From an uncultured Pelagibacteraceae bacterium (GTDB lineage Bacteria > Pseudomonadota > Alphaproteobacteria > Pelagibacterales > Pelagibacteraceae): 64,000 nt of DNA. The position numbers and the translations under genes were made by a program. Numbering within the stretch: the stretch's first letter is position 1; the number at the start of each line of letters is the position of its first letter. The DNA lies in assembly GCA_902557385.1 (NCBI GenBank), contig CACDZF010000001.1, positions 124,001 to 188,000 of the forward strand. The letters are read 5' to 3'. This document shows positions 1 to 64,000 of this stretch, piece after piece. Under the pieces are notes generated by a model that did no database searches, had not been told where the DNA came from, and was given only the letters and a program-made list of their open reading frames with translations.

Positions 1-2
1 AC

Positions 3-482
3 AAACAAATCTTATCAAACAAGGATCAATTGACTGTAGAATGGGCAGGAACTTATCGACATTACCATTCTGCAATGTTTAGAACTATACCTATCGGAAA
101 AGCTGACCCAAAACATTCTAAAATGCATGAAGCATGTATGGAAAGCTTAAAAAATTGCGAAAGCAAATTAAAACCAGGAAACAAAATTGGAGAAGTATTT
201 GATGTCCATGCAAAAACTTTTGATGATTTGGGTTTTAACAAATCTAGAATGAATGCATGTGGATATTCATTAGGAGCAACATTTTCTCCAAATTGGATGG
301 ATTGGCCAATGCTATATACAGGCAACCCGTATGTAATAGAACCAGGCAATATTTTCTTTATGCATATGATATTAATGGATTCAGATAATGAATTAGCGAT
401 GAATTTAGGTGAAACTTACCTTGTAACAAAGAATGGCAATGAAAGATTAGGTAAACAAAAGTTAGATTTGGTAATTCTTTAG
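3..482 (+). CDS. M24-family peptidase / ectoine hydrolase-like (DoeA-type), C-terminal part; 5' end outside window
   Basis: Frame is open to the window start; creatinase/Xaa-Pro peptidase-like C-terminus (ACGYSLGATFSPNW...EPGNIFFMHMILMD). Confidence 0.7.
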   Translation, partial: KQILSNKDQLTVEWAGTYRHYHSAMFRTIPIGKADPKHSKMHEACMESLKNCESKLKPGNKIGEVFDVHAKTFDDLGFNKSRMNACGYSLGATFSPNWMDWPMLYTGNPYVIEPGNIFFMHMILMDSDNELAMNLGETYLVTKNGNERLGKQKLDLVIL

Positions 483-1153
483 TTAAAACTATATTTTTTT
501 TCTAAAAATTTAATTAAATTGTGAATAATAAAAGTCATAAATAAATAAATACCTCCAGCAACAATAAATACCTCAATTGGCTTAAAAGTCGTAGAGATTA
601 TATATTTTGCAACACCAGTTAAATCCATTAATGTCACTGTACTTGCTAAAGAAGTTCCTTTCATCATTAATATAATTTCATTACCGTATGCAGGAAGAGA
701 TTGTCTTATAGCTACTGGTATTTGAATTTTATAAAAAATAATTTTGTTAGATATTCCCAAACTTTTTCCAGCTTCAATAATCCCTGGTTTAATAGTCTGA
801 AAAGCAGATCTTAAAATTTCTGAAGTATATGCACCTGTATTTAAAGCAAATGCTATAATTGCACACCAATAAGGTTCTTTAAAAACGACCCATAAAAAGG
901 TTGACCTAAAATATTCTATTTGTCCTAAACCAAAATAGATAATAAATATTTGAACAAGTAATGGTGTTCCTCTAAAAACATAAGAGTATCCATAAGCAAA
1001 TTTATTTAAAAATATATTTTTATTTAACCTAAGAATTGCAAAGAGCAGACCAATAAATAAACCAAAAAATAAAGATAAAGATAATAATTTTAACGTTACA
1101 ACAGTAGCGCTTAATAACTTTGGGAGACTGGTTATCATGAGGTTAATATCCAT
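479..1153 (-). CDS. Polar amino-acid ABC transporter permease
   Basis: HisM/ArtM-like permease, EAGKSLG...AYGNEIILMMKGTSL motif; adjacent to second permease and SBP. Confidence 0.88.
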   Translation of the reverse strand: MDINLMITSLPKLLSATVVTLKLLSLSLFFGLFIGLLFAILRLNKNIFLNKFAYGYSYVFRGTPLLVQIFIIYFGLGQIEYFRSTFLWVVFKEPYWCAIIAFALNTGAYTSEILRSAFQTIKPGIIEAGKSLGISNKIIFYKIQIPVAIRQSLPAYGNEIILMMKGTSLASTVTLMDLTGVAKYIISTTFKPIEVFIVAGGIYLFMTFIIHNLIKFLEKKYSFN

Positions 1154-1845
1154 TAAAAGCCCCTACTATATTTAATTTCTAATCTATTAATTAACTTCAT
1201 GCTTAAAAATGTAAGTGTCAAATATAAAACTGCAGCAAATGAATAAAAGAAAAGTGGATCTCGTGTTGAGCCAGCTGCAATATATGATTGTCTCATGATC
1301 TCTACTAAACCGGTAACTGATATTAAAGATGTATCTTTTAAAGTTATTTGCCAAACATTACTCAAATTTGGAATTGCTAGTCTTAGCATTTGTGGCATAA
1401 TCACTCTAAAAAAATAAGCAAATCTTTTAAGTCCTAATACTTGTGAAGCTTCAAATTGTCCTTTATCTATAGATTGTATTGCTCCTCTAAAAACCTCTGT
1501 TGAGTATGCACCTGATATAATACCAATAGCAAATGATCCAGTTATAAATGCATTAATTTCGATATAATCATTATAACCAAAGATTGATGCCACAAACATA
1601 ACGGCACCACTTCCTCCAAAAAAAAATAAATAAATTACTAATAACTCTGGAACCCCTCTGATTACTGTTGTGTAAGAATTTCCGATAAAATTAAGGATTT
1701 TGTTTTTTGATAATTTGAGAGGAGTAAATATTAGTGCAAAAAGAAAACCTATTAACATTGCTGTTATTGAGACAGCAATAGTCATTAGAGTGGCTATAAA
1801 TAATTCATCACCCCAACCTGTTTTTCCAAATGCTAGAAGTTCCAT
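1153..1845 (-). CDS. Polar amino-acid ABC transporter permease
   Basis: HisQ-like; EASQVLGLKR...LSNVWQITLKDTSL motif. Confidence 0.88.
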   Translation of the reverse strand: MELLAFGKTGWGDELFIATLMTIAVSITAMLIGFLFALIFTPLKLSKNKILNFIGNSYTTVIRGVPELLVIYLFFFGGSGAVMFVASIFGYNDYIEINAFITGSFAIGIISGAYSTEVFRGAIQSIDKGQFEASQVLGLKRFAYFFRVIMPQMLRLAIPNLSNVWQITLKDTSLISVTGLVEIMRQSYIAAGSTRDPLFFYSFAAVLYLTLTFLSMKLINRLEIKYSRGF

Positions 1846-1888
1846 AAGACTGGCGACTATATATTATAGTCGCCAAATCTAAAATTAA

Positions 1889-2728
1889 TTACATAGAAGC
1901 GTCGAAACCAAACCATTTAATAGCAATTCTACTAATGTCTCCATTTTTTCTTGCTTGATTAATGGCTTTGTTGAAAGCATTCAAGAGTTGAGTATCATCT
2001 TTCCTAATACCAACACCAACTCCATTACCAAATGCTCCACCTGAAAAAGTTGGTCCAACAAGAACAACTGGTTTTCCAGATTTTTCTGCATAATCGCTAA
2101 ATGCTACTGCAGCAGCTAATGCGGCATCACATCTTCCCGCTGCTAAATCTAAGTTAACTTCATCTTGAGTTTTGTAAGTTCTTACATTTACTTTTCCTAT
2201 ATCACCAGACTCTAAAAAGTTTTGATGAATAGTAGCAGTTTGTACACAAACTGTTTTACCAGCTAGTGCGGCTGTTAAAGTTTTAAGATCTTTTTTAACT
2301 GCACCTGTCTTTTTACCAAGATTAATTCCCTCAGAAGTTTCCATACCTTCAAGACTTGAACCTTTCATAACTGCTAATGAAGCAACTTCGTCTGCATAAC
2401 CTTGAGAAAAACTAATTGCTTTTTGTCTTTCTGCGGTAATCGACATTCCTGCCATTATTGCATCGAATTTTCTCATTATGAGTGCTGGAATCATTCCATC
2501 CCAATCTTGTTCTACGATTTCACATTGTGATCCAATGTATCTGCAAAGTGTCCAAGCTAATTCAACCTCAAATCCAATAAGTTTGCCTGAAGCATCTTTT
2601 GAATTCCAAGGAGGATAGGCACCTTCAGTTCCAATCTTTATTTTATCGGCATAAGAACTTCCGATTAATAAGAAAGATACAAGAACTGTTAAAATTGTTT
2701 TTTTAAATATATTCATAAATCCCTCCAT
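1889..2728 (-). CDS. Amino-acid ABC transporter substrate-binding protein (HisJ/ArgT-like)
   Basis: Signal peptide; IGTEGAYPPWNSKDASGKLIGFEVELA motif of family 3 SBPs. Confidence 0.9.
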   Translation of the reverse strand: MEGFMNIFKKTILTVLVSFLLIGSSYADKIKIGTEGAYPPWNSKDASGKLIGFEVELAWTLCRYIGSQCEIVEQDWDGMIPALIMRKFDAIMAGMSITAERQKAISFSQGYADEVASLAVMKGSSLEGMETSEGINLGKKTGAVKKDLKTLTAALAGKTVCVQTATIHQNFLESGDIGKVNVRTYKTQDEVNLDLAAGRCDAALAAAVAFSDYAEKSGKPVVLVGPTFSGGAFGNGVGVGIRKDDTQLLNAFNKAINQARKNGDISRIAIKWFGFDASM

Positions 2729-2774
2729 ATAAAAAATAATTATTTCACAATTTTGATGAATTAAAAAGAAAAAT

Positions 2775-3815
2775 CTAGTGATTTATTGAAGAAGAAAAAT
2801 TCCAAGAACAGTCGAAACTAGGTATATAAACTCTATCTAGGGTAGCATTTCCAAAATTTTTATTAAAAACTTTTAACCATTTGTCTACTTGTTTGGGTTT
2901 TTTATCTTGGCTTCCAACCTGCGCAGTTATAACTCCATTTGGTTTTAAAATTCTCACTAATGAGTCCATATTCTTTGCAGCTAAATCAATACAAAACTGA
3001 TCATCGTTTAAATCTACAAAAATTTTATCATACCTGTCATCTTCAACTTTTTTTATACTTTCAAATGCATCGCCCCAAACACATTTAACTGAATTTTTTC
3101 TGGTAGATTTATTTCCTATAGACCCAAGGTGCTTCTCACAAACATCAACAACTTCAGGATCCAATTCAAACCAATCTATATATCCAAAACCTTTTGATAT
3201 ACACTCTCTAGCTACTCCTCCATCTCCTCCTCCAATAATTGCTGCTGTTTCTTTATCTTTATTCAATTTTAAACCAGCATTAACAAATGTGCCGCTGTAA
3301 AGATGTTCGTCCGATGTAGCTACCTGAATTTCATTATCTATAAATAAAGATTTTCCAAATTGTTCTAGATCTAAGATTTCAATATGTTGTCCTACCTTGG
3401 ATGTAAAATCTTCAAGAACATTTTTTACTACATAGGATTTTCTTAAACCTGGGGAACTGTAAATGTCATGGTAAAGAGCAATAGTATCTCTATTAAATTC
3501 TTTTTTTACTATTCTTTTATGCTCTATTTCTTTTCTTATTATATCCAAAGCAATTGATGGAGACACTTTTCCACAAGTAAAGAAATCGAAACTAATAATA
3601 CTTTTTTCAGGAAATGTATGAAAACTTATGTGACTTTCAGCTAAAAGTGCAACCATAGTAAAACCCTGAGGCTTAAATTTATATTTTGATATTTCTAAAA
3701 CAGTTACTTTTGCTTTTTTAGCAATTTTATAAACTAACTTTTCATAAAATGAAGGTTCATATTCCTTTTTAGTACCAATAATATCTAGTGTTATGTGCTC
3801 CCCAACCTTAGTCAT
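2775..3815 (-). CDS. Fused S-adenosylmethionine decarboxylase (SpeD) - spermidine synthase (SpeE)
   Basis: N-terminal pyruvoyl AdoMetDC processing motif LLAESHISFHTFPE; C-terminal aminopropyltransferase motif AAIIGGGDGGVARE...D.NDDQFC. Confidence 0.9.
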   Translation of the reverse strand: MTKVGEHITLDIIGTKKEYEPSFYEKLVYKIAKKAKVTVLEISKYKFKPQGFTMVALLAESHISFHTFPEKSIISFDFFTCGKVSPSIALDIIRKEIEHKRIVKKEFNRDTIALYHDIYSSPGLRKSYVVKNVLEDFTSKVGQHIEILDLEQFGKSLFIDNEIQVATSDEHLYSGTFVNAGLKLNKDKETAAIIGGGDGGVARECISKGFGYIDWFELDPEVVDVCEKHLGSIGNKSTRKNSVKCVWGDAFESIKKVEDDRYDKIFVDLNDDQFCIDLAAKNMDSLVRILKPNGVITAQVGSQDKKPKQVDKWLKVFNKNFGNATLDRVYIPSFDCSWNFSSSINH

Positions 3816-3821
3816 AAAAAA

Positions 3822-4487
3822 TTATTCACTTTTATAATATTTTACTTTATCTAAAATTTTTTCCATCTCAGAAGATGAAAGAATCTTAGGTTCTCCTAAC
3901 TTTAAAGCAATTATATATTGATGACAAATATTTTCTACTTCTTGTGCAAGTTCAAATGCTTGTTTTAAATTTTGTCCGAATGCAACCTGACCATGATTTG
4001 ACATCAGGCATGCCTTTCTATTTTCTAACGAGTTAATAATATTTTTTGATAACTCAGACGTTCCAAAAGTTGCGTAATCTGCACACTTAATGTCGTTTCC
4101 TCCTGCTAATGCAACCATATAATGAAAAGCTGGTATAGGTTTTCCATGAGATGATACAGCTGTAGCATGAGGAGAGTGAGCGTGAACAATGGCTCTAGCT
4201 TCTGCTTTGTTGGTATAAATATCTTGATGGAAACGCCATTCAGAAGAGGGTTTTTTTCCAGAATTAAACCATCTCAAAAAATCTTTTTTTTCGCCTAATG
4301 ATAGAAAAACTATATCTTCAGGTTTAAGATCGTTATATTTTTTTCCTGAAGGAGTTATATAAAAGCCATCTACATTATTTTCAGTAGCTTTTACTGAGAC
4401 ATTTCCCGATCTAAGAGGTGATAAGTTTGTAGAATTAAGTTTTTTTGAAAATTCTATTATATCTTCCCTTATCTTTAGGTTTTCCAT
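3822..4487 (-). CDS. Class II aldolase, FucA-like; candidate 5-methylthioribulose-1-phosphate aldolase (Ald2-type)
   Basis: FucA-like PSSEWRFHQDIYTNKAEARAIVHAHSPHATAV..PAFHYMVALAGG; neighbours mtnA and mtnP. Confidence 0.75.
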   Translation of the reverse strand: MENLKIREDIIEFSKKLNSTNLSPLRSGNVSVKATENNVDGFYITPSGKKYNDLKPEDIVFLSLGEKKDFLRWFNSGKKPSSEWRFHQDIYTNKAEARAIVHAHSPHATAVSSHGKPIPAFHYMVALAGGNDIKCADYATFGTSELSKNIINSLENRKACLMSNHGQVAFGQNLKQAFELAQEVENICHQYIIALKLGEPKILSSSEMEKILDKVKYYKSE

Positions 4488-4669
4488 TATTTCTTTTTAA
4501 TTTCTTTTTCACAAAATTTCTTTGCTTCGTTTATATCAAAGTTTTCAACTGTATTTTTTTGTGCAACAATACAAGCTGAAATAGATTTATTTCTATTATG
4601 ATCACTAAAATTAGAAATAACAATCATACCAACTACTATTAAAACTACTATTAAAATATTTTTTTTCAT
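4487..4669 (-). CDS. Small membrane-anchored/secreted protein (60 aa)
   Basis: N-terminal TM segment, overlaps both flanking genes (translationally coupled). Confidence 0.6.
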   Translation of the reverse strand: MKKNILIVVLIVVGMIVISNFSDHNRNKSISACIVAQKNTVENFDINEAKKFCEKEIKKK

Positions 4670-5736
4670 TTAAATAATTTTCCTAAACCTTCTTCAGAAG
4701 CATCACAAATACCTTTTTCTGTAATTAGCCCACTAATATATTTTGCTGGAGTTATATCAAAAGCTAAATTCATTGCTTTACTTTTTTTTGGATAAATTAA
4801 GACTTTTTTAACATTGTTATTCTCATCCAAACCTTCGACATGTGATAATTCTTCTGAATTTCTTTCCTCAATTGGAATATCTTTAAAATCTTTTATATTC
4901 CAATCAATTGTTGAGCTCGGTAATGCCACATAAAAAGGTACTTTGTTATCATATGCTGCTAATGCTTTTAAATAAGTTCCAATTTTGTTTGCTACGTCCC
5001 CAGTTGAAAGAGTTCTGTCTGTTCCTACAATACACATATCCACCTCGCCTCTTTGCATCAAAATACCTCCTGTATTATCTGCAATAACAGTATTTGGAAC
5101 CTCTTCTTCGTTTAATTCATAAGAAGTTAAATTGGCTCCCTGGTTTCTTGGTCTTGTTTCATCTACCCATACATGTACGGGTATACCTTTTTTATGCGCA
5201 TGATAAATTGGGGAAGTTGCCGTGCCCCAGTTAATTGTTGCTAACCACCCTGCATTGCAATGAGTTAAAATATTTACTGTGCCTTTTTTTTTATTATAAA
5301 TTTCCTCAATTATTTTTAGTCCATTAATTCCTATATTTTCACAAAATTTAACATCTTCTTCACAAATTTCTTTTGCTTCATTTAATGCAATATTAAAAAT
5401 TTCATTGCTATTAACTCCTGATAATTTTTTCATCATGCGATCAACTGCCCATTTAAGATTTATCGCAGTTGGTCTTGAGTTGATTAATTCTTCGCTGGTT
5501 TTTTTTAAAAAAGATTGATCATTATTTTCTATAATTGCTAAAACTAAACCATAAGCAGCAGTCGCTCCAATCAAAGGTGCTCCTCTTACTTCCATTATTT
5601 TAATGGAATTTATTGCATCTTTGACTGTTTTAAGATCCTTAATTACAAACTTATGTGGAAGTTTTGTTTGATCAATAATTTTTACAATATTATTCTCAAA
5701 CCAAATCGTACGGTATTCTTTTCCTTCTATCTTCAT
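4666..5736 (-). CDS. mtnA: 5-methylthioribose-1-phosphate isomerase
   Basis: MEVRGAPLIGATAAYG, LTHCNAGWLAT, VGTDR, GTYLKALAAYDNKVPFYVALPSSTID motifs. Confidence 0.93.
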   Translation of the reverse strand: MKIEGKEYRTIWFENNIVKIIDQTKLPHKFVIKDLKTVKDAINSIKIMEVRGAPLIGATAAYGLVLAIIENNDQSFLKKTSEELINSRPTAINLKWAVDRMMKKLSGVNSNEIFNIALNEAKEICEEDVKFCENIGINGLKIIEEIYNKKKGTVNILTHCNAGWLATINWGTATSPIYHAHKKGIPVHVWVDETRPRNQGANLTSYELNEEEVPNTVIADNTGGILMQRGEVDMCIVGTDRTLSTGDVANKIGTYLKALAAYDNKVPFYVALPSSTIDWNIKDFKDIPIEERNSEELSHVEGLDENNNVKKVLIYPKKSKAMNLAFDITPAKYISGLITEKGICDASEEGLGKLFK

Positions 5737-6188
5737 TATTTAATTCTATTTAAACTTTCTGTTGGCCATGTTTTTTCTCTATCATACATTTTATCATGAC
5801 AAATTGACTTATCTGAGATTTCAATCCATGGGTCTTTATCTTTTACAAATATATGAGCTTGGGGCTGGATAGGATTTTCTAAAGTTTGAGTTCTTAGAGC
5901 AATTCTTCCCTTTGATACACCGTACCTACAAAAAACATAAACTCCACAAATAATACAAAAATATGCATGATACCCTTTTCCGCTTCCGGTAGGTAAATTA
6001 ATTGAGGCCACATCCCCAATGATTTTAAAATCTTCTTCCATAATCATTGTATGGATTACAAATGATGATCCGGTAGATATTTTACAATTTTTGCAATGAC
6101 AAGCTTGTGTAAATAATGGTTTTCCTTCAACTTTATATTTTACATTACCGCAAGTGCAACTACCTTTTAATTCATAATTTTTTTTCAT
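5736..6188 (-). CDS. GFA/CENP-V-domain protein (glutathione-dependent formaldehyde-activating family)
   Basis: GSCTCGNVKYKVEG...QACHCKNCKISTGSSF zinc-binding Cys motif. Confidence 0.85.
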   Translation of the reverse strand: MKKNYELKGSCTCGNVKYKVEGKPLFTQACHCKNCKISTGSSFVIHTMIMEEDFKIIGDVASINLPTGSGKGYHAYFCIICGVYVFCRYGVSKGRIALRTQTLENPIQPQAHIFVKDKDPWIEISDKSICHDKMYDREKTWPTESLNRIK

Positions 6189-7060
6189 TTTAAAACTCTA
6201 CCAGCAACTGTCTTGAGTTTATCTATTGTTTTTTTTGTCCTTTTTTCAGGAGCAGTAATGATAGCTACATCTAAACAATTGTTAGTTGGATCTTTTGGAT
6301 CAATGTGTTTTTCAAAGTTATCTATAAGATTTTTAATCATGTTCTTTGCCTTGGCTGCATTTCCTAAAAGAACTTTTATAACCTGTTGTACATCAACATT
6401 CTCATGATCAGGATGCCAGCAATCATAGTCTGTAACCATAGAAACTGAAGCATATCTAATTTCTGCCTCTCTTGCTAATTTAGCTTCTGGCATATTTGTC
6501 ATTCCGATTACATCAGCTTTCCAAGATCTATATAAATTGGACTCGGCTAAAGTTGAAAACTGTGGCCCTTCCATGACCACATATGTTCCGTTCCTTTGAT
6601 ATTCAATATTTTCCTTTTTAATAGCTTCTTCACATGCATTCATTAAACCATTTGATGTTGGGTGAGCCATTGAAACATGTGCTACAATCTCATCGTCAAA
6701 AAAAGTTTTGTTTCTTGCAAAGGTCCTATCAATAAACTGGTCAACAATCACAAATTTTCCAGGTGGCAAATCTTCTTTTAAAGATCCTACTGCTGATACT
6801 GAAACAATATCTGTGACACCTAATTGTTTAAGAGCATCAATATTTGCTCTAAAGTTAATATTTGAAGGATTTACAAAATGACCACGTCCATGTCTTGGAA
6901 GAAAATAAACTTCTTTATTATTATAAGTTGTTTTTAAAATTTTATCTGAAGGCTTACCCCAGGGTGTATTGATATCCAATAATTCCCTGTCTTTAAATTC
7001 TTCAACGTCATAAAGACCGCTTCCACCAATTACTGCTAATTTATTGTTTGCCATATACAA
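6185..7060 (-). CDS. mtnP: S-methyl-5'-thioadenosine phosphorylase
   Basis: IGGSGLYD, FLPRHGRGH, NINFRANI, MEGPQFST, IGMTNMPEAKLAREAE motifs. Confidence 0.93.
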   Translation of the reverse strand: MYMANNKLAVIGGSGLYDVEEFKDRELLDINTPWGKPSDKILKTTYNNKEVYFLPRHGRGHFVNPSNINFRANIDALKQLGVTDIVSVSAVGSLKEDLPPGKFVIVDQFIDRTFARNKTFFDDEIVAHVSMAHPTSNGLMNACEEAIKKENIEYQRNGTYVVMEGPQFSTLAESNLYRSWKADVIGMTNMPEAKLAREAEIRYASVSMVTDYDCWHPDHENVDVQQVIKVLLGNAAKAKNMIKNLIDNFEKHIDPKDPTNNCLDVAIITAPEKRTKKTIDKLKTVAGRVLK

Positions 7061-7095
7061 AAAATAATTTATTTATTTATATAACCCAAATTAAT

Positions 7096-7623
7096 ATGGA
7101 TTTAAAAGAATATATTAGATCAATACCAGACTATCCTAAAAAAGGTATTCTATTTCGAGATATTACAACGCTAATAAAAAATGAAAAGGCGTTTTCAGAA
7201 ACAATAAATATGATAGTTGAAAGATCAAAAAATTTTGAATTCAATAAAATAGCTGCAATTGAATCTAGGGGGTTTGTTTTTGCATCTGCTGTTTCATATT
7301 TGCTTAAAAAGCCATTTATATTACTTAGAAAAAAAAATAAATTACCTGCAGAAAGATATTCTGTTGATTTTGAACTTGAATATGGAACTGCCACTATAGA
7401 AATGCATAAAGATTCAATTAATAAAAATGATAGTGTATTAATTATTGATGATTTAATTGCAACTGGTGGAACAGCTGAAGCCGCAGCTAAAATTATTGAA
7501 ATGTCTAATGGAAAAGTGGCAGCTTTTATTTTTGTAATTAACCTTTTTGACTTAGGTGGCTGCAATAATTTAAAAAATAAAAATTATAAAGTTGAAAATT
7601 TAATCGAATTTCCAGGACATTAA
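7096..7623 (+). CDS. apt: Adenine phosphoribosyltransferase (internal ATG preferred over the track start at 7048)
   Basis: MDLKEYIRSIPDYPKKGILFRDITTL, ESRGF, LIIDDLIATGGT motifs. Confidence 0.92.
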   Translation: MDLKEYIRSIPDYPKKGILFRDITTLIKNEKAFSETINMIVERSKNFEFNKIAAIESRGFVFASAVSYLLKKPFILLRKKNKLPAERYSVDFELEYGTATIEMHKDSINKNDSVLIIDDLIATGGTAEAAAKIIEMSNGKVAAFIFVINLFDLGGCNNLKNKNYKVENLIEFPGH

Positions 7624-7625
7624 TT

Positions 7626-8522
7626 TTAGTCAAATAAAGATTTAACTCGATACCATGATTTTTTACCTACCATAGAATTTAAAAGACCTGAAAATCTTGC
7701 ATAATACATTGTCTGTTTTTTTTTATTATAAATTACTGTGAAAAAAATCATTTTAAAGAAAGATCTAATAAATTTTCCGAACAGTGAAAAAAAAGCATAA
7801 AAATAATTAGTATATTTTTTTTTATAATAAAATGCTGACCACATCCAATGCCAATTTCTAAACATTTCAGTTTCGATTGAATACTGTGGATCTGTAGCAG
7901 CTGATCCTTTGTGACCTAAATGATTGATTAATAAATTTGAACTACAGAAAACCTTACCATTCATTAATTTAATTCTTCTACACAAATCTGCTTCTTCAAA
8001 GTATAAAAAGAAATTTTCGTCAAAATAAAATTCAGTATTAATATTTTTTGTATCAAACAACATTGAACATCCTATAACAAAGTCAACTTCTTTAAGATTA
8101 AATTCATCAAACTTATTATGATTTGGACTCAAATCAAAACTTCCATATGGCAAATAGTGTGTTTGATCATTATATGATGGACCAATAACACTAAAATTTA
8201 TTTTTCCAGATAAATATAAATTAATTTCGTCAAAAAAATTTTTATTATATTCAACATCAGGATTTGAAATTAAAGCAAATCTAGTTTTTGTATTCTTTAG
8301 TCCTAAATTATTACCACCTCCATATCCTAAGTTCTTGCCAGATAAAATTACATTTACATTATTGTATTTGTTTTCAATTTTTTTCTTAAATTCTTGATTG
8401 CTAGAATTTTCTACAACTAAAATTTTAACTCCTTTTTTAATTGAATCTAAACAATTAAATAATATTTCTTCATTTGTTTTGAAAGTGACTATTATTACTG
8501 TTAAATCTTTAAGATTATTCAT
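7626..8522 (-). CDS. Glycosyltransferase family 2
   Basis: TVIIVTFKTN...NLGYGGGNNLGL...ISNPDV; rhamnosyltransferase-like. Confidence 0.85.
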   Translation of the reverse strand: MNNLKDLTVIIVTFKTNEEILFNCLDSIKKGVKILVVENSSNQEFKKKIENKYNNVNVILSGKNLGYGGGNNLGLKNTKTRFALISNPDVEYNKNFFDEINLYLSGKINFSVIGPSYNDQTHYLPYGSFDLSPNHNKFDEFNLKEVDFVIGCSMLFDTKNINTEFYFDENFFLYFEEADLCRRIKLMNGKVFCSSNLLINHLGHKGSAATDPQYSIETEMFRNWHWMWSAFYYKKKYTNYFYAFFSLFGKFIRSFFKMIFFTVIYNKKKQTMYYARFSGLLNSMVGKKSWYRVKSLFD

Positions 8523-8578
8523 TAATAAATTGTTTAATATGTATGATAAATGAATATATATATAATTGAAAAAAATCT

Positions 8579-9580
8579 ATGAAAATTTTTATTACTGGTG
8601 TTGCGGGATTTTTAGGAAGCCATCTTGCTGAAAGAATGCTTAGTATTGGTCATGAGGTTTTGGGAAATGATAATTTAATTGGTGGCGATTTAGAAAATGT
8701 TAACAAAAAAATTAAATTTTTTAAAACTGACTGTAACGATCTTGAGGGTATGGTAAAAATAACAAAAGATTGTGATATTGTTTATCATTGTGCTGCAACT
8801 GCCCATGAAGGACTATCTGTTTTTTCTCCTCATATTATTACAAATAATATATTTCAAGCGAGTGTTTCAGCTATTACCGCATCTATAAAAAATAAAGTTA
8901 AAAGATTCGTTTATTGCTCTTCTATGGCTAGATATGGAAGTCAAAAACCTCCATTTACAGAGGAGATGAGCCCAGCACCTGTGGATCCTTATGGTGTAGC
9001 AAAAGTTGCCGGTGAAAATATTTTAAAATTATTAGCTGACTTAAATGATATGGAGTGGAATATTGCAGTTCCTCATAATATTATTGGACCAAATCAAAAA
9101 TATGATGATCCTTTTAGAAATGTAGTTTCAATTTTTATTAATAGAAATCTACAAAATAAACCTGCAATTATTTATGGAGATGGAAAACAAAAAAGATGTT
9201 TTTCATATATTGATGACGTTATTTTCTGTTTAGAAAAATTGGCACTTGATAAGGAAATAAATAAACAAATTATAAATGTCGGACCAGATGAAGAGGAAGT
9301 AACAATAAAGGAGGTGGCAGAAATTGTTGCAAACGAAACAGGTTTTAATGAAAATCCAATATATCTAGCGGATAGACCTAAAGAGGTAAAATTTGCAACT
9401 TGTAGCTCAGAGAAGTCTAGAAAATTACTTAACTACAAAACAAAAACTACCTTAAAAGATGCTATTAAAAAAACAATCGAGTACATAAAAAAAAATGGGG
9501 TTAAGCCATTTAAATATTATCTTCCAGTTGAAATAATTAATGATAAAACACCTGAGTCTTGGGTAAAAAAATTAATTTAA
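8579..9580 (+). CDS. NAD-dependent epimerase/dehydratase (sugar nucleotide)
   Basis: FITGVAGFLGSHLAERML, SSMARYG, DPYGVAKVAGE motifs (SDR extended). Confidence 0.87.
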   Translation: MKIFITGVAGFLGSHLAERMLSIGHEVLGNDNLIGGDLENVNKKIKFFKTDCNDLEGMVKITKDCDIVYHCAATAHEGLSVFSPHIITNNIFQASVSAITASIKNKVKRFVYCSSMARYGSQKPPFTEEMSPAPVDPYGVAKVAGENILKLLADLNDMEWNIAVPHNIIGPNQKYDDPFRNVVSIFINRNLQNKPAIIYGDGKQKRCFSYIDDVIFCLEKLALDKEINKQIINVGPDEEEVTIKEVAEIVANETGFNENPIYLADRPKEVKFATCSSEKSRKLLNYKTKTTLKDAIKKTIEYIKKNGVKPFKYYLPVEIINDKTPESWVKKLI

Positions 9581-9587
9581 TATATTT

Positions 9588-10613
9588 GTGAAAAAAAAAA
9601 TTATTGTTACAGGTGGACTTGGTTTTATAGGCAGTAATCTTATCAACTTACTTCTTAAAAATAATTACAATATTATAAATTTAGATAAAATTTCTTATTC
9701 ATCCAATTTCTACAATACGAAAGAATTTAAGAAAAATAAGAAATATAAATTTATTAGATGTGATTTAAACAATAAAAAAAAATTACAAAAAATTTTCAAT
9801 TTTTTTAAACCCTCTGCAATTTTTAATTTAGCAGCAGAAACACATGTGGATAGATCAATTGATGGACCAGAAAATTTTATAAAAAGTAATATTTTAGGCG
9901 TATATAATCTTTTAGAGGTATTTAAAAAATATTCTAAAAAATATTCTTATGCAAAACTAATTCATATCTCCACTGATGAGGTTTATGGAGATATTTTAAG
10001 CGGTAGAGCTGACGAAAATTTTCCTTATAAACCAAGTTCTCCATATGCTGCTAGCAAAGCTTCATCGGATCACTTAGTTTACTCTTATGTTAGAACGTAT
10101 AAAATACCTGCTATTATAACTAATTGTTCGAATAATTACGGACCAAAACAACATCCTGAAAAGTTAATACCAAAATTGATATACAACATAATAAAAAACA
10201 AAAAATTGCCAATTTATGGGAAAGGTTTAAACTCGAGAGAATGGATATATGTTGAAGATCACTGCCAGGCTTTAATTAAAATTCTTCAAAAAGGAAAAGT
10301 CGGAAATTTTTATAATATTGGATCAAATATTAATAAAACAAATATTCAAATTACTAAATCACTAATTACTATTGCAAAAAAAAATATTAAAATTGGAAAA
10401 AATGTAAAAATTAAATTTGTAAAAGATAGACCAGGCCATGATGTTAGATACGCACTAAATAGCAAAAAAACTATCAACGAATTGAAATGGAAACCAAAGA
10501 TTAATTTAATTAAAGGTCTTAATTTAACGTTTAAATGGTATTTAAGTAATTTACAGTATTACTCTTCATTAAAAATGAAAGAAGCAACCAAGAGAATTGG
10601 TTTAAAAAAATAG
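9588..10613 (+). CDS. dTDP-glucose 4,6-dehydratase-like (GTG start)
   Basis: VTGGLGFIGSNLI, AAETHVDRSIDGP, STDEVYGD, SPYAASKASSDHLV. Confidence 0.87.
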   Translation: MKKKIIVTGGLGFIGSNLINLLLKNNYNIINLDKISYSSNFYNTKEFKKNKKYKFIRCDLNNKKKLQKIFNFFKPSAIFNLAAETHVDRSIDGPENFIKSNILGVYNLLEVFKKYSKKYSYAKLIHISTDEVYGDILSGRADENFPYKPSSPYAASKASSDHLVYSYVRTYKIPAIITNCSNNYGPKQHPEKLIPKLIYNIIKNKKLPIYGKGLNSREWIYVEDHCQALIKILQKGKVGNFYNIGSNINKTNIQITKSLITIAKKNIKIGKNVKIKFVKDRPGHDVRYALNSKKTINELKWKPKINLIKGLNLTFKWYLSNLQYYSSLKMKEATKRIGLKK

Positions 10614-10619
10614 TTAATT

Positions 10620-10672
10620 TGGTAGCGGGAAGTGGGATCGAACAACTGACCTCGGGCTTATGAGTCCCGCGC
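10620..10672 (-). pseudogene. Partial tRNA-Met copy (3' 53 nt including CCA); candidate att site 1
   Basis: Matches 14635-14687 with one mismatch, then diverges. Confidence 0.88.
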
Positions 10673-10801
10673 CTTCACCTTTCTCTACGTTTTTATACAA
10701 TAAAACGTTAAGAAAATAATTAAAATCCTAACTCAGTGAGTCATATGTGTGTCAGAAATATTTTAATTTTAGTGTGTCAAAATATTTGATAACGTTTAGA
10801 T

Positions 10802-11476
10802 ATGAAAAAACTTTTAGGGATCTTGGTTCTGACCTTCTTGCTGGTCAGTACATCAGCACACTCACTAAGTAATTGGAAAAAGTATACTGGCCAAGGAGAA
10901 TTGAAATTATCTAAAGATACTTTCGATCTTATAGAATTTTATTTTAGCGCTGGAAAATATGGAACAATTTATAACAACCCAAAATATGAATGGGAAAGAG
11001 AAATGATAAAAAGTGTGTGGAAACCAGCGTTTATGATTATTTCTAGAAATGGAAAAGGTAGATTTTGGTATTACGAACCTATTGGTAGTGAAATTGATAC
11101 TACGCCAAATTATCTTACAAGAGCAAGAAACAAATGTACAAAACAAGGACACGGTGAATGTTTTCTTTTTGCACTTAAAGATAAAATAGTTTGGCAAAAT
11201 GGAATAAATCCAAAAAAAGGAACTAGAATTAAAAAAAAAGATGCAAAAAATGGAATGGTATTAACAAAACTAACTGAACTAGGTTTTTATGATGGTGGTA
11301 TTACAAAAACAAAAAAAATTGAAAAAAAGAAACCAAAGATAAAAAAAAAAGCAAAAAAAGATACAGTTTCAACGTCAGATTTAGCTAAAGAGCTTAGAGA
11401 ATTAAAAAAACTTTACGATGAAGGAATTTTAACAAAAGAAGAATTTAGCAAAGCAAAAGAAAAGTTATTAAATTAA
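10802..11476 (+). CDS. Secreted protein with Cys-containing domain and C-terminal SHOCT-like tail
   Basis: Signal peptide MKKLLGILVLTFLLVSTSAHS; tail LAKELRELKKLYDEGILTKEEFSKAKEKLLN. Confidence 0.75.
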   Translation: MKKLLGILVLTFLLVSTSAHSLSNWKKYTGQGELKLSKDTFDLIEFYFSAGKYGTIYNNPKYEWEREMIKSVWKPAFMIISRNGKGRFWYYEPIGSEIDTTPNYLTRARNKCTKQGHGECFLFALKDKIVWQNGINPKKGTRIKKKDAKNGMVLTKLTELGFYDGGITKTKKIEKKKPKIKKKAKKDTVSTSDLAKELRELKKLYDEGILTKEEFSKAKEKLLN

Positions 11477-11482
11477 GTAAAA

Positions 11483-12436
11483 ATGAAAAAAATCTTAGCA
11501 ACTCTTCTTTTTTTATATCTAATATTTTTTAACTACAGTTTTGCAGATACCCAGCTTTCTTGGAACAAAAAATACCAAGGTGATATAAAAATATTAGGAG
11601 TTAATCTAAGCCTTCCAGAAGGACAGTGGCTGCTGATAGCGACAGACGGATATTTTATTAAAGGAATAGAATACAAAGAGGCTAATTTTGTTCGTGAAGA
11701 AGAAAATGTTTTAAAAGATATAGTTGAGCTTGCAGTATTTAAAACTGGCGGGCAATTTACTTATTGGATTGACTTATTTGCTTCAAAAACTTTTTTTAAA
11801 AATAGACACGATGGATGTTATGAAAAACCCGAATATTATTTATTAAAAGCTTGGGTACATAAACCATCATTCAATTGTTTTATAGTAAGGCATATAGATC
11901 CATGGAAAGAATTATATAACCCAGATAATCACCTGCCTGCCGAAGGGATTGTTTTACCTTTAGATCGTAGTTGGGTGAGAAATTGGGTGGAAGATTATCA
12001 AATTGAAATTCCTAAAGTAATGCTTTCAGATTGGCATTGGTTTTATGCAAAAAGTACAGGCATAACAATAAGTTCAATAATGCACTCAATAAACCCAGAA
12101 TTACATGGTGCAAAAAAAACAAAATTTAAAGGGGAGATGGAGTCCGAATATCATAAATTTAATATCGACAAATATCCTGAAGCTAAAAAATTTATGGAAA
12201 CCTTTATAAAACAATCAGCAAACCGACATATAAAATTTGAAGAAAGTGTTAAAGCTAAAAGAAAACATAAATTAGATTTAAGTGAATGGAATATAAGTGG
12301 AAATAAACAAAATAAGAAAAAAACAAAGAAGCATTCAAACTTAACAGAAGATCTTAAAGAGTTGAAAAAACTTTATGACGAAGGAATTTTAACAAAAGAA
12401 GAATTTACTAAAGCTAAAAAGAAATTACTAGATTAA
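11483..12436 (+). CDS. Secreted protein with SHOCT-like tail
   Basis: Signal peptide ...YSFADT; tail LTEDLKELKKLYDEGILTKEEFTKAKKKLLD. Confidence 0.75.
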   Translation: MKKILATLLFLYLIFFNYSFADTQLSWNKKYQGDIKILGVNLSLPEGQWLLIATDGYFIKGIEYKEANFVREEENVLKDIVELAVFKTGGQFTYWIDLFASKTFFKNRHDGCYEKPEYYLLKAWVHKPSFNCFIVRHIDPWKELYNPDNHLPAEGIVLPLDRSWVRNWVEDYQIEIPKVMLSDWHWFYAKSTGITISSIMHSINPELHGAKKTKFKGEMESEYHKFNIDKYPEAKKFMETFIKQSANRHIKFEESVKAKRKHKLDLSEWNISGNKQNKKKTKKHSNLTEDLKELKKLYDEGILTKEEFTKAKKKLLD

Positions 12437-12442
12437 ATATAC

Positions 12443-13123
12443 ATGAAAAAACTTTTAGGGATCGTGGTTCTGGGTTTGTTGTTAAGTGGCAATGCTTATA
12501 CTGCTAATGAGGGTTCAGGTCCTATTGAATTTCCACCAAAATTTGAAAAAAGATTTAAAGACTACCTTGGACATGTAGCAAATAAAAAACAATATAAATT
12601 TGCATTTGCATTTCACCCAGATGGAGCGAATGATTGGCAAGCAATCAAAGGTGGATCAAGTTCTCTTAAAGTTGCAGAAAAAAAAGCGATTAAAGCATGT
12701 AATAAGAAAGCAAAAAAAAAAGGATGTAAGATTTTTGCAAGAGGTGAAAAAATTGTTTGGAATTCAGATACTATCCCAAGTACTCTTTACACATTAATAG
12801 AAGCATCTGGAGCTTTTGATTATATAGACTGGAAAGATATTTCGATAGAAATAGGTGAAGGACCTATTACCTTAAGCAAAGATGCAACAAAAAAATTTGC
12901 AGAATATTTAGAAATTTACGAAAATAATAAAAACAACAAAGGTTGGAGTATTTATTTTGCAGTTTCAGCAGATGGTAAAAACTCTGGTGATATGGCAGCA
13001 TCTTCTTCTAGTGAAAAAAATATTGAAATGGTTAAAGCAATGGCGATAGCTGAATGCATGTCAAATAATAAAAAAAATAAATGCTATCTATATGCAATTA
13101 ATGATAAAGTAGTTTGGAAATAA
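12443..13123 (+). CDS. Secreted protein with two tandem copies of a Cys-containing domain
   Basis: Two repeats: GSGPIEFPP..F..YL....CKIFARGEKIVWN and GEGPITLSKDATKKFAEYL....CYLYAINDKVVWK. Confidence 0.72.
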   Translation: MKKLLGIVVLGLLLSGNAYTANEGSGPIEFPPKFEKRFKDYLGHVANKKQYKFAFAFHPDGANDWQAIKGGSSSLKVAEKKAIKACNKKAKKKGCKIFARGEKIVWNSDTIPSTLYTLIEASGAFDYIDWKDISIEIGEGPITLSKDATKKFAEYLEIYENNKNNKGWSIYFAVSADGKNSGDMAASSSSEKNIEMVKAMAIAECMSNNKKNKCYLYAINDKVVWK

Positions 13124-13204
13124 TGTTTAATTAAGAATTGATTCTTCATTTGTAATCAATTTTAAGTTTGACCGCACTATGACTGCAATGATAGGGTTTT
13201 AGAA

Positions 13205-13732
13205 ATGAAAAAACTTTTAGTGATAGTGGTTCTTTGCTTAACTTTAAATAGTTGTGCTAGCACTATGTCAGGTAATTCACAACCCGTGACCATTTCTTCA
13301 AATGTAAATGGTGCAAGCTGTATTTTAACAAATGAAAAAGGATCCTGGTCTTTACAAACTCCTGGAAGTGCAGTTGTGACCAATTCAAGAGAAAATCTCT
13401 CTGTTAGATGTGAAAAAAATGGTTATGAAAGTGCTGTCGTCAGTGTTCCATCAACACACAAAGACTCTGCCACTTGGGGCAATGTAGTTTTAGGGGGAGG
13501 CATAGGTTATATTTGGGATAGAAAAACTGGAGCAGCCTTCATATATCCGTCTACTATCAATTTAACATTAGTTAAATCTGAAACAACGCAAACTAATTCT
13601 GATAACAACACAAAAGTTAATTTAAGCGGTCAAACAACAGCTGAACAATTAAAACAATTAAGTTTATTATATAAAGACGGTGTTTTAACAAAAGAAGAAT
13701 TTGAAAAAGCCAAAAAGAAACTATTAAATTAA
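13205..13732 (+). CDS. Lipoprotein with PEGA-like domain and SHOCT-like tail
   Basis: Lipobox LNSC; tail AEQLKQLSLLYKDGVLTKEEFEKAKKKLLN. Confidence 0.75.
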   Translation: MKKLLVIVVLCLTLNSCASTMSGNSQPVTISSNVNGASCILTNEKGSWSLQTPGSAVVTNSRENLSVRCEKNGYESAVVSVPSTHKDSATWGNVVLGGGIGYIWDRKTGAAFIYPSTINLTLVKSETTQTNSDNNTKVNLSGQTTAEQLKQLSLLYKDGVLTKEEFEKAKKKLLN

Positions 13733-13736
13733 TAAC

Positions 13737-13788
13737 TTCCCGAGTTCTCAAAATTCAGTTTCTGAGTGTGTCACACGTGTGTCAAGAA
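13737..13788. repeat. 52-bp direct repeat, copy 1
   Basis: ttcccgagttctcaaaattcagtttctgagtgtgtcacacgtgtgtcaagaa; one mismatch to 15689-15740. Confidence 0.93.
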
Positions 13789-13807
13789 TTGACTAAACGT
13801 TAAATTT

Positions 13808-13860
13808 TGGTAGCGGTAAGTGGGATCGAACCACTGACCTCGGGCTTATGAGTCCCGCGC
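13808..13860 (-). pseudogene. Partial tRNA-Met copy (3' 53 nt including CCA); candidate att site 2
   Basis: Matches 14635-14687 with one mismatch and stops at the same base as the 10620 copy. Confidence 0.88.
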
Positions 13861-13990
13861 CATTTATTTTTTAAAAGCAATTGCTTAACTTTTCAATCTA
13901 ATATTTTTAATTTTTGCTAAGTGGTTGGAGCATATGTGGAGCAAGATTTAAAGATTCCTCGGGAATGCTTTGAAGAAGTCCCATGGGTTA

Positions 13991-14578
13991 TTATTTTTCT
14001 TCCATTTCAATTATAATAAAAGGTACCCATCCTCCTTTTTTAGGAAATTTTTTCGCGTTATAACTTTTAGTATCATGGTATTTTTTTGAGTGTAATTTTT
14101 CTGAAGAGATTTTATGAGTTGCGTAAGTAACTGGTTCTTTAATAAATTTACCAACTTTGCCAATAACTTTGATACTTCCTTCAATAGCAAGAGCTCCTAT
14201 ATTTAAAATCGTGTTCGTTGGATCGCTTATTATTGCATCAAAAATACCTTGAATGACAAGTTCTTCTGTGTCAACTATTCCAATTTCATAATCTGCCATA
14301 TTTGAAATTAAACTTTCTTTTGATCTAGCCCGCAAAGATAGTTCTTTTGTTTTGTAACCATCTTTTTTACAAATTACTTTTAAATTGTCTTTTGAAATTT
14401 TTAATTTAACTATACCTGGAGTGGTTACGTTCCATTTGCCTTTATTATTTTTAAAATTACATTCAGCTCCTTCAGGTTTGGTAACTATTGGCAAATTTTC
14501 TTTGCCAAAAATTAAACCTGCATAACTAACATTGCACCAAAGTATTCCCGTGACCAAAAACATAATTAGCTTACGCAT
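13991..14578 (-). CDS. Secreted protein with domain homologous to that of the 13205 lipoprotein
   Basis: LPIVTKPEGAECNFKNNKGKWNVTTPGIVKLKISKDNLKVICKKDGYKTKELSL vs PVTISSNVNGASCILTNEKGSWSLQTPG....ENLSVRCEKNGYESAVVSV. Confidence 0.7.
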   Translation of the reverse strand: MRKLIMFLVTGILWCNVSYAGLIFGKENLPIVTKPEGAECNFKNNKGKWNVTTPGIVKLKISKDNLKVICKKDGYKTKELSLRARSKESLISNMADYEIGIVDTEELVIQGIFDAIISDPTNTILNIGALAIEGSIKVIGKVGKFIKEPVTYATHKISSEKLHSKKYHDTKSYNAKKFPKKGGWVPFIIIEMEEK

Positions 14579-14634
14579 AAAAGTACTTTACCATTGGAGC
14601 ACCAGTGGAGCAATAATTTGGAAACCTTCTAGAA

Positions 14635-14711
14635 TGGTAGCGGGAAGTGGGATCGAACCACTGACCTCGGGCTTATGAGTCCCGCGCTCTAACCAACTGA
14701 GCTACCCCGCC
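14635..14711 (-). tRNA. tRNA-Met (anticodon CAT), CCA encoded
   Basis: GGCGGGGTAGCTCAGTTGGTTAGAGCGCGGGACTCATAAGCCCGAGGTCAGTGGTTCGATCCCACTTCCCGCTACCA folds as a cloverleaf. Confidence 0.92.
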
Positions 14712-14852
14712 ATTAATTTTGTATTGATATATAATACTTTTAATTTTTTAAGCAATCAAGAATTGTCTAATTTCCCTTTTTATTGTGTCATATGTGAGTC
14801 AAGAACATGTGTATTTTTAGTGAGTCAAGATTTATAATAACGAATAGAAATT

Positions 14853-15671
14853 ATGAAAAAACTTTTAGGGATCGTGGTTTTAGGTTTGTTGTTAAGCACC
14901 AATGTGCATTCAGGCAGCACTACTGGATCTGGAGATTTAAAATTATCAAGAGGAGTTCTAAGTGGCTTTATTAAATATTTAGATTTTAATGCAATTCACA
15001 ACAAAACTTTAGGCGCCCATCAACGAGGAACACCTGGCATGTTTTCAGTTAGTCAAACAGGTTCTGTATATGGATATTCATATTGCCCAATAGGTGAACA
15101 GTGTAGACCAAGCCCCAGTGTTTCCTTGAATTCATGCAGAGAAAGAACCGATGAAAATTGTTATATATTTGCAAGAGGAAGAAAAATAGTTTGGAATAAA
15201 GTTAATTATAAAATTTCAAGAAAAGCTACCAGTTCTGAGATCGAAAGAATATTAGAGGAACTAGGATTTTATGGGAACACAACAACTACTAAAAAAATAG
15301 AAAAAAAAGAACCTAAAAAAGTAGAGAAGAAAAAAGAAAAACCTAAAAAGGTTGTAAAGAAGTATGAACTTAAAGGTGAAAGATCTATAGCATTAAGTTG
15401 GGAAGGTTATGAGGATTTAATTGCGGGCACAGTAGAATTTGATGAAACAGATTATAGAGGAACTTTAAATTTACCATTACCTAATAACGATGGAACTTGT
15501 GATGGCACTTACTCATTACAAGAAGGTGGAAAAGGCACTTGGCAGATTGCATGCACAAACAATATGGGAGCAGCAGGAACTCTTAAATGGATTAAAGATG
15601 GCGGTGTTACTGGAACTGGTAGAGACCATAATGATAAAAAAGTTAAATTTACAGTTTCAAAAAAAAGCTAA
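14853..15671 (+). CDS. Secreted protein: Cys-containing domain, basic linker and C-terminal beta-rich domain
   Basis: Signal peptide MKKLLGIVVLGLLLSTNVHS; CYIFARGRKIVWN; GTCDGTYSLQEGGKGTWQIACTNNMGAAGTLK. Confidence 0.72.
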   Translation: MKKLLGIVVLGLLLSTNVHSGSTTGSGDLKLSRGVLSGFIKYLDFNAIHNKTLGAHQRGTPGMFSVSQTGSVYGYSYCPIGEQCRPSPSVSLNSCRERTDENCYIFARGRKIVWNKVNYKISRKATSSEIERILEELGFYGNTTTTKKIEKKEPKKVEKKKEKPKKVVKKYELKGERSIALSWEGYEDLIAGTVEFDETDYRGTLNLPLPNNDGTCDGTYSLQEGGKGTWQIACTNNMGAAGTLKWIKDGGVTGTGRDHNDKKVKFTVSKKS

Positions 15672-15688
15672 AAAGAAATTCTAATTGT

Positions 15689-15740
15689 TTCCCGAGTTCT
15701 CAAAATTCCGTTTCTGAGTGTGTCACACGTGTGTCAAGAA
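15689..15740. repeat. 52-bp direct repeat, copy 2
   Basis: One mismatch to 13737-13788. Confidence 0.93.
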
Positions 15741-15781
15741 AGGATTGAAGTTGCGATAAGGTACATAGAAAGCGGATAACT

Positions 15782-15837
15782 AACCACTGACCTCGGGCTT
15801 ATGAGTCCCGCGCTCTAACCAACTGAGCTACCCCGCC
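15782..15837 (-). pseudogene. tRNA-Met pseudogene (5' 56 nt intact, 3' end degenerate)
   Basis: Identical to 14656-14711; the 3' 21 nt are replaced by agcggataact-type degenerate sequence. Confidence 0.85.
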
Positions 15838-15842
15838 ATACT

Positions 15843-16526
15843 TTATGAATGTTTTATAAACTTTTTTATAGAAGGTGTAAAATATTTTGTTTTAAATTTT
15901 AAGAATATATTTGTTTTTTTTTGAAACATAAGATCATAGCCATTTATATCAAACCCAGATCCTTTAAATGAATAACCAGAGTCTGCTAGTTTATTAATTA
16001 GTTTTTTTCTTTTTAATTTATCTAGATGTAAAAATTCAATGGAAATATTTTGAATATTTAATTTTCCTAAATCTAAACTCATAATTAAATCATAATCCAT
16101 TCCTTCAGCATCTATGGCAAAATACTCTATAATTTCATCTTTTGCTTCTTCTAATAAAAAATTAGATATTTTTTTTGATTTAATTGAAATCTTTTTTATC
16201 TCACTGTTTGGATAATGTTTTTGAACATGACTTTTAAAATGTGATGTTGCTTGATAGGAAGGTTGATCATCAGGAGTATAAAAAAGATCAATTTTATCTC
16301 CCTCAAAGTTATCGTGTACGATTGCTAAATTAAATATTTTAATATTTTTAAAATTTTTCCAACTTTTGTTCAATTTTTCAATATTCATAGGGTTGGCTTC
16401 TACAACCAAAATTTTATCCTTATCGTTAATATTTTTGTTTTTTACAAAATTAGTAAAGCCATCTTCGTAGTTTGTGCTTTTATCTTGATCTCCTACTCCA
16501 GCACCAATTTGTATATATAAAGACAT
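15843..16526 (-). CDS. FkbM-family methyltransferase
   Basis: IQIGAGVGDQDKS...ILVVEANPMNIEKL...FAIDAEGMDYDLIMSLDL. Confidence 0.8.
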   Translation of the reverse strand: MSLYIQIGAGVGDQDKSTNYEDGFTNFVKNKNINDKDKILVVEANPMNIEKLNKSWKNFKNIKIFNLAIVHDNFEGDKIDLFYTPDDQPSYQATSHFKSHVQKHYPNSEIKKISIKSKKISNFLLEEAKDEIIEYFAIDAEGMDYDLIMSLDLGKLNIQNISIEFLHLDKLKRKKLINKLADSGYSFKGSGFDINGYDLMFQKKTNIFLKFKTKYFTPSIKKFIKHS

Positions 16527-17534
16527 TTAATTTAATTCTTTTAAAATTTTTTTAGCCAAAACTTCTGTTGTTAATTTTTCTTTGGTATAATTCAAAAGAT
16601 TATTTTTAATCTCAAATACATCAGTATTTTTTTTTAAAAAATTACTTATATTTAATTTTGAACCAAATTTATATTTTAAATAATCAATAATAATTGTTTT
16701 TTTTTGAAATTTTTTAATAAAAATTTTAAATGGATTTTCTGAGTTAAAAATGTATTGAAATCTATTTTTAATTTCAATTAATCTTTGTTTTGGCATATCT
16801 TCCATAATTTTCTTTGGGCAACTTTCAATATCTAAAAATAGAGGAATACAACCATTCATTAATATTTCGTAATGTCTCATGCAATCCCATCCAGTTTTTT
16901 TATATGTTATTGCAAAAATACTTTTTTGGTACATTTTATAATATTCATCTTCAGTATCATATATATATGTTTTGCTCCTGCCTGGAATTAACGGTGCTAT
17001 TAAATCAGCTGGTTCATTATCAACAGATTTTAAAATTTTTGATTTTGGGACCGCAAAACTAATTGATTTAACACTCGCTATATTTTCTTGAAGCTCTCTT
17101 TTAAAATATACTCCGTGTTTAAGGTAATTTTTATCAATTAGTGTGTCGTCGTGTCCATCTATAAAGATTATTTTGCTTTTTGAGTTTATGGCTTGATCAA
17201 AAAATAAATTAGATCTTCTAATTGAACCATAAACAATAAGATCAAAGTAATTAGATTTTATTTTATTTTCTATGTCGCTTCTGTCAATCTTGTCAAAATC
17301 GTTTAAAATATTTGTATAAGTAAAGCCTTTGCCAAATATAATATTTTTATCTAGTTTTCTTTTAAGTGCTTCATCCTTATACAGTTGCCAACTTCCTGGG
17401 TAATCTATCACATCCGCTCCATATAGTTCTCTAAAACCATGCAATGTTAAATCGCACATATAATCCGCAAATTTGTAGAAATTTGGTTTTTTTTTTTCGT
17501 CGTCTTTATGAAATGTTATAAATAATATCTTCAT
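16527..17534 (-). CDS. Glycosyltransferase-like protein
   Basis: Exostosin/GT1-like DCMRHYEILMNGCIPLFLDIESCP. Confidence 0.65.
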   Translation of the reverse strand: MKILFITFHKDDEKKKPNFYKFADYMCDLTLHGFRELYGADVIDYPGSWQLYKDEALKRKLDKNIIFGKGFTYTNILNDFDKIDRSDIENKIKSNYFDLIVYGSIRRSNLFFDQAINSKSKIIFIDGHDDTLIDKNYLKHGVYFKRELQENIASVKSISFAVPKSKILKSVDNEPADLIAPLIPGRSKTYIYDTEDEYYKMYQKSIFAITYKKTGWDCMRHYEILMNGCIPLFLDIESCPKKIMEDMPKQRLIEIKNRFQYIFNSENPFKIFIKKFQKKTIIIDYLKYKFGSKLNISNFLKKNTDVFEIKNNLLNYTKEKLTTEVLAKKILKELN

Positions 17535-17537
17535 TTA

Positions 17538-18425
17538 TTAAGCAATCCACTCTTTATACTTATCTGAATTTTTTAAAAGATAATCAGGAAGATTTGAGCT
17601 ATTTTTTTCTAGTTTAACTCTTTTAGAGAATTTGTTCTCAATTGAGCTTCTTTTATCTAAAAAATGATCATATGGCAAAACACCTTCATTTATAAATTGC
17701 TTATAATCTTCTACAGACAATCCGCTATTTTCAAATTCATTGTGTTCTCCATAATTAGACAAAAGATAATATATGTCTTTCTCATTTTTTACTTTACTGA
17801 AGTGCCAACCTCCGTGCTCAACAATTTTTACATTTGTATACTTATTTTTTGAAAACAAAGTATCAAATCTAAAAAAGTTATATTTTTTATTTTTAATATA
17901 TTTCAACCATTCAAAATCGATAAGATTCTTTTTTCTGCAAGCTTTTGAGCCAAACCATTCATAATTTGGGTATAAAAGATTAAACTTGTAGTAATAAAGT
18001 CTTTGTTTAAATAATAAAATTTTATTTTTAACTTTATCGTGAATTGTTTCTAAGTTAGGAATTTCATCAATATCACTTACAATTATTAAATCATTTTTAT
18101 CAGCATTAATAATTCCTTTGGAAAGCGCATTATATTGTAATCTTATTCTTTTAAGAGTATTAATTCTTTTGTTGCCTAGATTCTCCTCACCATTTGTCAA
18201 AATAGGTAATAAACTTTCTGGCTCCTTATCTAACAATATATAAATGATTTTATCTTTGAATTTTTTATAGTTGTTTATATCAAAATTTTTTTTTTTTTTA
18301 TTTCCTGCATGTGTATACAAAGACTCCACAACCACAAACTTATCAACATATTTGTCTAAAGTATTTAATCGTACCTCAAACATCATGCTTTCATCTAAAA
18401 AAATTGTACAATCAAAAATTTTCAT
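17538..18425 (-). CDS. Glycosyltransferase family 17-like protein
   Basis: FDCTIFLDESMMFEVRLNTLDKYVDKFVVVES, DLIIVSDIDEIPN. Confidence 0.82.
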   Translation of the reverse strand: MKIFDCTIFLDESMMFEVRLNTLDKYVDKFVVVESLYTHAGNKKKKNFDINNYKKFKDKIIYILLDKEPESLLPILTNGEENLGNKRINTLKRIRLQYNALSKGIINADKNDLIIVSDIDEIPNLETIHDKVKNKILLFKQRLYYYKFNLLYPNYEWFGSKACRKKNLIDFEWLKYIKNKKYNFFRFDTLFSKNKYTNVKIVEHGGWHFSKVKNEKDIYYLLSNYGEHNEFENSGLSVEDYKQFINEGVLPYDHFLDKRSSIENKFSKRVKLEKNSSNLPDYLLKNSDKYKEWIA

Positions 18426-18453
18426 TTTTCAAAATCTGCCATATTAATTTGTC

Positions 18454-19299
18454 TTATTTAACAATTTTTATATTAGCAATATAAAAAGCTAGAACAAAAT
18501 ATTGCAGCAAAGCATACAAAGCAATAGGCGTAGCATAAGAAATTTCACTAAATACCTGAGCTGTTATTATAAAGCCCATTGCACCATTCTGTAATAAACA
18601 TTCAACTGTAACTGATCTTTGATTATCAATACCATCAACAAAAAACTTAGTAAATATCAACGATACCAGTAACACGAAAAACAAAATAATTGGGGCAACA
18701 ACACCAACATATTCAAAGTACCCACCAAGATTCATTCTTTCCTGGTAAACTGCTATGGAAATAATTAATAAAAAAAGTAACATAGAGATTTTGTCAAATG
18801 TAAGAACAATCCTTTCTTTAAAGTAATTAAAGTAACGATTGGTTATAATTCCAAGAATTGTTGGGATGGTAATTATAATAAAAATTTTAATACTTACAGA
18901 TTTAATATCAAAATTTTGAATTGGTTGATGCATAACAAGTTCAAAAAGCACTTTCATGCCAATTGGGATAGTAAAGATGCATAATAGGCTACAAATTGTT
19001 GTTAAAGTAATTGAGAGAGAAATATTCCCATCAACTAACCTTGTAGCATAATTGGACATTGTAGCTGATGGTAACAATAAAAGTAAAAGTATACCTATTT
19101 TTAATTCGTTTGGCATTGGATAAAAACTTACTATCAACAAGCCAATTATTGGAAGAAAAATTAATTGACAAATTAAACCACAAATTAAATTTTTAGGACT
19201 TTTTAATAGTTCATAAAAATTAACAAAATTTAATTTTAGTCCTAATGAATACATTATAAAAAATATTGCAAAAGGACCTACTAGTTTTACGAATTCCAT
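18454..19299 (-). CDS. Bile acid:sodium symporter (BASS) family transporter
   Basis: Polytopic; similar to the ORF at 38750 (CGLICQLIFLPIIG). Confidence 0.85.
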   Translation of the reverse strand: MEFVKLVGPFAIFFIMYSLGLKLNFVNFYELLKSPKNLICGLICQLIFLPIIGLLIVSFYPMPNELKIGILLLLLLPSATMSNYATRLVDGNISLSITLTTICSLLCIFTIPIGMKVLFELVMHQPIQNFDIKSVSIKIFIIITIPTILGIITNRYFNYFKERIVLTFDKISMLLFLLIISIAVYQERMNLGGYFEYVGVVAPIILFFVLLVSLIFTKFFVDGIDNQRSVTVECLLQNGAMGFIITAQVFSEISYATPIALYALLQYFVLAFYIANIKIVK

Positions 19300-19365
19300 T
19301 TTACCCTAATATTTGTTTGTAAATATATAATTCATAAATTATAATTAATCGATCTAAAAATTATA

Positions 19366-19821
19366 ATGAAAAAAAAGATAGTTCTAATTGCTACTTTTAT
19401 ATTACTAATAACACAAAATGTATCCTCTAATACTGTTCATGTAATTGACGGAGATACTATAAAAATTGGAAATAAAAAAATAAGGTTTTCTGGGATTGAT
19501 GCTCCAGAGCTTAATCAATACTGTTTTAAAAATGGAAAAAAAATACCTTGTGGAGTTTTAGCAAAAAAAGCTTTGGTAAAAAAGATCGGTAATAAAGTAC
19601 CTAAGTGCGTTATCGAAGGAAAAGATAGATATAAAAGAATTTTAGCAGAGTGCTTTATAAATGAAAAAAGTCTTTCTAAATTCTTAGTTAGAAATGGTTA
19701 CGCTTTTGCGTACAGAAAATATTCCAAAAAATTTATTCAAGATGAAGAAGTAGCTAGGAAAAATAAATTAGGCTTATGGTCGATGAAATTTGATTATCCT
19801 TGGGAATTTAGAAAATTATAA
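19366..19821 (+). CDS. Thermonuclease (SNase-like) family protein, secreted
   Basis: VIDGDTIKIGNKKIRFSGIDAPEL...RYKRILAECF...NGYAFAY. Confidence 0.9.
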   Translation: MKKKIVLIATFILLITQNVSSNTVHVIDGDTIKIGNKKIRFSGIDAPELNQYCFKNGKKIPCGVLAKKALVKKIGNKVPKCVIEGKDRYKRILAECFINEKSLSKFLVRNGYAFAYRKYSKKFIQDEEVARKNKLGLWSMKFDYPWEFRKL

Positions 19822-20034
19822 AGAAGCTATAATTCCAGTAGCAACTATTACTGAGCTGATTACACCAAAAAAAACTAGATTTTCTTTTTTTTGTTTTCTT
19901 TCTTCTGACCTAACTCTTGATAAAAGTTTGTTGATATCAACTCTTTTTGTAATTTTTGATGGAGATTTAGAAGCCACATCAATGTTCGATTGGGTCTTAA
20001 CCTGATCAGCTTCTATAATTCGTTCTCCACTCAT
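19816..20034 (-). CDS. Small membrane protein (72 aa)
   Basis: C-terminal hydrophobic segment; convergent with the SNase gene. Confidence 0.45.
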   Translation of the reverse strand: MSGERIIEADQVKTQSNIDVASKSPSKITKRVDINKLLSRVRSEERKQKKENLVFFGVISSVIVATGIIASL

Positions 20035-20085
20035 GGCTTATTAAACCATGAATTTTATAATTGAACAATAAAGAGAATCACCAAT

Positions 20086-20122
20086 TTGGGTTGGACCCAA
20101 AATGGATTGTGTCCACTTTGGG
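20086..20122. promoter_or_regulatory. Overlapping inverted repeats upstream of the double-wHTH gene
   Basis: TTGGGT-TGG-ACCCAA and CCCAAAATGGA-TTGTG-TCCACTTTGGG share the middle arm. Confidence 0.6.
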
Positions 20123-20146
20123 TTTGATGTATATATACTGAAAATT

Positions 20147-21094
20147 ATGAAAGTAGCAGTACCAAGTATATCCAAACAACTGACAGAGGATCAAATTTAT
20201 AAGTCTATAAATGACAACTATTCTCAAATAACAAAAGTTTGGTTTAACTTTCAAATGGACTGGATGCAAAGATCATATTTGTCTTTTAAAGATCACGATA
20301 AATATTTAATTGTTGTATATTTAGTTCATAAAACACTTAAATTTTATTCTAATAATTTTATTAAATTAGATTTTGATACTTACTATTCTAAAAATTTATT
20401 AGAAATTCCTAATTTTAATATTATTAATATTTCTAGAGATTTAAATATAACAAAGGAAACGGCTAGAAGAAAAATTTTAGAATTGGAAAAATTAGGCGCT
20501 ATCCAAAGAAGTAAAAAGAAAATAATTTTAAATAGAAATGTTTTTCAATTTCAAAGACCTAATAAATCAATGTTTGAAGCATCAAATCTTTTATCAAAGT
20601 TAACAGAAACACTATACAAAAATGGAGATATGGGTAAAAAAATAAGTTCAAGAAATATAGAAACATATATGAGAAAAAATTTTACTCATTGTTGGAAGTT
20701 ATTTTTTGATATGCAGATACCTTTGATTTTAAATTGGAAAAAGTTTTTTAACGATATTGAAACATGGCATATATGGGGAATCATTGCTACGCAAAAAAGT
20801 TTCGTAAATAATTCAGCAGCTTTTGATCGTGAAAAATTTATAAAAGATACTTTTAAAGAAACTACCGGTGGAATTAATGCTATGTCTATTTCTGATTTAA
20901 CTGGTATCCCAAGAGCAACAGTCGTTAGAAAAATTAATAATTTATTAAATCGAAAATTAATCTCTGTTGATACAAAAAAACTTTATAGCCCTAAAAAAAC
21001 AAATGTGAAAAATGTTAACGACACACACAAACTCAACACTCTCTTACTAGTAAATTTTTTTTGTAATATTATTAATTTAGTTCAAAGTAACTAA
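20147..21094 (+). CDS. Regulatory protein with two winged-helix/HTH segments (start may be 20102)
   Basis: ISRDLNITKETARRKILELEKLGAIQRSKKKI and ISDLTGIPRATVVRKINNLLNRKLISVD. Confidence 0.7.
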   Translation: MKVAVPSISKQLTEDQIYKSINDNYSQITKVWFNFQMDWMQRSYLSFKDHDKYLIVVYLVHKTLKFYSNNFIKLDFDTYYSKNLLEIPNFNIINISRDLNITKETARRKILELEKLGAIQRSKKKIILNRNVFQFQRPNKSMFEASNLLSKLTETLYKNGDMGKKISSRNIETYMRKNFTHCWKLFFDMQIPLILNWKKFFNDIETWHIWGIIATQKSFVNNSAAFDREKFIKDTFKETTGGINAMSISDLTGIPRATVVRKINNLLNRKLISVDTKKLYSPKKTNVKNVNDTHKLNTLLLVNFFCNIINLVQSN

Positions 21095-23535
21095 GAAAGC
21101 TTAATATTTTTATCTTTTAAAGGTTTTAATTCTAAGTTTACAGGATATTTTTGTTTTTCGACTTCAATAAATAATTTTTTATTTTCGATTTCTTTTATTG
21201 AATTACCTGAATTAATATAGCCAAAAGACATATTTTTTTTATAATTAAAAGAGTAGTTCCCTGAAGTGGTTCTTCCAATTATTTTATCTTCTAAATAAAT
21301 AGGTTCGTCATGTAATAATAAAGGCTCTCCAGGTTTAGAATCTTTTAAAGAAAGCATAATAAATTGCTTTGTGGGTTTTTGATCCTTTATTTTTAATAAA
21401 GCGTCTTTTCCTATAAAATCTATGTTTTTCTTGTAGCTTATTGCAAAGTTTAATCCTGCTTGATATTGATTCTCTTCAGGGGAAATGTCATGACCCCAGT
21501 GTAAAAATCCACTCTCCATTCTCATTGTATCCATTGCATGCATTCCACAATTTGATATTTTATATTTTGATCCTTTTTCAATAATTAAGTTATAAACTTT
21601 TCTTGCATCATTAATTTTTATATAAAGTTCGTATCCTAACTCACCAACATAAGACAGTCTCTGTGTCCAAATTTTTATATTATCAATAGAAATATATTTT
21701 GAATGTGCAAATTTAAAATTTTCTTGTGAAAAATCATCCTCAGATAAATCCTGCATCAATAATCGGCTATTTGGACCAAATACACCTAGAACGCAATAAT
21801 CGTCTGTTACATCTGTTAAAACCAAATTGCTTGGTAAATATTTATTTATATGAAATTTATCTCTCTCTCTTGTTGCTGCAGAGCTTATAATTCTAAAGTA
21901 ATTTTTTTCTAAACACACAACAGTTAAATCAGTTTCTATACCTCCATCTGGATTAAGCATCTGTGTATAAGTACATTTTCCAATTTCATGTTTTATATTA
22001 GCTGTACAAAGTTTTTGTAACACTTCATGTGCATTTTCACCTTTTAATTCAAATTTTGAAAAAGGAGTTAAATCAAATAGTCCAATATTTTTTACTGTAT
22101 TTTTGGTTTCAAATTCTACTGATGGATACCAGTTTTGATAGTTATAACTATACTCGTACTCAGGTTTTTTTTCATTCTGTGCAAACCACATTGGTCTTTC
22201 GTATCCTCCAGATACACCAAAACATGCCCCTACTTTTGATAATTCTTCATGGTAAGGAGTGGTCATTACATTCCTAGATGTCTTATGTTGTTTAAACGGC
22301 CAGTGCATTCCATATAAATCTCCTAAAGTTTCTGTAATTCTATTTTTAATAAAACCTAGACTTGAGTGAAATTTCTGGAATCTCTTTATGTCATAATTAA
22401 AAATATCTTCATTGATATGGCCATTCATTAACCATTCTGCAGTAACCTTGCCTACTCCCCCTCCACTTCCAATTCCAATACTGTTTAACCCTGTGCAAAC
22501 AAAAAAATTTTTTACTTCTGGCACTTCACCAAGCAAAGTATTTGTATCTGGAGTAAAGGATTCTGGACCTGCAAAAAATTTTCTAATTCCTGCAGTTTCT
22601 AAGATAGGAAATCTTTTTACTGCAGCTTCTAAATAAGGTTCAAAATGTTCAAAATTTTCTGGAAACTCTCCAAATGAAAAATCCTCTGGAACTTTGTTTG
22701 TTTTTTGAAAAGCTGGAATAGATTTACCTTCAAATATTCCAACTAACAATTTTCCCGCATCTTCTTTTATGTATAAACTATTATCAAAATCTCTAATTGT
22801 TGGTAAAATTTTTGGAAGATTATCAATTGGTTCAGTAATAATATAAAAATGTTCTGCAGGATAAAGAGGTATGCTAACACCTGACTGTTCCCCAATTTGC
22901 CTTGACCACATTCCAGTAGCTAACACTATATACTCACATTCTATTTTCTGGCCATTAACTCTAACACCTGCAATTCTCCCGTTTTTAGTAAGTATTTTTT
23001 CAACAGGAGATTTTTCAAAAATTTTTGCCCCTTCTAATCTTGCTGCTTTGGCAAGCATATTTGTAACACCAACAGGATCTGCAGCTCCATCTCCTGGCAT
23101 TAAAATCCCTCCTAAGATATTTGTTTCATTAACTATAGGAAAATCTTTTTTAATTTGATTTTTTTCTAAAATTTTTACATTTACATCATAAAGTTGCGCG
23201 GTAGTTGCTTGTCTTTTTAACTCCTGCCATCTACCTGGGTTTTGTGCAATTGATAAAGCACCATTTAATTTTAAACCAGCAGAGTGATCAACTTTTTTTT
23301 CTAATTCTTTATATAAATCTAAAGTATATTTTCTAATTTTGGTGATTGCTGCTGAGGGACCTAGTTGACTCACTAAGCCTGCAGCATGCCATGTTGTTCC
23401 AGATGTAAGCTGGTCTCTCTCTAATAATACAACGTCTTTCCAGCCGAATTTAGCGATATGATAAGCACATGAACAACCTATAACTCCACCACCAATAACT
23501 ACTACTTTACAGCTCTGAGGAATATTTTTTTTCAT
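21091..23535 (-). CDS. FAD-dependent oxidoreductase with GcvT-like C-terminus (dimethylglycine/sarcosine dehydrogenase-like)
   Basis: VVVIGGGVIGCSCAYHIAKFG...LLERDQLTSGTTWHAAGLV; aminomethyltransferase-like C-terminal half. Confidence 0.88.
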   Translation of the reverse strand: MKKNIPQSCKVVVIGGGVIGCSCAYHIAKFGWKDVVLLERDQLTSGTTWHAAGLVSQLGPSAAITKIRKYTLDLYKELEKKVDHSAGLKLNGALSIAQNPGRWQELKRQATTAQLYDVNVKILEKNQIKKDFPIVNETNILGGILMPGDGAADPVGVTNMLAKAARLEGAKIFEKSPVEKILTKNGRIAGVRVNGQKIECEYIVLATGMWSRQIGEQSGVSIPLYPAEHFYIITEPIDNLPKILPTIRDFDNSLYIKEDAGKLLVGIFEGKSIPAFQKTNKVPEDFSFGEFPENFEHFEPYLEAAVKRFPILETAGIRKFFAGPESFTPDTNTLLGEVPEVKNFFVCTGLNSIGIGSGGGVGKVTAEWLMNGHINEDIFNYDIKRFQKFHSSLGFIKNRITETLGDLYGMHWPFKQHKTSRNVMTTPYHEELSKVGACFGVSGGYERPMWFAQNEKKPEYEYSYNYQNWYPSVEFETKNTVKNIGLFDLTPFSKFELKGENAHEVLQKLCTANIKHEIGKCTYTQMLNPDGGIETDLTVVCLEKNYFRIISSAATRERDKFHINKYLPSNLVLTDVTDDYCVLGVFGPNSRLLMQDLSEDDFSQENFKFAHSKYISIDNIKIWTQRLSYVGELGYELYIKINDARKVYNLIIEKGSKYKISNCGMHAMDTMRMESGFLHWGHDISPEENQYQAGLNFAISYKKNIDFIGKDALLKIKDQKPTKQFIMLSLKDSKPGEPLLLHDEPIYLEDKIIGRTTSGNYSFNYKKNMSFGYINSGNSIKEIENKKLFIEVEKQKYPVNLELKPLKDKNIKLS

Positions 23536-23561
23536 AAGCTTTATTAAGTCGGAAGCTATGC

Positions 23562-24002
23562 TTATAGCATTTGCAAACCAACACCAGTTTTTGGATAAGT
23601 ATAAAGATTGTAATTTGCTGTTAATTCTTCACCAGGTTTGATGTCTTGAATAGAAACCATAAACATGTACTTAGCATCACTTTTTTCATTTAAATTGTAA
23701 AACATATTTTCTCTATCATTTTTTCCATCTTTTAACTTTTTAGCATTTGCGTGTGGATTTACTTGATCCCCAAATTTTAATTTTGGTAATACATCAGAGA
23801 CCATTCTGATAACAGTAGGATTGTTTGAGTGATTATAAAATCCACCTAATGGTGTCCTAATGTATTTATTTTCAAATTGTTCATCTCTAATGTGTGTAAC
23901 GCCGATAAATGAACTTTTTTTGATATTAACTGTTGCAAACAAACCTAAACCTTCAATGGGTGAGTTTTTGATTGTTAATCCGTCTGGTAAAGGTCTATAC
24001 AT
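23562..24002 (-). CDS. SET-domain protein
   Basis: IEGLGLFATVNIKK...GGFYNHSNNPT...DIKPGEELTANYNLY. Confidence 0.82.
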   Translation of the reverse strand: MYRPLPDGLTIKNSPIEGLGLFATVNIKKSSFIGVTHIRDEQFENKYIRTPLGGFYNHSNNPTVIRMVSDVLPKLKFGDQVNPHANAKKLKDGKNDRENMFYNLNEKSDAKYMFMVSIQDIKPGEELTANYNLYTYPKTGVGLQML

Positions 24003-25117
24003 TATATTATTGCTTCGTTCGGTGATAAAAATTTATGTCCAAAAGTATCAGCAACTGCTTTATAAGTCACGCTTCCTTTGTGGACATTTAGTCCTGCAAG
24101 AAAATTAGGATCATCTTTAAGAGCTTTTTGATAACCATCTTTTGCAAGTTTAGATAAAAATGGCAATGTTGCTTTATTAAGTGCTAGAGTTGAAGTTCTT
24201 GGAACTCCACCAGGCATATTGGCAACACAATAATGGACTATATCATCAACAATATAAGTTGGTTCTGCATGAGTTGTTGGTTTGCTAGTTTCAACGCATC
24301 CTCCTTGGTCAATAGCTACATCAACAATTACTGATCCACGTTTCATACCCTTTAACATTTTTTTAGTTACTAACTTTGGTGCTTCTGCCCCAGGAATTAA
24401 AACACCCCCAACTAACAAATCACATTCAGAGATTAGTTTTTCTAAATCAACCTTATCACTATGTTGTGGAATAATTTTATTACCAAACATCTCAGTCAAT
24501 TGTTTAAGTCTTGCTTCGGATTTATCAACTACATGTACTTTAGCTTGTAAACCAGTAGCAATAATTGCTGCATTTTCCCCAACAACACCGCCACCTAATA
24601 TTACAACATTACCTGGTTTAACGCCTGGTGCTCCACCTAACAATAAACCTCTTCCTTTTTGATTTTTTTCCAAACAATGAGCGCCTGCTTGGACTGACAT
24701 TCTTCCAGCTACTGCACTCATTGGAGCTAACAAAGGAAGTCTACCATTGTTATCAGTAACAGTTTCATAAGCTATACAAATACTTTTTGAATTAATTAAA
24801 CCTTGAGTAAGTTCTTTAGCAGCAGCCAAATGAAGATAGGTAAAAACAATTTGGTTTTCCCTTATCATTTCTACTTCATTTGATAGAGGTTCTTTTACTT
24901 TGACAATAATTTCAGCATCGTTAAAAATATCCTCTGCTTTATCAATAATTTTTGCTCCAGCTTTTTCATACTGTTCATTATCAAATCCGGCTTCAAAACC
25001 ACTGTTATTTTCAACTAGCACCTCATTGTCATTTGAGGTTAAAATTTTAACACTCTCAGGTGTTAAGCCAATTCTATGTTCTTGTGGTTTTATTTCTTTT
25101 GGAACGCCAATTTTCAT
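24002..25117 (-). CDS. ald: Alanine dehydrogenase
   Basis: MKIGVPKEIKPQEHRIGLTPESV; VVILGGGVVGENAA; VDVAIDQGGCVETSKPTTH. Confidence 0.94.
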   Translation of the reverse strand: MKIGVPKEIKPQEHRIGLTPESVKILTSNDNEVLVENNSGFEAGFDNEQYEKAGAKIIDKAEDIFNDAEIIVKVKEPLSNEVEMIRENQIVFTYLHLAAAKELTQGLINSKSICIAYETVTDNNGRLPLLAPMSAVAGRMSVQAGAHCLEKNQKGRGLLLGGAPGVKPGNVVILGGGVVGENAAIIATGLQAKVHVVDKSEARLKQLTEMFGNKIIPQHSDKVDLEKLISECDLLVGGVLIPGAEAPKLVTKKMLKGMKRGSVIVDVAIDQGGCVETSKPTTHAEPTYIVDDIVHYCVANMPGGVPRTSTLALNKATLPFLSKLAKDGYQKALKDDPNFLAGLNVHKGSVTYKAVADTFGHKFLSPNEAII

Positions 25118-25144
25118 AATCTTTTACCCTCTTATGAATGAAAA

Positions 25145-26491
25145 TTAATTTTTTTTACTTTTTGCGTAATTATTAATTCCTGTTCTCAGTTTTTCTATTA
25201 TTTCATCTATATGTTTTTTTTCAGAAATAAACATTGGTGCTATAATCAGACAGTCTCCTGTTGCTTTAAAGTTTACTCCAGCTTCGTAGCAATGTTTAAA
25301 GCAAGTAAATCCAGCAACACCAGGTTTTTTATCCATTTTCATATCTACTCCACCCATCATTCCATAGCCTCTAATATTATCAACTACATCAATATCTTTT
25401 AATGAAAATAGAGCTTCCTGAAAATAAGGAGCCATTTCTTTTGATCTATTAAAAATATCTTCTTTTTCAAAAATATCCTGAACTGCTAATGCTGCTGCAA
25501 CAGAAACTGGAATTCCTGAATAAGTATATCCATGAAACAATTCTATAGTTCCTTTTGGTGAACCTTCCATAATTGAGTCATAAATTTCTTCCTTACATGC
25601 AACAACGCCCATTGGAACAATTCCATTAGTTGTAGCTTTTGCCATTGTCATCAAATCAGGAGTTACTCCAAATTCTTGTGCACCGAACGCAGAACCCATT
25701 CTTCCCCAGCCAGTAATTACTTCGTCAAAAATTAAAAGTATTCCGTGCTTATCGCAGATTTCTCTTAGTCTTTGCAAATATCCTTTTGGAGGGACAAGTG
25801 TTCCTGTTGAACCAGCGACTGGTTCGACAATACATGCAGCTATATTTTCTGCACCAAAATTTGTACAAATTCTCTCTAAATCATCTGCTAATTCAACACC
25901 GGTTTCTGGTTGACCAGAAACAAATTTATGTTCTGGTAAATGAGTATGTCTCATGTGAACAACGCCGGGCATCAATACACTTGCAAAGGTTTTTACATTA
26001 TTAATCATGCCACCTACTGAAGTAGCACCAATATTCATTCCGTGATAAGCTCGCTCTCTTCCAACAAATCTAAATCTTTGTCCTTCTCCTCGTGACTTAT
26101 GATAAGCTATCGCAATTTTTATCGCTGTCTCAACAGCAGTAGAGCCACAAATTGTGTAAAATATTCTATTCAAATTTCCTGGTGTATGTTTTGAAATTTT
26201 TGTTGCTAATTCAAATGAACCTCCGAAACCTTGTTGAAAAGGTTGACAATAATCTAGAGTTTCTAATTGTTTGGTTATTGCATTTATTATTTCTTTTCTT
26301 CCGTGTCCTAATGGATTACAAAATAAACCAGAGCTTGCGTCTATCATTTTTTTACCTTCATGATTTGTTAAATAACAACCTTTGGCTTCAGTTATCATTC
26401 TTGGCTTTTCCTTAAAATCCTTATTAGAAGTAAAAGGCATCCAATGCTCATTCAGAGAATTTGGCATTTTAAATTTATTTTCTGAGCTCAT
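25145..26491 (-). CDS. Class III omega-aminotransferase (taurine- or beta-alanine:pyruvate type)
   Basis: EHWMPFTSNKDFKEKPRM, LLIFDEVITGWGRMG, ELFHGYTYSGIPV. Confidence 0.87.
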   Translation of the reverse strand: MSSENKFKMPNSLNEHWMPFTSNKDFKEKPRMITEAKGCYLTNHEGKKMIDASSGLFCNPLGHGRKEIINAITKQLETLDYCQPFQQGFGGSFELATKISKHTPGNLNRIFYTICGSTAVETAIKIAIAYHKSRGEGQRFRFVGRERAYHGMNIGATSVGGMINNVKTFASVLMPGVVHMRHTHLPEHKFVSGQPETGVELADDLERICTNFGAENIAACIVEPVAGSTGTLVPPKGYLQRLREICDKHGILLIFDEVITGWGRMGSAFGAQEFGVTPDLMTMAKATTNGIVPMGVVACKEEIYDSIMEGSPKGTIELFHGYTYSGIPVSVAAALAVQDIFEKEDIFNRSKEMAPYFQEALFSLKDIDVVDNIRGYGMMGGVDMKMDKKPGVAGFTCFKHCYEAGVNFKATGDCLIIAPMFISEKKHIDEIIEKLRTGINNYAKSKKN

Positions 26492-26688
26492 AATTTTTTA
26501 AAAAATAGTTAAGTTATTTATTTAGACCAAAAAAAATTTTTTAACTAGAAGATAATTTATCAATAATTTGGTCTTAGTTATTAGCAAATACAATTTGAAG
26601 TTGTGCTCAAAATAATGAATAAGGTCATTTACATCCATTAAAAATTCAAATTAAATGCTTATTTTATTAATTAATAAAAGGGGAATAA

Positions 26689-27630
26689 ATGAAAAAAATA
26701 ATAAGTTTTGTTCTAGGATGTCTTGTTGCTCTTAACTTAAGTATTTCAGTTGCTAATGCAGCTGCGAATGAAGTTAGGGTTGCATTCTTCTTAGAATGGC
26801 CAACTCCTAACCAAGAAGATAAAGTTAAAGGATTGTACGAAAAAGCATTAGGAGTTCCAGTTAAATGGACAAACTTCACTAATGGTGGAGCAATGACTGA
26901 TGCTATGTTAGCAGGAGATATTGATATTTCTTACTCACAAGGATTAGTACCATTTATTAATGCTGTAAAATCCAAAGCACCAATCAAACTTGTAGATATT
27001 GCTATGGAGTACGGTATGGGAGGAACTACTTGTGTTACTTCTAACGCTTCAGGAATCACAAAAGCTAACGGTTCTGAATTAGAAGGTAAAAAAGTTGCTG
27101 TTCCACTAGGAACAATGGCTGAGTACGTTTTTGATGAAAGTATGAAAGTTGTTGGAGCTGACAGAAATAAAATGGACGTTATTCAAATGGATCCTGAAGA
27201 AGGAGCTGCTGCATTAGTTAGCGGTGATGTTGTAATGGCATGTTTATTTGGTGGTAATTCTATCAAAGCTGCAACTGCTGTTGGATCTAGATTGCTTACA
27301 GTTCAAGAAGCTAGAGACGCAGGTATCTTAGGTATAGATATTACTTCAGTAACTACAAAGTTTATGAAAGAAAATCCAGGAATGTTAAGAACTTTCATAG
27401 AAGTAACTCATGAAGCAAATGCTAGATATGCATCAGGTAAATCTGACTTAAATGTTATAGCTAAAGATGCTGAGATGAAGTTAGCAGATATGAAAGAAAC
27501 TATTGGTGGATTTAAATTTCTAACTCCAGCAGAAACTAAACAATCTATGGAGAGTGGTAATCTTAAGGGATTCCTAGATGGAATGGGAACACCAAAAGGA
27601 AATGTAGACACTAGTTTCTTACCTCTATAA
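26689..27630 (+). CDS. tauA: Taurine-type ABC transporter substrate-binding protein
   Basis: Signal peptide; FFLEWPTPNQ...DIDISYSQGLVPFINAV; followed by tauBC-like genes. Confidence 0.85.
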   Translation: MKKIISFVLGCLVALNLSISVANAAANEVRVAFFLEWPTPNQEDKVKGLYEKALGVPVKWTNFTNGGAMTDAMLAGDIDISYSQGLVPFINAVKSKAPIKLVDIAMEYGMGGTTCVTSNASGITKANGSELEGKKVAVPLGTMAEYVFDESMKVVGADRNKMDVIQMDPEEGAAALVSGDVVMACLFGGNSIKAATAVGSRLLTVQEARDAGILGIDITSVTTKFMKENPGMLRTFIEVTHEANARYASGKSDLNVIAKDAEMKLADMKETIGGFKFLTPAETKQSMESGNLKGFLDGMGTPKGNVDTSFLPL

Positions 27631-27652
27631 TTAAATAGAGAAAGAAAAATTT

Positions 27653-27692
27653 AATAGGCGCCAATTTTTTGAATTGGTGCCTATTTTTTTTA
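27653..27692 (+). terminator. Intrinsic terminator/attenuator between tauA and tauB
   Basis: AATAGGCGCCAATT-TTTTG-AATTGGTGCCTATT followed by a T run; 14-bp stem with one G-U. Confidence 0.9.
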
Positions 27693-27718
27693 TTAGAATT
27701 TTAATATAAAGTTATTTT

Positions 27719-28516
27719 ATGAGTGATTTAGTTTCTCAAAATCTAAATATGATTTTTAAATCTCCAAAAGGAGAAACTGTTCATGCTTTAAAAGATTTAA
27801 ATTTTACAATTAAAAAAGGTGAACTTTTAACAGTATTAGGTCCCTCTGGCTGTGGAAAAACTACATTATTAAATATTGCAGCTGGTTTTATCAGGCCAAC
27901 ATCTGGAACTATAACTTTAGGTAATAATGAAATTAATGGGCCAGGAGTCGATAGAGGTATGGTCTTTCAACAAGGAGCCCTATTCGAATGGTTAACGGTT
28001 TCTGAAAATGTAAATTTTGGGCTTAGGATGAAAAAAGAAAATTCTGAAACTACGGCAAAAAAAGTTGAAGAATGGTTGGATATAGTTGGGTTAAAAGGTT
28101 TCGGAAATACACCAACTTATCAGTTATCTGGTGGTATGCAGCAAAGAGTTGCTCTTGCAAGATGTTTAATAAATGATCCAGACTTAATTCTTATGGATGA
28201 ACCTTTGGGCGCACTAGATGCATTAACAAGAGAAAAGATGCAGTCTCTAGTTTTAAAAATTTGGAAGGAGACAGGAAAAACAATTATTTTAATTACTCAC
28301 TCAGTAGAAGAAGCTTTGCTACTTGGTGAAAGACTTTATGTTATGGCGCCGAGACCAGGTAGAATACATAAAGAATATAATCTTCCTTTTGCAGAAATGG
28401 GTTTAAAAGAAGATTTAAGAGAAATTAAAAAGAACAAAGAATTTTCATCAAAAAGAGAAGAAATATTATCCATGATCTGGAACATGGAAGAAGAAATTAT
28501 GGGGAAAGAGAATTAA
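27719..28516 (+). CDS. tauB: Taurine-type ABC transporter ATP-binding protein
   Basis: GPSGCGKTT, LSGGMQQRVALARCL, LILMDEPLGALDALTR. Confidence 0.9.
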   Translation: MSDLVSQNLNMIFKSPKGETVHALKDLNFTIKKGELLTVLGPSGCGKTTLLNIAAGFIRPTSGTITLGNNEINGPGVDRGMVFQQGALFEWLTVSENVNFGLRMKKENSETTAKKVEEWLDIVGLKGFGNTPTYQLSGGMQQRVALARCLINDPDLILMDEPLGALDALTREKMQSLVLKIWKETGKTIILITHSVEEALLLGERLYVMAPRPGRIHKEYNLPFAEMGLKEDLREIKKNKEFSSKREEILSMIWNMEEEIMGKEN

Positions 28517-30442
28517 ATGATTACCCAAATCATAACAATATTAATCCTTGTATCAATTGTTGGATGTATTCTTTACGGAAGAAGATTAATAAGAACAGAA
28601 AAAGTTGATGCAGTTTTTGGTAACCCAGAAAGAGCTAAAGGAGGAACACACTGGGTAATTGTCGGGAGTAGTGCACTATTGTTAATTTGGTTATATTACT
28701 CTTGGGATATTGCTAAAGGATTTTATCCTAAATCAGCTAATGAATTGTGCCAGGTTGCTAAAGTAAATGATTCACTATTGGGATTAAAATATCAATTTCC
28801 AATCGAAGAAAGAGAATTTAAAAGTACATCAATAATAAAAATCGAAAATAAAAACCTTAATAAAATCACTAACGAAATTCAAAATTCTCAAGATTTAAAT
28901 ATTCAACAAAAAACAACTTTAGTTGGATTTATTAATAAAACCACTCAGTTAATTCCTCTGCTAACAAACGATAATTTAATGGAAATGGATACAAAAATTA
29001 AAATTAAAGAAATGACTGACGAGTTAAAATTATTAAGCTCAAATTTTAAAAAGAAAGATTATCCATTTGAAACCGAAGCTGAAAAAAATGAACGGCAAAA
29101 AGCTATATCAGAACAAGGCAAATGGGGTATTATAAAAGTGCAAGCAGGAACTGGATCCATAGAAAATACTTTAGAAGTTCCATTGGTACCTGCTACTGAT
29201 AAAGGTTTAAAATTTCATGCAGCTGCAGAAGAGCTTAGTGTAATTAATGATAAATTTTTTAAGTTAAGAAATCATAATTCACAATTCAAAAATTTAATTA
29301 AAGAAATAAAAGAAGAGATAAAAACATACAGAAAAAGCTTAGATGATACAGAAGAAATAGCATCAACTTATGCAAAAGATATTGTTAAAATTGCAAGAAG
29401 AATTGAGTATGCTAGCATCTACCCACCAAATGCTCTTAATGAGATGCAAAGTGCAATCATTGAATTTGATAATCTTCAAAAATCTGAGCAAGGTGGCTTG
29501 AGATTAGTAGACATACTTTTATTTCCCGCAGGAACAATCATTGCAAGCGGACCTAGTTGCTCTGAACAGGGTTCTGGAAGATGGTTGCCAAAACCATCTG
29601 ACACATTAAATAAATTTATATTAATGTCAAAACCTAGCGTTGGTTACAAAAATATTCCTCTGCTTTGGATTGATATGATGGATGTAAGTAAAATAATTGG
29701 ATTTATTTTACCTGATTGGATAGCTGACATTCTACCTGGAGAATACCCTATACATACTAATGAAGGTGTAGTTAAACAAAATTTCAAAGGAAAGGTTCTT
29801 AAAGTTGTAACAGGTGACTTCAAATTATTTAAGGTTCCAGTTCCCTATGGGCATATTTGGGACTCATTTTTAAGAGTATTTTTAGGATTAGTTTTTGGAA
29901 TTTTAATTGGAGTTCCATTAGGATTATTTATGGGTTTAAATAGATTTGCGAAAGGTTTCTTTGACCCTTTAATTGAACTTTATAGACCTGTACCCCCTCT
30001 AGCGTGGGCTCCTCTAATTATTTCAGTTTTAGGAATTGATAATACTGGAAAAATATTCTTATTATTTATGGTATCCTTATCAATAATGATCATCTCAGCA
30101 AGGGCTGGGGCATCAGGTACTCAGTTATCAAAAATTCATGCGGCTCATTCTTTAGGGGCTTCTAAGAAACAAATTTTAAGATATGTAATTTTTCCTAACT
30201 CCTTACCTGAAATCCTAACAGGAATAAGAGTTGCTGTTGGAATGTGTTGGGGAACATTAGTTGCTGCAGAATTTTTAGCTGGAACAACTGGTATTGGTTT
30301 TGTTGAAAATGTTGCAAAAAAATATTTTCAATATGAAGTTATTTGGATAACTATATTTATAATGGGTATGCTGGGACTTTTATTTGATGTTACACTTAGA
30401 AAAATAATAGATAAAACTATACCTTGGCGAGGAAAAGGATAA
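28517..30442 (+). CDS. Taurine-type ABC permease with very long N-terminal extension
   Basis: C-terminal TauC/SsuC-like permease (HAAHSLGASKKQILRYVIFPNSLPEILTGIR) after about 400 extra residues. Confidence 0.85.
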   Translation: MITQIITILILVSIVGCILYGRRLIRTEKVDAVFGNPERAKGGTHWVIVGSSALLLIWLYYSWDIAKGFYPKSANELCQVAKVNDSLLGLKYQFPIEEREFKSTSIIKIENKNLNKITNEIQNSQDLNIQQKTTLVGFINKTTQLIPLLTNDNLMEMDTKIKIKEMTDELKLLSSNFKKKDYPFETEAEKNERQKAISEQGKWGIIKVQAGTGSIENTLEVPLVPATDKGLKFHAAAEELSVINDKFFKLRNHNSQFKNLIKEIKEEIKTYRKSLDDTEEIASTYAKDIVKIARRIEYASIYPPNALNEMQSAIIEFDNLQKSEQGGLRLVDILLFPAGTIIASGPSCSEQGSGRWLPKPSDTLNKFILMSKPSVGYKNIPLLWIDMMDVSKIIGFILPDWIADILPGEYPIHTNEGVVKQNFKGKVLKVVTGDFKLFKVPVPYGHIWDSFLRVFLGLVFGILIGVPLGLFMGLNRFAKGFFDPLIELYRPVPPLAWAPLIISVLGIDNTGKIFLLFMVSLSIMIISARAGASGTQLSKIHAAHSLGASKKQILRYVIFPNSLPEILTGIRVAVGMCWGTLVAAEFLAGTTGIGFVENVAKKYFQYEVIWITIFIMGMLGLLFDVTLRKIIDKTIPWRGKG

Positions 30443-30448
30443 AAATGA

Positions 30449-31147
30449 ATGTCAATTCAATTTGAATTTAAAAAGCACTCATATAAAGAAGTTGCATCTT
30501 ATTTTAAAAAAGAAAAATTAAAAAATCTAATATTATTTTCGCAAGCAAGATCCGGTTCAACATTTGCAACTGAAAATTTTCCAAAATTTTTAAATTTTAA
30601 GGATGAACAAATTTTCAATGAAGCAAATTTTTTAAATAAACATTTTTCTTATTTAAAATATTTTATAAAGAAACATGATAATTTTTTTTTAAACACAAAT
30701 GAATTTGTATATAGAAGGACCGAATTAATTAAAGAGGATACTCTATTCGTATATCTTTATAGAGATCACAAAGATATTGAAAAATCGTATGAAAAAGCTA
30801 TTAAGAAAAATTTTTATATGGGCTGGAACGAGTTTTATAGTAGATATAAAATTTTATTTCCAGAAATCGACCAAAGTTTGCATGTTTCTTTATTTAATCA
30901 TTTTATTTGGCAGAAACAAATATCAAAATTTAGACATGCATTAACTTTAGATTTTAACTCATTTAAAGATTTAGATAGTTTTTTGATTGATAGATCAAAT
31001 TTTGTTACTCTAAAACAACAAAAGTCCTCTAAAATTTTTAATCGAGCTAAAAAAAATCCAAATATTAATTTTAATATTTTTGAAAAATTTTATTTTTTTT
31101 GTATAAGAAAATTAGAAAGTAGAAAAAAAAATATTATTAATTATTAG
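30449..31147 (+). CDS. Sulfotransferase-like protein
   Basis: LILFSQARSGSTFATENFP...YLYRDHKDIEKSYEKA. Confidence 0.6.
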   Translation: MSIQFEFKKHSYKEVASYFKKEKLKNLILFSQARSGSTFATENFPKFLNFKDEQIFNEANFLNKHFSYLKYFIKKHDNFFLNTNEFVYRRTELIKEDTLFVYLYRDHKDIEKSYEKAIKKNFYMGWNEFYSRYKILFPEIDQSLHVSLFNHFIWQKQISKFRHALTLDFNSFKDLDSFLIDRSNFVTLKQQKSSKIFNRAKKNPNINFNIFEKFYFFCIRKLESRKKNIINY

Positions 31148-31149
31148 AT

Positions 31150-31851
31150 ATGAAAAAGAAAACTTTGGTTTTTACAGCTACATATAATGAATTTGAAAAT
31201 ATTCAAAATTTTATTACAGCTGTACACAATAATAATCCAGAAGTAGATATATTAATAATTGATGATAACTCTCCTGATAAAACTTATGAGTTAGTTGAAG
31301 ATTTGGGAAAAAAGATTAATAATATTTTTTTAATTAAAAGATCTCATAAGCTTGGTTTGGATACGGCTCATAAAGAAGCATACGAATTTGCCTTAGCAAA
31401 TAAATATGAATATTTGATTACTATGGATGCAGATCTATCACATGATCCAAAGGAAATATCAAATTTTGTAAAATATCTTGAAAATCACGAATTTGTTATT
31501 GGATCAAGATATATGGTAGGTGGAGAATGTTTAATGAGTAGAAAAAGATTAACTATAAGCAAGTATGGGAATTTATTCATTAAGTTGATTTTGAATTTGA
31601 ATTGTAATGAATTCACAACTTCATACAGAGGTTTTAATTTACTTAAATTAAAAAATTTTCATCTAAATTTAATTAGAGAAAAAGGATATAGTTTTTTTAT
31701 GGGAACGGTCCATCATATTTGTTCAAAAAAATTCACTTATATTGAAATTCCAATAACATTTAAAGATAGACAAAAAGGTGAATCTAAAATACCAAAAATA
31801 GAAATTTTAAGAACATTAATTAATCTATTTAAATTAAAAATAAAAAACTAA
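31150..31851 (+). CDS. Glycosyltransferase family 2, DPM1-like
   Basis: TATYNEFENIQNF...LIIDDNSPDKT...MDADLSHDPKEI...GSRYMVGG. Confidence 0.88.
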   Translation: MKKKTLVFTATYNEFENIQNFITAVHNNNPEVDILIIDDNSPDKTYELVEDLGKKINNIFLIKRSHKLGLDTAHKEAYEFALANKYEYLITMDADLSHDPKEISNFVKYLENHEFVIGSRYMVGGECLMSRKRLTISKYGNLFIKLILNLNCNEFTTSYRGFNLLKLKNFHLNLIREKGYSFFMGTVHHICSKKFTYIEIPITFKDRQKGESKIPKIEILRTLINLFKLKIKN

Positions 31852-31876
31852 AAGTGTAATATAATTTGAAAATATT

Positions 31877-32881
31877 TTGAAAACTCTAAAATTAAAAAAC
31901 GAAATAAAAAAAATATTTATTAAGCATGGTTTAATGAATAATCACGCATCTATATGTGCTAATGCTTTAATAAATGCTGAGTTAGTAGATTCTTCTTCGC
32001 ACGGATTATCTAGATTAAAAATGTATTGTGATAGAATAAAAAAAAAAGTAATTAATCCTAAGCCTAAAATTAAGATAAAAAAAATTTCAAATTCAATTAC
32101 TAAAATTGATGCTGATAATAGTATAGGTTTTGTTGCTGCTGATATCGGAATAAAGCAAGCGATTAAAAATGCAAAAAAAACTGGTATAGGCTTGGTTGGC
32201 ATTAAAAATAGTGGTCATTATGGACTTTCTGGTTATTACGCTGAGCAAGCGGTAAAAAAAGATCTAATTGTTTTTTGTTTTACCAACGCACCTCCAGCTA
32301 TAGCGCCACATGGAGCAAATAAAAGTTTATTTGGGACTAATCCTATTTGTTTTGGAACTCCAACATCTTCTAAGATTCCATTTATTTTAGACACTTCAGT
32401 TTCTATGATCAATAGAGGAAAAATAAGAGTCGCGGCAAAGACAGGAAAAAAAATACCAAAAGGTGTAGCGCTTGATAAAAATGGTCTACCAACAACGGAC
32501 GCAAGGAAAGCTTTAGCTGGTGTCCAACTCCCTATTGCGGGTTTTAGAGGTTCTGGTCTTGCGTGGATGGTCGATATATTAAGTGGAGTAATTACTGGAG
32601 GTAACCATGGTGGAAAAGTAAAAGACCCATTCGACGATTTTACTGGTCCACAAAATATTGGTCACTTGTTTATAACCATGAAAAAAAATTTATTTGTGAA
32701 TAACTATAATTATAGAATAAAAGAAAATATCAAAAGAATAAAAAAATTACCAAAAATAAAAGGAACAAAAAAAATTGTATATCCAGGACAAAATAGATTT
32801 TATCGTTATAAAAAAAACTTAAAAAAGGAAATTTATATTCCTGAAATTATTAAATTAGATATAGAAAAATTGTCAAATTAA
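31877..32881 (+). CDS. Malate/L-lactate dehydrogenase (LDH2) family oxidoreductase (TTG start)
   Basis: SSHGLSRL...IKNSGHYGLSGYYAEQA...SLFGTNPICFGTPT. Confidence 0.87.
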   Translation: MKTLKLKNEIKKIFIKHGLMNNHASICANALINAELVDSSSHGLSRLKMYCDRIKKKVINPKPKIKIKKISNSITKIDADNSIGFVAADIGIKQAIKNAKKTGIGLVGIKNSGHYGLSGYYAEQAVKKDLIVFCFTNAPPAIAPHGANKSLFGTNPICFGTPTSSKIPFILDTSVSMINRGKIRVAAKTGKKIPKGVALDKNGLPTTDARKALAGVQLPIAGFRGSGLAWMVDILSGVITGGNHGGKVKDPFDDFTGPQNIGHLFITMKKNLFVNNYNYRIKENIKRIKKLPKIKGTKKIVYPGQNRFYRYKKNLKKEIYIPEIIKLDIEKLSN

Positions 32882-34683
32882 TTTTTTTTTATTTTCAAAA
32901 GTCTACTACCAACTTTTTTAAAATTTATATAGTTCTCATTAATATATTTATTGATTAAAGGATATTTAATATTTAAAGGAACTCCCCAACTATCCGTTTT
33001 ACCATTTAATATTAAAAAATTTGTATTCTCTAATTCTGCAATAAACTCATTTTGATTTTTATTTGAACCAATAGAATAAACAAAGTAAAACTTTGTACAG
33101 CTTGGTTTTTTAAGCAAGTATAATAAAGCAGCGTCATTTGTAAATAATTGAATACATTTTTCGTTCTCTAAAATTTTTGATGTCTCATTTATAAAGATTA
33201 TATCCTCCTCATTTAAAAAATTTTTATCTTCCAAGCTAATAAAGCTAGAAAATCTTTGTGAATAATTTTTAATATTATTAAAATCAATATTAATAATAAA
33301 TATATATAAAAATAAAATAGGTGCTAAAAATAAGATATTATTTTTTTTTATTTCTAATTTATTAATTGATTTTGAGAAAAAATATAAAATTTCATATAAA
33401 AAAAACGTGGTAAAAAAAATAACAGGAAAAGCTAAAGTCTGCTTAATATGTGGTCCATCCGATCTTCCTAGTGCATATACATAGCTTAATCCACAAAATA
33501 TAGCTAAAGTCAACAAAATGATTTTGAGATTATTTGGATATCTTGTTTTATTTTTAAATAAAATATTAATTGAAATAATTAATGAAAATAAAATAACAAG
33601 TAAATTTTTTGTTGCTCTTGTTGAATTTCTCTCATCAGAAAAAGGTAAGGGGTGAATAATTCCATTTATATAAGTATGTTCTTTGATTACCGACAGTGTG
33701 TTTGATATAAAAAAAATAAACTCATCATTGAAAATTAAATAAAGTATTAACCAGCAAAAAAAAACTGATAATAATAAAGTTATTAATTGAATGTGCTTTT
33801 TGTTAAAAGCTAGATAAAACAATAAAAAAATTAAAAATATAGTAAGCACTATTGCTCTATCAAGGCTCCACAAAAAAGAAGCAACAAATATAATGCCAAT
33901 AAAAATATAATTTATAACTTTATTTGAATTAATTGAATTAATAAAAAAAATTAAGGTCAATAAAATTGTAATTTCTCTAAAAGAAATTATTTCTCCACTA
34001 TTTAAGTTGTAATCAATACAGCTTAATAAAATTAAACTTAATAAAGTAAAAAAGACATATTTAGAAAGTTTTGATAAATTTATTTTTTTAGTAATTTCAA
34101 AAGAAAGTAAGACTAATAAAATCTTAGTCGTGATTATATATAAAAGGTTTGTAAATCTTGCTAGTCCAATGCTTTTGATATCAAAAGTCTCCCATAAAAT
34201 CTTATTAGCTAAGGTTTCGTAAAAAATTCCTATTACAATATAAGAACCTGACCATAAAGTTTCGTCAATTATGTTTTTATAAGATGAACTAAGTTGCTGA
34301 CCATCGTGGAACAAATCAATTTTTTTTACTAAGAAAGAAAGTGAAAAAAACTCAAATAAAATAAAAATAATAATAAAAAATAAAAAAAAATAAATTTTAT
34401 AATCTGAATTTATAATCGAATTTTCTGTTTTCAAATTGATAAAAAATTCGTTAATTTTTTTTTTTTCAAAATATACTTTTGAGAAAAAAAAACTAACTAG
34501 TGGGATTGAAATAAAGAAAAAATATCTAATAAAGTCATTTAAAGAATTATAATTATTTTGTGAATATTCACCTATAATATCTAGGTTACTATTAGATAAT
34601 TTTATTAGAGGCCAGATAAAATATCCAATAAATAATGAAATTGAAATTATAAAAAAATAATAAATATTGTTATGAATTTTCAT
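32878..34683 (-). CDS. Large polytopic membrane protein (glycosyltransferase/O-unit-like)
   Basis: About a dozen hydrophobic segments; surrounded by glycan genes. Confidence 0.55.
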   Translation of the reverse strand: MKIHNNIYYFFIISISLFIGYFIWPLIKLSNSNLDIIGEYSQNNYNSLNDFIRYFFFISIPLVSFFFSKVYFEKKKINEFFINLKTENSIINSDYKIYFFLFFIIIFILFEFFSLSFLVKKIDLFHDGQQLSSSYKNIIDETLWSGSYIVIGIFYETLANKILWETFDIKSIGLARFTNLLYIITTKILLVLLSFEITKKINLSKLSKYVFFTLLSLILLSCIDYNLNSGEIISFREITILLTLIFFINSINSNKVINYIFIGIIFVASFLWSLDRAIVLTIFLIFLLFYLAFNKKHIQLITLLLSVFFCWLILYLIFNDEFIFFISNTLSVIKEHTYINGIIHPLPFSDERNSTRATKNLLVILFSLIISINILFKNKTRYPNNLKIILLTLAIFCGLSYVYALGRSDGPHIKQTLAFPVIFFTTFFLYEILYFFSKSINKLEIKKNNILFLAPILFLYIFIINIDFNNIKNYSQRFSSFISLEDKNFLNEEDIIFINETSKILENEKCIQLFTNDAALLYLLKKPSCTKFYFVYSIGSNKNQNEFIAELENTNFLILNGKTDSWGVPLNIKYPLINKYINENYINFKKVGSRLLKIKKN

Positions 34684-34736
34684 ACTATAATCTTTTAAAC
34701 TAAAAATTTAAAATTTTAAATTAGTTTAGTAATTTT

Positions 34737-35702
34737 CTAAACTTTACACATTTTGTTAACCAAATAATGTACTCTTTTTGCATCCTCAAAATTTGGGCTG
34801 TAGTTATTTTTTTTAAAAATGCTTTTTTTGAATCTTTGTAGGTTTATATAAGTAGGTTGAATTCTGAAATCGTTTAAAGTTTCTTTTGGTTTAAATAAAA
34901 TTTTATTGTCTTTCATTAAACAAAATTGATCAAAAATATTGTTAGTTTTGGTTTTTAAAACAAATGTACCTTTATCTGTTTTAAATTTTATCTCATGTTT
35001 CTGTCTAATTTTTGGTGATTTTAACGAGGATTTAAAATTTAAAATTATATTTATATCTTTTTTATCAACTTTTATATTTGATTTTAAATTAAATATTTTT
35101 GCTTTTCTTTTTAAGTCAAAATTGCTAATGGTAATTTTGCCAAATAATTTTTCTAAAAAATACAATGGATGACAAATATAATTAAAAAAAATTCCCCCTC
35201 CTTGTTTATGTTTATCTTTCCACTTAGCACGATTTCTTGATGGAATTTTAATAAACCAATTAATTATTACTCTTTTTACTATTACTTTATCTAACAGTTT
35301 TGTTTTAAAAAAATTAAATGCTTCTATGTTTAAAAATTCATAATTTACCATATTTATAATTTTTTTAGCTTTTGCTCTTTTGCAGATTTTGATTAATGAA
35401 TTATAAGAAGTAGTGACAGGTTTTTCGCAGAATACATGTTTATTTTTACTAATTGCAAATAATATCATTTTTTCATGCATAAAAGGTGGAGCTGATATAA
35501 TTATTGCATTAATTCTTTTATCTGAAATTAATTTTTTCCAATTTTGATAAATTTTTATATTTTGAGGTAATGTGAATTTTTTTTTGTTATCTCTAAATGA
35601 AAAACCTATAACATTAAATAACTTAGTTCTTATTATAGATTTGTAAATTACATTATAGCCAAAGTTTCTACCAATTATACCGATGTTAATTTTTTTTCTC
35701 AT
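34737..35702 (-). CDS. Gfo/Idh/MocA family oxidoreductase
   Basis: NIGIIGRNFGYNVIYKSI...HVFCEKPVTTS. Confidence 0.87.
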   Translation of the reverse strand: MRKKINIGIIGRNFGYNVIYKSIIRTKLFNVIGFSFRDNKKKFTLPQNIKIYQNWKKLISDKRINAIIISAPPFMHEKMILFAISKNKHVFCEKPVTTSYNSLIKICKRAKAKKIINMVNYEFLNIEAFNFFKTKLLDKVIVKRVIINWFIKIPSRNRAKWKDKHKQGGGIFFNYICHPLYFLEKLFGKITISNFDLKRKAKIFNLKSNIKVDKKDINIILNFKSSLKSPKIRQKHEIKFKTDKGTFVLKTKTNNIFDQFCLMKDNKILFKPKETLNDFRIQPTYINLQRFKKSIFKKNNYSPNFEDAKRVHYLVNKMCKV

Positions 35703-36396
35703 TTTTAAAATTTGTCATCAAAATATAAAAATACCATCTAATATAAAAAAAAATTGATGAATATTTGAATTTGCTTTCGCCATAATTTCTAACAGGCCAC
35801 TGTTCAGGTAATTCTGTTATTTTATAGCTATATCGGTGTGCTTTGGCCAACAATTCAATGCTAAAAGTAAAGCCTTTTTTTGATTCTATCTCAAATCTTT
35901 CTACTATTGCCTTAGAGAAAAGTCTAAATCCATTTGTAGCATCTTTTGTTGGCAATGTAGTTAACATTGTAAGTGTTAAAGAGACTAGCTTCACAATTAT
36001 TCTTTTCAATAAAGGGGCCCCTTTATAACTCCCACCTTTTACAAATCTACTAGCACAAACAATGTCGTAACCTTCAATATATTTATTATACATTTCTGTA
36101 ATCAAACTGAAATTTTTATGATCATCTGCTGGATATAACATAATTGCATTTGCATCTAAATTTTCAAATCCTGTTTTAACAGCACCATTAAAACCAAAAT
36201 ATTTATTTTTAATTAAAAAAATTTCACCTTCCTTAAAATTTTCATTTATAATTTTTAACGTAGGATCTTCGTCGTAGTCATAAACAACAACTATTCTATA
36301 TTTAATATCAACTATTTTTATTATTTCAGAAAGAGTTTTTAATATATTTCCCTGTTCATTAAAAACTGGTATTATAATATCTAAATTGTGACTCAT
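35686..36396 (-). CDS. Glycosyltransferase family 2
   Basis: LDIIIPVFNEQGNILKTL...MLYPADDHKNF...ASRFVKGGSY. Confidence 0.88.
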   Translation of the reverse strand: MSHNLDIIIPVFNEQGNILKTLSEIIKIVDIKYRIVVVYDYDEDPTLKIINENFKEGEIFLIKNKYFGFNGAVKTGFENLDANAIMLYPADDHKNFSLITEMYNKYIEGYDIVCASRFVKGGSYKGAPLLKRIIVKLVSLTLTMLTTLPTKDATNGFRLFSKAIVERFEIESKKGFTFSIELLAKAHRYSYKITELPEQWPVRNYGESKFKYSSIFFYIRWYFYILMTNFKNEKKN

Positions 36397-36450
36397 TATT
36401 TACTTTAATAACTTTTCTTATTAATATAACAATATTTATTATCAACATAT

Positions 36451-37707
36451 ATGAATTTAAAAGATACTAAGCCTGGTTTAATAGATTGTTGTCAAATTTG
36501 TTATTCAAAAGCAATATATGAAGTTTTAGATCTAGGTTATTCTGGACTTTGTGATAGTCTTCTCACAAATTTTCAATTAAATCTCTCGGAAAAAAATTAT
36601 CCTCTTAAATTAATGAGATGCAGAAAGTGTCATTTATTGCAATTAAATTATGTTGTAGATAATGAAGAAGTTTTTCATAAAGAGTATCCTTATAAAAGTG
36701 GTATTACAAAGCCACTGAAAGAACTACTACATAGTACAAGCAAATACTGTGTAAAAAATTTTAATTTTACAAAAAAACCTTTAGCTATAGACATAGGATC
36801 AAATGACGGAACTTTGTTAGAAGGATTTAAGAAACATAATTTTAAAGTTTTAGGAGTTGAACCTACGAATATTGCAAAAATTGCTAATAAAAAAGGTATA
36901 AAAACTATTCAAAAATTTTTTGAAAAAGATGCAATAAATTTAATAAAACAAAATTATAAAAAAGCGGATGTAATTACAGGAACTAATATTTTTGCACATA
37001 TAAATAAGTTAGATACATTTATGAAAGGAGTAAAATCATTAATAAACCCAAAAAGTGGAATATTTCTCACAGAGTCACATTACGCTGGAAATATTATAGA
37101 TCAAATGCAATTTGACTCTATTTATCATGAACATTTAAGATTTTTTTTATTAAAACCGTTAATTCTATTGTTAAAAAATTACGGTTTCAAAATTGTTGAT
37201 GCTGCTAAAATTCCAAATTATGCAGGCTCGATTAGGATAGCAGCAACTTTAAATAAAAAAGCAAAAATTAAAAAAAGTGTAAAGAAAATTCTTGATGAAG
37301 AAAACAGAAAAAACTTTTATAAAACATCGAAATATATTAATTTTTCTAAAAATGTTAATAAAGTAAGAAAAAATTTATCTCAACTATTGTGGAGTCTTAA
37401 ATTAAAAAATAAGAGAATAGTTGGTGTCGGTTGTCCTGGTAGAAGTATTACTCTTTTATCTTACTGCAATATTACCAATCAAATCATTGATTATATTGCT
37501 GAACAAAGCACTTCTCTAAAATTAAATATGTTTACTCCAACGACTCATATTAAAATAATCGATGAGAAAAATATGATTAGAAAGCAACCAGATTATGCGC
37601 TGATATTGTCTTGGCATTACGGAAAGAGTGTTATGAAAAATTTGAGAAAAAAAGGTTACAAAGGAAAGTTTATAATACCTTTGCCATCACCAAAAATTAT
37701 GAATTAA
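36451..37707 (+). CDS. SAM-dependent C-methyltransferase (sugar methyltransferase-like)
   Basis: N-terminal CQIC..CRKCHLLQL zinc motif; AIDIGSNDGTLLEGF; C-terminal GVGCPGRSITLLSYC domain. Confidence 0.85.
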   Translation: MNLKDTKPGLIDCCQICYSKAIYEVLDLGYSGLCDSLLTNFQLNLSEKNYPLKLMRCRKCHLLQLNYVVDNEEVFHKEYPYKSGITKPLKELLHSTSKYCVKNFNFTKKPLAIDIGSNDGTLLEGFKKHNFKVLGVEPTNIAKIANKKGIKTIQKFFEKDAINLIKQNYKKADVITGTNIFAHINKLDTFMKGVKSLINPKSGIFLTESHYAGNIIDQMQFDSIYHEHLRFFLLKPLILLLKNYGFKIVDAAKIPNYAGSIRIAATLNKKAKIKKSVKKILDEENRKNFYKTSKYINFSKNVNKVRKNLSQLLWSLKLKNKRIVGVGCPGRSITLLSYCNITNQIIDYIAEQSTSLKLNMFTPTTHIKIIDEKNMIRKQPDYALILSWHYGKSVMKNLRKKGYKGKFIIPLPSPKIMN

Positions 37708-37818
37708 TTTTCCAAAAAAAATGCTAAATAACAATAGAATACCCCCAGTGACAAAATTGTTATATTAAAATTTTTATTTAAATATTATTTTAAATAATAA
37801 ATTAAAAAAAAGGTTAAT

Positions 37819-37920
37819 ATGAAAAAATATATAAAGTACACTATCTATTTTTTAATATATATAACTTTAGTATTTATTTTAGCTGTATTTTTTTTGAAAA
37901 ACGGAATAACTTTACTGTAA
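37819..37920 (+). CDS. 33-aa single-pass membrane peptide (not in ORF track)
   Basis: MKKYIKYTIYFLIYITLVFILAVFFLKNGITLL*; upstream AGG. Confidence 0.45.
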   Translation: MKKYIKYTIYFLIYITLVFILAVFFLKNGITLL

Positions 37921-37922
37921 AT

Positions 37923-38750
37923 TTAATACTTCCCTATCTTTTCTGACCCACTATAAAATATTTTAGACAACTCATCATTTGCCTTTTTTCTAGTTTTAAT
38001 TCCACTTTGACTCATTAATTCTTGAGCTCTTTCCACGTGCTCATGGTATTTATAACGATCTTCACCTCTTGCCTGCTGAACATACATTTTTCCCAGAACT
38101 TGATTTACATTGGTACCTATGTAGCTTTGAATAACAAAACCAATTCTTCTATCGTTGCTTTTATTTAAACCTGACCCATGAACAATAGTTGGATGATGTA
38201 ATGACATTTGTCCAGATTTTAAAACTACAGGTTTGGTCTCATTGTAAGGAACATTTTCTATAGTTTGGCCTCTGGTTAATAAATTATTCTCATCAAATTT
38301 TTGATTATGATATTTAAGTTCATATTTATGGGAACCCGACCACATTCTCATACATCCATTTTCTTCATTTGTATCAGTTACTGCTATCCATGCAGTTACC
38401 CAGTTATATGGTTCTAATCCAATATATTTTGCATCTTGATGAAAACTTACAAAACCTTTCTCTTTTGGATTTTTAATAAAAAGAGTTGTTCCACAGATAA
38501 GTATATCTTTACCAATGATACTCTCCACAGCATCTAATATTTTTGGATTATGACTAACTTTATCAAATATATGTGAAATTAAATGAATATAATTTCTTCC
38601 TAAGCCTTTAAGTTCATCTGGCCATTTTTTTTCTATTAATTCAATCTCTTCTCTTATTTCTAAAGCTTCATCTTTTGATAAAACGTCTAACGGTGCAATA
38701 TATCCATCATTTTTATATTGTTGAATTTGAGCTGATGATAATGACGACAT
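37923..38750 (-). CDS. Phytanoyl-CoA dioxygenase (PhyH) family protein
   Basis: YKNDGYIAPLDVLSKDEA...FHQDAKYIGLEP...LHHPTIVHGSGLN. Confidence 0.88.
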   Translation of the reverse strand: MSSLSSAQIQQYKNDGYIAPLDVLSKDEALEIREEIELIEKKWPDELKGLGRNYIHLISHIFDKVSHNPKILDAVESIIGKDILICGTTLFIKNPKEKGFVSFHQDAKYIGLEPYNWVTAWIAVTDTNEENGCMRMWSGSHKYELKYHNQKFDENNLLTRGQTIENVPYNETKPVVLKSGQMSLHHPTIVHGSGLNKSNDRRIGFVIQSYIGTNVNQVLGKMYVQQARGEDRYKYHEHVERAQELMSQSGIKTRKKANDELSKIFYSGSEKIGKY

Positions 38751-39598
38751 TAATTTGTTTTTTTAATTAAAAAAACAAAAATTAATGAAGTAGCAAACAT
38801 TATCAAAGAATATATAGCAGCAGGAATTAAGTAAGTAACATCATTAAAAATTTGCGTTGCAACAAATATAGCAAGTGTTCCATTTTGAAGACCACATTCA
38901 AGAGAAATGCATTTTCTTTGTTTTATTCCAGTTGCAAAAATTTTAGCAACATAAAAACCAATCAACATCATGATTATATTTAAAAGGAAAGTAATTGTTC
39001 CAGCTTTCATCATATACGGAAGAATATTAGCTCTCTCTTGAATTATTGCTCCAAAAAGAACAATAAGAAATAAAATTAATGAGATAGTTTGAATAGTTTT
39101 TTCGTTAGAGGAAACAAAATTATTTGCAAATCTTCTTATAATCATTCCTAAAATTACTGGTAAAGTCACTACTAAAAACATTTTTATAGATATACCAGTC
39201 ATTGAAATTTCATTTGTACTAGCTGATGCATTTAGTAAATCTATAGATTTAAAAATTATAAAAGGTACGGTTATTATGCTTAATAAACTTATGATTGCGG
39301 TCAAAGATATAGAGAGAGCAACATCTCCATTTGCAAACTTAGTTAAAATATTTGAAGTAACTCCACCGGGTGCAGCGGCTATTATCATTAAACCAACCGC
39401 CAATTCGACCGGAGTATCTAATATGAACACTAAGGCAAAAGCGATAATAGGTAAAAAAATTAGCTGACATACCAAACCTACTAGAAAATCCTTAGGTTGT
39501 TTTACTACTCTGGTAAAATCTTGGACTGTTAATCCCATGCCTAGAGCAAGCATAATTAAAGCTAAAGATAATGGGGCAATTTTTGTAACTATTTCCAT
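38750..39598 (-). CDS. Bile acid:sodium symporter (BASS) family transporter
   Basis: ALGMGLTVQDFTRVVKQPKDFLVGLVCQLIFLPIIAF; ECGLQNGTLAIFVA. Confidence 0.9.
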   Translation of the reverse strand: MEIVTKIAPLSLALIMLALGMGLTVQDFTRVVKQPKDFLVGLVCQLIFLPIIAFALVFILDTPVELAVGLMIIAAAPGGVTSNILTKFANGDVALSISLTAIISLLSIITVPFIIFKSIDLLNASASTNEISMTGISIKMFLVVTLPVILGMIIRRFANNFVSSNEKTIQTISLILFLIVLFGAIIQERANILPYMMKAGTITFLLNIIMMLIGFYVAKIFATGIKQRKCISLECGLQNGTLAIFVATQIFNDVTYLIPAAIYSLIMFATSLIFVFLIKKTN

Positions 39599-39660
39599 TT
39601 TAAGACATTTTAACTTACTATATACACATTTGAAATTATATATAAAAAAAAATATTAAAA

Positions 39661-40572
39661 ATGTTATCGAATAAAGAAACTATTTGTCCAGATAACTTGT
39701 TAAATGTCGCTCATAAAAAAAAAGGTGTACCAGCAGCAATTGTCAATGCTGGAATGCCCTTGCCAATGCTGTCGACAATGGATGCTGTTAATGAAAATCT
39801 AATTACACCAATACTAATTGGAGACAAAAATGAAATTGAAAATTGTGCTAATAATTTAAAATTTGACATTTCAAAATATGAAATTATCCATGAGCCGGTA
39901 GAAAATAATACAGCAAAGGCGGCAGCTAAAATTGCATCTGAAAAAAAAGTTAAAATAATTGTAAAGGGCCACATCCACACAGATATTTTAATGAAAGAAG
40001 TAATTAAAAAAGAATATAATTTACTTGGAAAAACAAGATTAAGTCATATTTGGCATATGACATTAGATAAAAATGATAAGCCTCTAATAATAACTGATGG
40101 GGCATTAAATGTTATGCCGAATGTTAAAACTAAAATGCATATTCTTAGAAATGTTATTGATTTTTCTCATAGAATTGGAATAGCAAGACCAAAAGTTGCT
40201 GTTTTATCTGCTACTGAAGAAGTACTTGATAGCGTTCAAAGCTCAACAGATGCAAAAGAAATCACTGAGATAGCTATAAAAGAAAAATTAAATGCTGATG
40301 TTTTCGGACCTCTTGCTTTTGATAATAGTATTTCAAAAAAATCTGCTGCTATAAAGGGAATAAAAAATATCGTTGCAGGTCAAGCAGATGTAATATTAGT
40401 TCCTAGTGTTGAAACTGGTAATGGATTAGTTAAGATGATGGTTTACTTTATGGGTGCTTGTGCTGCAGGAGTTGTAATAGGCGGTAAGGTTCCTGTTGTA
40501 ATAACGAGCAGATCAGATGATGCACCAGCTAGACTTGCGTCAATTGCAGCTGCAGTAGTTGCATTAGATTAA
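39661..40572 (+). CDS. Phosphate acetyl/butyryltransferase family protein
   Basis: ILVPSVETGNGLVKMMVYFMGACAAGVVIGGKVPVVITSRSD. Confidence 0.87.
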   Translation: MLSNKETICPDNLLNVAHKKKGVPAAIVNAGMPLPMLSTMDAVNENLITPILIGDKNEIENCANNLKFDISKYEIIHEPVENNTAKAAAKIASEKKVKIIVKGHIHTDILMKEVIKKEYNLLGKTRLSHIWHMTLDKNDKPLIITDGALNVMPNVKTKMHILRNVIDFSHRIGIARPKVAVLSATEEVLDSVQSSTDAKEITEIAIKEKLNADVFGPLAFDNSISKKSAAIKGIKNIVAGQADVILVPSVETGNGLVKMMVYFMGACAAGVVIGGKVPVVITSRSDDAPARLASIAAAVVALD

Positions 40573-40600
40573 TTAATGATTTAAAAACTTTTAAAATTTT

Positions 40601-41887
40601 ATGGCAATTAAATACTTAAAAAAATCACCAAAGACTCCATCAACAGATGATCTGAAAACAAGAGAAATAGTTCAAAATCTTCTTAATGATTTAGAAAAAT
40701 CAAGAGAAGATGGATGCAAAGAACTTACAAAAAAATTCGATAAATATGATGGTAACATTATAGTGTCTAAAGAAAAGGTTGAGGAAATTAAAAAAAACCT
40801 AGACCAAAAAACTAAAGACGATATTAAATTTTCTCATGACAGAGTAAGGAAATTCGCTGAGGCTCAGTTAAAAAATTATGGACAAGATTTTGAGGTTGAA
40901 CTTTCAAAAGGTTTATATGCCGGACAAAAATTAATTCCAGTAAATACTGCTGGATGTTACGTTCCTGGTGGAAGATACGCACATATAGCTTCTGCAGTTA
41001 TGAGTGTAACAACTGCTAAGGTTGCTGGAGTTAAAAATATTATTGCATGTAGTCCACCTAAAGAAAGTATTGGTGCGCATCCTGCTATTGTTTATACAGC
41101 TGACCTCTGTGGAGCAGATGTAATATTAAATTTAGGTGGTGTTCCAGCTATTGCTGCAATGACTTATGGAATGTTTGGTAATTCACCAGCTGATATTTTA
41201 GTTGGTCCAGGTAATCAATTTGTTGCAGAGGCAAAAAGAATTTTATTCGGCAAGGTTGGGATTGATTTATTTGCAGGACCTACTGAAATTGCTGTAATAG
41301 CAGATGAAACTGCAGATCCAGAAATTGTTGCTGTTGATTTAGTTGGTCAAGCAGAACATGGATATAATTCTCCAGCATGGTTGTTTACAACAAGTAAAAA
41401 AGTTGCTGAAGATGTAATAAAAAGAATGCCAGAATTAATTGCAGAGTTACCAGAAGTCCCAAGGATGAGTGCGGAAGCAGCTTGGAAAGATTACGGAGAA
41501 GTAATTCTTTGTGATACCGACGAAGAGATGGCTACAATAAGTGATGAGTACGCACCAGAACATCTAGAAGTGCAAACTAAAAATTTAAAATGGTTCCACG
41601 ATAGATTAAAAAATTATGGGTCATTGTTTATTGGTGAAGAAACAACAGTTGCTTATGGTGATAAATGCTCAGGAACTAATCATATTCTTCCTACTAAAGG
41701 CGCTGGTAGATATACTGGAGGTTTGTTTGTTGGTAAATTTATTAAAACATTAAGTTTTCAAAGGATGACAAAAGAATCCACGAAAGAAGTTGGTGCGACT
41801 GCAGCAAGAATCTCAAGGTACGAAGGTATGGAAGCTCATGCAAGAACTGGGGATGCTAGGTTAAGAAAATACGGATTTTCAAACTAA
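40601..41887 (+). CDS. Histidinol dehydrogenase-family protein, sulfopropanediol 3-dehydrogenase (HpsN)-like
   Basis: HisD fold motifs (CYVPGGRYAHIASAVMSVTTAKVAGV, GPTEIAVIADE); C-terminus YEGMEAHARTGDARLRKYG. Confidence 0.8.
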   Translation: MAIKYLKKSPKTPSTDDLKTREIVQNLLNDLEKSREDGCKELTKKFDKYDGNIIVSKEKVEEIKKNLDQKTKDDIKFSHDRVRKFAEAQLKNYGQDFEVELSKGLYAGQKLIPVNTAGCYVPGGRYAHIASAVMSVTTAKVAGVKNIIACSPPKESIGAHPAIVYTADLCGADVILNLGGVPAIAAMTYGMFGNSPADILVGPGNQFVAEAKRILFGKVGIDLFAGPTEIAVIADETADPEIVAVDLVGQAEHGYNSPAWLFTTSKKVAEDVIKRMPELIAELPEVPRMSAEAAWKDYGEVILCDTDEEMATISDEYAPEHLEVQTKNLKWFHDRLKNYGSLFIGEETTVAYGDKCSGTNHILPTKGAGRYTGGLFVGKFIKTLSFQRMTKESTKEVGATAARISRYEGMEAHARTGDARLRKYGFSN

Positions 41888-42493
41888 ATCTAAAATATCC
41901 ATAAATACATAGCTGGATAAAACAGTCATGAATATAATAATAAAAAAGTTTATAGCCTTCCAAGTATTTGAATTAATTAAATAATTTGAGAAAAATTTTG
42001 CTAAATAACCCAATGAAAAAAAAAATAAAAAAGATGCAATAGAAGCTCCTATTCCAAAAAAATATTTGTTAGTAATTAAAAAATTCTTTGAAAAATTTCC
42101 TAAAAAAAAAACAGTGTCAGAATAAACATGCGGGTTTAAATAAGTAAATCCTAAAGTTTTAGTTATTATATTGTTTAAATTTAAAGTACTATTTTCAAAA
42201 TTAATTTCTGAACTTTTGTATAAAGATCTTACTTTATTATAAATAAAATAAACTAAAAAAATAAAAAGCAATATATTAAATATTAATTCAACGTTTTTTG
42301 TGAAGTAAATTTTAAAATATTCAAATAGGAATATTCCTAAAAAAATCAAAATTAAATCTGATATAGAGCAAATTAAACACACTAAAAAAACATATTGTTT
42401 CTTTAGCCCCTGCTCTATAACAAAAACATTTTGTGCTCCAATCGCAAGGATTAAGCTGAGACCTGTTAAAAAACCAAGTATTAAAAATTCCAT
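41879..42493 (-). CDS. LysE/ArgO family amino-acid exporter
   Basis: GFLTGLSLILAIGAQNVFVIEQGLKKQYVF...YLNPHVYSDTVFFLG. Confidence 0.9.
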   Translation of the reverse strand: MEFLILGFLTGLSLILAIGAQNVFVIEQGLKKQYVFLVCLICSISDLILIFLGIFLFEYFKIYFTKNVELIFNILLFIFLVYFIYNKVRSLYKSSEINFENSTLNLNNIITKTLGFTYLNPHVYSDTVFFLGNFSKNFLITNKYFFGIGASIASFLFFFSLGYLAKFFSNYLINSNTWKAINFFIIIFMTVLSSYVFMDILDLV

Positions 42494-42545
42494 TTGTTTC
42501 TTTTATAATTTCTAATTAAAATAAAAAGTATATTTTATTAATTTT

Positions 42546-42890
42546 ATGAAAAGAAGAATTATATCTAATCCATTAAATCTTAAATTTGAACCTTTCGATA
42601 ATTATGGTAAGTCAATTGAGGGTATGAGTTGGCATAAAATAAGTTATGAAAAAGAAAAAGGACAAGGTAGTTATATTTTGAAAATGGAACCCGGTGCTAA
42701 GAGCATTCCCCACGAACATGTTAGTTATGAAGAATTTTATATGCTTGATGGAGAATTAATTGATGCTGATGGAAAAGTTTTTAAAAAGGGAGATTTCATA
42801 AGTTTTGAACCTGGATCAAAACATTCCTCAATTACAGAAAAAGGTTGTTTAATTTTAGTTTTTATGAGATCAAGAAATAAAACAATCTAA
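42546..42890 (+). CDS. Cupin-domain protein
   Basis: MEPGAKSIPHEHVSYEEFYMLDGELIDADGKVFKKGDFISFEPGSKHSS. Confidence 0.87.
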   Translation: MKRRIISNPLNLKFEPFDNYGKSIEGMSWHKISYEKEKGQGSYILKMEPGAKSIPHEHVSYEEFYMLDGELIDADGKVFKKGDFISFEPGSKHSSITEKGCLILVFMRSRNKTI

Positions 42891-42903
42891 TCAAAAAAAA
42901 TTT

Positions 42904-43599
42904 ATGATCGGAATATTAGGTGGAATGGGAACGCAAGCAGGCTTGGATTTTTGCAATAAGCTTGCAATTTTAAATAGAGGTAAGATAGATCAAAAGTATC
43001 CTCTTTTTATGCTTTATAACAAATCAAACATTCCAAATAGACCTAGAAATCTTAAAAAATATTATAATGTTTTAAAAAGTTTAATTAAAGGATGTCATTT
43101 GCTTCAAAAAAATAAATGTAAATTTATAGTAATGCCATGTAACACAGCTCATTATTGGTATGACGACCTTAAAAAAAAAATAAAGACTCCGATAATAAGT
43201 ATGCCGAAAGAAGTTTATCTTTATACAAAAAAAAATTGTAAAAAAAATTCTAAAATAGGTTTATTAAGTACTGAAGCTACTTTAAAAACAAATGTCTATA
43301 GCAGATATTTTAGTAATGATTATAAGTTAGTAAGTCCTGGAAAAAGTTTACAAAAAAAAAGTGTAAATAAGGCAATTAAGTATGTGAAAATGGGAAAAGT
43401 TAAAGAGGCAGAAAAGATTTTAAGGCCAGCAGTTAATTATTTAATTAAAACAAAATGTAAAAAAATTATACTTGGGTGTACTGAACTACCAATTGCAATA
43501 TTTGCGTACAAATCTTTTAAAAAAATAAAAGAGTCTAAAGTTTTTATTGATCCAAATTTATTGTTAGCTCAAGTTTCAATGCAGAAATATAAACGTTAA
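42904..43599 (+). CDS. Aspartate/glutamate racemase family protein
   Basis: IGILGGMGTQAGLDF...MPCNTAHYWYDDL...LGCTELPI. Confidence 0.88.
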   Translation: MIGILGGMGTQAGLDFCNKLAILNRGKIDQKYPLFMLYNKSNIPNRPRNLKKYYNVLKSLIKGCHLLQKNKCKFIVMPCNTAHYWYDDLKKKIKTPIISMPKEVYLYTKKNCKKNSKIGLLSTEATLKTNVYSRYFSNDYKLVSPGKSLQKKSVNKAIKYVKMGKVKEAEKILRPAVNYLIKTKCKKIILGCTELPIAIFAYKSFKKIKESKVFIDPNLLLAQVSMQKYKR

Positions 43600-43602
43600 A
43601 AA

Positions 43603-43642
43603 AAACCAACAATCTTAGAGATAAGATTGTTGGTTTAATTTT
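43603..43642. terminator. Bidirectional intrinsic terminator
   Basis: AAACCAACAATCTTA-GAGA-TAAGATTGTTGGTTT perfect 15-bp stem between convergent genes, flanked by A and T runs. Confidence 0.93.
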
Positions 43643-43650
43643 TTATTCAA

Positions 43651-44313
43651 TTATTTTTGTGGATCTGGTACTTTTCTTAAATAAGGTTTTATAGTTTCCC
43701 ATCCGTCTGGATATATTTTTTTCGCTTCTTCGTTTGTAACTTTTGGTACTATAATTACTTTTTCACCTGGCTTCCAGTCAGCTGGTGTTGCAATTTTATG
43801 TTTTGCAGTACGTTGCATAGAATCGATAGCTCTTAATATCTCTCCAAAATTACGACCAGTAGTCATTGGATAAGTTAGAAATAATCCAATTCTTTTATCG
43901 GGTCTAATTACATAAACAGTTCTAACTGTTTCGTTATCTACTGCTGTTCTACCCATAGAAGTTGTTCCTGCATCTCCTTCAAGCATATTATAGAGCTTTG
44001 CAACTTCTAATTTTTCATCTGCTATTATTGGATACGAAGGTTTCATTCCACAAACATCTTTAATATCTTCTAACCATTTTACATGATCAGATACTGGGTC
44101 TACACTTAAACCAATCACTTTTACATTTCTTGCATCAAACTCTGGTTTCATTTTTGCTAATGAACCAAGTTCTGTTGTGCAAACTGGTGTAAAGTCTTTA
44201 GGGTGTGAAAATAATACTCCCCAACTATCTCCAAGCCACTCATGAAAAGAAATATCCCCTTCTTGAGTTTGAGCTTTAAAATCTGGAGCTAAACTATTTA
44301 TTTTTAATGTCAT
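43651..44313 (-). CDS. 1-Cys peroxiredoxin
   Basis: LFSHPKDFTPVCTTELGSLAKMKPEFDARNVKVIGLSVDPVSDHVKWLEDI. Confidence 0.92.
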   Translation of the reverse strand: MTLKINSLAPDFKAQTQEGDISFHEWLGDSWGVLFSHPKDFTPVCTTELGSLAKMKPEFDARNVKVIGLSVDPVSDHVKWLEDIKDVCGMKPSYPIIADEKLEVAKLYNMLEGDAGTTSMGRTAVDNETVRTVYVIRPDKRIGLFLTYPMTTGRNFGEILRAIDSMQRTAKHKIATPADWKPGEKVIIVPKVTNEEAKKIYPDGWETIKPYLRKVPDPQK

Positions 44314-44458
44314 TAATTCTCCTTTTTAGAATTGTTATAATTTATAAATCAAATATATCAAAGAAATCTAGCATTTGAAGACAACTTCTAGGATGTATAT
44401 CAAATCATAGATAAAAATGTTAGATTTTGCTCTAAAGAGACAACTGGAGTAAACATTT

Positions 44459-45691
44459 ATGAGTCATTCAAACGTAATTATTGTTGGTGGAGGTTGTGCA
44501 GGAATATCTGTCGCATCAAGAATAAACAATTTAAAATCAGACTTAAGTATTTCAATAATAGAACCATCAGAAAAATCATTATATCAAGCTGCTTGGACAC
44601 TTGTAGGTGCTGGTGCTTATAACGTTGATAACACTATAAAACCAATGTCAAAAGTTATGCCAAGCTATGTTAATTGGATCAAGGAACATGCAGAAGAATT
44701 TATGCCAGAGTCAAACTCAGTTAAAACTAATAATGGTACTTATACGTACGATTATCTAATTGTTTGTCCTGGGTTAAAAATTAATTTAGATGGTGTTGCT
44801 GGTCTTAAAGAAAATCTTGGAAAAAACAATATATGTACAAATTATTCAGCTGAAATGGCTACATACACATGGGAATGTTTAAAAAATTTAGATGGTGGAA
44901 CTTTGTTGTTCACTGAACCACCTATGCCAATAAAGTGTGCTGGAGCACCTCAAAAGATTGCTTATCTTGCTGCTGATCATTTAAAGAAAAAAGGTAAGCT
45001 TAGTGAAAGTCATTTAGAATTTCTTTGTGCAAAACCAGTTATTTTTGGAGTTCCGCATTTTCAAGGTCCTTTGAATGAAGTTTGTGATTCATATGGAATT
45101 AAGAGAAGTTTTCAACACAATTTAATTTCTGTAGACGGTAATGCTAAAGAAGCAGTGTTCAAGCAATCTGATAAAGATGGTAACACAAAAGAAGTAACTA
45201 AAAAATTTGATTTTATACATGTAACACCACCACAAACATCACCTGATTTTATAAAGAATAGTCCTTTGGCTGATGCGGGTGGATGGGTAGATGTCGATCA
45301 TAAAGTTGGAACATTAAGACATACTAAATTTGAAAATATTTATAGTTTAGGAGACGTGATGAATGCTCCAAATGCAAAAACAGGTGCAGCAGTTAGAAAA
45401 CAAGCTCCTATTGTTGCGCATAATATAGTTAAAGATATCAATAAATCTTCCGAAAGTTACAGGCACTATGATGGATATGGTGCATGTCCTTTAACAGTTG
45501 CGTACGGTAAAGTAATGCTAGCAGAATTTTGCTATGCAGGAAAAGTCACACCTAGTTTCCCATTTGATCCAACAAAACCAAGCTCTTTATATTGGCAAAT
45601 GAAATCAAAACTTTTTCCTTGGTTGCAGTGGAATGTAATGTTTAAAGGAAAAGAATGGAAGAAACCTACTCATAAACCTCTTGAAAAATAA
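44459..45691 (+). CDS. Sulfide:quinone oxidoreductase-like FAD protein
   Basis: VIIVGGGCAGISVASRI...SLYQAAWTLVGAGAY...PPMPIKCAGAPQKIAYLA. Confidence 0.88.
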   Translation: MSHSNVIIVGGGCAGISVASRINNLKSDLSISIIEPSEKSLYQAAWTLVGAGAYNVDNTIKPMSKVMPSYVNWIKEHAEEFMPESNSVKTNNGTYTYDYLIVCPGLKINLDGVAGLKENLGKNNICTNYSAEMATYTWECLKNLDGGTLLFTEPPMPIKCAGAPQKIAYLAADHLKKKGKLSESHLEFLCAKPVIFGVPHFQGPLNEVCDSYGIKRSFQHNLISVDGNAKEAVFKQSDKDGNTKEVTKKFDFIHVTPPQTSPDFIKNSPLADAGGWVDVDHKVGTLRHTKFENIYSLGDVMNAPNAKTGAAVRKQAPIVAHNIVKDINKSSESYRHYDGYGACPLTVAYGKVMLAEFCYAGKVTPSFPFDPTKPSSLYWQMKSKLFPWLQWNVMFKGKEWKKPTHKPLEK

Positions 45692-45723
45692 TTTAAGGTA
45701 AATAATATAAAAATTATTACCTT

Positions 45724-46416
45724 ATGATATTTGAGCAACTATTCGATAACAAATCATCTACTTACACTTATGTAATCTCAAGTGGAGAAGGACGGGAGGC
45801 TTTAATTATAGATCCTGTTATAGAACATACAGAAGAGTATTTAAAAATTTTAGAAAAACTAAAGTTAAGGTTAGTAAAAGTAATAGACACTCATATTCAC
45901 GCTGATCATATAACAGGTCTAAATGAATTAAGTAAAAGAACAAATTGTACAAAAATTATGGGAGAACAATCTAAATCAGAAGTAGTTGATATAAAAATAA
46001 AGGAGGACGATAAAATCGAAATTGATAAGATTGAAATTAAAGCTATTTATACCCCAGGTCATACTGATTGTTCATATAGTTTTTTGATGAAAGATAGAAT
46101 TTTTACTGGTGATACTCTTTTAATAAATGGCACGGGAAGAACTGATTTTCAAAACGGAAGTGCAAAAACACAATACGACTCTTTGTTTAATAAAATATTA
46201 AAACTTCCTGAAAAAACTCTTGTTTATCCAGCGCATGATTATAACGGAAAAAAATTTTCAACAATTGGAGATGAAAAAAATAACAATCCTAGGCTTCAGG
46301 TGACTAATGTTGAGGAGTATATTGAGATAATGAATAATCTCAATCTAGCTAACCCAAAAATGATGGATATTGCAGTTCCAGCTAATGTAAAAGGAGCTAC
46401 ATTAGATCAGTTATAA
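45724..46416 (+). CDS. MBL-fold persulfide dioxygenase-like (ETHE1 type)
   Basis: FEQLFDNKSSTYTYVI...DTHIHADHITG...GRTDFQNGSAKTQYDSL...YPAHDYNGK. Confidence 0.88.
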   Translation: MIFEQLFDNKSSTYTYVISSGEGREALIIDPVIEHTEEYLKILEKLKLRLVKVIDTHIHADHITGLNELSKRTNCTKIMGEQSKSEVVDIKIKEDDKIEIDKIEIKAIYTPGHTDCSYSFLMKDRIFTGDTLLINGTGRTDFQNGSAKTQYDSLFNKILKLPEKTLVYPAHDYNGKKFSTIGDEKNNNPRLQVTNVEEYIEIMNNLNLANPKMMDIAVPANVKGATLDQL

Positions 46417-46471
46417 TAGTTAAGTAAAAATTAGTTATTGTAATTTAATTGATAATACCTATATTTTTAAT

Positions 46472-46591
46472 ATGGCGTGTAACAACCCTAAATGTAATTG
46501 TACCAACTGCACATATGATGCTTGCACATGTAATGGAAGCAGACTTTGTGAGTGTAAACCAGAAGATGCTATTTGCTGTTGTAGCAAATAA
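46472..46591 (+). CDS. 39-aa Cys-rich metallothionein-like protein (not in ORF track)
   Basis: MACNNPKCNCTNCTYDACTCNGSRLCECKPEDAICCCSK*; 11 Cys in 39 residues, CxC motifs. Confidence 0.75.
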   Translation: MACNNPKCNCTNCTYDACTCNGSRLCECKPEDAICCCSK

Positions 46592-46623
46592 TTTTTAGTT
46601 AATAAAAATTCTCTAAAAAAATT

Positions 46624-47205
46624 ATGAATGAATATTTAGAATCTATTATTAAAAGAGACCCAGCCGCTAAATCTAAGCTTAGTGTAATTTTGACTTATCC
46701 TGGTGTTAAAGCTGTATTTTTTCACCAAATTGCAAATTTTTTCTCTCTAGCAAAATTTGATTTGATAGCGAGAATTATATCTCAATTTTCAAGATTTTTA
46801 ACAGGAATAGAAATACATCCAAAAGCAAAAATTGGAAAAAATTTATTTATTGATCATGGTATGGGTGTTGTAATTGGTGAAACTTCAGAGATTGGAAATA
46901 ATGTAACTATTTATCATATGGTTACTTTAGGTGGTATATCGCCAAGTATAAATTCTGATGATCAAAGAAATACTAAAAGACATCCAACTTTAATGGATAA
47001 TGTTGTTGTTGGATCTGGTGCACAAATTTTGGGACCAGTAGTAATTGGAAAAAATGCAAAGATTGGTGCTAATGCAGTAATAACTAAAGATGTTCAAGAA
47101 AATTCTGTGATGGTTGGAATACCTGCAAAAAATGTAGGAGAAAGCTCTCCTAGCGATGAGACTTTCAAGCCTTATGGTATTACTAAAGAAAGTGATAAAA
47201 ATTAA
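46624..47205 (+). CDS. cysE: Serine O-acetyltransferase
   Basis: Hexapeptide repeats, [41 protein letters not shown]. Confidence 0.93.
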
Positions 47206-47206
47206 A

Positions 47207-48208
47207 ATGAAAAATGCTCAAAACAGTTTTATCGAGGGCATCGGAAATACTCCACTAATTAAACTTAAAGCTGCATCAGAAATAACAGGATGTAATATTT
47301 ATGGAAAAGCTGAATATTTAAACCCTGGTGGTTCTGTAAAAGATAGAGCGGCTCTAGCATTAATTAAAGATGCAGAAGAAAAAAAACTAATTTCAAAAGG
47401 TGGAACAATTGTTGAAGGTACAGCGGGTAATACTGGAATTGGATTATGTCTTATAGGTAACTCAATCGGTTATAAAACAATCATTGTTATGAATGATAAC
47501 CAAACCCAAGAAAAAAAAGATATGCTAAGAAATATTGGGGCAGATTTAAGGTTAGTGCCACCAAAACCTTATAAAGATGATGGTAATTATGTAAAAGTTG
47601 CAGGAAAACTTGCTGAGGAATTAAAAAGTACAAATAACCATGGTGTAGTTTGGGCTAACCAATTTGATAATACTGCTAACGCTAAGGGTCATTATGAATC
47701 TACTGGACCTGAAATTTGGGAACAAACTGATAGAAAAGTTGATGCTTTCGTTTGTTCGTCGGGAACAGGCGGAACAATAGCGGGTGTTAGTAGTTATTTA
47801 AAAGAAAAGAATAAAAATATTAAAATTTATTTATCTGATCCAGCCGGTTCTTCTCTTTATAATTATATACAAAATGGTGAACTGAAAAGCGAAGGTGGTT
47901 CAATTACCGAAGGAATTGGATCAAGTAGAATAACAGCAAATTTTGCCGAAGCTAAAATAGATGGAGCATTCTCAATAAGTGATCATGAATCTTTACCTGT
48001 AATTTTTGATTTAATACAAAATGAAGGATTAAGTTTAGGAACTAGTTGTGGAGTAAATATAGCTGGCGCTATTAAACTAGGTAAAGAGTTAGGACCAGGT
48101 AAAACTATAGTAACAATACTCTGCGACAAATCAGACAAATACAACTCTAAGCTGTTCAACAAAAAATTTCTTCAAGAAAAAGGTTTACCATTTCCTAATT
48201 GGATATAA
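47207..48208 (+). CDS. cysK: Cysteine synthase (O-acetylserine sulfhydrylase family); internal ATG preferred
   Basis: IGNTPLIKLK...NPGGSVKDRAA...GTAGNTGIGL...CSSGTGGTIAGV. Confidence 0.9.
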   Translation: MKNAQNSFIEGIGNTPLIKLKAASEITGCNIYGKAEYLNPGGSVKDRAALALIKDAEEKKLISKGGTIVEGTAGNTGIGLCLIGNSIGYKTIIVMNDNQTQEKKDMLRNIGADLRLVPPKPYKDDGNYVKVAGKLAEELKSTNNHGVVWANQFDNTANAKGHYESTGPEIWEQTDRKVDAFVCSSGTGGTIAGVSSYLKEKNKNIKIYLSDPAGSSLYNYIQNGELKSEGGSITEGIGSSRITANFAEAKIDGAFSISDHESLPVIFDLIQNEGLSLGTSCGVNIAGAIKLGKELGPGKTIVTILCDKSDKYNSKLFNKKFLQEKGLPFPNWI

Positions 48209-48291
48209 GACCGCATACCTGCATTGTAATAAAATCTTTACATTTTCTTAATTTTTTAAGTTTAAATATATTATTAATCAAAGGAGGGAAT

Positions 48292-48675
48292 ATGGATGTA
48301 AAAGAACAAACGAGAAAAGCATATGAGCTTTTTGGTAAAGGCGATATGGAGACTTTTTTTAATGAAATGATTGATGATAATATTGTATGGACATTTCCAG
48401 GTAAAGAAGGTGTGCACCCACTGTCAGGAGTTCACAAAGGTAAACAAGCTATGATGGCTGCAATGTCAAAAATTCCAGCAACATGGCCAAATTTTCATTT
48501 AAAAATTTTAGATATGATCAGTGAAGGCAATAAAGTATTTGTTAGAGTACATGCAACTGCTGACAACATGGATACTATGTTTGGTCATTATTTTGAAGTT
48601 AGTGATGACGGAAAAACTAAGATCATGATGACTTTTGATGACACTCTTAGCATGTTTAATGCTATGAAAAAATAA
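48292..48675 (+). CDS. SnoaL/NTF2-like protein; start at 48292 after AGGAGG
   Basis: AYELFGKGDMETFFNEMIDDNIVWTFPG; strong SD aaggaggg. Confidence 0.82.
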   Translation: MDVKEQTRKAYELFGKGDMETFFNEMIDDNIVWTFPGKEGVHPLSGVHKGKQAMMAAMSKIPATWPNFHLKILDMISEGNKVFVRVHATADNMDTMFGHYFEVSDDGKTKIMMTFDDTLSMFNAMKK

Positions 48676-48701
48676 CCATTTTAAAAATAAAGGAGAAAAA
48701 A

Positions 48702-48992
48702 ATGGAAAAAGAAATGTTAGCTTTAGTTAACCTTAAAGAAGGTAAACTAGAAACTTTTATGGGGTGGATGCAGTCTGATGAAGGCATGGAAGTAAGAAAA
48801 AGTGTTGCTTATCCAGAAAAAACTATTGGAGCCATGAAGCCAGATAAAAGTGGTATTATGTTTAAGGTTTCAGTTCATAATGAAGCAGGAATGAAAGAAT
48901 TTGTTGCTGGAAATAATTCAACAGCTAAAAATATTTATGCTGAATGTGTAGAGAATATACAACTATGGGAATTATCTAAAGTAGAGGTTTAA
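48702..48992 (+). CDS. Small hypothetical protein (96 aa)
   Basis: SD aaaggagaaa; co-oriented run of small genes. Confidence 0.6.
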   Translation: MEKEMLALVNLKEGKLETFMGWMQSDEGMEVRKSVAYPEKTIGAMKPDKSGIMFKVSVHNEAGMKEFVAGNNSTAKNIYAECVENIQLWELSKVEV

Positions 48993-48994
48993 TT

Positions 48995-49372
48995 ATGAAA
49001 AAATTATTTTTGGTTTTATTTAGTATCGTTTTTATTAACTCAGCCAATGCAGGAGATTTAAGCAAGAAAGATATGGAAAAAGCCTGGGATTGTGTTGGTA
49101 TATACATGGCTAACTATTTTTTACCTCCGGGAGAGACTTTTGAATACAGCATGAAAGAAAAATCTATATCATCAGTTAAAGTATGGAAAACATATGCTTT
49201 AGAGATTGGTATTAAAGAGAAAGTTTGGGACGTAGGAACTAATAAAGCTGTAGATAAACATTATGGTTCTAAGTACGACAAAGAGTTGACTGATAGTTGT
49301 CATGCATTTTTAGAGAAGACAATTCCAAATGGTAAAGAACGAGTAGAAAAAGTTGTGCAAACTTTATACTAA
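48995..49372 (+). CDS. Small secreted protein (125 aa)
   Basis: Signal peptide MKKLFLVLFSIVFINSANAG. Confidence 0.65.
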   Translation: MKKLFLVLFSIVFINSANAGDLSKKDMEKAWDCVGIYMANYFLPPGETFEYSMKEKSISSVKVWKTYALEIGIKEKVWDVGTNKAVDKHYGSKYDKELTDSCHAFLEKTIPNGKERVEKVVQTLY

Positions 49373-49384
49373 AAAGGAGGATAC

Positions 49385-49708
49385 ATGGCTAAGTTTTATT
49401 TAATTGGCAAAATAAGTGGAGAGTTAATGAAGAGAATGCAGAATGAACCAACTGCAGACAGATTCGCATCTACAAAAAAGGTAACAGAAGCTGCTGGTTT
49501 AAAACTTATTTCTTACGAGTGGGTAAGAGGTAGATTTGACGTAATTTCTTGTGTTGAGGGTGAATACGAGCAAGCCGTTGCCTTAAAAATAGCTTTTAAA
49601 AATTCTGGCCTTATGGATGATTTAATGGTGCATGAAGTTATAGATTATAATAAAGCTTTTCAAAATGCTGCTAATGCTGCAAATACGGTTATTAAACCTG
49701 GCAAATAA
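49385..49708 (+). CDS. GYD-domain-like protein
   Basis: AKFYLIGKISGELMKRMQ...WVRGRFDVISCVEGEYEQAVALKIAF; paralogous to 63697 ORF. Confidence 0.72.
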   Translation: MAKFYLIGKISGELMKRMQNEPTADRFASTKKVTEAAGLKLISYEWVRGRFDVISCVEGEYEQAVALKIAFKNSGLMDDLMVHEVIDYNKAFQNAANAANTVIKPGK

Positions 49709-49995
49709 TGACTGGTTATATTATAGCTCAAGTTAATTTAAAAAAGAAAGATGGTTTTAAAGACTATGCAAATAAAGTTCCAGAAACTGTAAAAAAATAT
49801 GGAGGTGAATATCTTGTGAGAGCAGGAGAATTTAAGTCATTAGAGGGTAAATGGGCTTTTACAAGAAATGTAATAATAAAATTTCCAAGCTATGAAAGAG
49901 CTTTGGAATGGTATAACTCAGATGAATACAATCAAATCAAAAATATAAGATTAGAAAACTCTGAGGGTAATTTAATAATAATAAAAGGAGTATAA
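49708..49995 (+). CDS. DUF1330-like protein
   Basis: GYIIAQVNLKKKDGFKDYANKVPETVKKYGGEYLVRAGEF...FPSYERALEWYNSDEYNQI. Confidence 0.88.
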   Translation: MTGYIIAQVNLKKKDGFKDYANKVPETVKKYGGEYLVRAGEFKSLEGKWAFTRNVIIKFPSYERALEWYNSDEYNQIKNIRLENSEGNLIIIKGV

Positions 49996-49997
49996 AT

Positions 49998-50318
49998 ATG
50001 TCTATGTTACAAAAATATACTGATGCAATAAAAAATAAAGATGAAGCATCTATGAATGAACTTTTGCATGATGATTTTAAATTTACTATGCATAAATCAG
50101 GTAATACTTTAGGAAAATCAGATGTAATAAAGTGGGCAATGAGTGGTGATATTAAACAAGATAAGACAAGAGTGGTATACGAAAATAATGAAGTAGGTAT
50201 ACACCATGCATTTGTTACTTTTGATGATGGAAATGTTGAGGCTGTAATGGCAGTTTATAAATATAAAGAAGGAAAAATCATCAGTCTAGAGACTGGAGCT
50301 ACACCAATGTCAAAATAA
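49998..50318 (+). CDS. SnoaL/NTF2-like protein
   Basis: MSMLQKYTDAIKNKDEASMNELLHDDFKFTMHKSGNTL. Confidence 0.78.
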   Translation: MSMLQKYTDAIKNKDEASMNELLHDDFKFTMHKSGNTLGKSDVIKWAMSGDIKQDKTRVVYENNEVGIHHAFVTFDDGNVEAVMAVYKYKEGKIISLETGATPMSK

Positions 50319-50870
50319 GTGAAAAAAATATTTTTTATATTAATTATATTTTTATTTTCTTTTGGAACATTTGCCCAGAATTACACTGGCGCGGAATTAG
50401 ATAATCTATTTGAAAAATTAAAGAAAATAAATAATCCTAAATCTGCAAAACAAATTGAGAAAAAAATCTGGAATTTATGGATAACACACCCTACAAAGAA
50501 AAGTTTAACTGATCTTTTGGCAAAAGGTTCAGAGTACATGTTTCAAAACCAATTAAATAGTGCTCATAATGTATTTTCAAAAGTAATTGAGTTAGATCCT
50601 GATTGGGCTGAAGGATGGAATAAAAGAGCTACTGTTTTATATTTGATGGGAAAATTCGAATTGTCTCAAAAAGATATTGATATAGTTTTAAGTTTAGAAA
50701 AAAGACATTTTGGAGCTCTCTCTGGTCAAGGTTTGGTTCAAACAGCGTTACAAAATTATCAGAAAGCTATTGACAGTTATGTTGAAGCGCATAAAATTTA
50801 TCCTGCTATGGAAGCGCCTTTGATTATGATAGAAAAACTAAACCTGCTTATGAAGAAACAGTCTATATGA
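50319..50870 (+). CDS. Secreted TPR-repeat protein (GTG start)
   Basis: Signal peptide; AHNVFSKVIELDPDWAEGWNKRATVLYLMGKFELSQKDID. Confidence 0.8.
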   Translation: MKKIFFILIIFLFSFGTFAQNYTGAELDNLFEKLKKINNPKSAKQIEKKIWNLWITHPTKKSLTDLLAKGSEYMFQNQLNSAHNVFSKVIELDPDWAEGWNKRATVLYLMGKFELSQKDIDIVLSLEKRHFGALSGQGLVQTALQNYQKAIDSYVEAHKIYPAMEAPLIMIEKLNLLMKKQSI

Positions 50871-51253
50871 ATAATATAATTAGTTTTGTAATGGTTGGAA
50901 CTAATGACCTCGATAAATCAAGTAAGTTTTATGATCAAGTATTAGCTAACCTTGGAATGAAAAGAGTTACTGTTACAAAAAGATATATTGCCTATAGTCA
51001 TTCAAGCGGAGATGATAGTTTAAAATTTTATATTACAAAACCACAAAATAAAGAAAATGCTACCGCTGGAAACGGTACGATGGTTGCATTGTCAGCGGAA
51101 ACAAAAGAAGCTGTAGATAAATTTCACAAAATAGCACTAGAAAATGGCGCAGTAGATGAAGGTAAGCCAGGATTAAGATCCGATGGAAATTACTATAGTT
51201 ATATACGTGATCTTGATGGTAATAAAATAGCTTCAAGATTTCTTGTAAAATAA
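50867..51253 (+). CDS. VOC/glyoxalase family protein
   Basis: FVMVGTNDLDKSSKFYDQVLANLGM...YYSYIRDLDGNKIA. Confidence 0.88.
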   Translation: MNNIISFVMVGTNDLDKSSKFYDQVLANLGMKRVTVTKRYIAYSHSSGDDSLKFYITKPQNKENATAGNGTMVALSAETKEAVDKFHKIALENGAVDEGKPGLRSDGNYYSYIRDLDGNKIASRFLVK

Positions 51254-51850
51254 ATGAGCAATATTGATTTTTATTTTTCTATTGGAAGCACATACACATA
51301 TCTAACAATAACAAGAATTTTAGATGTTGAAAAAAAACATAGTGTAAAATTTATTTGGAAGCCTTTTAGTGTAAGGGCGATAATGAAAGAAATGAATAAT
51401 ATTCCTTTCCCTAAAGAAAAAGTTAATAAAGTAAATTACATGTGGAGAGATATTGAAAGACGTGCAAAAGGTTATGGATTTTTTGCAAAAACCCCTGTTC
51501 CCTATCCTTTAACTCAATTTGATCTAGCTAATAAGCTTGCAATTTTGGGCTTAGAAGAAGGTTGGGGTGTTGATTACGTAAGGTTAACTTATAAGAGATG
51601 GTTTCAAGAAGGAAAGGAGCCTGCAGTAGATCCAAGTATATCTGAAATTTGCAATGAATTAAAAATTGATAAAAATAAAGTAATCGAAAAAGCAAACTCC
51701 GATAAAATAGAAAAAGAATATTTAGCAAATACCGAGAGTGCTAGAAAAAATAAAGTTTTTGGAAGCCCATCATTTATAGTTGGTAATGAAATTTTCTGGG
51801 GAGATGATAGAATGGAAGATGCCATTACTTGGTCAAAAAATAGTGTTTAA
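51254..51850 (+). CDS. DsbA-family / 2-hydroxychromene-2-carboxylate isomerase-like
   Basis: IDFYFSIGSTYTYLT...FGSPSFIVGNEIFWGDDRMEDA. Confidence 0.88.
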   Translation: MSNIDFYFSIGSTYTYLTITRILDVEKKHSVKFIWKPFSVRAIMKEMNNIPFPKEKVNKVNYMWRDIERRAKGYGFFAKTPVPYPLTQFDLANKLAILGLEEGWGVDYVRLTYKRWFQEGKEPAVDPSISEICNELKIDKNKVIEKANSDKIEKEYLANTESARKNKVFGSPSFIVGNEIFWGDDRMEDAITWSKNSV

Positions 51851-52940
51851 AATAAAAATTCTTTTAATATTCTTTGTTCTTATAAATTTTAATTTAAACG
51901 CAGATGAGTTTAAATTTAAAAAAATCGCTAATTTAGCTAAACCGTGGGGATCATCTTTTATTAATGAGTCTGAATTAATAATCTCAGAAAAAGTAGGAAA
52001 GATAAAAATCGTCAATATCAATGATGGGAAAATAATTGAGGTAAAACATAATTTAAAGTTTAAAAATGTTGGCCAAGGTGGTTTATTAGATATTGTTTAT
52101 AAAGATAATTATGTTTGGATTGCATACACCGAGGAAGTAGAAAAAAGAATATACAGCACTTCAATTGCAAAAGGTAAATTAAATAAAAATAAAATAAAAT
52201 TTAAAAATATATTTCAATCAAAACCAAATAATGTCTCAACTGATTATCACTTTGGTTCTAGATTAGCAATTAAAGATAACTATTTGTTTGCCTCAGTTGG
52301 AGAGCGAGGATTAGGCGACTTAGTTCAAGATCCCAAAAACCATCTTGGAAGTATAATTAGAATAAATTTAGATGGAAAAATTCCAAAAGATAATCCAAAA
52401 TTTATTGATAAACCTGATTGGCTTCCTGAAATTTATCAATTAGGAGTTAGAAATAACCAAGGTCTTACTGTGTCTCCGTTTGATGGAAAAATTTACACAA
52501 GTAATCATGGAGCAAAAGGAGGAGACTGGTTTGGAGAAGTAAAAAAAGGCGAGAATTATGGTTGGCCAATTTTGGGTTGGGGAGGAACAAATTATGATGG
52601 ATCTACAATAGGACCTAAATGGAAGCCAGGATTTACAAAAGCTATACAATATTGGGTTCCATCAATAGGAGTGAGCGCAATAACTATTTACAAAGGAAAA
52701 GAATTTAGTGAATGGAATGGAAAAGCTTTAATAACTTCATTAAGAAATCAATCACTTAAAGTGATCAACTTTAAAAATTTACTAGATATTAAAGAGGAAA
52801 CAATTTTTAAAGACAAGATAGATCGTATTAGAGATATACAAGTACACCCTATAAATGGTAAAATATATTTTTTAAGTGAAAAATATTATGGAGAAAAAGG
52901 CCCTGAAGAAGATGGGCTGTGGTTAATGGAAAAAAAATAA
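51843..52940 (+). CDS. PQQ-dependent sugar dehydrogenase-like secreted protein (GTG start at 51843 proposed)
   Basis: Signal peptide from GTG; ANLAKPWGSSFI...GSRLAIKDNYLFASVGERG...GVRNNQGLTVSPFDGKIYTSNHGAKGGD. Confidence 0.85.
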   Translation: MFKIKILLIFFVLINFNLNADEFKFKKIANLAKPWGSSFINESELIISEKVGKIKIVNINDGKIIEVKHNLKFKNVGQGGLLDIVYKDNYVWIAYTEEVEKRIYSTSIAKGKLNKNKIKFKNIFQSKPNNVSTDYHFGSRLAIKDNYLFASVGERGLGDLVQDPKNHLGSIIRINLDGKIPKDNPKFIDKPDWLPEIYQLGVRNNQGLTVSPFDGKIYTSNHGAKGGDWFGEVKKGENYGWPILGWGGTNYDGSTIGPKWKPGFTKAIQYWVPSIGVSAITIYKGKEFSEWNGKALITSLRNQSLKVINFKNLLDIKEETIFKDKIDRIRDIQVHPINGKIYFLSEKYYGEKGPEEDGLWLMEKK

Positions 52941-53278
52941 TGGGAAATATTACTGCTTATATTATTTTAATCATTGCTGTAGTTTTAGGTACTGCTGCAA
53001 ATGGTTTTGCAAAGAGTGCTCAGGGTTTCACTTTAATAATCCCTAGCATAATTACAGCAATAACTATTGTAGGGTGTATGTTTGCATTGTCACTTGTTAT
53101 GAAATCAATTCCAGTTGGAGTTACTTACGCTTCATTCGCTGGTCTTTGTATAATTGCAACTAGCTTGGTTGGACTTATTAAATTTAATCAAGTTCCTAAC
53201 CTATATGTTATAATTGGACTTGGATTAATTGTCGCTGGTGTCTTAATGGTAAATTTATTAGGTAAAACTAACACTTAA
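52940..53278 (+). CDS. Small multidrug resistance (SMR) family transporter
   Basis: ATG at 52940; ITAYIILIIAVVLGTAANGFAKSAQGFT...MKSIPVGVTYASFAGL. Confidence 0.85.
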   Translation: MGNITAYIILIIAVVLGTAANGFAKSAQGFTLIIPSIITAITIVGCMFALSLVMKSIPVGVTYASFAGLCIIATSLVGLIKFNQVPNLYVIIGLGLIVAGVLMVNLLGKTNT

Positions 53279-53355
53279 TTGTCTCATAAAATTATAATAA
53301 CATTGAAAAACAGATATTAAACATTAGTTTAAGTTTTTAGAATCATTCTAAATTT

Positions 53356-53598
53356 ATGAACTCGTTATACAAAGTAATTATTACATACGAATTAGTTTTT
53401 TTATTATTTTGGAATATTTTATATTTATCTAATTCAGATATCGAAAACTGGTTCACAGAAAAATTTTTAACTGCAATTTTTGTGTTTTTGTCAACTATGG
53501 CTTTGGGGGCTACATTAATGTACATCATATTTGTTAGCTTAAGATTAACTGGCATCTCTAAAATTTTAAAAGGTATTAAAGATCCTAGAAAAAACTAA
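53356..53598 (+). CDS. Small membrane protein (80 aa)
   Basis: Two hydrophobic segments. Confidence 0.5.
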   Translation: MNSLYKVIITYELVFLLFWNILYLSNSDIENWFTEKFLTAIFVFLSTMALGATLMYIIFVSLRLTGISKILKGIKDPRKN

Positions 53599-53600
53599 AA

Positions 53601-54314
53601 ATGAGTAAGTATTTAATTTTTGGAGCCACAGGATCTATTGGGTCAAATCTTGCAGAAAAATTATATAATTCTGATAAAGATGTTCATTTATTAGGTAGAG
53701 ATGAAGAAGAACTTAAAAAATTATCTTCAAAGCTAAGCTCTGAATATACAGTTATAGATTTTTTAAATGACGATATATCAAAAATTATAAAAAATAGTTT
53801 TGATAATGTCGATGTATCAGGTGTTGCTTATTGTGTAGGGTCAATTGATTTAAAACCTTTAAAAAGTGCAAAAAAAGAAGACTTTAAAAAGTGTTTAGAT
53901 TTAAATTTTTTTCCTGCCATTGAAATTATTCAAAACCTACAAGATAATTTAAAAAAAAACAAAGGTTCAATTGTTCTTTTTTCTACAGTAGCAGTAAGAA
54001 AAGGTTTTACTAACCATGCTATTATTTCATCAGCAAAAGGTGCAATTGAAGGACTGACAGTGTCTTTAGCTGCTGAGTTTGCTCCTAATATTAGAGTTAA
54101 TTGTATTGCTCCAAGTTTAACAGATTCAAAAATGTCTAAATCAATATTAAAAAGTAAATTAATTTCCGATGGTATTGCAAAATCACATCCTATGAAAAGA
54201 ATTGGAAAACCTGAAGACGCAGCATCAATGGCTAAATTCTTGTTATCTGATGAAAGTCCATGGATAACTGGACAAATAATTGGTGTTGATGGTGGTAAAT
54301 CGTCTCTAAGTTAA
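53601..54314 (+). CDS. SDR family oxidoreductase
   Basis: IFGATGSIGSNLAEKL...SAKGAIEGLTVSLAAEFAPNIRVNCIAPSLT. Confidence 0.92.
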   Translation: MSKYLIFGATGSIGSNLAEKLYNSDKDVHLLGRDEEELKKLSSKLSSEYTVIDFLNDDISKIIKNSFDNVDVSGVAYCVGSIDLKPLKSAKKEDFKKCLDLNFFPAIEIIQNLQDNLKKNKGSIVLFSTVAVRKGFTNHAIISSAKGAIEGLTVSLAAEFAPNIRVNCIAPSLTDSKMSKSILKSKLISDGIAKSHPMKRIGKPEDAASMAKFLLSDESPWITGQIIGVDGGKSSLS

Positions 54315-54329
54315 TAACAAATAAACCTA

Positions 54330-54542
54330 ATGAAGCCCTATATTGATGAAGTCATTGGAATGGCTTGGTCCGATAAAGTTTCATTTGAGGAAATTAAAAA
54401 AAAAACAGGCCTTAATGAAAAAGAAGTTATATCGGTAATGAGAAAAAATCTAAAAAAAAGAAGCTTCATCCTTTGGAGAAAGAGGGTTAGAGGCCGTCTT
54501 TCAAAACATAGAAAAAAAACTAAAAATAAATATGGATTTTAA
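54330..54542 (+). CDS. DUF2805 / TIGR03643-like protein
   Basis: IDEVIGMAWSDKVSFEEIKKKTGLNEKEVISVMRKNLKKRSFILWRKRVRGR. Confidence 0.82.
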   Translation: MKPYIDEVIGMAWSDKVSFEEIKKKTGLNEKEVISVMRKNLKKRSFILWRKRVRGRLSKHRKKTKNKYGF

Positions 54543-55677
54543 ACCTTCTCGAGATTTTGCTATTCAAGCACTTAATGAATTTATTGAAAAAAATCTTGTT
54601 GAATATTCTAGATTAAGAAATTTTGATTTTGGACCGGATAAAAGATCTAATGTTTCTTGTTTGTCACCCTATGTAACACATGGAGTTATTAGTGAGATAG
54701 AAATTATAAAAAAATCGTTAAAAAAATATTCTTTTGTAAAGAATGAGAAATTTATTCAAGAAGTTTTGTGGAGAGTTTATTGGAAAGGATGGCTTGAGCT
54801 TAGACCTGATGTATGGACAGATTTTATTATAGATTTAAATAAACTAAAACAGGAATACAAAAATAATAAAAATTATTTAGAGGCTATTGAAGGTAAAACC
54901 AAAATAGAATGCTTCAATACTTGGGTAAATGAATTAAAAAATTATAATTATCTTCATAATCATGCAAGAATGTGGTTTGCTAGTATTTGGATTTTTACTC
55001 TTGGTTTGCCTTGGCAACTAGGTGCAGAATTTTTTATGAGATACCTTTTTGATGGAGATAGCGCATCAAATACTTTTGGCTGGAGATGGGTCGCAGGCAT
55101 TCAAACAAAAGGTAAAAATTATGTTGCTTTAGAATGGAATATTAAAAAATTCACTAATAATAGATTTAGTAATATAAAACTTAAAGAAAATCCAGTTCCA
55201 GTCATTGATGATAGAAATTATCCAATTGTAAATAATGACTTTATTAATGCAAATTTATCAAATAATCAGGATCTATTAATATTTGAAAATCATCTCTCGT
55301 TTGAAAAAAGTGATTTTAAAGATCATTCTTTTAAAAACCTTTATTTTGTATTTAACGAAAATGAAACAAGGCAAATAAAACTAGATGAAAAAGTTATAGA
55401 TTTTAAAAAATCTCTAATTACCGACCAAATAGAAAATTTAAAAAATAAATCGTTAAATTGTAAAATGATTAATATTAAAGATCTCAAAGATATGAAGGAA
55501 AATCTGTTTGCTTTATATCCATCTGTTGGTGAAAATCTTGATTACATAAATTCTAATAATTTTAAGAATATTAATTTTTTATATAGAAAAATTGATCAGT
55601 ATTCTTGGAAATATTGCAATAAAGGTTTTTTTAATTTTAAAAACTATATACCCAAGATAGTTCAAGAATTTATTTAG
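54532..55677 (+). CDS. Photolyase/cryptochrome FAD-binding-domain protein with C-terminal extra domain
   Basis: NVSCLSPYVTHGVISE...LWRVYWKGWLE...WFASIWIFTLGLPWQLGAEFFMRYLFDGDSASNTFGWRWVAGIQTKGKNY. Confidence 0.88.
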   Translation: MDFKPSRDFAIQALNEFIEKNLVEYSRLRNFDFGPDKRSNVSCLSPYVTHGVISEIEIIKKSLKKYSFVKNEKFIQEVLWRVYWKGWLELRPDVWTDFIIDLNKLKQEYKNNKNYLEAIEGKTKIECFNTWVNELKNYNYLHNHARMWFASIWIFTLGLPWQLGAEFFMRYLFDGDSASNTFGWRWVAGIQTKGKNYVALEWNIKKFTNNRFSNIKLKENPVPVIDDRNYPIVNNDFINANLSNNQDLLIFENHLSFEKSDFKDHSFKNLYFVFNENETRQIKLDEKVIDFKKSLITDQIENLKNKSLNCKMINIKDLKDMKENLFALYPSVGENLDYINSNNFKNINFLYRKIDQYSWKYCNKGFFNFKNYIPKIVQEFI

Positions 55678-55795
55678 CAGAGCATCTTTTAGAACAATAC
55701 TTCACTTGATTCCAATTTAGTCTCCATTTTTTTCTCCAAACAAATGGTCTTTTACAAACTGAACAAGTTTTAGAAGGTAAATTTTGTTTTTTCAT
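55670..55795 (-). CDS. DUF2256-like zinc-ribbon protein, 41 aa (not in ORF track)
   Basis: MKKQNLPSKTCSVCKRPFVWRKKWRLNWNQVKYCSKRCSAK*; CxxC...CxxxC. Confidence 0.82.
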   Translation of the reverse strand: MKKQNLPSKTCSVCKRPFVWRKKWRLNWNQVKYCSKRCSAK

Positions 55796-56142
55796 TTTAG
55801 TTGGTGTTTATTTTTTAAAAATAAGAAATAGGCTATTACTTCATAACCATAGTGGAATAAAACGAATAAAGGTTTAATTGAAAATATTTTAGCAAGGAAA
55901 TTATATTTGGGAATTTTTGACCATATTATAATAAAAGCTTTTGCGCCCCCTATTACTTTTCCATCATCAATTACATGCAATCTTCTTAATAATTCTTCCT
56001 GTGATTTGGAGGTTAGTTTTAAAGCCGCTTCGTTATTTGTAATATCAATCCATTCTAAATTACTATCAGCAATTTTCTTGTAGTGATTTATCTCTAATCT
56101 ACAAACATTACAGGAATTGTTAAAAAAAACTTTAATTGCCAT
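55792..56142 (-). CDS. DCC-family thiol-disulfide oxidoreductase (DUF393)
   Basis: VFFNNSCNVCRLEINHYKK...ITNNEAAL. Confidence 0.85.
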   Translation of the reverse strand: MAIKVFFNNSCNVCRLEINHYKKIADSNLEWIDITNNEAALKLTSKSQEELLRRLHVIDDGKVIGGAKAFIIIWSKIPKYNFLAKIFSIKPLFVLFHYGYEVIAYFLFLKNKHQLK

Positions 56143-57628
56143 ATGTATTTTTATTAATAAATTTTTCTGCCTCTGACAATATTAATTTTTTTCTATCTGG
56201 TTTCATTTTATCAAAAACTCTAACCATCATTGAAAGTCTTGGATTTTTAATAAAAAAATTTCTATTTCTATTTATAAATCTCCAATACAAGCCGTCCATA
56301 GTGTTACACCACTCACCCTTTTTAAAATCCATCATTTTCATAAAATAACTCGATCCACATATATAAGGCTTGGTTGCAAAAATCCCTCCATCGCTAAACA
56401 ATCCCATGCCATAAACATTTGGTACCATCACCCAATCAGAAGAATCTACAAACATTTCCATAAACCATTGATAAACTTTTTTTGGTTTTATTTCACAAAG
56501 ATTCATTATGTTTGAGAGTATCATTAATCTTTCAATATGGTGAGACCATCCATGTTTTAAAGCATTTTTGATCGCATAGTCTAATGGCGGCAATCCAGTA
56601 GTGCCGTCGTACCAAGAATTTTTCATTCTTCTATTTTGTTTAAAAAAATTTTTGCTTTCCATTTCTAAACTATAGTTCTGATATATGCCTCTCATAAATT
56701 CACGCCATCCAATAACTTGTCTTATGTAGCCTTCAAGTGAATTTATTTTAATTTTATTTTTTTTATTAAAATCTATAATTTTTTTAATTATCAAATCAGG
56801 TGTAACTAAACCTAAATTTATATACGGACTAAGAGCACTATGAAAAAGAATATTATTTTCTTGATTGACCGCATCCTCATAATCACCAAATAAATTTGCT
56901 TTTTCTTTTATAAAAAAATTTAATAATTTAATTACTTCATTGTATTCAGTAGCAAACCAAAAATCCTTTGTGCTACCAGGATGATTTTTGAAGAGTTTTT
57001 CAATTATAGGTGCTAAAATTTTCGTATGTTTTGTTTGATTTACTTTCGGAAATTTTGGTATTGAAATATTCTTCGGAAGTTTATTTCTGTTATCTTCATC
57101 AAAGCTCCACTTCCCTCCCTCAGGAGTGCCATTTTTTTTCATTAAAATATTAAATTTTTGCCTTTTCTCCTTATAAAATGTTGCCATAAAAGGTTTTTTT
57201 GTTTTTGATAAATAACTTTTAAAATCTTCTCTAGAATTCAAAAACATTGGTGATTTTATATAATTCAATTTAATCTTTGATTTATTTATGAAAGTTTTAA
57301 TTTTGGCCTCGAAAAACTTATCTTCAATTTCAAAACAAGTTATTTCCTGTATATTTTTAGATGAAATAACTCTTTTTAATTTTTCTATATAATTTTTTCT
57401 AAAATCTGTTGAGTCAATTCTTGAGTATTCTACTTTAAATTTATCTACTTTTAAACTTTCAGCATACGAGCGCATAGAAGAAAGAAATAATAAAATTTTT
57501 AATTTGTGATGTTTTTCATATGAACACAACTCATAGTCTTCAGACATAAATACAATATGGTCATGCCTGTATTTATCTATGTTTTTCAAAGGGAATAATT
57601 GATTTCCAAGAATTAAAAGTAATTTCAT
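56132..57628 (-). CDS. Photolyase-related protein (FeS-BCP / prokaryotic (6-4) photolyase-like)
   Basis: LLILGNQLFP...VIGWREFMRGIYQNY...MFVDSSDWVMVPNVYGMGLFSDGGIFATKPYICGSSYF. Confidence 0.92.
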   Translation of the reverse strand: MKLLLILGNQLFPLKNIDKYRHDHIVFMSEDYELCSYEKHHKLKILLFLSSMRSYAESLKVDKFKVEYSRIDSTDFRKNYIEKLKRVISSKNIQEITCFEIEDKFFEAKIKTFINKSKIKLNYIKSPMFLNSREDFKSYLSKTKKPFMATFYKEKRQKFNILMKKNGTPEGGKWSFDEDNRNKLPKNISIPKFPKVNQTKHTKILAPIIEKLFKNHPGSTKDFWFATEYNEVIKLLNFFIKEKANLFGDYEDAVNQENNILFHSALSPYINLGLVTPDLIIKKIIDFNKKNKIKINSLEGYIRQVIGWREFMRGIYQNYSLEMESKNFFKQNRRMKNSWYDGTTGLPPLDYAIKNALKHGWSHHIERLMILSNIMNLCEIKPKKVYQWFMEMFVDSSDWVMVPNVYGMGLFSDGGIFATKPYICGSSYFMKMMDFKKGEWCNTMDGLYWRFINRNRNFFIKNPRLSMMVRVFDKMKPDRKKLILSEAEKFINKNTYGN

Positions 57629-57704
57629 AATCTGAAGAAAAATATATATATCAAAAAAATATTTTTTCGATGCGGCAGGATCTCTCTATTTTTAATCCAA
57701 TTTC

Positions 57705-58043
57705 TTAAATTGGTAAAATATGATTTCCTTCTGCGTTTATATTGATTTCATAATCATTATAAACATGAGATATATCTAGATGAGCATAAAGATGTGGAAA
57801 CATATTTCCATCTGATGCTTGCTCATATATTAAATTATTTAACTTTAATGCTTCAACTTTTAATAAAACTAAATCTTTTTGATTTAAAAAATATTTACTT
57901 AGTGTTCCTTTCAATTGATCTTTATTAGAAAAATGAATGAAACCATCCTCAATATCTTTTTTTGATCCTAAAAACTTGCCCTCTTTTTTTGCTTTAAGCC
58001 ATTCGGCTTTAGTACAAATTTTATAAATAAATTCAAAGTCCAT
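57705..58043 (-). CDS. DUF952 family protein
   Basis: IYKICTKAEWLKAKKEGKFLGSKKDIEDGFIHFSNKDQL...PHLYAHL. Confidence 0.9.
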   Translation of the reverse strand: MDFEFIYKICTKAEWLKAKKEGKFLGSKKDIEDGFIHFSNKDQLKGTLSKYFLNQKDLVLLKVEALKLNNLIYEQASDGNMFPHLYAHLDISHVYNDYEININAEGNHILPI

Positions 58044-58060
58044 TTTTAACTTAAAATTTC

Positions 58061-58453
58061 TTATTTATAAATATTGTCTACCTCAACTTGATATGAGTCT
58101 ACTAATTTATTATTTTTATTTGCCAGTCCAACTACCGCAAACATTTCTTTCAACATTTCATCAGTAGCTCCCTTTTTTTTTGCAGCTGCAGAGTGTGATT
58201 TAATACAATATTCACATCCGTTAGTTATAGATACCGCAACATAGATAAGTTCTTTTGTTACCGGGTCTAAAGCACCTTTTTTCATAATTTCTTTCAAAGA
58301 ATTCCAAGTTCTATCTAATTCATTAGGATCGTTTGCTAGCATTTTCCAAAAATTCGGAACTTCTGTAATTTGTCTTGTTGTTTTTATTTCATCATATATT
58401 TCTTTGACTTTTCCTTTAGCATTATTTTCTTCTATCGATTTAAATATTGGCAT
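58061..58453 (-). CDS. Carboxymuconolactone decarboxylase/AhpD-like protein
   Basis: ELIYVAVSITNGCEYCIKSHSAAAKKKGATDEML. Confidence 0.92.
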   Translation of the reverse strand: MPIFKSIEENNAKGKVKEIYDEIKTTRQITEVPNFWKMLANDPNELDRTWNSLKEIMKKGALDPVTKELIYVAVSITNGCEYCIKSHSAAAKKKGATDEMLKEMFAVVGLANKNNKLVDSYQVEVDNIYK

Positions 58454-58478
58454 TTTTCCTCCTAAAAAAAAATTTAGA

Positions 58479-59285
58479 TTAATTTATTGCTGGTTTTAAA
58501 AGTTTCAACATTTTTTTGTGAATATTTCTATTTGAAGAAAACAAAATATTTCCAGCATATTTTGCATCTCTATTGTTCCACGTTGAACCAAATCCACCAG
58601 CTGCAGAAATGATTGGAATCACTGCGTGCAGATCCCAGATTTTATTTTGACATTGAAGCACAACATCAATTTTACCTTCACAAAAATGCATATAGCTTAG
58701 AGCATCAAAACACGGAAACTGCATTAGTTTCAAAACTTTAGGAATTTTGCTTTGTTTTTTTAATGATAACCAGCCATGAAATGCTCCAGCAACTTTAATA
58801 TTTTTAAAGCTAGCTTTTTTATTTACAAAAAGTTTTCTTTTTTTTCCTTTTTCAACAACGTATGCATTTTTTTTTGATGTATTAAAATAATATTTATTAA
58901 GCTCTGGAAAATTTGCTAGGCCAAGTATTGGATTTCCTTTATAATTTAATCCAATTAAATTGCTCCAGGTAGGGTTTCCAATTATAAATGATCTAGTTCC
59001 ATCTATTGGATCAATAACCCAAGTAAAATCACTTTTAGTTTTTTTGTGGCCAAACTCTTCACCAATGATTTCATGTGAAGGAAATTTCTTTAGAATTTTA
59101 GTTCTAATAAACTTTTCAAAAGCTCTATCCGCTTTAGTCACTGGATCGTAACCTTTGCCTTTGCTTTTATTAATTGCCTTAAAGGGTTTGTTTAATTTAA
59201 GATAATAAAACCTAGTCATATCTTTTGCTAGCCGATTTAAAAAACTAGCAAAAATCTTAATATTTTTTGAATTTAATTCAGACAT
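58479..59285 (-). CDS. Inositol monophosphatase family (HisN-like histidinol-phosphatase)
   Basis: DPVTKADRAFEKFIR...IIGEEFG...WVIDPIDGTRSFIIGNPTWSNLIGL. Confidence 0.9.
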   Translation of the reverse strand: MSELNSKNIKIFASFLNRLAKDMTRFYYLKLNKPFKAINKSKGKGYDPVTKADRAFEKFIRTKILKKFPSHEIIGEEFGHKKTKSDFTWVIDPIDGTRSFIIGNPTWSNLIGLNYKGNPILGLANFPELNKYYFNTSKKNAYVVEKGKKRKLFVNKKASFKNIKVAGAFHGWLSLKKQSKIPKVLKLMQFPCFDALSYMHFCEGKIDVVLQCQNKIWDLHAVIPIISAAGGFGSTWNNRDAKYAGNILFSSNRNIHKKMLKLLKPAIN

Positions 59286-59352
59286 AAATGATCACATACT
59301 ATTTTATTTATCTTGATTAAAGCTAAATTTTAAATAATCCTCAAAAAAGCAT

Positions 59353-60456
59353 ATGAAAATTGAACTAAATCAAAACAAGATTTTCTTAAATAACAACGGA
59401 TCAATTGAGGAGATCCACCCTTTTTGGTTACGTGAAAGAGTGGATGGTGAAGAATTTTTAGATAAAGGTACTCAACAAAGATTATTTGACCCATCAACTA
59501 TGAACGGAGAAATCATAGTTAAAAAAGCAGAAATTAAGAATGGGTTTCTTGAAGTCAATTTTAATGATGGCGTTAAATCAAAACTAGATATAAATAAACT
59601 TGAAACTGAATTTTTAAATAAAGACACTGTTATAAAAGCAATACCCAAAAGAAAATGGGACTCTTCTCTAAAAAATGTAAAAAATTTTGAGTTTAAAGAA
59701 GGATTTTATGAGTCCAAAGAAATGCATGATTTATTAGTTTCTTTTTATGAGTATGGATTTGTAATTATAAAAAATGTTCCATCTGAAAATAATTATATAG
59801 TTAATTTTGCAAATTCAATTGGAAGTGTTAGAAGAACTAACTTTGGAGAACATTTTAATGTTAAATCTAAATCAAATCCAAATGATTTAGCTTATACAAC
59901 TTTACATCTAAGCCCACATACCGATAACCCCTATAGAAATCCAGTTCCTTGTATTCAGTTATTACATTGTATAGAAAATGAAGTTAGTGGGGGTTATTCA
60001 ACGCTAGTAGATGGTTTCACGGTTTCTGAAAAATTAAAAAAAGAAGATCCAGAAGCATATAAAATTCTTACAGAAGTAAAAGTGAGATTTAAATTTACAG
60101 ATAAAAATGTAATGCTTGAAGACTGGGCAGAACTTATTCAATTGGATGAAGAAAAAAATTTTAAACAGGTAAGATTTAGTCCAAGATTGGATTATGTTCC
60201 TATACTAGAGAAAAAAAAATTAGATCAATATTATAAAGCACGAAAAAAACTATCAGATATGTATAATTCAGAAAAAAATAGAATAGAATTTAAGTTAGCA
60301 CCAAAAGATCTTATGATGATGGATAATTATAGAGTTTTGCACGGAAGAACAAAATATGATCCTGATGAAGGTAACAGATTTTTACAAGGTTGTTATATTG
60401 ATTTTGATAGTACCGAAGGAAAATTAAGACATCTAAAAAGAAAATTCAAAATTTGA
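59353..60456 (+). CDS. Gamma-butyrobetaine dioxygenase-like (TauD/TfdA family with N-terminal DUF971-like domain)
   Basis: EIHPFWLRERVDGEEFLD...LSPHTDNPYRNPVPCIQLLHCIENEVSGGYSTLVDGF...MMMDNYRVLHGRTKY. Confidence 0.9.
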   Translation: MKIELNQNKIFLNNNGSIEEIHPFWLRERVDGEEFLDKGTQQRLFDPSTMNGEIIVKKAEIKNGFLEVNFNDGVKSKLDINKLETEFLNKDTVIKAIPKRKWDSSLKNVKNFEFKEGFYESKEMHDLLVSFYEYGFVIIKNVPSENNYIVNFANSIGSVRRTNFGEHFNVKSKSNPNDLAYTTLHLSPHTDNPYRNPVPCIQLLHCIENEVSGGYSTLVDGFTVSEKLKKEDPEAYKILTEVKVRFKFTDKNVMLEDWAELIQLDEEKNFKQVRFSPRLDYVPILEKKKLDQYYKARKKLSDMYNSEKNRIEFKLAPKDLMMMDNYRVLHGRTKYDPDEGNRFLQGCYIDFDSTEGKLRHLKRKFKI

Positions 60457-61316
60457 CTCTTCGCGACTCATTAATAGCTGCGATAGTTCCAATTTTTTTA
60501 GGATTTGGTTTTGTTGTTGCAAAGCCAGCAATGGAGCATCTTCCTCCTTTTTTATTAATGGGTTTAAGGTTTACTTTTGTTGCATCACTTTTAATTTGGT
60601 GGTTTCCAATACCAAGAGGTTATCTTAAAAGAATATTTTTTGCTTCTCTTATAGCTAATACTCTTCAGTACAGTATTACCTACACTGGATTAAGTTTTAT
60701 TGATGCTTCGGCTGCAGTATTACTTGTTCAAACTGAGGTTCCTTTCGGTGTTGTATTTGCATACTTTATGCTTAGAGAAAAACCAACAGTTAGAAGTTTA
60801 ATTGGAATAGCTATTGCATTTGTTGGGGTCTATATTTTAACTGGCTCACCAAATTTAGACGGCAAATTCATAGGTGTAAGTTTAGTAATTATAGGATCAG
60901 GCGTTTGGGCATTGGGTCAAGTTTTAGTAAAACCATTAAGTAAAAAAATAAATCCATTAACACTCGTTGCTTGGTTAGGTTTATTTTCTGGTCCGATATT
61001 AATAGGACTTTCTGCTATTTTTGACGGAAACCCAATTAATTACTTTAAAGCTGCACCTTTTGAAGCTTGGATGATTGCGATTTATTTAGGATTTATTATG
61101 CAACCAATAACTTATGGCTGCTTCTACTATGTTTTAAAAAATAATCCTTTATACAAGGTATTGCCTATAGTTACTATGGGTATTCCACCCACAGGGCTTT
61201 TAGCAGCAATTTTTCTTTTAGGAGAAGAACCCACTAAAGAGCTATTCATCGGTGGGGCTATAATTATAATTGGAGTTATACTGATAGTTTTTAATAAGCC
61301 TCAAAAAAAAAATTAA
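60453..61316 (+). CDS. EamA/DMT family transporter
   Basis: Ten hydrophobic segments; LLMGLRFTFVASLLIWWFP...ASAAVLLVQTEVPFGVVFAYFMLREKP. Confidence 0.9.
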   Translation: MTLRDSLIAAIVPIFLGFGFVVAKPAMEHLPPFLLMGLRFTFVASLLIWWFPIPRGYLKRIFFASLIANTLQYSITYTGLSFIDASAAVLLVQTEVPFGVVFAYFMLREKPTVRSLIGIAIAFVGVYILTGSPNLDGKFIGVSLVIIGSGVWALGQVLVKPLSKKINPLTLVAWLGLFSGPILIGLSAIFDGNPINYFKAAPFEAWMIAIYLGFIMQPITYGCFYYVLKNNPLYKVLPIVTMGIPPTGLLAAIFLLGEEPTKELFIGGAIIIIGVILIVFNKPQKKN

Positions 61317-62020
61317 CCAATTTTTTCTAAAAACGGTAAATATTTTAATATAAAAAATCCTAATACTTGAAGTTGATTAGTGGTAATTAAAATACCAGTT
61401 AAAAGTAATAAAATACCCCCTACCTTCTCAATTAAATTTATTTTCTTTTTTAAATTTTTAGAAATTAAAAGGAATTTTTGAAATAAATATCCTGATAAAA
61501 TGAAAGGAATTGCTAGTCCTAGAGAGTAAGAAGACAATAATAGAATTCCTCTAGCAATTACTTCTTTAGTTGATGCTAAGGCTAAAATTGATCCAAGGAT
61601 TGGTCCTATACATGGGGTCCAACCAAATGCGAAAGCCATACCTAGAACAATGGGACTAAAAATATTTTTACTTTTATTAGCATAAATTCTTTTTTCATAA
61701 TTTAAAAAATTAATTTTAAATACACCCAATATATGTAGTGAAAAAATTATAATAATTATTCCTGCAATAATTCTTAATGGAAAAGAATTGCTTAGAAGAA
61801 ATTTACCCAGAAAACTTGCTGATGCACCAAAAGAAACAAATACTATTGAAAATCCAAGAGTAAATAAAATTATTGGAAATAAATTTGTTTTTTTGCTTTT
61901 TATTAAATCTTCTAAAGTATTGCCCGAAATATAAGATATATAACCTGGTATAAGCGGTAATACACACGGAGATAAAAAGCTTATAAACCCTGCTCCAAAA
62001 GCAATAAACAGTTCTATCAT
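61313..62020 (-). CDS. Cytochrome c biogenesis protein CcdA-like
   Basis: FGAGFISFLSPCVLPLIPGYISYISG...GMAFAFGWTPCIGPILGSIL. Confidence 0.93.
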   Translation of the reverse strand: MIELFIAFGAGFISFLSPCVLPLIPGYISYISGNTLEDLIKSKKTNLFPIILFTLGFSIVFVSFGASASFLGKFLLSNSFPLRIIAGIIIIIFSLHILGVFKINFLNYEKRIYANKSKNIFSPIVLGMAFAFGWTPCIGPILGSILALASTKEVIARGILLLSSYSLGLAIPFILSGYLFQKFLLISKNLKKKINLIEKVGGILLLLTGILITTNQLQVLGFFILKYLPFLEKIG

Positions 62021-62028
62021 TGAAAAAA

Positions 62029-62148
62029 TTAATTAAATAAAAAAACTATTGAAAGTAAAATAATAAATGCCGCTCCATAATAAAATGGCATAGCTTTTCT
62101 CCATGAGAATAAAATTTTAGCTGCATTTTTTTTTTCTTTTTTATTCAT
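62029..62148 (-). CDS. 39-aa single-pass membrane protein (not in ORF track)
   Basis: MNKKEKKNAAKILFSWRKAMPFYYGAAFIILLSIVFLFN*. Confidence 0.45.
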   Translation of the reverse strand: MNKKEKKNAAKILFSWRKAMPFYYGAAFIILLSIVFLFN

Positions 62149-62150
62149 AA

Positions 62151-63593
62151 TTATCCTTTTATACCAAGATGAGTATATTTAATATTTAAATAGTCTTTAA
62201 TTGCCATTGAGCCGCCCTCTCTCCCATCTCCTGTTTGTTTAATACCGCCGAAGGGTGCCTCGGCTTGTGCTACCAGAGGTGTATTCACTGCAACTGCCCC
62301 TGTTTCTATTTGCTCAGAAGCCTTTGTTGCTAATTCCATTGAATTAGTACAAATGTAGCTTGCAAGACCTAGTTCATGATTATTTGCTCTTTTAATAACT
62401 TCATCAAATGTTTTAAACGACAGCATTGGACATAAAGGTCCAAAGGGTTCTTCTTTCATGATTGTAAAATCATCTTTTACGTCATCAAAAATTGTTGGTT
62501 CATAATAAAAACCTTTATTAAACCCTGAAGGTTTTTTTCCTCCCAGTAATACTTTTGCTCCTTCTTTTTTGGTTTTTTCAACCAAATCCTCAATTTCATT
62601 AAGTCTTTTTTTCGTTGTCATGGGTCCTAATTGAACATTCGAATCCATTCCATTTCCTATTTTTAATTTTTTAGCTTTTTCTACAAATAAATTTATAAAA
62701 TCTTTTTTCTTATTATCTTGAATGTAGAATTTACTTGGAGAAATACAAACTTGACCATTGTTTCTAAATTTTGAGGCTATTGCCATGTCTGTTGCTTTCT
62801 CTATATTTGCATCGCTAAACACAATAAATGGTGCATGACCGCTTAGCTCCATAGTAACTCTTTGAACTTTTTCAGCCGCTTGTTTAAGCACTAATTTTCC
62901 AACTCTTGTAGATCCTGTGATAGAAATTTTTTTAACTATATCTGACGAAATTAATTGAGAGGCTATGCTTGGAGGGTCGCCAGATAATAAATTAACAACT
63001 CCTGGAGGAACTCCGGCTTCTCTGCAAATATCAACTAACTCCATCACACCACCTGGCGCAATCACATCAGGTTTAATTATAACAGAACATCCTGCAGCTA
63101 AAGCAGTTGATATTTTTCTTCCTGATAAAACTAAAGGAAAATTCCAAGGAGACATTGCTGCAACAACTCCAATTGGTTGATAGTAAACATGAATTCTGGT
63201 GTCTTCAAATCTGCTTTCTACTGTTTGACCATAAATTCTTTTTGTTTCCTCTGAATTCCACTCAAAAATATCTGCTGTAGCTCCTACTTCACCTTTGCCT
63301 TCAAGAAAAGGTTTTCCAACTTCAAGCGTTATCCATTTTGCAAGAACATCTTGTTTTGCTCTTATTAGATCAGCAATTTTTCTAATAACTGAAGACCTTT
63401 TCCAAGGAGATGTTTTTTTCCAAACTTCTAAACCTTTTTCAGCAGATTTAAGTGCTCGATCCACATCTTCTGGAGTAGCTTTTGATGCGCGACCTATAAC
63501 TTCTTCATTAGCTGGGTTTATGACTTCATATGTCTCTTTGTTGGAAGATGCTTGCCACTTTCCATCTATAAATTGTCCAAATTTTTCGTACAT
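62151..63593 (-). CDS. NAD(P)-dependent aldehyde dehydrogenase (succinate-semialdehyde/betaine-aldehyde type)
   Basis: SPWNFPLVLSGRKISTALAAGCSVIIKPD, VTMELSGHAPFIVFSDA, NNGQVCISPSKF. Confidence 0.92.
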   Translation of the reverse strand: MYEKFGQFIDGKWQASSNKETYEVINPANEEVIGRASKATPEDVDRALKSAEKGLEVWKKTSPWKRSSVIRKIADLIRAKQDVLAKWITLEVGKPFLEGKGEVGATADIFEWNSEETKRIYGQTVESRFEDTRIHVYYQPIGVVAAMSPWNFPLVLSGRKISTALAAGCSVIIKPDVIAPGGVMELVDICREAGVPPGVVNLLSGDPPSIASQLISSDIVKKISITGSTRVGKLVLKQAAEKVQRVTMELSGHAPFIVFSDANIEKATDMAIASKFRNNGQVCISPSKFYIQDNKKKDFINLFVEKAKKLKIGNGMDSNVQLGPMTTKKRLNEIEDLVEKTKKEGAKVLLGGKKPSGFNKGFYYEPTIFDDVKDDFTIMKEEPFGPLCPMLSFKTFDEVIKRANNHELGLASYICTNSMELATKASEQIETGAVAVNTPLVAQAEAPFGGIKQTGDGREGGSMAIKDYLNIKYTHLGIKG

Positions 63594-63696
63594 TAATTTA
63601 ATTTAACATTACTATAGGTTGTGTCTACTATGCAATTTACTCATTATTACATTTTTGCAATAATGATATTCTAAAAATTAAGGAAAGGAGATCATA

Positions 63697-64000
63697 ATGG
63701 CTAAATACTATATAATTGGAAATTATACTGCTCAAGCGTTTAAAGGATTTATAAAAGATCCTAAACAAGATAGAGCTGCTGCAGCAAATGCATTAGCAAA
63801 TGCATTGGATGCTAAAATGGAATCATTTTCGATAACAAGAGGATCCTATGATTTTGTTGGATGTGTTAGCGGAAAAGACTTTGAATCAATGGCTGCAGTT
63901 AAATTGGCAGTTGAAGCTTCAGGTGCGATTAGTAATTTTACTATATTAGAAGAAATGGATATGGCTAAAACAGCTGAGATGGCTGGAAAAGCAATGGGTC
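63697..64000 (+). CDS. GYD-domain-like protein, truncated by window end
   Basis: SD aaggagatcataatg; MAKYYIIGNYTAQAFKGFIKDPKQDR...ITRGSYDFVGCVSGKDFESMAAVKLAVEASG, parallel to the 49385 ORF. Confidence 0.75.
   Translation, partial: MAKYYIIGNYTAQAFKGFIKDPKQDRAAAANALANALDAKMESFSITRGSYDFVGCVSGKDFESMAAVKLAVEASGAISNFTILEEMDMAKTAEMAGKAMG

Follow-up and report, generated by a model that had tools for sequence, protein, structure and literature searches.

In the ssrA islands of Dehalococcoides (PMC3146451), CIMEs have accreted in tandem: att-bounded segments at a t(m)RNA gene, without integration or transfer genes, lie beside related elements that have them. We describe a similar arrangement in a 64-kb stretch of a SAR11 (Pelagibacteraceae) genome (the window). 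Its cassettes also lack integration and transfer genes and are bounded by att sites. In contrast to the ssrA islands, the SAR11 cassettes are 0.5-3 kb long, often with one to four genes; putative arm-type sites, two polarities, and several arm specificities occur in one array; and the integrases nearby are tyrosine rather than serine integrases, with no int-bearing element in the window's array. The accessible parts of the reports on additive flexible genomic islands, or tRNA cassettes, in Ca. Actinomarinales (PMC7771536) and on fGI-2 of Methylophilaceae (PMC10872708) describe small cassettes that, as here, are inserted at tRNAs, come with direct repeats of a tRNA segment, and carry cargo mostly of unknown function. 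Those parts mention neither arm sites nor end families, and neither insertions that replace the 5' part nor a counterpart with an integrase. The tycheposons of Prochlorococcus, as described second-hand in PMC10872708, are also tRNA-associated cargo elements of marine bacteria, but they span 4-200 kb and have a tyrosine recombinase; none of the window's cassettes exceeds 3.1 kb or carries one. The likeness to tycheposons that a sequence-only reading of the window had proposed holds as a loose analogy but not as membership.

Islander (PMC4383910) collects islands with an intact tDNA and a displaced 3' or 5' fragment, and both are present in the correct configuration at our locus. 5' fragments occur in 159 of its 3919 islands, and it reports just 4 tandems with three members or more. 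Most of the SAR11 cassettes would be invisible to Islander, which rejects islands that lack an integrase or are under 2 kb; the window's array differs from its islands in having no integrase. A PICI-like phage satellite occurs at the same tRNA in a relative, G402; it is of 5' type and has an integrase, an AAA/primase, and a terminase small subunit. Only this relative qualifies as PICI-like, as the window's cassettes have no integrase, replication/primase, or packaging gene. Finally, integron cassettes and CALINs (PMC11389934) have one or a few genes, recombination sites, and no integrase, and are mobilised in trans (as we infer for the SAR11 cassettes). Here, a tRNA gene and phage-type arms replace attC/attI, and there is no integron integrase. 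We set aside an integron reading because the cassette boundaries are tRNA sequence.

We think it probable that three integrative cassettes, non-autonomous and integrase-free, lie in tandem in the elongator tRNA-Met and make up the island, with the recombinase supplied from outside. This tRNA-Met(CAT) is the sole tRNA that ARAGORN finds in the window (Table 1). ARAGORN and BLASTN agree with the sequence-only reading that one intact and three partial copies are present, at the same positions. Across the whole genome, the partial copies have E-values of 1e-20, 1e-20, and 2e-24, so they are not chance matches. The two left copies, R1 and R2, are 98% identical to tRNA-Met (BLASTN; R1 has a single mismatch, at position 53) and end at the identical base, as had been noticed. 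These two are displaced 3' fragments. The right copy (R4) is instead a 5' stub, 100% identical to tRNA-Met by BLASTN, with a foreign 3' third, which corrects the earlier picture. The 119 nt from G1 of the tRNA through the arm pair at R4 are identical in another genome, G407. We therefore ruled out that R4 is a decayed full tRNA, as its broken 3' end is identical there too; the foreign part is element-borne. If the flanks of the array are rejoined, they give a tRNA-Met with one mismatch, which ARAGORN accepts.

The tRNA copies bound cassettes A, B, and C of 3135, 774, and 1048-1070 bp, close to the 3.1, 0.8, and 1.1 kb first estimated. We found no recombinase, integration, or transfer genes within them, and the only Phage_integrase match in the whole assembly (81% complete) is a 325-aa Xer-like gene on a different contig, which bears out the earlier view that the cassettes carry no recombinase. 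Cassettes A and B bring a 3' half of the tRNA; cassette C brings the promoter together with the 5' part, leaving behind a stub of the broken tRNA. The intact gene would be a composite, with its promoter and 5' part from cassette C and its 3' part from cassette B. The 53-bp repeat includes a smaller core that is common to both polarities, tRNA positions 25-56, which includes the anticodon loop.

Table 1. Features of the tRNA-Met locus (positions in the window). Arm repeats and arm pairs are putative arm-type sites.
Feature	Position	Strand	Details
Intact elongator tRNA-Met(CAT)	14635-14711	-	ARAGORN
R1, displaced tRNA-Met 3' fragment, cassette A left boundary	10620-10672	-	tRNA positions 25-77; BLASTN
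Cassette A L-end (attP P-side)	10673-10822	-	arm repeats 10736-10754, 10772-10779
Cassette A gene 1, 224 aa	10802-11476	+	leader MKKLLGI..., C-terminal SHOCT (PF09851, 1e-7)
Cassette A gene 2, 317 aa	11483-12436	+	start resembles a signal peptide; SHOCT domain
Cassette A gene 3, 226 aa	12443-13123	+	shared leader; DUF4189 match weak, slightly below cut-off (5.8e-5)
Cassette A gene 4, 175 aa, lipoprotein-like	13205-13732	+	phrog_6823 (1e-13), SHOCT
Cassette A R-end (attP P'-side)	13733-13807	-	exact arm pair TGACACAC-n3-TGACACAC, 13766-13784, 23 nt from tRNA CCA
R2, displaced tRNA-Met 3' fragment, cassette A/B junction	13808-13860	-	tRNA positions 25-77; BLASTN
Cassette B L-end	13861-13990	-	arm pair TGCTCCAC-ATA-TGCTCCAA, 13925-13943
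Cassette B gene, 195 aa, predicted secreted	13991-14578	-	31% to 175-aa gene of cassette A
Cassette B R-end	14585-14634	-	arm pair TGCTCCAC-TGG-TGCTCCAA, 14594-14612, 22 nt from CCA
Cassette C L-end, including tRNA promoter region	14712-14861	-	arm repeats 14783-14801, 14820-14827
Cassette C gene, 272 aa	14853-15671	+	related to cassette A gene 1 over its N-terminal half; shared leader
Cassette C R-end	15690-15759	-	arm pair TGACACAC-n3-TGACACAC, 15718-15736
R4, tRNA-Met 5' stub and element-borne 3' replacement	15760-15837	-	stub 15782-15837 (tRNA positions 1-56), replacement 15760-15781

Each cassette end has paired 8-bp direct repeats that are spaced at an 11-bp period and lie 22-24 nt away from the tRNA (against a background of 3.7% per 70 nt). 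The repeat is TGACACAC in cassettes A and C and TGCTCCAC in cassette B; two arm specificities are present within one array. The 64 kb contain only two sites with exact 8-bp direct repeats of this period and 4 or more G/C. Both lie at these tRNA copies, and 10 shuffles of the window gave none. Across 300 same-genus genomes, TGACACAC-n3-TGACACA has 12 matches and TGSTCCA pairs have 35; the reversed control has 0. An integrase domain lies within about 0.8 kb in 11 of the 23 IMG/VR contigs with such arm pairs, and SAR11 elements with an integrase have the same arm layout, with the start of int about 35 nt further in. Given their position, periodicity, and co-occurrence with integrases, these repeats look like arm-type integrase sites. 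(The core at positions 25-56, the opposite polarity of cassette C, the two arm specificities, and the retained arm sites had not been noticed in the sequence-only reading.)

In genomes of the same genus, we placed about 25 more cassettes at this tRNA, and they fall into four end families. Their ends are 86-95% identical, while their interiors are at background. In family 1, mean identity is 0.94 at both the R-end and the L-end, 0.59-0.60 in the interior, and 0.56-0.58 in the background; the other families show a similar pattern. The L-end of cassette A is 88-99% identical over 100 nt among ten family-1 3'-type cassettes, and that of cassette C is 96% identical to G407 over 150 nt. Junctions recur at tRNA positions 24/25, 28, and 31/33 on one side and 56, 58, and 63 on the other. 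Most relatives have one undivided tRNA-Met; others have single cassettes or other cargo within the same boundaries. These defined junctions, conserved ends, and shared boundaries uphold the earlier proposal of site-specific insertion, and the uniformity among relatives that would have spoken against it was not seen.

Which integrases might move the cassettes? Few relatives have an integrase near the tRNA-Met site. (Most genomes compared are incomplete single-cell assemblies, so the absence of an integrase is not absolute.) One element, in G017, encodes a 337-aa integrase and has its L-end in common with three integrase-less cassettes (G314, G333, and G361; 88-92% identity over 150 nt, then about 59%). 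Another integrase-less cassette, G123ab, shares both of its ends. The sequence-only reading had suggested looking for a matching integrase in the genome and in phages. Phages with an attP for tRNA-Met do exist (L100-L102), but they have other arms, and we set them aside as the helper. We found no integrase with TGACACAC or TGCTCCAC arms in the SAR11 genomes, no TTGCTCCAC pairs in viral contigs, and no viral relative of the integrase of G435; a search of INPHARED with the tRNA region returned ordinary tRNA genes only.

As for the cargo, the phage relatives of cassette A gene 4 are only distant enterobacterial podovirus proteins (27% identity). A PDB profile search gave no match, and the predicted fold of the cassette C protein has a mean pLDDT of 50.6. 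PADLOC matches were few, mostly to generic protease or helicase models, and lay in other genomes' cassettes; we do not claim defence systems for the window.

On this evidence, the best reading is that the cassettes are CIME-like non-autonomous elements moved, presumably in trans as the sequence-only reading had proposed, by foreign tyrosine integrases. Each would consist of cargo and a complete-looking attP, a tRNA core flanked by arm-type repeats. Cassette A may have inserted first, giving the tRNA its 3' half and displacing R1. Cassette B would then have inserted into the regenerated tRNA and displaced R2, and cassette C, with the opposite polarity, would have supplied the promoter and positions 1-56 and left the stub R4. 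Crossover would take place within the shared core. The recombinases would be tyrosine integrases from satellites or prophages that likewise use this tRNA and, in at least one family, the same ends. The cassettes probably arose from such elements, which kept their ends while their interior, int included, was lost or replaced. What is exchanged would be the cargo, secreted or surface proteins.

We weighed several alternatives. First, an integrase may have made the insertions in the past, with cargo now exchanged mainly by homologous recombination at the conserved ends, the leader block, and the flanking tRNA copies, and with no present site-specific recombination. Cargo could also move with no integrase at all if tRNA copies or ends recombined homologously with one another. 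This alternative would fit the chimeric R-end of cassette C, whose outer part is 5'-type and inner part 3'-type with the switch exactly at the arm pair; a 45-nt leader block that is up to 44/45 identical among unrelated proteins; and the lack of a cognate TGACACAC helper in our searches. But the junctions recur at defined tRNA positions, the arm pairs are conserved with correct spacing, and int-bearing elements with the same ends exist. We consider it unlikely, if still a serious contender.

Second, the cassettes could be the decaying remains of satellites or prophages that lost int and are now immobile, kept or drifting. The cassette in G407 looks, from its sequence, like an int-deleted element: it keeps TGACACA-ACGAAAGGAGAAAAA, which in G435 lies directly 5' of the start codon of int, and so retains the ribosome-binding site without int. 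(This site is not visible in cassettes A and B.) Also, G459 has a 58-aa N-terminal relic of an integrase, and G178, G230, and G342 have lone arms. However, at tRNA-Met, int-less cassettes that are intact and have full ends outnumber int-bearing ones several-fold and have almost no cargo in common, and between G407 and the window, the ends are 96-100% identical while the flanks are just 77% identical. This implies movement after int was lost, and we regard decay alone as quite unlikely.

Third, a dif-like site in the tRNA might let the host's Xer recombinase move the cassettes; in most genomes that carry cassettes, Xer is the sole tyrosine recombinase. This is very improbable: the crossover core is tRNA and not dif, the cassette families differ in arm sequence while each host has one Xer gene, and Xer sites are not known to include arm-type repeats. 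Finally, ordinary recombination might have duplicated the tRNA region as a segment and left the partial copies as by-products. This might account for the tandem order and the related cargo of A, B, and C, but it is already contradicted by conserved ends around unrelated interiors and by identical ends with other cargo in other genomes. Apart from the att ends, the copies also have no related sequence beyond the tRNA positions, and we give this alternative almost no credence.

Integrase-free cassettes that keep their docking ends around different genes suggest a gene-swapping system in a streamlined organism. SAR11 are among the most abundant bacteria and are regarded as streamlined, with few mobile elements. 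Because islands like these have no integrase and are mostly under 2 kb, standard island finders miss them. More tentatively, and with somewhat less than even confidence, we propose a cassette exchange across the SAR11 population, integron-like but without an integron. Cassettes would land in tRNA and tmRNA genes, with a small number of phage-type att end families as universal adaptors in both polarities and the integrases of resident satellites and pelagiphages as the shared enzymes. The mostly secreted or surface cargo, much of it with one interchangeable signal-peptide block, would be swapped between ends and cells. If the reading of the cassettes as CIME-like elements is right, they are one of the main ways in which surface and secreted proteins enter SAR11, and defined att sequences and named integrases make it possible to test how SAR11 gains accessory genes.

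The sequence-only reading placed four tRNA-Met copies in the window, and a tRNA search and a comparison of the copies found all of them at exactly those positions (see the table). The three cassettes at this gene (A, B, and C) together carry six genes. None of the six is a recombinase, as that reading had held, and the sole Phage_integrase match in the whole SAR11 assembly (0.96 Mb, 81% complete) is a 325-aa Xer-like gene on a different contig. By inspection, the N-termini of all six proteins resemble signal or lipoprotein peptides. Three of the six have a SHOCT domain at the C-terminus, and one has a sub-threshold match to DUF4189. (The fold prediction for the cargo was poor, with a mean pLDDT of 50.6.)

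Features of the tRNA-Met array, related cassettes, and end families (window positions unless a locus is named; G, genomes, with G000 the window genome; L, comparison loci)
Feature	Location	Description
R1	10620-10672, minus	tRNA-Met positions 25-77
R2	13808-13860, minus	tRNA-Met positions 25-77
T	14635-14711, minus	intact tRNA-Met
R4	15782-15837, minus	tRNA-Met positions 1-56, then foreign sequence
Arm pair, cassettes A and C		TGACACAC-n3-TGACACAC
Arm pair, cassette B		TGCTCCAC-n3-TGCTCCAA
Integrase-less cassette at tRNA-Thr	L271 (G000:C1:80000-92000, outside the window), 1671-3286	displaced fragment 30-76
5'-type cassette at tRNA-Leu	L271 (G000), stub at 5926-5964	stub 1-39
End family 1 (TGACACAC), 3'-type		G318, G418, G240, G487, G326, G375, AG-422-N22
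End family 1 (TGACACAC), 5'-type		G407, G281
End family 2 (TGCTCCAC)		G459, G271, G423
End family 2b (TGCTCCAATAG)		G314, G333, G361, G017
End family 3 (TGGTCCAC), all 5'-type		stub 1-63; G003, G093, G123, G371, G257, G229, G340

Cassettes A and B are conventional (3'-type): the element donated the 3' half of the tRNA and the old 3' half was displaced. Cassette C is their mirror image (5'-type): its L-end holds a tRNA promoter region and the 5' part of the gene, and its R-end holds positions 1-56 and, after them, a 3' end that is not tRNA sequence. Between cassette C and the cassette of a relative, G407, there is no difference over 119 nt (G1 of the tRNA through the arm pair), and identity over the 150-nt L-end is 96%; for the outer 5' flank it falls to 61%, the background level, and for the conserved flanking genes to 77%. 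Because the ends are near-identical and the flanks are far less similar, the 5' part and the non-tRNA 3' end of cassette C are element-borne. Islander also lists 5' fragments, though in few of its islands (159 of 3919; PMC4383910). Intersecting both polarities places the shared core at tRNA-Met positions 25-56. Positions 1-24 of R4 joined to R1 give a tRNA-Met with one mismatch, which ARAGORN accepts. The R-end of cassette C is chimeric (15690-15759), being 5'-type up to the arm pair with a 3'-type interior beyond it, which suggests module exchange at the arms.

Every cassette end in the window has paired 8-bp direct repeats with an 11-bp period, imperfect on the P-side (one of the attP flanks). 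On the side of the tRNA 3' end, the pair begins 22-24 nt beyond it. Such pairs have a background rate of 3.7% per 70-nt stretch. The 64 kb contain two exact pairs with four or more G/C, both of them at these cassettes, and the 10 shuffles gave 0. In IMG/VR, 11 of 23 records with the same motif classes have an integrase domain within ~0.8 kb, and in several the motif is immediately past a tRNA 3' end. Among the SAR11 elements with an integrase that were examined, most have the pair between the tRNA fragment and the integrase gene, where it starts 31-40 nt upstream of the start codon. Given the position near the tRNA end and the integrases alongside, we infer that the repeats are putative arm-type sites.

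The tRNA-Met query matched in 195 of 197 genomes of the family. The relatives grouped by end family in the table have cassettes at this gene. In 28 single-contig comparison regions (L036-L055 and L068-L075), there is a single copy within 14-20 kb; two of these (G164 and G178) nonetheless show 5'-type arms. Lone arm sites, with no detectable stub beside them, lie upstream of intact tRNA-Met in G178 (L074), G230 (L225), G342 (L224), and G249 (L222), and are apparent remnants of 5'-type cassettes. Mean end identity is 0.91-0.95 within families 1 (3'-type), 2, and 2b, and 0.93 (R) or 0.86 (L) within family 3; interiors average ~0.60 within families, and random pairs 0.56-0.58. Two family 1 cassettes stand in tandem in G326 (1979 and 498 bp), and AG-422-N22 has two of the 3'-type. 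Of 300 same-genus genomes, 10 have the TGACACAC pair and 18 the TGSTCCA pair; the reversed controls had no match. Across 84,980 species, the tRNA-3'-end plus TGACACAC pattern was found in Pelagibacteraceae only. Many of the genomes compared are incomplete single-cell assemblies; the single-contig genomes G003, G017, G026, and G063 have the same architecture.

A few relatives do have an integrase at tRNA-Met: G017 (337 aa), G063, G402, G435, G429, G494, and a prophage-like region in G123. In SAR11, no integrase was found whose arms are TGACACAC or TGCTCCAC, those of the window's cassettes. The 5'-type element of G402 (L255, ~5.4 kb) is a phage satellite: besides its integrase, it encodes a terminase small subunit (PF03592, 7e-6; phrog_51, 1.6e-13) and an AAA/primase protein. 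The small satellite of G435 (L256, ~4.4 kb) is 5'-replacing and encodes an integrase and primase-like proteins. The G123 prophage-like region spans ~31 kb (L060-L062, G123:C1:243-281 kb) and has integrase-less cassettes on either side; CGTACC-type arms occur there and around the tRNA-Met of a phage contig (L101). Cassette G123ab, which lacks an integrase and carries a regulator and a permease, is of the integrase-bearing G017 type at both ends. G314, G333, and G361 match the G017 L-end at 88-92% over 150 nt and at ~59% beyond that. G407 retains ...TGACACA-ACGAAAGGAGAAAAA, and because this sequence type leads into the integrase start codon in G435, the G407 cassette looks like an int-deleted derivative. 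In G459 (L211, 6824-7000), 58 aa from the N-terminus of a tyrosine integrase survive as a relic beside an integrase-less cassette.

The cargo at tRNA-Met differs in nearly every cassette of the relatives, and includes a trypsin-like protease, a LysE exporter, an ArsP permease with an HTH regulator, pirin, a flavodoxin-fold protein, a polysaccharide lyase, a helicase, and many unknowns. In 20 of 71 cassette genes, a 45-nt leader block that codes for MKKLLGIVVLGLLLS is identical at 34 or more positions, with up to 44/45 identity between unrelated proteins from different genomes. In the window, this block is in the genes at 10802, 12443, 13205, and 14853. Across cassettes at several tRNAs, near-identical leader DNA is joined to mature proteins that are unrelated to each other. 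As for other genes, the tRNA-Leu cassette of the window genome has a 479-aa leader gene and a TGCTCCAG arm pair, and similar cassettes are found at tRNA-Leu and tRNA-Thr in G190, tRNA-Leu in G003, and tmRNA in G083. L161 (G358:C41, 6155-13050) holds an array of about ten paralogous secreted-protein genes (~200 aa each), with similar arrays in L164 (G315) and L160 (G289). Many of these genes have a degenerate tRNA-Met 3' half upstream, and an arm site seems to have turned into the gene start (ATGACTCACATACGACACTC = MTHIRHS).

Segments that are bounded by att sites, lack their own integration module, and stand one behind another at a t(m)RNA gene are known under the terms CIMEs and accretion (PMC3146451), so the general phenomenon is not new; tRNA gene cassettes have also been described from other streamlined marine bacteria (PMC7771536; PMC10872708). 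The sequence-only reading had loosely likened the array to tycheposons, but by the description consulted in PMC10872708, size and lack of a recombinase set the window's cassettes outside that group. As far as the literature we searched shows, the new points are that the cassettes retain putative arm sites, that their end families are sharply bounded and the cargo interchangeable, that both polarities occur within a single array, that counterparts with an integrase lie at the same gene, and that a leader is shared.
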